9,270 nucleotides of DNA from the NCBI GenBank assembly GCA_016935885.1, contig JAFGQA010000226.1:1-9270 (forward strand). Reading direction: 5' to 3'. Both the position numbers and the translations under genes were made by a program. This DNA is from Phycisphaerae bacterium. GTDB lineage: Bacteria > Planctomycetota > Phycisphaerae > UBA1845 > UTPLA1. The notes beneath the pieces were generated by a model. That model was not told the origin of the DNA, did no database searches, and was given only the letters and a program-made list of their open reading frames with translations. Positions 1-9,270 of the stretch are shown piece by piece (the first letter of the stretch is position 1; each line of letters begins with the position of its first letter).

Positions 1-14
1 CCGGCCAAGGCCGG
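1..14. repeat. Short perfect inverted repeat at left edge
   Basis: CCGGCC, AA, GGCCGG forms a 6-bp perfect inverted repeat. It lies about 80 nt downstream of the stop of the MFS/PlsC gene, which reads leftwards, so it could contribute to transcription termination. No T-run follows it on either strand and the 2-nt centre is too tight for a hairpin without opening a pair. I therefore list it only as a repeat. Bases 15-95 show nothing else I can support. Confidence 0.3.
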
Positions 15-95
15 GGGCTCTTGAACGTCGCTGCAAGCTGATTTGTCTTGGGCGATCTCAAGTTCCTCGCCATACCTACTCAAATGATGTACACC

Positions 96-2069
96 CTACT
101 GCGCGGGCTTAAGGGCGTTGATGCGGGCCATGATGTGTTCGGAGACTTCTCTGTAAGCGGCACGGTCCTTCTCGCGGCCCCTCCACAGGGACAAGTCAAT
201 TGGCGGGCCGTAGCGGACGACCGCCCGTTGCGGCCACAGGAACGGCGCAAAGACGTTGCTGCTGTGATGCGTGCCGGAGACATGAGCCGGGATGACCGTT
301 GCCCCGCCCCTCAGCGCCAACATGCCGACGCCCTCGTGTGCTTCGATCGGATCGTCGGGATGGCGGACACGCCCCTGTGGGAAGATGCCCAGGGCGCGGC
401 CGGCGGCCAAATGTCGCAGGGAGGCCTTGACCGACGCCGTATCGATCCCCGTCCGGTTGACGGGAATGCAGTCGATCAGGCTGACCAGCCGGCCGAACAG
501 CGGCCATTGGGCGTACTCGCGGGCGATCATGAAGCTGGGACAGCGGTTGGGCGAGGTCGAAATCAGCAAGAAGGGATCCAGGGTGCTGTTGTGATTGGCA
601 ACGAGAAGGACGGGGCCGGTCGGCGGGATGGTACACACGCCGTCGCGTCGCACCCTCGCGACCAGGCGGCAGTGGAATTCGGCGATGTTGCGCCAGAACG
701 TGATCGCCGATCCGAACCGGCCGCGCCGCAGGCGAACGCGCGTGATCCACACCCCGAACACGAACAGTAACAGGCCAACCGTTAAGAGGATCAGGGGAAC
801 GTACCGATCGATGTTCACCCAACGTGGGATGCCGAGCCAGCCGGTAGCCAGCAGGATGCCCCCGATCGTCACGACGTCCTTCACGCCGAAGACACGGCCG
901 CGGATGTAGTCCGGCACGGTCTTCTGGAGCAGGGCGTTGGCGCTGACGAGGATGCCGGAGCCGAACATGCAGGCGAGGAACAGGAACGCGGCCCCCGACC
1001 AGAACCCGACCTTGAGCACACATACGGCAGACAGAGCTAGAATGGACAGGCCGGCAAAGATGAAAGACCAGGAGATGGCGATTTGGCTCTTCAGGGTCTC
1101 GCCGAGGGCGCCGATGAGGAAGGCCCCCGTTAGGAGACCGGTGCCGACGGCGGCGTTGTAGTTGGCGACGTCCTCAAGCGATCCGTCAAGGATCTCCTTG
1201 ACGAGGGCGGGCACGGTGGATCGGATGGCGGTGGCGGCGGACCAGAAGACCACGGCGAACAGGATCAGCTCGATCACGCGGCGGTGGGAGGCGCAGTATG
1301 CCAGCCCTTCTCGCAGGCTGCGGCTTGATTGGGTCGGCCTCATATCGGGCGCGGCGCGGCGAGGCGGCGGGACGATGAAGACGATGAAAGTGGCGCTGGC
1401 GAGGAAGGTAAACGCGTCGGCGCGGAAGCAGACTTCCGCGCCATGTGTCTTGGCGAGGTAGGCGCCCAGGAGGTAGGAGGCGATGGCGGCGATCGGCCCC
1501 ATGGCATTCATCAGTCCGTTGGCCCGGATGATCTGGCTGGTACGCACGAGAGTCGGCAGCATGGCCGCGCGAGACGGGGAGAACATCGCCGCAAACAAGC
1601 CGACGACAAGTAGCGGCGCGGCGTACACCCAAGGACTGAAGATCGCCTTGGCCTCGCCCGTAGCGGGACTGATCTCGAGCGATGACCCAGCCAGGAACCG
1701 GAAGAGCGCCTCAAACGTCAGGAAGAGCGTCGCCAGCAGGGCGGCCCGGATCAGGTCGGCCGCGATCATGATCCACTTGCGAGGCAGGCGGTCGGCAAGC
1801 CAGCCCATCGCCGGGCCGAACAGGAAATACGGCACGAAGAAGACGAACGTCATGATCGCCATGATGCGGGTGGAGTCCGCCCGATCGAGGGCGTGCTGCA
1901 TGTCCAGCAGGGCCATTTCGGAAAGATGATCACCGAAGGCGCTGATTGTGTAGGCGCACCAAAGGAGGATGAAGCTGCGATTTCGGAGGATCGAGGCAGG
2001 CGGCCGAAGAGCGGGCGGATTCCGGGCTTGGCTGCTGCCTTGTACGGCCGAGTCGGGCATACTGGTCAT
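96..2069 (-). CDS. MFS transporter fused to PlsC-type 1-acylglycerophosphate acyltransferase
   Basis: This 657-aa protein has two parts. Residues about 30-447 form a polytopic membrane domain of the major facilitator superfamily, with roughly a dozen hydrophobic segments and a motif-A-like loop (GWLADRLPRKW, 89-99). Residues about 455-657 form a PlsC/LPLAT acyltransferase domain. Its catalytic HX4D is H493-NSTL-D498, the glycerophosphate-binding block reads FPQGRVR (563-569), and a late block reads IPAHVSG (593-599). PlsC enzymes acylate lysophospholipids using acyl-CoA or acyl-ACP on the inner membrane face. The architecture resembles LplT (lysophospholipid flippase) joined to the acyltransferase part of Aas, so import and re-acylation of lysophospholipids is the likely role (inference). 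No AMP-binding acyl-ACP synthetase domain follows. The usual Glu of FPEG is Gln565, which is unusual. ATG 2069 is 23 nt after the methyltransferase stop; its ribosome-binding site is weak, and Met4 (2060) is an alternative start. Confidence 0.88.
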   Translation of the reverse strand: MTSMPDSAVQGSSQARNPPALRPPASILRNRSFILLWCAYTISAFGDHLSEMALLDMQHALDRADSTRIMAIMTFVFFVPYFLFGPAMGWLADRLPRKWIMIAADLIRAALLATLFLTFEALFRFLAGSSLEISPATGEAKAIFSPWVYAAPLLVVGLFAAMFSPSRAAMLPTLVRTSQIIRANGLMNAMGPIAAIASYLLGAYLAKTHGAEVCFRADAFTFLASATFIVFIVPPPRRAAPDMRPTQSSRSLREGLAYCASHRRVIELILFAVVFWSAATAIRSTVPALVKEILDGSLEDVANYNAAVGTGLLTGAFLIGALGETLKSQIAISWSFIFAGLSILALSAVCVLKVGFWSGAAFLFLACMFGSGILVSANALLQKTVPDYIRGRVFGVKDVVTIGGILLATGWLGIPRWVNIDRYVPLILLTVGLLLFVFGVWITRVRLRRGRFGSAITFWRNIAEFHCRLVARVRRDGVCTIPPTGPVLLVANHNSTLDPFLLISTSPNRCPSFMIAREYAQWPLFGRLVSLIDCIPVNRTGIDTASVKASLRHLAAGRALGIFPQGRVRHPDDPIEAHEGVGMLALRGGATVIPAHVSGTHHSSNVFAPFLWPQRAVVRYGPPIDLSLWRGREKDRAAYREVSEHIMARINALKPAQ

Positions 2070-2092
2070 CCGTGCGATGGACGATAGCCCCG

Positions 2093-4057
2093 TCAGTGCA
2101 GCATACCGCCGGCCGCCTCGGTGAACAACCGGGCGAAATGTCGATCGATTGCGTGCAGTTGTGTCGATGCCGGCTTGCCGGTGGCTGCGGCGCTCTCAAC
2201 TGTGTCGACAAGAGCCTCGGTTTGGGCGATCGACCGAGCGCTCGGCCAGACGAACGGAAGTTGCCGCAGCAGGCCGATCTTGACTTGCGCCTGGGCGCGA
2301 CCCCGTTCGCCGGACAGGAACTGGTACAGCCGGGTGACGATCGCGCTGTTGAGGTACGCCAGCAGGTAGGCGTGGCTGATGCCCACCGTGATGGCGGTGT
2401 TCGTGAGGGTGGCGGTGAACAGGGTGTTGTCGGTGTAGTACACCGCTCGTTTCTGAATGCACCTTGCCGCGACGATGTGATCGCCGGTCTGGCGGATCAG
2501 GACGCGCTCCGGCAGGCGATGAACGGCAGGATCGCCCTGCCAGTCCCAATACTCGTCGCGAACGCTGGACCGGCCATTCCCGCGGCGGCCGCGGACGCCT
2601 GGCTCCGGGACGTAATGAACGTCCACCCAACGATACTGCGCGCCGGGCGAGTCCCAGCAAACGGCGTACCGCTCGATCTGACGGCCTTGGATGAGCCGTT
2701 GCAGACCCGGCCGGGTGCGCCGGGCGTAGAATAGCCTGTGCCGGCAATTGCGCGAGTGGATGCCCACATCGGCGATGCGAGCGATTTCATCTAACGTCGT
2801 GAGCGTCCCCACACCTCCTGTACTACTGACGATTGGAACTGTACTACTGACGATTGGAATCTTCGCGTCTCGCGAAGAAGCCTGTGGCACCGGCGTCTCG
2901 CCGGTGGGGTCACGGGCGGGACGCCCGTGACGCAACACCGGTGGGACGCGGACGCCACTGTGTTGCGATGGGCTCTTCGTATCGCAACGGCCCGGGCGAT
3001 CCAACGCGTGCCACAGGGCCGCCGTTTCACATGCCTGCTTCGTGGGTACGAAGATGATGCTTCGTGGCGATTGCGTGAAGAGCGAGTGGCCAACGTGATA
3101 CCGTTGGGCGTGCCGAACGCGACCGCCATTCGATGAAGCCGCCCACTGCCCGTGTCTCGCGTCGACGTACCGCACACGTGCTGCACCGGATTCGGCCTTC
3201 TGCCAAACGAAGAAACACGGGAAGACCTGTCGATTGAATGTGTCCGCCGGCAGCCGGACGATCAGCCGCAGCCGATCTTGCAAGAGGCGCCGGCGCAGGT
3301 CTTCGTAACTTGCCAGCGATAGCCAGGTGTCCGGCACGAGCAGGACGACGTGTCCGCCGGGCCGTACGGTCTCCATGGCCCAGCGAATGAAGAAGGCATA
3401 CAGATCCTCGCTCACGTCAAACTTGCCCCGCCATCGGGCGAATGCTGGCAAGCGCCTCGCATGCCGAACGCCCAGATACGGCGGATTGCCGATGATCAGG
3501 TCGATCGGATGTCGCGGTAGCAGGAGCGGCTCCAGGAGGCTGTCGCCGATGCGATAGTGCGTCTGCAACCACGAAGATGGCACGCGACCCAGCGCCAGTC
3601 GTAGCCGCTGGCCCGCCGCGGGCCGCACTCGTGGGTCCGTGTCGATTGCCCGGATTCGTTGCAGTGCCCGCAAGGGAGCGCAGCGAGGGCGTGGACCCAA
3701 GCGGGACATGGCCTCGATAAGGGCCGCGACGATGACACCGCTGCCGGCGGCCGGTTCGACGATTGTGAGCGATTGGACGTCGCGATCAGAAGTCACCGCC
3801 TTGAGGGCTTCCCGCGCCATCCACCGCGCTGCGATCGGGGGCGTGTTAACACGGCCAATTGCTGGAACGCTGTCTCCCTGAATACCTGGGCGCGCCCAGA
3901 AGGGATTCTCGGCACGCCAGCGTGTCCTGCCATTCAGAACGCTGGCGGACGAGCCGCCGGTGGAGGTGCGAGATCTGCCGATAGTTGCCAGCACGTCATC
4001 CGGCACGGCGAGCGGGTCCATGTCAACTGGCCGATCGGTTGGACACAACGATGCCAT
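2093..4057 (-). CDS. N6-adenine DNA methyltransferase, Eco57I/TaqI-like, with repeat-derived insert
   Basis: This 654-aa protein transfers a methyl group from S-adenosylmethionine to adenine N6 in DNA. Visible motifs are a motif-X-like segment (GRVNTPPIAARWM, about 68-80), AdoMet-binding motif I (EPAAGSG, 101-107) and the catalytic NPPY (191-194). The catalytic domain ends near residue 350. A C-terminal region from about 422 (starting LDEIARIADVGI) matches the TaqI-like target-recognition/specificity part in layout. Between them, about residues 357-417, lies a low-complexity insert encoded by palindromic and tandem repeats. No nuclease motif is evident in the short N-terminus and no restriction gene is adjacent, so this looks like an orphan methyltransferase or a remnant of a restriction-modification system. 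The frame stays open to 4258, but I chose ATG 4057: it lies 5 nt after the upstream gene's stop and avoids a 67-residue, proline-rich extension overlapping that gene. Its ribosome-binding site (AGGG) is weak, so translational coupling is likely. Confidence 0.86.
   Translation of the reverse strand: MASLCPTDRPVDMDPLAVPDDVLATIGRSRTSTGGSSASVLNGRTRWRAENPFWARPGIQGDSVPAIGRVNTPPIAARWMAREALKAVTSDRDVQSLTIVEPAAGSGVIVAALIEAMSRLGPRPRCAPLRALQRIRAIDTDPRVRPAAGQRLRLALGRVPSSWLQTHYRIGDSLLEPLLLPRHPIDLIIGNPPYLGVRHARRLPAFARWRGKFDVSEDLYAFFIRWAMETVRPGGHVVLLVPDTWLSLASYEDLRRRLLQDRLRLIVRLPADTFNRQVFPCFFVWQKAESGAARVRYVDARHGQWAASSNGGRVRHAQRYHVGHSLFTQSPRSIIFVPTKQACETAALWHALDRPGRCDTKSPSQHSGVRVPPVLRHGRPARDPTGETPVPQASSRDAKIPIVSSTVPIVSSTGGVGTLTTLDEIARIADVGIHSRNCRHRLFYARRTRPGLQRLIQGRQIERYAVCWDSPGAQYRWVDVHYVPEPGVRGRRGNGRSSVRDEYWDWQGDPAVHRLPERVLIRQTGDHIVAARCIQKRAVYYTDNTLFTATLTNTAITVGISHAYLLAYLNSAIVTRLYQFLSGERGRAQAQVKIGLLRQLPFVWPSARSIAQTEALVDTVESAAATGKPASTQLHAIDRHFARLFTEAAGGMLH
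2807..2990. repeat. Cluster of palindromic and tandem repeats inside the methyltransferase gene
   Basis: This segment packs several repeats. A 21-nt unit beginning TGTACTACTGACG occurs twice in tandem (2819-2839, 2840-2860) and differs only at the last base. Then come three tight hairpins: CTTCGCG-TCT-CGCGAAG (2861-2877), CACCGGCG-TCT-CGCCGGTG (2888-2906) and a 9-3-9 hairpin with arms TCACGGGCG and CGCCCGTGA (2910-2930). A fourth, with arms GTTGCGAT and ATCGCAAC, is at 2962-2988. The block stays in frame and encodes 'HGRPARDPTGETPVPQ' and a duplicated 'PIVSST'. The CCTGTGGCAC edge at 2881-2890 is identical to the edge of the repeat in mnmA. The outer limits of the insert are my estimate from protein domain boundaries. 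Confidence 0.85.
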
Positions 4058-4062
4058 TTGCC

Positions 4063-4398
4063 CTAATGCGCGTGTTCGTGGGTTTGGCAATGGGGGCACA
4101 GGAACCGGCGTTGTCCCGACTTGGGAAGGCTGTCGCGTGGGAGCGATGAACAAGGATAGCTGTACAAACAACACACGCATTCCACGGTCTTGTCTGCCCT
4201 GAGCTGCTTCGTTGCCCAGCGTGACAGTTCCTTGGGCAAGACCCCGCGGCCCCGACATAGGGGGCAGGCATCGTAGAAACTTCGCAGGATCAACTCGCGA
4301 ATGAACGCCGACCTGTCGGGCACCTTGTTCAACACGTCCGCCAGGTGGTCGTCCACGCGAAATGAGACAACGACGCCCTTGTCTTTTGTTCTGGCCAT
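4063..4398 (-). CDS. Small ribbon-helix-helix-like protein with Cys/His zinc-binding tail
   Basis: This 111-aa protein starts MARTKDKGVVVSFRVDDHL. The short basic beta-like strand (about 8-14) followed by two helices (about 15-42, with RSAFIRELIL) fits a ribbon-helix-helix DNA-binding fold of the CopG/MetJ type. After it come Cys pairs CPLC (45-48), ECVCC (74, 76, 77), Cys83 and CPHC (101-104), then a His-rich end (H107, H109, H111). This suggests one or two bound zinc ions. A DNA-binding regulator, possibly metal- or redox-responsive, is the best inference; I do not recognise a named family. The frame is open up to 4539, but ATG 4398 is preceded by a strong AAAGGAG site with 5-nt spacing, and the longer N-terminus has no domain-like character. 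The methyltransferase begins 5 nt downstream, so the two are probably co-transcribed and the regulator may control it. Confidence 0.72.
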   Translation of the reverse strand: MARTKDKGVVVSFRVDDHLADVLNKVPDRSAFIRELILRSFYDACPLCRGRGVLPKELSRWATKQLRADKTVECVCCLYSYPCSSLPRDSLPKSGQRRFLCPHCQTHEHAH

Positions 4399-4403
4399 CT
4401 TCG

Positions 4404-4410
4404 CTCCTTT
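4404..4410 (-). promoter_or_regulatory. Ribosome binding site for the ribbon-helix-helix gene
   Basis: On the minus strand AAAGGAG lies 5 nt before ATG 4398. This near-consensus Shine-Dalgarno site decides the start in favour of the 111-aa form over longer in-frame starts. Confidence 0.75.
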
Positions 4411-4466
4411 AGGAGGGCGGCGGTGCGCCGCTGTGTATCGCCCCGCAAACTGACCGATTCCGGTTG

Positions 4467-4496
4467 AGTATCTCGCGATAGGATTCGAGGATTCAA
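4467..4496 (-). promoter_or_regulatory. Weak candidate sigma70 promoter for the leftward cluster
   Basis: On the minus strand TTGAAT (4491-4496), an 18-nt spacer and GATACT (4467-4472) form a weak -35/-10 pair about 70 nt upstream of ATG 4398. The -35 match lies inside a copied CTTGAATCCTCGA repeat, so the match may be a by-product of the repeat. Confidence 0.2.
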
Positions 4497-4698
4497 GTAA
4501 GACGGCAGCTGCCACCCGACAGTCTGGAGGATCCACCACGATGCCATAAATCCTGGGTGCTTAAACACTTGAACCCTGACAGTCCGTGGTAAAAGGGAAA
4601 ACAGCGGTTCGGAAACACCGTTCCTGACCGTGACAACCACCGGCTTTGGCGCCGGTGCCGCAGTCTTGCCACGGGCTGCTAAACCCTTGAATCCTCGA
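4485..4698. repeat. Nested inverted-repeat element in the divergent intergenic region
   Basis: The outer arms are an exact 13-mer inverted pair: TCGAGGATTCAAG at 4485-4497 and its reverse complement at 4686-4698. Inside lies a second imperfect pair: AGTCCGTGGTAAAA at 4581-4594 against TCTTGCCACGGGCT near 4664-4677, 11 of 14 matching after reverse complementing. The core (4600-4677) also exists as an inverted copy at 5532-5609. Together these look like a small non-autonomous palindromic element, possibly one inserted into another. Translations in this stretch, such as 'GTGAKAG', are repeat-derived and I do not call them as genes. Bases 4699-4830 show nothing I can support. Confidence 0.7.
4600..4677 (-). 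repeat. 78-nt dispersed repeat, copy A
   Basis: This segment aligns without gaps to the reverse complement of 5532-5609, with 72 of 78 positions identical by eye. It contains AACAGCGGTTCGGAAAC, a GCCGGTGCC-type hairpin arm (ACCGGC, TTTG, GCGCCGGT) and ends GCCACGGGCT. Strand is assigned arbitrarily, opposite to copy B. Confidence 0.9.
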
Positions 4699-4831
4699 AG
4701 CCTCCTCCAAGAGACCGAGAATCGGTCCCTTTGGGTCATATCGACTCATATCTCAAGTGCTACGATATCGCGATGTGGCCCACAGGGCAAAACGGCTCGG
4801 CGGTGATGAATCTGGAGAACTGGACATCGGG

Positions 4832-4859
4832 TTGTCAGGTGCAGGATCGGCGTTACACT
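4832..4859 (+). promoter_or_regulatory. Candidate sigma70 promoter of the orphan membrane protein gene
   Basis: TTGTCA (4832-4837), a 16-nt spacer and TACACT (4854-4859) form a plausible -35/-10 pair about 90 nt upstream of ATG 4947. This is the best match in the intergenic region for the rightward gene. It implies a leader of about 80 nt in which I see no clear structure. Confidence 0.4.
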
Positions 4860-4946
4860 GTGCCCGATGGCCACACGGCTGGACCCGGGTCAGCGGCCGG
4901 CTGCTATGTCGAGCACCGGCGGAACCATCAATAGGCGACCCCGGCA

Positions 4947-5471
4947 ATGCAAAACGCCCAACACGATCCGAACGCGGCACACGATGATGATTCGATTGCC
5001 TTTTATGTCGAGGCGCAGGGTCTACGGCGGAAGTTGATCTTCTGGCGCCGCGCGGCCTGGCTTCTCCTCGGCATCGCCCTCCTCATCTCGGTTGTTGTTT
5101 GGCAACGGACGACCGTCCGTTGCCGGGAGTGCCGACGCGCCCTTCAACACTATGCCGAGATGGCCCACACCCACCATCTGGATCAGGAACCCGCGGAGGT
5201 CCTGGAATCGCAATGGCAGAATTTTGCCAAGGGCCCGGCTGATCTCTCGGCGGCGCACTACGCGCTGATCGTCCAGAACTGGCTGCAAACGCCGCCGCCT
5301 GGTGAATCGTTGCCGCTGGCCATCTGTCGCGACTCGCACGTGGGCTTCTTTACACGCAGCCGGCACGTTCTGTTTCGTGACGACGCGGGAAGGTACACGA
5401 TCAAAACGTTAACCGAAGATGAGGCTTCTCCTATCCTCGCTCAGATCAGGCAGGATGATCGCTCGCCTTAG
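4947..5471 (+). CDS. Orphan single-pass membrane protein, function unknown
   Basis: This 174-aa protein is not one I recognise. It has a short acidic N-terminus (residues 1-20), a basic stretch (RRKLIFWRR, 27-35), one strong membrane helix (about 37-52) and a soluble domain of about 120 residues. The positive-inside rule puts the N-terminus in the cytoplasm and the C-terminal domain outside the membrane. Directly after the helix is CREC (Cys59 and Cys62), which could form a disulfide or bind a metal or haem-free cofactor; the motif is not CXXCH, so it is not a c-type haem site. The soluble part has a recognisable end (FRDDAGRYTIKTLT, 143-156). It is the only rightward gene here and is flanked by two inverted copies of a 78-nt repeat. 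Its codon use and uninterrupted frame support a real gene; the ribosome-binding site (AGGCGA) is poor. No role can be assigned. Confidence 0.68.
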   Translation: MQNAQHDPNAAHDDDSIAFYVEAQGLRRKLIFWRRAAWLLLGIALLISVVVWQRTTVRCRECRRALQHYAEMAHTHHLDQEPAEVLESQWQNFAKGPADLSAAHYALIVQNWLQTPPPGESLPLAICRDSHVGFFTRSRHVLFRDDAGRYTIKTLTEDEASPILAQIRQDDRSP

Positions 5472-5483
5472 CCCGGATGATGC

Positions 5484-5722
5484 ATCACGCAGAGACGCAG
5501 AGGCGCAGAGAGGTAATGAACAGAGGCTTAGAGCCCGTGGCAAAACTGTGGCACCGGCGCCAAAGCCGGTGGTTTGGACGGTCAGGAACGGCGTTTCCGA
5601 ACCGCTGTTAGCTGAATGACCGTTGGGCGAGGCGTTTGCACACTGTCGAACGAAAAACCCGGTGATTCGTTGCTAACCGTCTTGCAGACAACACTCTGCG
5701 ACCTCCGCTGGCTCTGCGTGAT
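5484..5722. repeat. Candidate MITE-like element bounded by CACGCAGAG inverted repeats
   Basis: The left arm at 5484-5510 begins ATCACGCAGAGACGCAGAGG and consists of three degenerate ACGCAGAG units. The right arm at 5694-5722 is its imperfect reverse complement (ending GCTCTGCGTGAT). They enclose about 180 nt that includes the 78-nt repeat copy B. No transposase frame is present, so any mobility would depend on an enzyme elsewhere. The stretch 5472-5808 holds no gene I can support. Its last part (5770-5805) has short GCCGTCAGCTATCA-like sequence that also looks repeat-like. Confidence 0.6.
5532..5609 (+). repeat. 78-nt dispersed repeat, copy B
   Basis: This is the inverted partner of 4600-4677. 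It starts AGCCCGTGGCAAAACTGTGG and ends CCGCTGTT. It carries the hairpin arms ACCGGCGC and GCCGGT and the GTGGCACC block shared in general style with the repeats at 2881, 6818 and 9152. It begins 61 nt after the stop of the orphan membrane protein gene. Confidence 0.9.
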
Positions 5723-5808
5723 GAATAATCCAGCTTCTTAACGCGCCTCGGCATCTCCGCCGAGTTCGAGCGTTCAGCCGTCAGCTATCAACTATCGGCA
5801 CTCAGTGC

Positions 5809-7047
5809 CTAGGGCCCCTCGATCCAGCCTCCGCCCAGCACCTCGTCTCCGCGGTAGCACACGATCGCCTGGCCCGGCGTGACGGCCAGTTGTGGCTCGT
5901 CGAATCGCACGCACATGCGGCTGCCAGGCAGTGGCAGGACGTCGGCTGGGGCGGCCTTGTGCTGGTAACGGATCTGCACGTCCGCCCGGATCGGCTCCGT
6001 CGGCACTTCGCACAGCCAACGCACGCCGGAGGCCGTCGCCGTGGGAGACAACAGCGCATCGCGCGGCCCCACCGTTACCGTGTCCGTCGCGGGGTCCAGA
6101 CTAACGACGTAAACGGGGCTGCCAACGGCCACGCCCAGGCCGCGACGCTGGCCAATCGTGAAGTGGGGCAGACCATCGTGTTCGCCCAGCACGCGACCGT
6201 CGACATGTCGGATCGGGCCACGACGAAACGTATCCGGCCGGCGCGACCGCACGACGCTCGTGTAGTCGCCGTTTGGCACAAAGCAGATGTCCTGGGACTC
6301 GGGCTTGGCATGCTGCGGAAGGCCGAATCGCCGGGCATGGGCGCGAACCTCCTCCTTGGTCATTTCGCCCAAAGGGAACAGCGTTCGACGCAGGACGCTC
6401 GGGTCTACGCTGAATAGCGCGTAAGACTGGTCCTTGGCCAGGCACCGTGCCCGGAGAAGCCTCGACCGCTTGCCACCTGTCTCGATACGCGCGTAGTGAC
6501 CTGTCGCGATCAGATTCGCCCCAGCCGTGTCCGCATACGCCACGAGGCCGCCGAACTTGATCCACTGGTTGCACAGCACGCAGGGATTTGGCGTCCTGGC
6601 CGCGGCATACTCGTCGGCGAAGTGGTCTATCAGCCGAGAGAAATCCCGTGCGAAGTCCAGCACGTAGAACGGGATGCCCAACTCGTCGGCGACCCTGCGG
6701 GCGTCCGTGGCTGCCGCCGCCGAACAGCAGGCTTGGCGACGACCCTCCGACGCGGGCGTTGGATTGGCCGGTTCCGGCGGCGCGACACTCTCGTCACCAA
6801 GATGGCATCCCGCGGCCCCTGTGGCACGGGCGTCTCGCCCGTGACGACACCGCCGAGACGGCGGTGCCACAGGTCCACACCGCCGAGACGGCGGTGCCAC
6901 GAGGGCATCGGGACGCACTCCAGAGCGCATGAACACTCCCGTGACGTGGTAGCCCTGTTCCTTCAGCAGACAGGCGGCAACGCTGCTGTCCACGCCGCCG
7001 CTCATGGCAACGAGGATTTTCTTCCCGCGCTTCATCTCCTCAAGCAT
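5809..7047 (-). CDS. mnmA: tRNA-specific 2-thiouridylase with repeat-encoded insertion
   Basis: MnmA activates U34 of Lys, Glu and Gln tRNAs with ATP and installs sulfur relayed from a cysteine desulfurase. This 412-aa protein shows the PP-loop SGGVDSS (16-22), the catalytic region NPCVLCN (154-160; Cys159 is the nucleophile equivalent), ATGHYAR (181-187), KDQSY (205-209), the second catalytic Cys255 in SQDICF, and GQRRGLG (299-305) leading into the C-terminal beta-barrel. Typical family members have about 350-370 residues. The excess lies at about residues 42-103, between GVFMRSG and the ACCS..DARRVA segment, and is encoded by palindromic repeats that keep the frame open. All catalytic residues are present, so the enzyme is probably functional. 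ATG 7047 is 5 nt after the fdhD stop; ATG 7035 (MKRGKK) is an alternative, with GAGGAG directly abutting it. It ends the four-gene operon. Confidence 0.93.
   Translation of the reverse strand: MLEEMKRGKKILVAMSGGVDSSVAACLLKEQGYHVTGVFMRSGVRPDALVAPPSRRCGPVAPPSRRCRHGRDARATGAAGCHLGDESVAPPEPANPTPASEGRRQACCSAAAATDARRVADELGIPFYVLDFARDFSRLIDHFADEYAAARTPNPCVLCNQWIKFGGLVAYADTAGANLIATGHYARIETGGKRSRLLRARCLAKDQSYALFSVDPSVLRRTLFPLGEMTKEEVRAHARRFGLPQHAKPESQDICFVPNGDYTSVVRSRRPDTFRRGPIRHVDGRVLGEHDGLPHFTIGQRRGLGVAVGSPVYVVSLDPATDTVTVGPRDALLSPTATASGVRWLCEVPTEPIRADVQIRYQHKAAPADVLPLPGSRMCVRFDEPQLAVTPGQAIVCYRGDEVLGGGWIEGP
6818..6900. repeat. Palindromic repeat element inserted in frame in mnmA
   Basis: The element starts with CCTGTGGCAC (6818-6827) and has the exact inverted match GTGCCACAGG at 6864-6873. 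Internal hairpins are CACGGGCG-TCT-CGCCCGTG (6825-6843) and CACCGCCG-AGA-CGGCGGTG (6849-6867). A 24-nt unit beginning ACACCGCCGAGACGG is repeated with a 30-nt period (6847-6870 and 6877-6900). Thirty is a multiple of three, so the MnmA frame is kept and the protein shows a 10-residue repeat containing VAPPSRRC, then RHGRDARATG. Its CCTGTGGCAC edge is the same as the one at 2881-2890. Confidence 0.9.
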
Positions 7048-7052
7048 AGGAT

Positions 7053-7904
7053 TCAGGGTGTCAAGGATTCAAGGCCTTGAATCCTTCGAGGGTGGGTATA
7101 GATCGTCGCGCGATCGTCGCGCACAAAGCCGCAAAGGGTGATGTTGCAGCGTTCGGCCGCCTGGATCGCGAGCGAGGATGGGGCCGATACCGCCGCGATC
7201 AATTCGATGCCGGCCCGGGCACACTTGGCGACCAGTTCCAGGCTCACGCGGCCGGATAGCATGACGCCACGTTGCTGCAAAGACTGCTCGTTCAAGAGGC
7301 ACTTGCCGATGGATTTGTCTAGCGCGTTGTGCCGCCCGATGTCCTCGCCGGTGGCAATGATCTCACCGTCCGCCGAGAAGATGGCCGCAGCGTGTGTCGC
7401 GCCCGTCCGCGTGAAGAGGGCTTGCCTGCTGCGGGCATCCCGGCCCACCTGACAGAGGACGAAGTTCGGTACGCGCAACGTGCTCTTGGCGAGGGTCAGA
7501 CCTGCCATGAGCTTGTCAATGTTTCGACTGCCACACAACCCGCATGAACTCGTTACAATCAGGCTTCGGCCCGATGGGACCTGCTCCAGGCTGTCCAATT
7601 GCATGGCAATGATCGGGGGATCGCCTCGCCGGGAGAGCTTGATGACGTCATCCACGCCCGAAATCATCCCTTCGGAAAAAACAAACCCGATGGCCAGGGC
7701 AACGGCGTCACAGGGGGTACACATCACGGCAAAACTGCCAGCGCCTTCGACCATGATGGTGAGGAGCGTTTCCACCACTACTTCGCAATGATCCCGCGCC
7801 GGCGGGGCGCCGCTCGCGGAGACGCGCAGCGGATCAACGGCGCGAACCCATTCGCTCGTGTCGTCGGCAGCGTCTTCGAAGGTAAACGCGCGCTTGGCCT
7901 TCAC
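7053..7904 (-). CDS. fdhD: Formate dehydrogenase accessory sulfurtransferase
   Basis: FdhD takes sulfur from the cysteine desulfurase IscS and transfers it to the molybdenum (bis-MGD) cofactor before its insertion into formate dehydrogenase, acting in the cytoplasm. This 283-aa protein has the usual length and the diagnostic motifs: SSCGLCG with the sulfur-carrying Cys121 and Cys124, GATHAAAIF (168-176), GEDIGRHNALDK (186-197) and LSGRVSLELV (216-225). An additional CXXC (Cys62, Cys65) sits where the family has a conserved TP-loop. It starts at GTG 7904, overlapping the stop of the upstream gene by 4 nt (GTGA), which indicates translational coupling. Its last codons contain a perfect 24-nt palindrome. 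No formate dehydrogenase structural gene is in the window, so the client enzyme is encoded elsewhere. Confidence 0.94.
   Translation of the reverse strand: MKAKRAFTFEDAADDTSEWVRAVDPLRVSASGAPPARDHCEVVVETLLTIMVEGAGSFAVMCTPCDAVALAIGFVFSEGMISGVDDVIKLSRRGDPPIIAMQLDSLEQVPSGRSLIVTSSCGLCGSRNIDKLMAGLTLAKSTLRVPNFVLCQVGRDARSRQALFTRTGATHAAAIFSADGEIIATGEDIGRHNALDKSIGKCLLNEQSLQQRGVMLSGRVSLELVAKCARAGIELIAAVSAPSSLAIQAAERCNITLCGFVRDDRATIYTHPRRIQGLESLTP
7063..7086. repeat. Perfect 24-nt palindrome at the fdhD/mnmA junction
   Basis: AAGGATTCAAGG is followed at once by its exact reverse complement, over the last codons of fdhD and 16 nt upstream of the mnmA start codon. The half-site resembles the CTTGAATCCTCGA repeats at 4485-4497 and 4686-4698. 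It could be an mRNA hairpin controlling mnmA expression, a protein-binding site, or another dispersed repeat. Confidence 0.85.
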
Positions 7905-8707
7905 TCCGGCGGATCCCCCCTACCCAATGGCGTGGTAACGCACTTGTCCGCAAAGGCCGCTACCTCCGCGTTCACGCGCTTGAAGGTGTCGAGCAAACGC
8001 CGGCCCTCGCGAGAAAGGCTGGACTTCCCGCCGCCCGCGCCACCCGGCTGGGCAACGAGCAACTGCTTGCCCAGGTGCTTCTCGGCGCCCTTGATCAGGT
8101 TCCACGCGTGGCGATAGCTGACGTGTCCCACCTTGGCCGCCTCACGCAACGTCCCAAGGCGATCCACGTTCTCCAACAGGCGGGCCAACCCAACGCCAAA
8201 GGCGTGCTCCTCGCCAACGACGAACCATACCTTCGTTCGCACCGCCGGTCCCGGCTTCGTCAAGAAGCGCTTCTGCTCGACGAGTAGGTCGCAAACGGCC
8301 TCACGCAGCATCCTATCCGCCAACTTGGCTCGGAGGACCTTCCTCCAACTGCGAATGGTGGCCCCGGGACCGACCCGCACGTGCGCCCGTTCGCGCAGAA
8401 CGTTCCTATCACTCCGAATGTCCTTGCTGTGAGGCGCGCTGTCCACGAAGATGATGATGTCCCCTTGTCCTCTCCGGGCAGCGTGATTGCATTCCAAGAC
8501 GATGTGTTCGTGTTCGTTGCCGCAGCGTTTGAGGAACGATTCCACCTCCGAGCGCGTCCGGAAGTAGTTCGTCGGCTTGCCGGCCTGCGGTTCACCGCAG
8601 CCGTGCTTGGCATAGACCGCTCCCGGAAGCAGGTCACACAGTCGCTGAGCGAGGTAAGTCTTCCCTACGCCTCGGCATGCGCCGCAGATGACCCACGTCG
8701 TCGTCAT
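7901..8707 (-). CDS. P-loop (MobB-like) / ModE-type HTH fusion protein
   Basis: This 268-aa protein has two recognisable parts. The N-terminal 165 residues resemble a P-loop nucleotide-binding protein: a Walker A of the [AG]xxxxGKT type (ACRGVGKT, 10-17), a hydrophobic strand IIIFVDS (84-90), and an early KHG (34-36) reminiscent of MobB, the GTP-binding partner in molybdopterin guanine dinucleotide synthesis. Residues about 170-250 match the winged-helix DNA-binding domain of ModE: GTLREAAKVGHVSYRHAW, then GGAGGGKSSLSREGRRLL, closely parallel to the ModE helix-turn-helix and its glycine-rich wing. There is no molybdate-binding Mop/TOBE domain after it. The inference is a regulator or cofactor-handling protein whose DNA binding is tied to nucleotide or cofactor binding. 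It overlaps both neighbours by 4 nt (ATGA upstream, GTGA downstream), and the fdhD neighbour supports a molybdenum-enzyme role. The MobB similarity is weaker evidence than the ModE similarity. Confidence 0.8.
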   Translation of the reverse strand: MTTTWVICGACRGVGKTYLAQRLCDLLPGAVYAKHGCGEPQAGKPTNYFRTRSEVESFLKRCGNEHEHIVLECNHAARRGQGDIIIFVDSAPHSKDIRSDRNVLRERAHVRVGPGATIRSWRKVLRAKLADRMLREAVCDLLVEQKRFLTKPGPAVRTKVWFVVGEEHAFGVGLARLLENVDRLGTLREAAKVGHVSYRHAWNLIKGAEKHLGKQLLVAQPGGAGGGKSSLSREGRRLLDTFKRVNAEVAAFADKCVTTPLGRGDPPE

Positions 8708-8997
8708 TCAAAACATCCCAACTCGCACGCGCGGACCTTGATGTCAAGTATGTTAAGCAACGCACTCATCTTGCGGCCGCCTACTCCCAGTTTCTCGGCC
8801 ACCGCCCGAGCCGTCGGGCAAGCAATCCATCCACCAACTTGAAGGGTGGTCAGATTGCAGGGTAACCGCTCCTCCGATTCGACGGCGCGCACCGTGGCGT
8901 CGCTGTCCGAGACGACCTCGATAGATAACCCCTCATCGCTGACGAAAGCAGCCACCTGCTCCCGTAACGCCTCGGGAACACTCAAGCTGGCGCTCAT
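8704..8997 (-). CDS. 97-aa conserved-looking protein, first gene of the fdhD operon
   Basis: I cannot assign this 97-aa soluble protein to a named family. Residues 1-50 are acidic (DEGLSIEVVSDSDATVRAVESEE). Residues 58-90 read like a helix-turn-helix-sized domain (PTARAVAEKLGVGGRKMSALLNILDIKVR), suggesting DNA or protein binding. The C-terminus is CELGCF (Cys91, Cys95), with Cys47 and Cys60 earlier, so metal binding or thiol chemistry is possible. It starts at ATG 8997 with a strong GAGGAG site and its stop overlaps the next gene's start by 4 nt, so it is translated together with the P-loop/ModE fusion and fdhD. A role in regulating or maturing a molybdenum or tungsten enzyme is inferred only from context. 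Confidence 0.78.
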   Translation of the reverse strand: MSASLSVPEALREQVAAFVSDEGLSIEVVSDSDATVRAVESEERLPCNLTTLQVGGWIACPTARAVAEKLGVGGRKMSALLNILDIKVRACELGCFE

Positions 8998-9002
8998 GGG
9001 AA

Positions 9003-9008
9003 CTCCTC
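9003..9008 (-). promoter_or_regulatory. Ribosome binding site of the first fdhD-operon gene
   Basis: GAGGAG on the minus strand lies 5 nt before ATG 8997. It confirms this start rather than a longer frame. Confidence 0.7.
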
Positions 9009-9090
9009 GCCCTCAGGCACCCTGCTGATCCGTCGCCTCCGGCGGTCCCACGGTGGATTACCGGACCGGACCGTGACGCGGTGCGCGCAG

Positions 9091-9119
9091 ATTATATCCC
9101 CAGCAGGAGCAGATGAGAA
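9091..9119 (-). promoter_or_regulatory. Sigma70-like promoter of the fdhD operon
   Basis: On the minus strand TTCTCA (9114-9119), a 17-nt spacer and a consensus TATAAT (9091-9096) precede the four-gene operon. Transcription would begin near 9084 and leave a GC-rich leader of about 85 nt. An AT-rich hexamer is striking in this GC-rich DNA. No clear ModE-box dyad is visible over it. Confidence 0.6.
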
Positions 9120-9151
9120 ATCGGCCTCAATGGGTCCATGACAGTTTGGGC

Positions 9152-9240
9152 GGGTGCCACTGGCAGCTTGCCTGCCAGTGCGTATGCCCCATGCGTCCAC
9201 CAGAGACACCACACGGGCGGACAAGCCGCCCGTGGCACCC
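9152..9240. repeat. Complete 89-nt palindromic repeat element with terminal inverted repeats
   Basis: The ends are GGGTGCCAC (9152-9160) and its exact reverse complement GTGGCACCC (9232-9240). Inside are two 9-5-9 hairpins: CACTGGCAG-CTTGC-CTGCCAGTG (9158-9180) and CACGGGCGG-ACAAG-CCGCCCGTG (9212-9234). This is the cleanest example in the window of the design also seen at 2881-2930 and 6818-6873: a GTGCCAC edge with GC-rich hairpins next to it. It lies upstream of the fdhD-operon promoter. Bases 9241-9270 show nothing I can support. Confidence 0.88.
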
Positions 9241-9270
9241 AGAATCGAATGCCGCCGGAAGTGTCACGGA

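Follow-up and report, generated by a model that had tools for sequence, protein, structure and literature searches.

GTGG-tagged REP hairpins of Planctomycetota and Verrucomicrobiota, their probable RAYT transposases, and RAYTs found in frame inside host proteins

REPs and RAYTs are established elements, and REPs located within genes have also been described. In the sections of Di Nocera et al. 2013 available to us (PMC3733652), the GTAG-20 elements of Opitutus terrae, most of which carry the tag GTGG, are described as a 4-nt tag plus a hairpin with stems mostly of 6–9 bp, forming head-to-head dimers and present in many copies, some in genes. In tag, stem length, dimer layout, copy number and presence in genes the repeats reported here resemble them; they differ in spanning two phyla and in being accompanied by in-frame RAYT cassettes. 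The same sections cover Rickettsia palindromic elements (RPEs), which are likewise in-frame palindromes in genes but carry a CGTC tag, the CGTC repeats apparently having no dedicated transposase. A further likeness is to RAYT/TnpA-REP and REPtrons, for which the parts of PMC8266576 and PMC6006769 at hand describe an HUH and tyrosine nuclease with inverted REPs flanking its gene; the RAYTs are handled there as separate genes, whereas those described below lie inside host ORFs. According to these parts, GTGG-tagged substrates of a Marinomonas system are cleaved at CC and, less well, at CA, and the E. coli GTAG tag tolerates no change (PMC8266576). We found no report of in-frame RAYT cassettes in the open-licence literature, and the accessible part of PMC4853749, on Thiomargarita, treats mobile elements in genes with nothing on in-frame RAYTs.

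The window analyzed here is the whole 9,270-nt stretch of a Phycisphaerae bacterium contig, with the following features:

2093-4258: Eco57I/TaqI_C-type methyltransferase ORF, with an in-frame insert of ~54 codons on the - strand at 2831..2992 (bounds approximate)
2860..2878, no strand assigned: adjoining hairpin TCTTCGCG-TCT-CGCGAAGA, encoding the peptide SSRDAKIPIVSST
2884..2906, + strand: REP copy within the methyltransferase gene, tag GTGG (2884-2887) plus hairpin CACCGGCG-TCT-CGCCGGTG
2909..2931, - strand: second hairpin of the pair, with 10-bp arms, a TCC loop on the - strand and a degenerate outer tag
4600..4677, - strand: 78-bp module, only distantly related, whose one GTGG hairpin is loose
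5532..5609, + strand: the 78-bp module again, inverted and 92% complementary to 4600-4677
5809..7047, - strand: mnmA (tRNA 2-thiouridylase), host of in-frame REPs, the insert encoding VAPPSRRCGPVAPPSRRCRHGRDARATG
6821..6870, no strand assigned: head-to-head REP dimer (REPIN/BIME layout), GTGG-CACGGGCG-TCT-CGCCCGTG, ACGA spacer, CACCGCCG-AGA-CGGCGGTG-CCAC
6878..6900, - strand: an additional REP copy, made up of the hairpin at 6878-6896 and CCAC at 6897-6900
9154..9180, + strand: intergenic REP variant tagged GTGC, its hairpin reading CACTGGCAG-CTTGC-CTGCCAGTG
9212..9238, - strand: inverted partner of the GTGC-tagged REP, hairpin CACGGGCGG-ACAAG-CCGCCCGTG, then GCAC

The hairpins are genuine and exceed chance expectation. 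Perfect hairpins of 8–10 bp occupy 2888-2906, 2909-2931, 6825-6843, 6848-6866, 6878-6896, 9158-9180 and 9212-9234, and counting the hairpin rows whose arms reach 8 bp or more gave 22 in the window compared to 0–5 in twenty first-order Markov sequences; with nested arms included, the 22 rows correspond to 12 sites, five of them outside the REP family. Rfam returned no family match in the window, a result that is neutral as to an RNA-level role. The original prediction of a hairpin family spread across genes and intergenic DNA holds for the hairpins themselves, while its account of their edge, loops and membership needs correction. In place of the proposed 7-nt GTGGCAC/GTGCCAC edge, a 4-nt GTGG tag directly precedes a hairpin that starts with CAC, or a GTGC tag at 9152-9240. 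Each heptamer occurs four times in the window (expectation ~1 each), and the one at 3008 consists of native methyltransferase codons, AALWHALDRP aligning with AALWQALSRR of protein P0243. The REP unit is 23 nt, a GTGG tag followed by an 8-bp hairpin with a TCT or TCC loop. The tag lies directly 5′ of the 19-nt hairpin, as in the GTAG superfamily of tagged 20–40-nt hairpin elements; it is not strictly GTAG, GTGG being a degenerate form already documented. Of the predicted 3–5-nt loops, those of the main REP type are 3 nt long; the GTGC variant pair at 9152-9240 has 5-nt loops and 9-bp arms. The supposed distant members at 4600-4677 and 5532-5609 are one inverted 78-bp module with a single GTGG hairpin (7-bp arms, 6-nt loop) and not clean members of the family. 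Inverted REPs with outward tags, the BIME/REPIN layout, are present at 6821-6870 and, with the variant tag, at 9154-9238; the copy at 6878-6900 repeats the right half of the 6821-6870 dimer directly, 30 bp on.

The REP copies at 2884-2931 and 6821-6900 are in frame within their genes. The methyltransferase insert is missing from 11 of 14 close homologues aligned, nine weak matches (P0257-P0265) having been omitted, and the other three have different inserts there; its peptide SSRDAKIPIVSST is also present in P0260, an unrelated glycosyltransferase. Among 120 MnmA proteins listed, a motif scan found the VAPPSRRCGPVAPPSRRCRHGRDARATG motifs in the window's own protein and in 0/119 others. In a second genome, mnmA contains a GTGG REP at a different site. 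The MnmA homologue P0032 carries GAGFQPGAD in the same loop as the window's insert; this stretch may be a REP with a different type of stem. Empty sites, proposed as a check in related strains, exist for both of the REP copies within genes; they come from homologues, not from close strains. Judged from sequence, the window REPs are a small repeat that is probably mobile and tolerated in genes without breaking the frame.

All copy numbers come from genomes other than the window's own, and the phylum samples were reached by way of the genomes of MnmA relatives. The pattern was absent from all 15 genomes of these relatives, which were distant (mostly near 43% identity). It was present in 43/392 Planctomycetota genomes (up to 111 copies) and 22/194 Verrucomicrobiota genomes (up to 162 copies, in G503), compared to one match each in 4/392 and 2/194 genomes, respectively, for a reversed control pattern. 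The suggested genome scan, run on these other genomes, accordingly shows a high-copy repeat in some members of both phyla. In place of a covariance model, we used a pattern that left two pair positions free, giving an independent set of 45 matches at 40 loci. The first free pair is Watson-Crick in 43/45 matches (shuffle mean 22.8, max 32) and the second in 38/45 (mean 15.0, max 24), so that the compensated arms claimed for the window recur elsewhere. The loop is TCT or TCC in 35/45; the match at L081 has a loop unlike the usual type. REPs of the GTAG superfamily are mainly extragenic; here ORFs of at least 250 aa contain 17 of the 45 matches with 40 aa on either side, and two of these 17 interrupt a Pfam family; a candidate insert in ispF (L087) seems instead to lie upstream of that gene. 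No target preference next to the tag was seen among 59 elements.

As GTGG, unlike the classical GTAG, holds no stop codon on either strand, copies that keep the frame can survive in genes. Stop codons are absent from all six frames in 43/45 matches and, after scripted substitution of GTAG, in 0/45. The longer window stretches contain stops in two of six frames (2881-2934), one of six (6818-6900) and none of six (9152-9240).

No RAYT lies within the window. The original prediction, which compared the elements to REP/BIME or Rickettsia palindromic elements and placed a Y1 transposase elsewhere, finds support in hairpin-flanked RAYTs of other genomes: the suggested Y1/HUH gene with the same hairpins at its flanks is present at L150, L162 and, with one base different on one side, L141. 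Among 35 distinct RAYT loci, counted by eye and without a shuffled control, 15 have outward-tagged hairpins on both sides, six have GTGG on both sides and three have the window's stem type on both sides. The RAYT group was found in 26/43 GTGG-positive genomes compared to 60/349 others (Fisher p 5e-9, uncorrected for kinship and with overlap judged by eye), and the RAYT query at E 1e-8 had no match in the remaining 17/43. Selecting RAYTs by PF01797 score was unhelpful, as the relevant ones match this Pfam model weakly; 0/30 PF01797 loci fetched had the GTGG REP pattern within ~1.5 kb. The HUH motif and catalytic tyrosine are kept in 153/153 aligned RAYT domains. An AF2 model of the domain (pLDDT 85) has the TnpA-REP fold, and the best PDB match is 4er8 both by sequence and by Foldseek (rank 1, E 2.3e-8, TM 0.51/0.64). 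REP-RAYT association is found in other genomes.

We consider it highly probable that the window copies belong to a Planctomycetota/Verrucomicrobiota family of GTGG-tagged REPs, single or in REPIN dimers, most likely moved by RAYTs, with in-frame copies tolerated and REPtrons doing likewise in essential proteins. The mobile form would most likely be single-stranded DNA, with a RAYT (TnpA-REP) doing the cutting and pasting; this HUH/tyrosine nuclease would read tag and hairpin. Copies that keep the frame, such as those in the window's mnmA and methyltransferase genes, would survive; elsewhere, the whole REP-RAYT-REP unit (REPtron) appears to sit in frame in essential proteins as an unspliced guest domain. 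We infer that a RAYT mobilizes the window copies and that REPs and RAYTs are mobile and active at present.

In other genomes, RAYTs often lie in frame inside AlaS, ValS, LeuS, FabZ, PurH, DinG and DNA methylases. There are 994 embedded-RAYT candidates in total, and 108 of 121 proteins examined have at least 100 residues on either side of the RAYT. In our tree the ValS label denotes class Ia synthetases and covers P0207, P0218, P0222 and P0236, which have a LeuS editing domain without ValS anchors; the AlaS empty-site comparison omits L230 and L231, for which the wrong frame had been chosen. A long ORF is not by itself good evidence of embedding: on visual inspection the 919-aa frame of L156 seems spurious, and L244 is a transposase domain alone. 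An AF2 model of a whole AlaS fusion (8-row alignment, pLDDT 47) was not used as evidence. On balance, we lean toward the view that REP-RAYT-REP cassettes enter essential and restriction-modification genes in frame, persist as unspliced, catalytically intact guests inherited with the host gene, and occasionally jump in frame to another. As part of an essential protein the RAYT would continue to be expressed and be difficult to lose by deletion, and it would meanwhile spread stop-free REPs, including those of the window, in trans. Such in-frame jumps go against the available text of PMC8049555, in which RAYT genes do not copy themselves.

For the repeats themselves, the gene-internal, in-frame location would also fit CGTC-superfamily elements of the Rickettsia type, with no dedicated transposase; we regard this as very unlikely, since the tag is GTGG in place of CGTC and RAYT genes have hairpins of this kind at their flanks. 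The compensated stems might instead reflect immobile RNA-level elements (terminators or mRNA stabilizers) under selection for structure. However, two of the three sites are in frame in coding sequence and missing from homologues, and one of the inserts also occurs in a second, unrelated gene; with both empty sites and copies in non-homologous genes found, this explanation is highly improbable.

Turning from RAYT-moved REPs to the embedded RAYTs, the sources are largely metagenome assemblies, and in two of four AlaS fusions checked in DNA (G133 and G260) the draft sequence is interrupted by a stop or by shifts of frame, as expected if the fusions were assembly chimeras or misread pseudogenes. 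Against this stand an identical AlaS junction in several genomes and databases, ten FabZ loci, a ValS case on a 3.84-Mb contig, and two genomes (G082 and G062) whose fused AlaS is the sole AlaS match; FabZ-embedded RAYT segments are also free of stops, with pN/pS of 0.19–0.46 (45 pairs), and we give the chimera explanation little chance. Inteins with homing endonucleases are nuclease-bearing in-frame guests in conserved proteins that persist at fixed sites, and from this general background the large in-frame RAYT guests have an intein-like layout. Inteins, or other guests that remove themselves and restore an intact host protein, are nevertheless extremely unlikely here: Pfam scans of 25 RAYT-bearing ORFs found no Hint/intein family, and the embedded RAYTs appear to have no splicing domain, REP hairpins at the ends where these are readable, and a guest that seems to be retained.

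REPs raise the questions of what lets RAYTs persist in the long term and of what lets REPs spread while the host survives. A frameshift or stop in the guest would cost the host an essential enzyme (AlaS, ValS or FabZ), which offers a simple, testable answer to the former; embedding in an essential gene would thus shield the RAYT from loss. The stop-free GTGG tag would answer the latter. Many database "tRNA ligases" and "methylases" carry a transposase in mid-protein, a class that at least one survey dropped: in the part of PMC6006769 available, a few unexpectedly long proteins were discarded as gene fusions or annotation errors. At one locus (L239), the RAYT lies on the N-terminal side of MoeA, an arrangement that may be no more than an end-to-end fusion.

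At the places that the original prediction named, the window (9270 bp, 63% GC) does hold hairpins that pair exactly over arms of 8-10 bp; Markov sequences give far fewer. The predicted GTGCCAC edge stood in part: on close reading the main unit is tagged, but its tag is GTGG, with GTGC only at 9154-9238. GTGG is followed directly by CACNGGCN-TCY-N'GCCN'GTG, one window arm being CACCGCCG. The copies are arranged as follows.

2884-2931, one main unit, paired with a hairpin whose outer tag is worn
6821-6870, two main units head to head, tags outward
6878-6900, a third main-unit copy after the head-to-head pair
9154-9238, a variant with tag GTGC and longer arms

Stops occur in two of six frames across 2881-2934, one of six across 6818-6900 and none of six across 9152-9240. 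The loci 4600-4677 and 5532-5609, proposed as more distant members, are instead an inverted pair of a different, 78-bp module. Between these modules lies a 174-aa ORF without a Pfam match (4947-5471), and the module at 5532-5609 is itself enclosed by the inverted ends (CACGCAGAGACGCAGAG...) of another repeat (5475-5494 and 5712-5731). At 4480-4497 and 4686-4703 is a repeat of a third type (AGGATTCGAGGATTCAAG and its reverse), to which a 10-bp hairpin at 7063-7086 is similar. A LysR-type HTH ORF (7901-8707, under Pfam's cut-off) adjoins an FdhD-family gene (7053-7904).

Based on Pfam, the host of the copies at 6821-6900 is MnmA and that of the copies at 2884-2931 is an Eco57I/TaqI_C-type N6 methyltransferase; both inserts are in frame and read through. 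The named close homologues of these proteins are from Phycisphaerae, Phycisphaerales or Planctomycetota, which makes Phycisphaerae the probable source of the window. Empty sites, which had been expected in related strains, were found in homologues for both intragenic copies. The methyltransferase insert (~54 residues) is missing in 11 of the 14 close homologues aligned, the other three having other inserts at the same spot, and the REP-encoded motifs sought occur in the window's MnmA only, among 120 listed of 7999 matched MnmA proteins. The MnmA site is a loop whose length varies across the family. The methyltransferase site reads as an insertion-prone loop, since homologues P0255 and P0256 bear other inserts there (with GWAPPT / GWAMPK). 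The methyltransferase insert peptide is near-identical in a Phycisphaerae glycosyltransferase, P0260 (30 residues including SSRDAKIPIVSST, with two differences). A tandem pair of the 21-mer CTGTACTACTGACGATTGGAA at 2818-2859, coding for IVSSTVPIVSST, adjoins this insert.

We searched other genomes with the pattern GTGGCACNGGCNNNNNGCCNGTG, using the reversed pattern as a control. The pattern is present in 43/392 genomes of Planctomycetota (the phylum of G007, the genome of locus L018; up to 111 copies, in G179) and in 22/194 of Verrucomicrobia (the phylum of G014, L033; up to 162 copies, in G503), with one or few copies only in many positive genomes; the control gave a single match each in 4/392 and 2/194. 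It was not found in 15 genomes reached via MnmA. Across 45 hits at 40 loci, the two pairs left free by the pattern are Watson-Crick in 43/45 and 38/45, which none of 2000 shuffles reached; 35/45 have a TCT or TCC loop. Forty-three of the 45 are stop-free in all six frames; with a GTAG tag substituted, all 45 contain a stop. Seventeen fall in ORFs that are 250 aa or longer and have 40 aa to either side of the hit. Pfam identifies two interrupted gene families, UvrD (L209) and MnmA in G380 (L094, at a site different from the window's), a count that is low and conservative.

Di Nocera et al. 2013 (PMC3733652) describe GTAG-tagged REPs, with GTGG the tag in most Opitutus terrae GTAG-20 elements, as in the window's main unit, and the highest number of intragenic GTAG repeats in O. 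terrae. The element class is therefore already known, and the window's hairpins are a well-founded new occurrence of it.

The Y1/HUH transposase flanked by the same hairpins that the original prediction placed elsewhere was found in other genomes (L150, L162 and, as a near-match, L141). Outward GTGG hairpins lie on both sides of a RAYT (the REP-associated HUH/tyrosine nuclease) in G187 (L150, CACGGGCG on each) and G331 (L141, CACGGGCG and GACGGGCG). Counting by eye, with six tags, one mismatch allowed and without a shuffled control, we scored 35 distinct RAYT loci (44 entries minus 9 duplicates). Fifteen have an outward-tagged hairpin on each side. In 6 of these both tags are GTGG, and in 3 (L141, L150 and L162) both hairpins are of the window's stem type; the remaining two-side-flanked loci have other stems or a GTAG tag. 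A RAYT is present in 26/43 GTGG-positive genomes vs 60/349 others (392 in total; kinship ignored), and the RAYT query had no match in 17 of the 43. The sole PDB sequence match of the L150 RAYT is 4er8, the structure of a RAYT in complex with a REP hairpin, which is also the top Foldseek match of the embedded RAYT domain model. According to PMC8266576, a Marinomonas system still cleaves GTGG-tagged substrates and the E. coli system accepts no GTAG change, so a GTGG tag fits RAYT chemistry, though not that of every RAYT.

The surprising part of the result is that REPtrons (REP-RAYT-REP units) lie in frame in essential proteins. Their existence is well supported; we infer that they may be active, and of benefit. 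In L141 the entire cassette is in frame within a 1354-aa valyl-tRNA synthetase ORF.

Proteins with Y1_Tnp and host domains in a single open frame (Pfam)
AlaS: G082, G062
ValS: G331, G380, G315
LeuS: G337
PurH: G179
DinG-type helicase: G154
FabA/FabZ type: L163, L176, L178, L185
FAD/OYE protein: G278
Ham1-type protein: G404
MoeA: G172, RAYT N-terminal
DNA methylases: several

Of the 25 RAYT-bearing ORFs scanned, five (P0122, L178, L236, L237, L246) have a Y1_Tnp score below Pfam's cut-off, and one (L244) lacks a host domain.

Using the RAYT portion of the AlaS fusion as query, we searched 5.8 billion proteins (candidates of ~640-2040 aa only) and obtained 994 matches at E <=1e-3, among which embedded relatives are favoured because the query is an embedded RAYT. 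From the Pfam columns we assigned hosts to 121 proteins (120 listed of the 994, and that of L141): class Ia synthetases (31), ISP-type methylases (22), AlaS (11), N4/N6 methylases (10), DinG (9), DUF1156 methylases (7), other N6 methylases (6), NadE (6) and others (19). By eye, 108/121 have at least 100 residues on each side of the RAYT. REP-like peptides flank it upstream in 23, downstream in 22 and on both sides in 9; as these are few, the majority of flanks have either worn down or belong to a different stem family. Beside the embedded RAYTs of L185, L177 and L164 lie REP peptides of other types (SAGFQPA, AGKMPA and GVPPAAVRD repeats), so the embedded way of life appears to be common to several stem families. 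Automatic database names among the matches listed include "alanyl-tRNA synthetase/REP element-mobilizing transposase RayT". Searches of open-licence PMC papers listed no relevant report of RAYTs embedded in frame within synthetases or other host genes; PMC6006769 excluded a small number of surprisingly long proteins, taking them for fusions or errors of annotation.

The AlaS guest lies between VRVLxMG and FSxELCGGTH. In other genomes, 10 of 12 AlaS loci were readable and all 10 have this site guest-free; the stretch measures 55-66 aa empty vs 288-309 filled; in L162 the edges of the filled stretch are GTGG and CCAC within a few bases. L222 has a short GAGVPP stretch at the site, which looks like a guest remnant, and P0219 carries its guest at a different AlaS site. 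The fused alaS is the sole AlaS match in G082 and G062; in the G133 and G260 drafts (L165, L170, L221, L225) a stop or changes of frame interrupt it, which may be draft error or decay. ValS has two sites, after RLVNWD (16/23 rows) and between SDQWYVKV and WCISRQ (G331, G315, G380), with four of the 23 rows, probably LeuS, left unplaced. FabZ has a single site in ten loci (by eye; four Pfam-checked).

Host labels cluster on a maximum-likelihood tree built from 153 RAYT domains, of which 13 are standalone: they change 46 times (minimum possible 23; shuffled mean 110.9; 0/200 as low). The starred branches force at least three changes for class Ia, two for AlaS, three for DinG and eight for ISP-type methylases, and only one each for FabZ and NadE. 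The AlaS guest P0219 groups, with short branches, within the guests of ValS and NadE. We read this pattern as suggesting that guests reside for long in one host gene and occasionally jump; such jumps would be an exception to the view, held in PMC8049555, that RAYT genes are not self-copying.

Both histidines and the tyrosine are kept in 153/153 domains, a set in which conserved domains are favoured because rows were picked among the best matches. FabZ-embedded RAYTs have no stops, and across 45 pairs, in which pS is close to saturation, their pN/pS is 0.19-0.46; the median pN/pS is 0.14 for the FabZ part vs 0.34 for the embedded RAYT.
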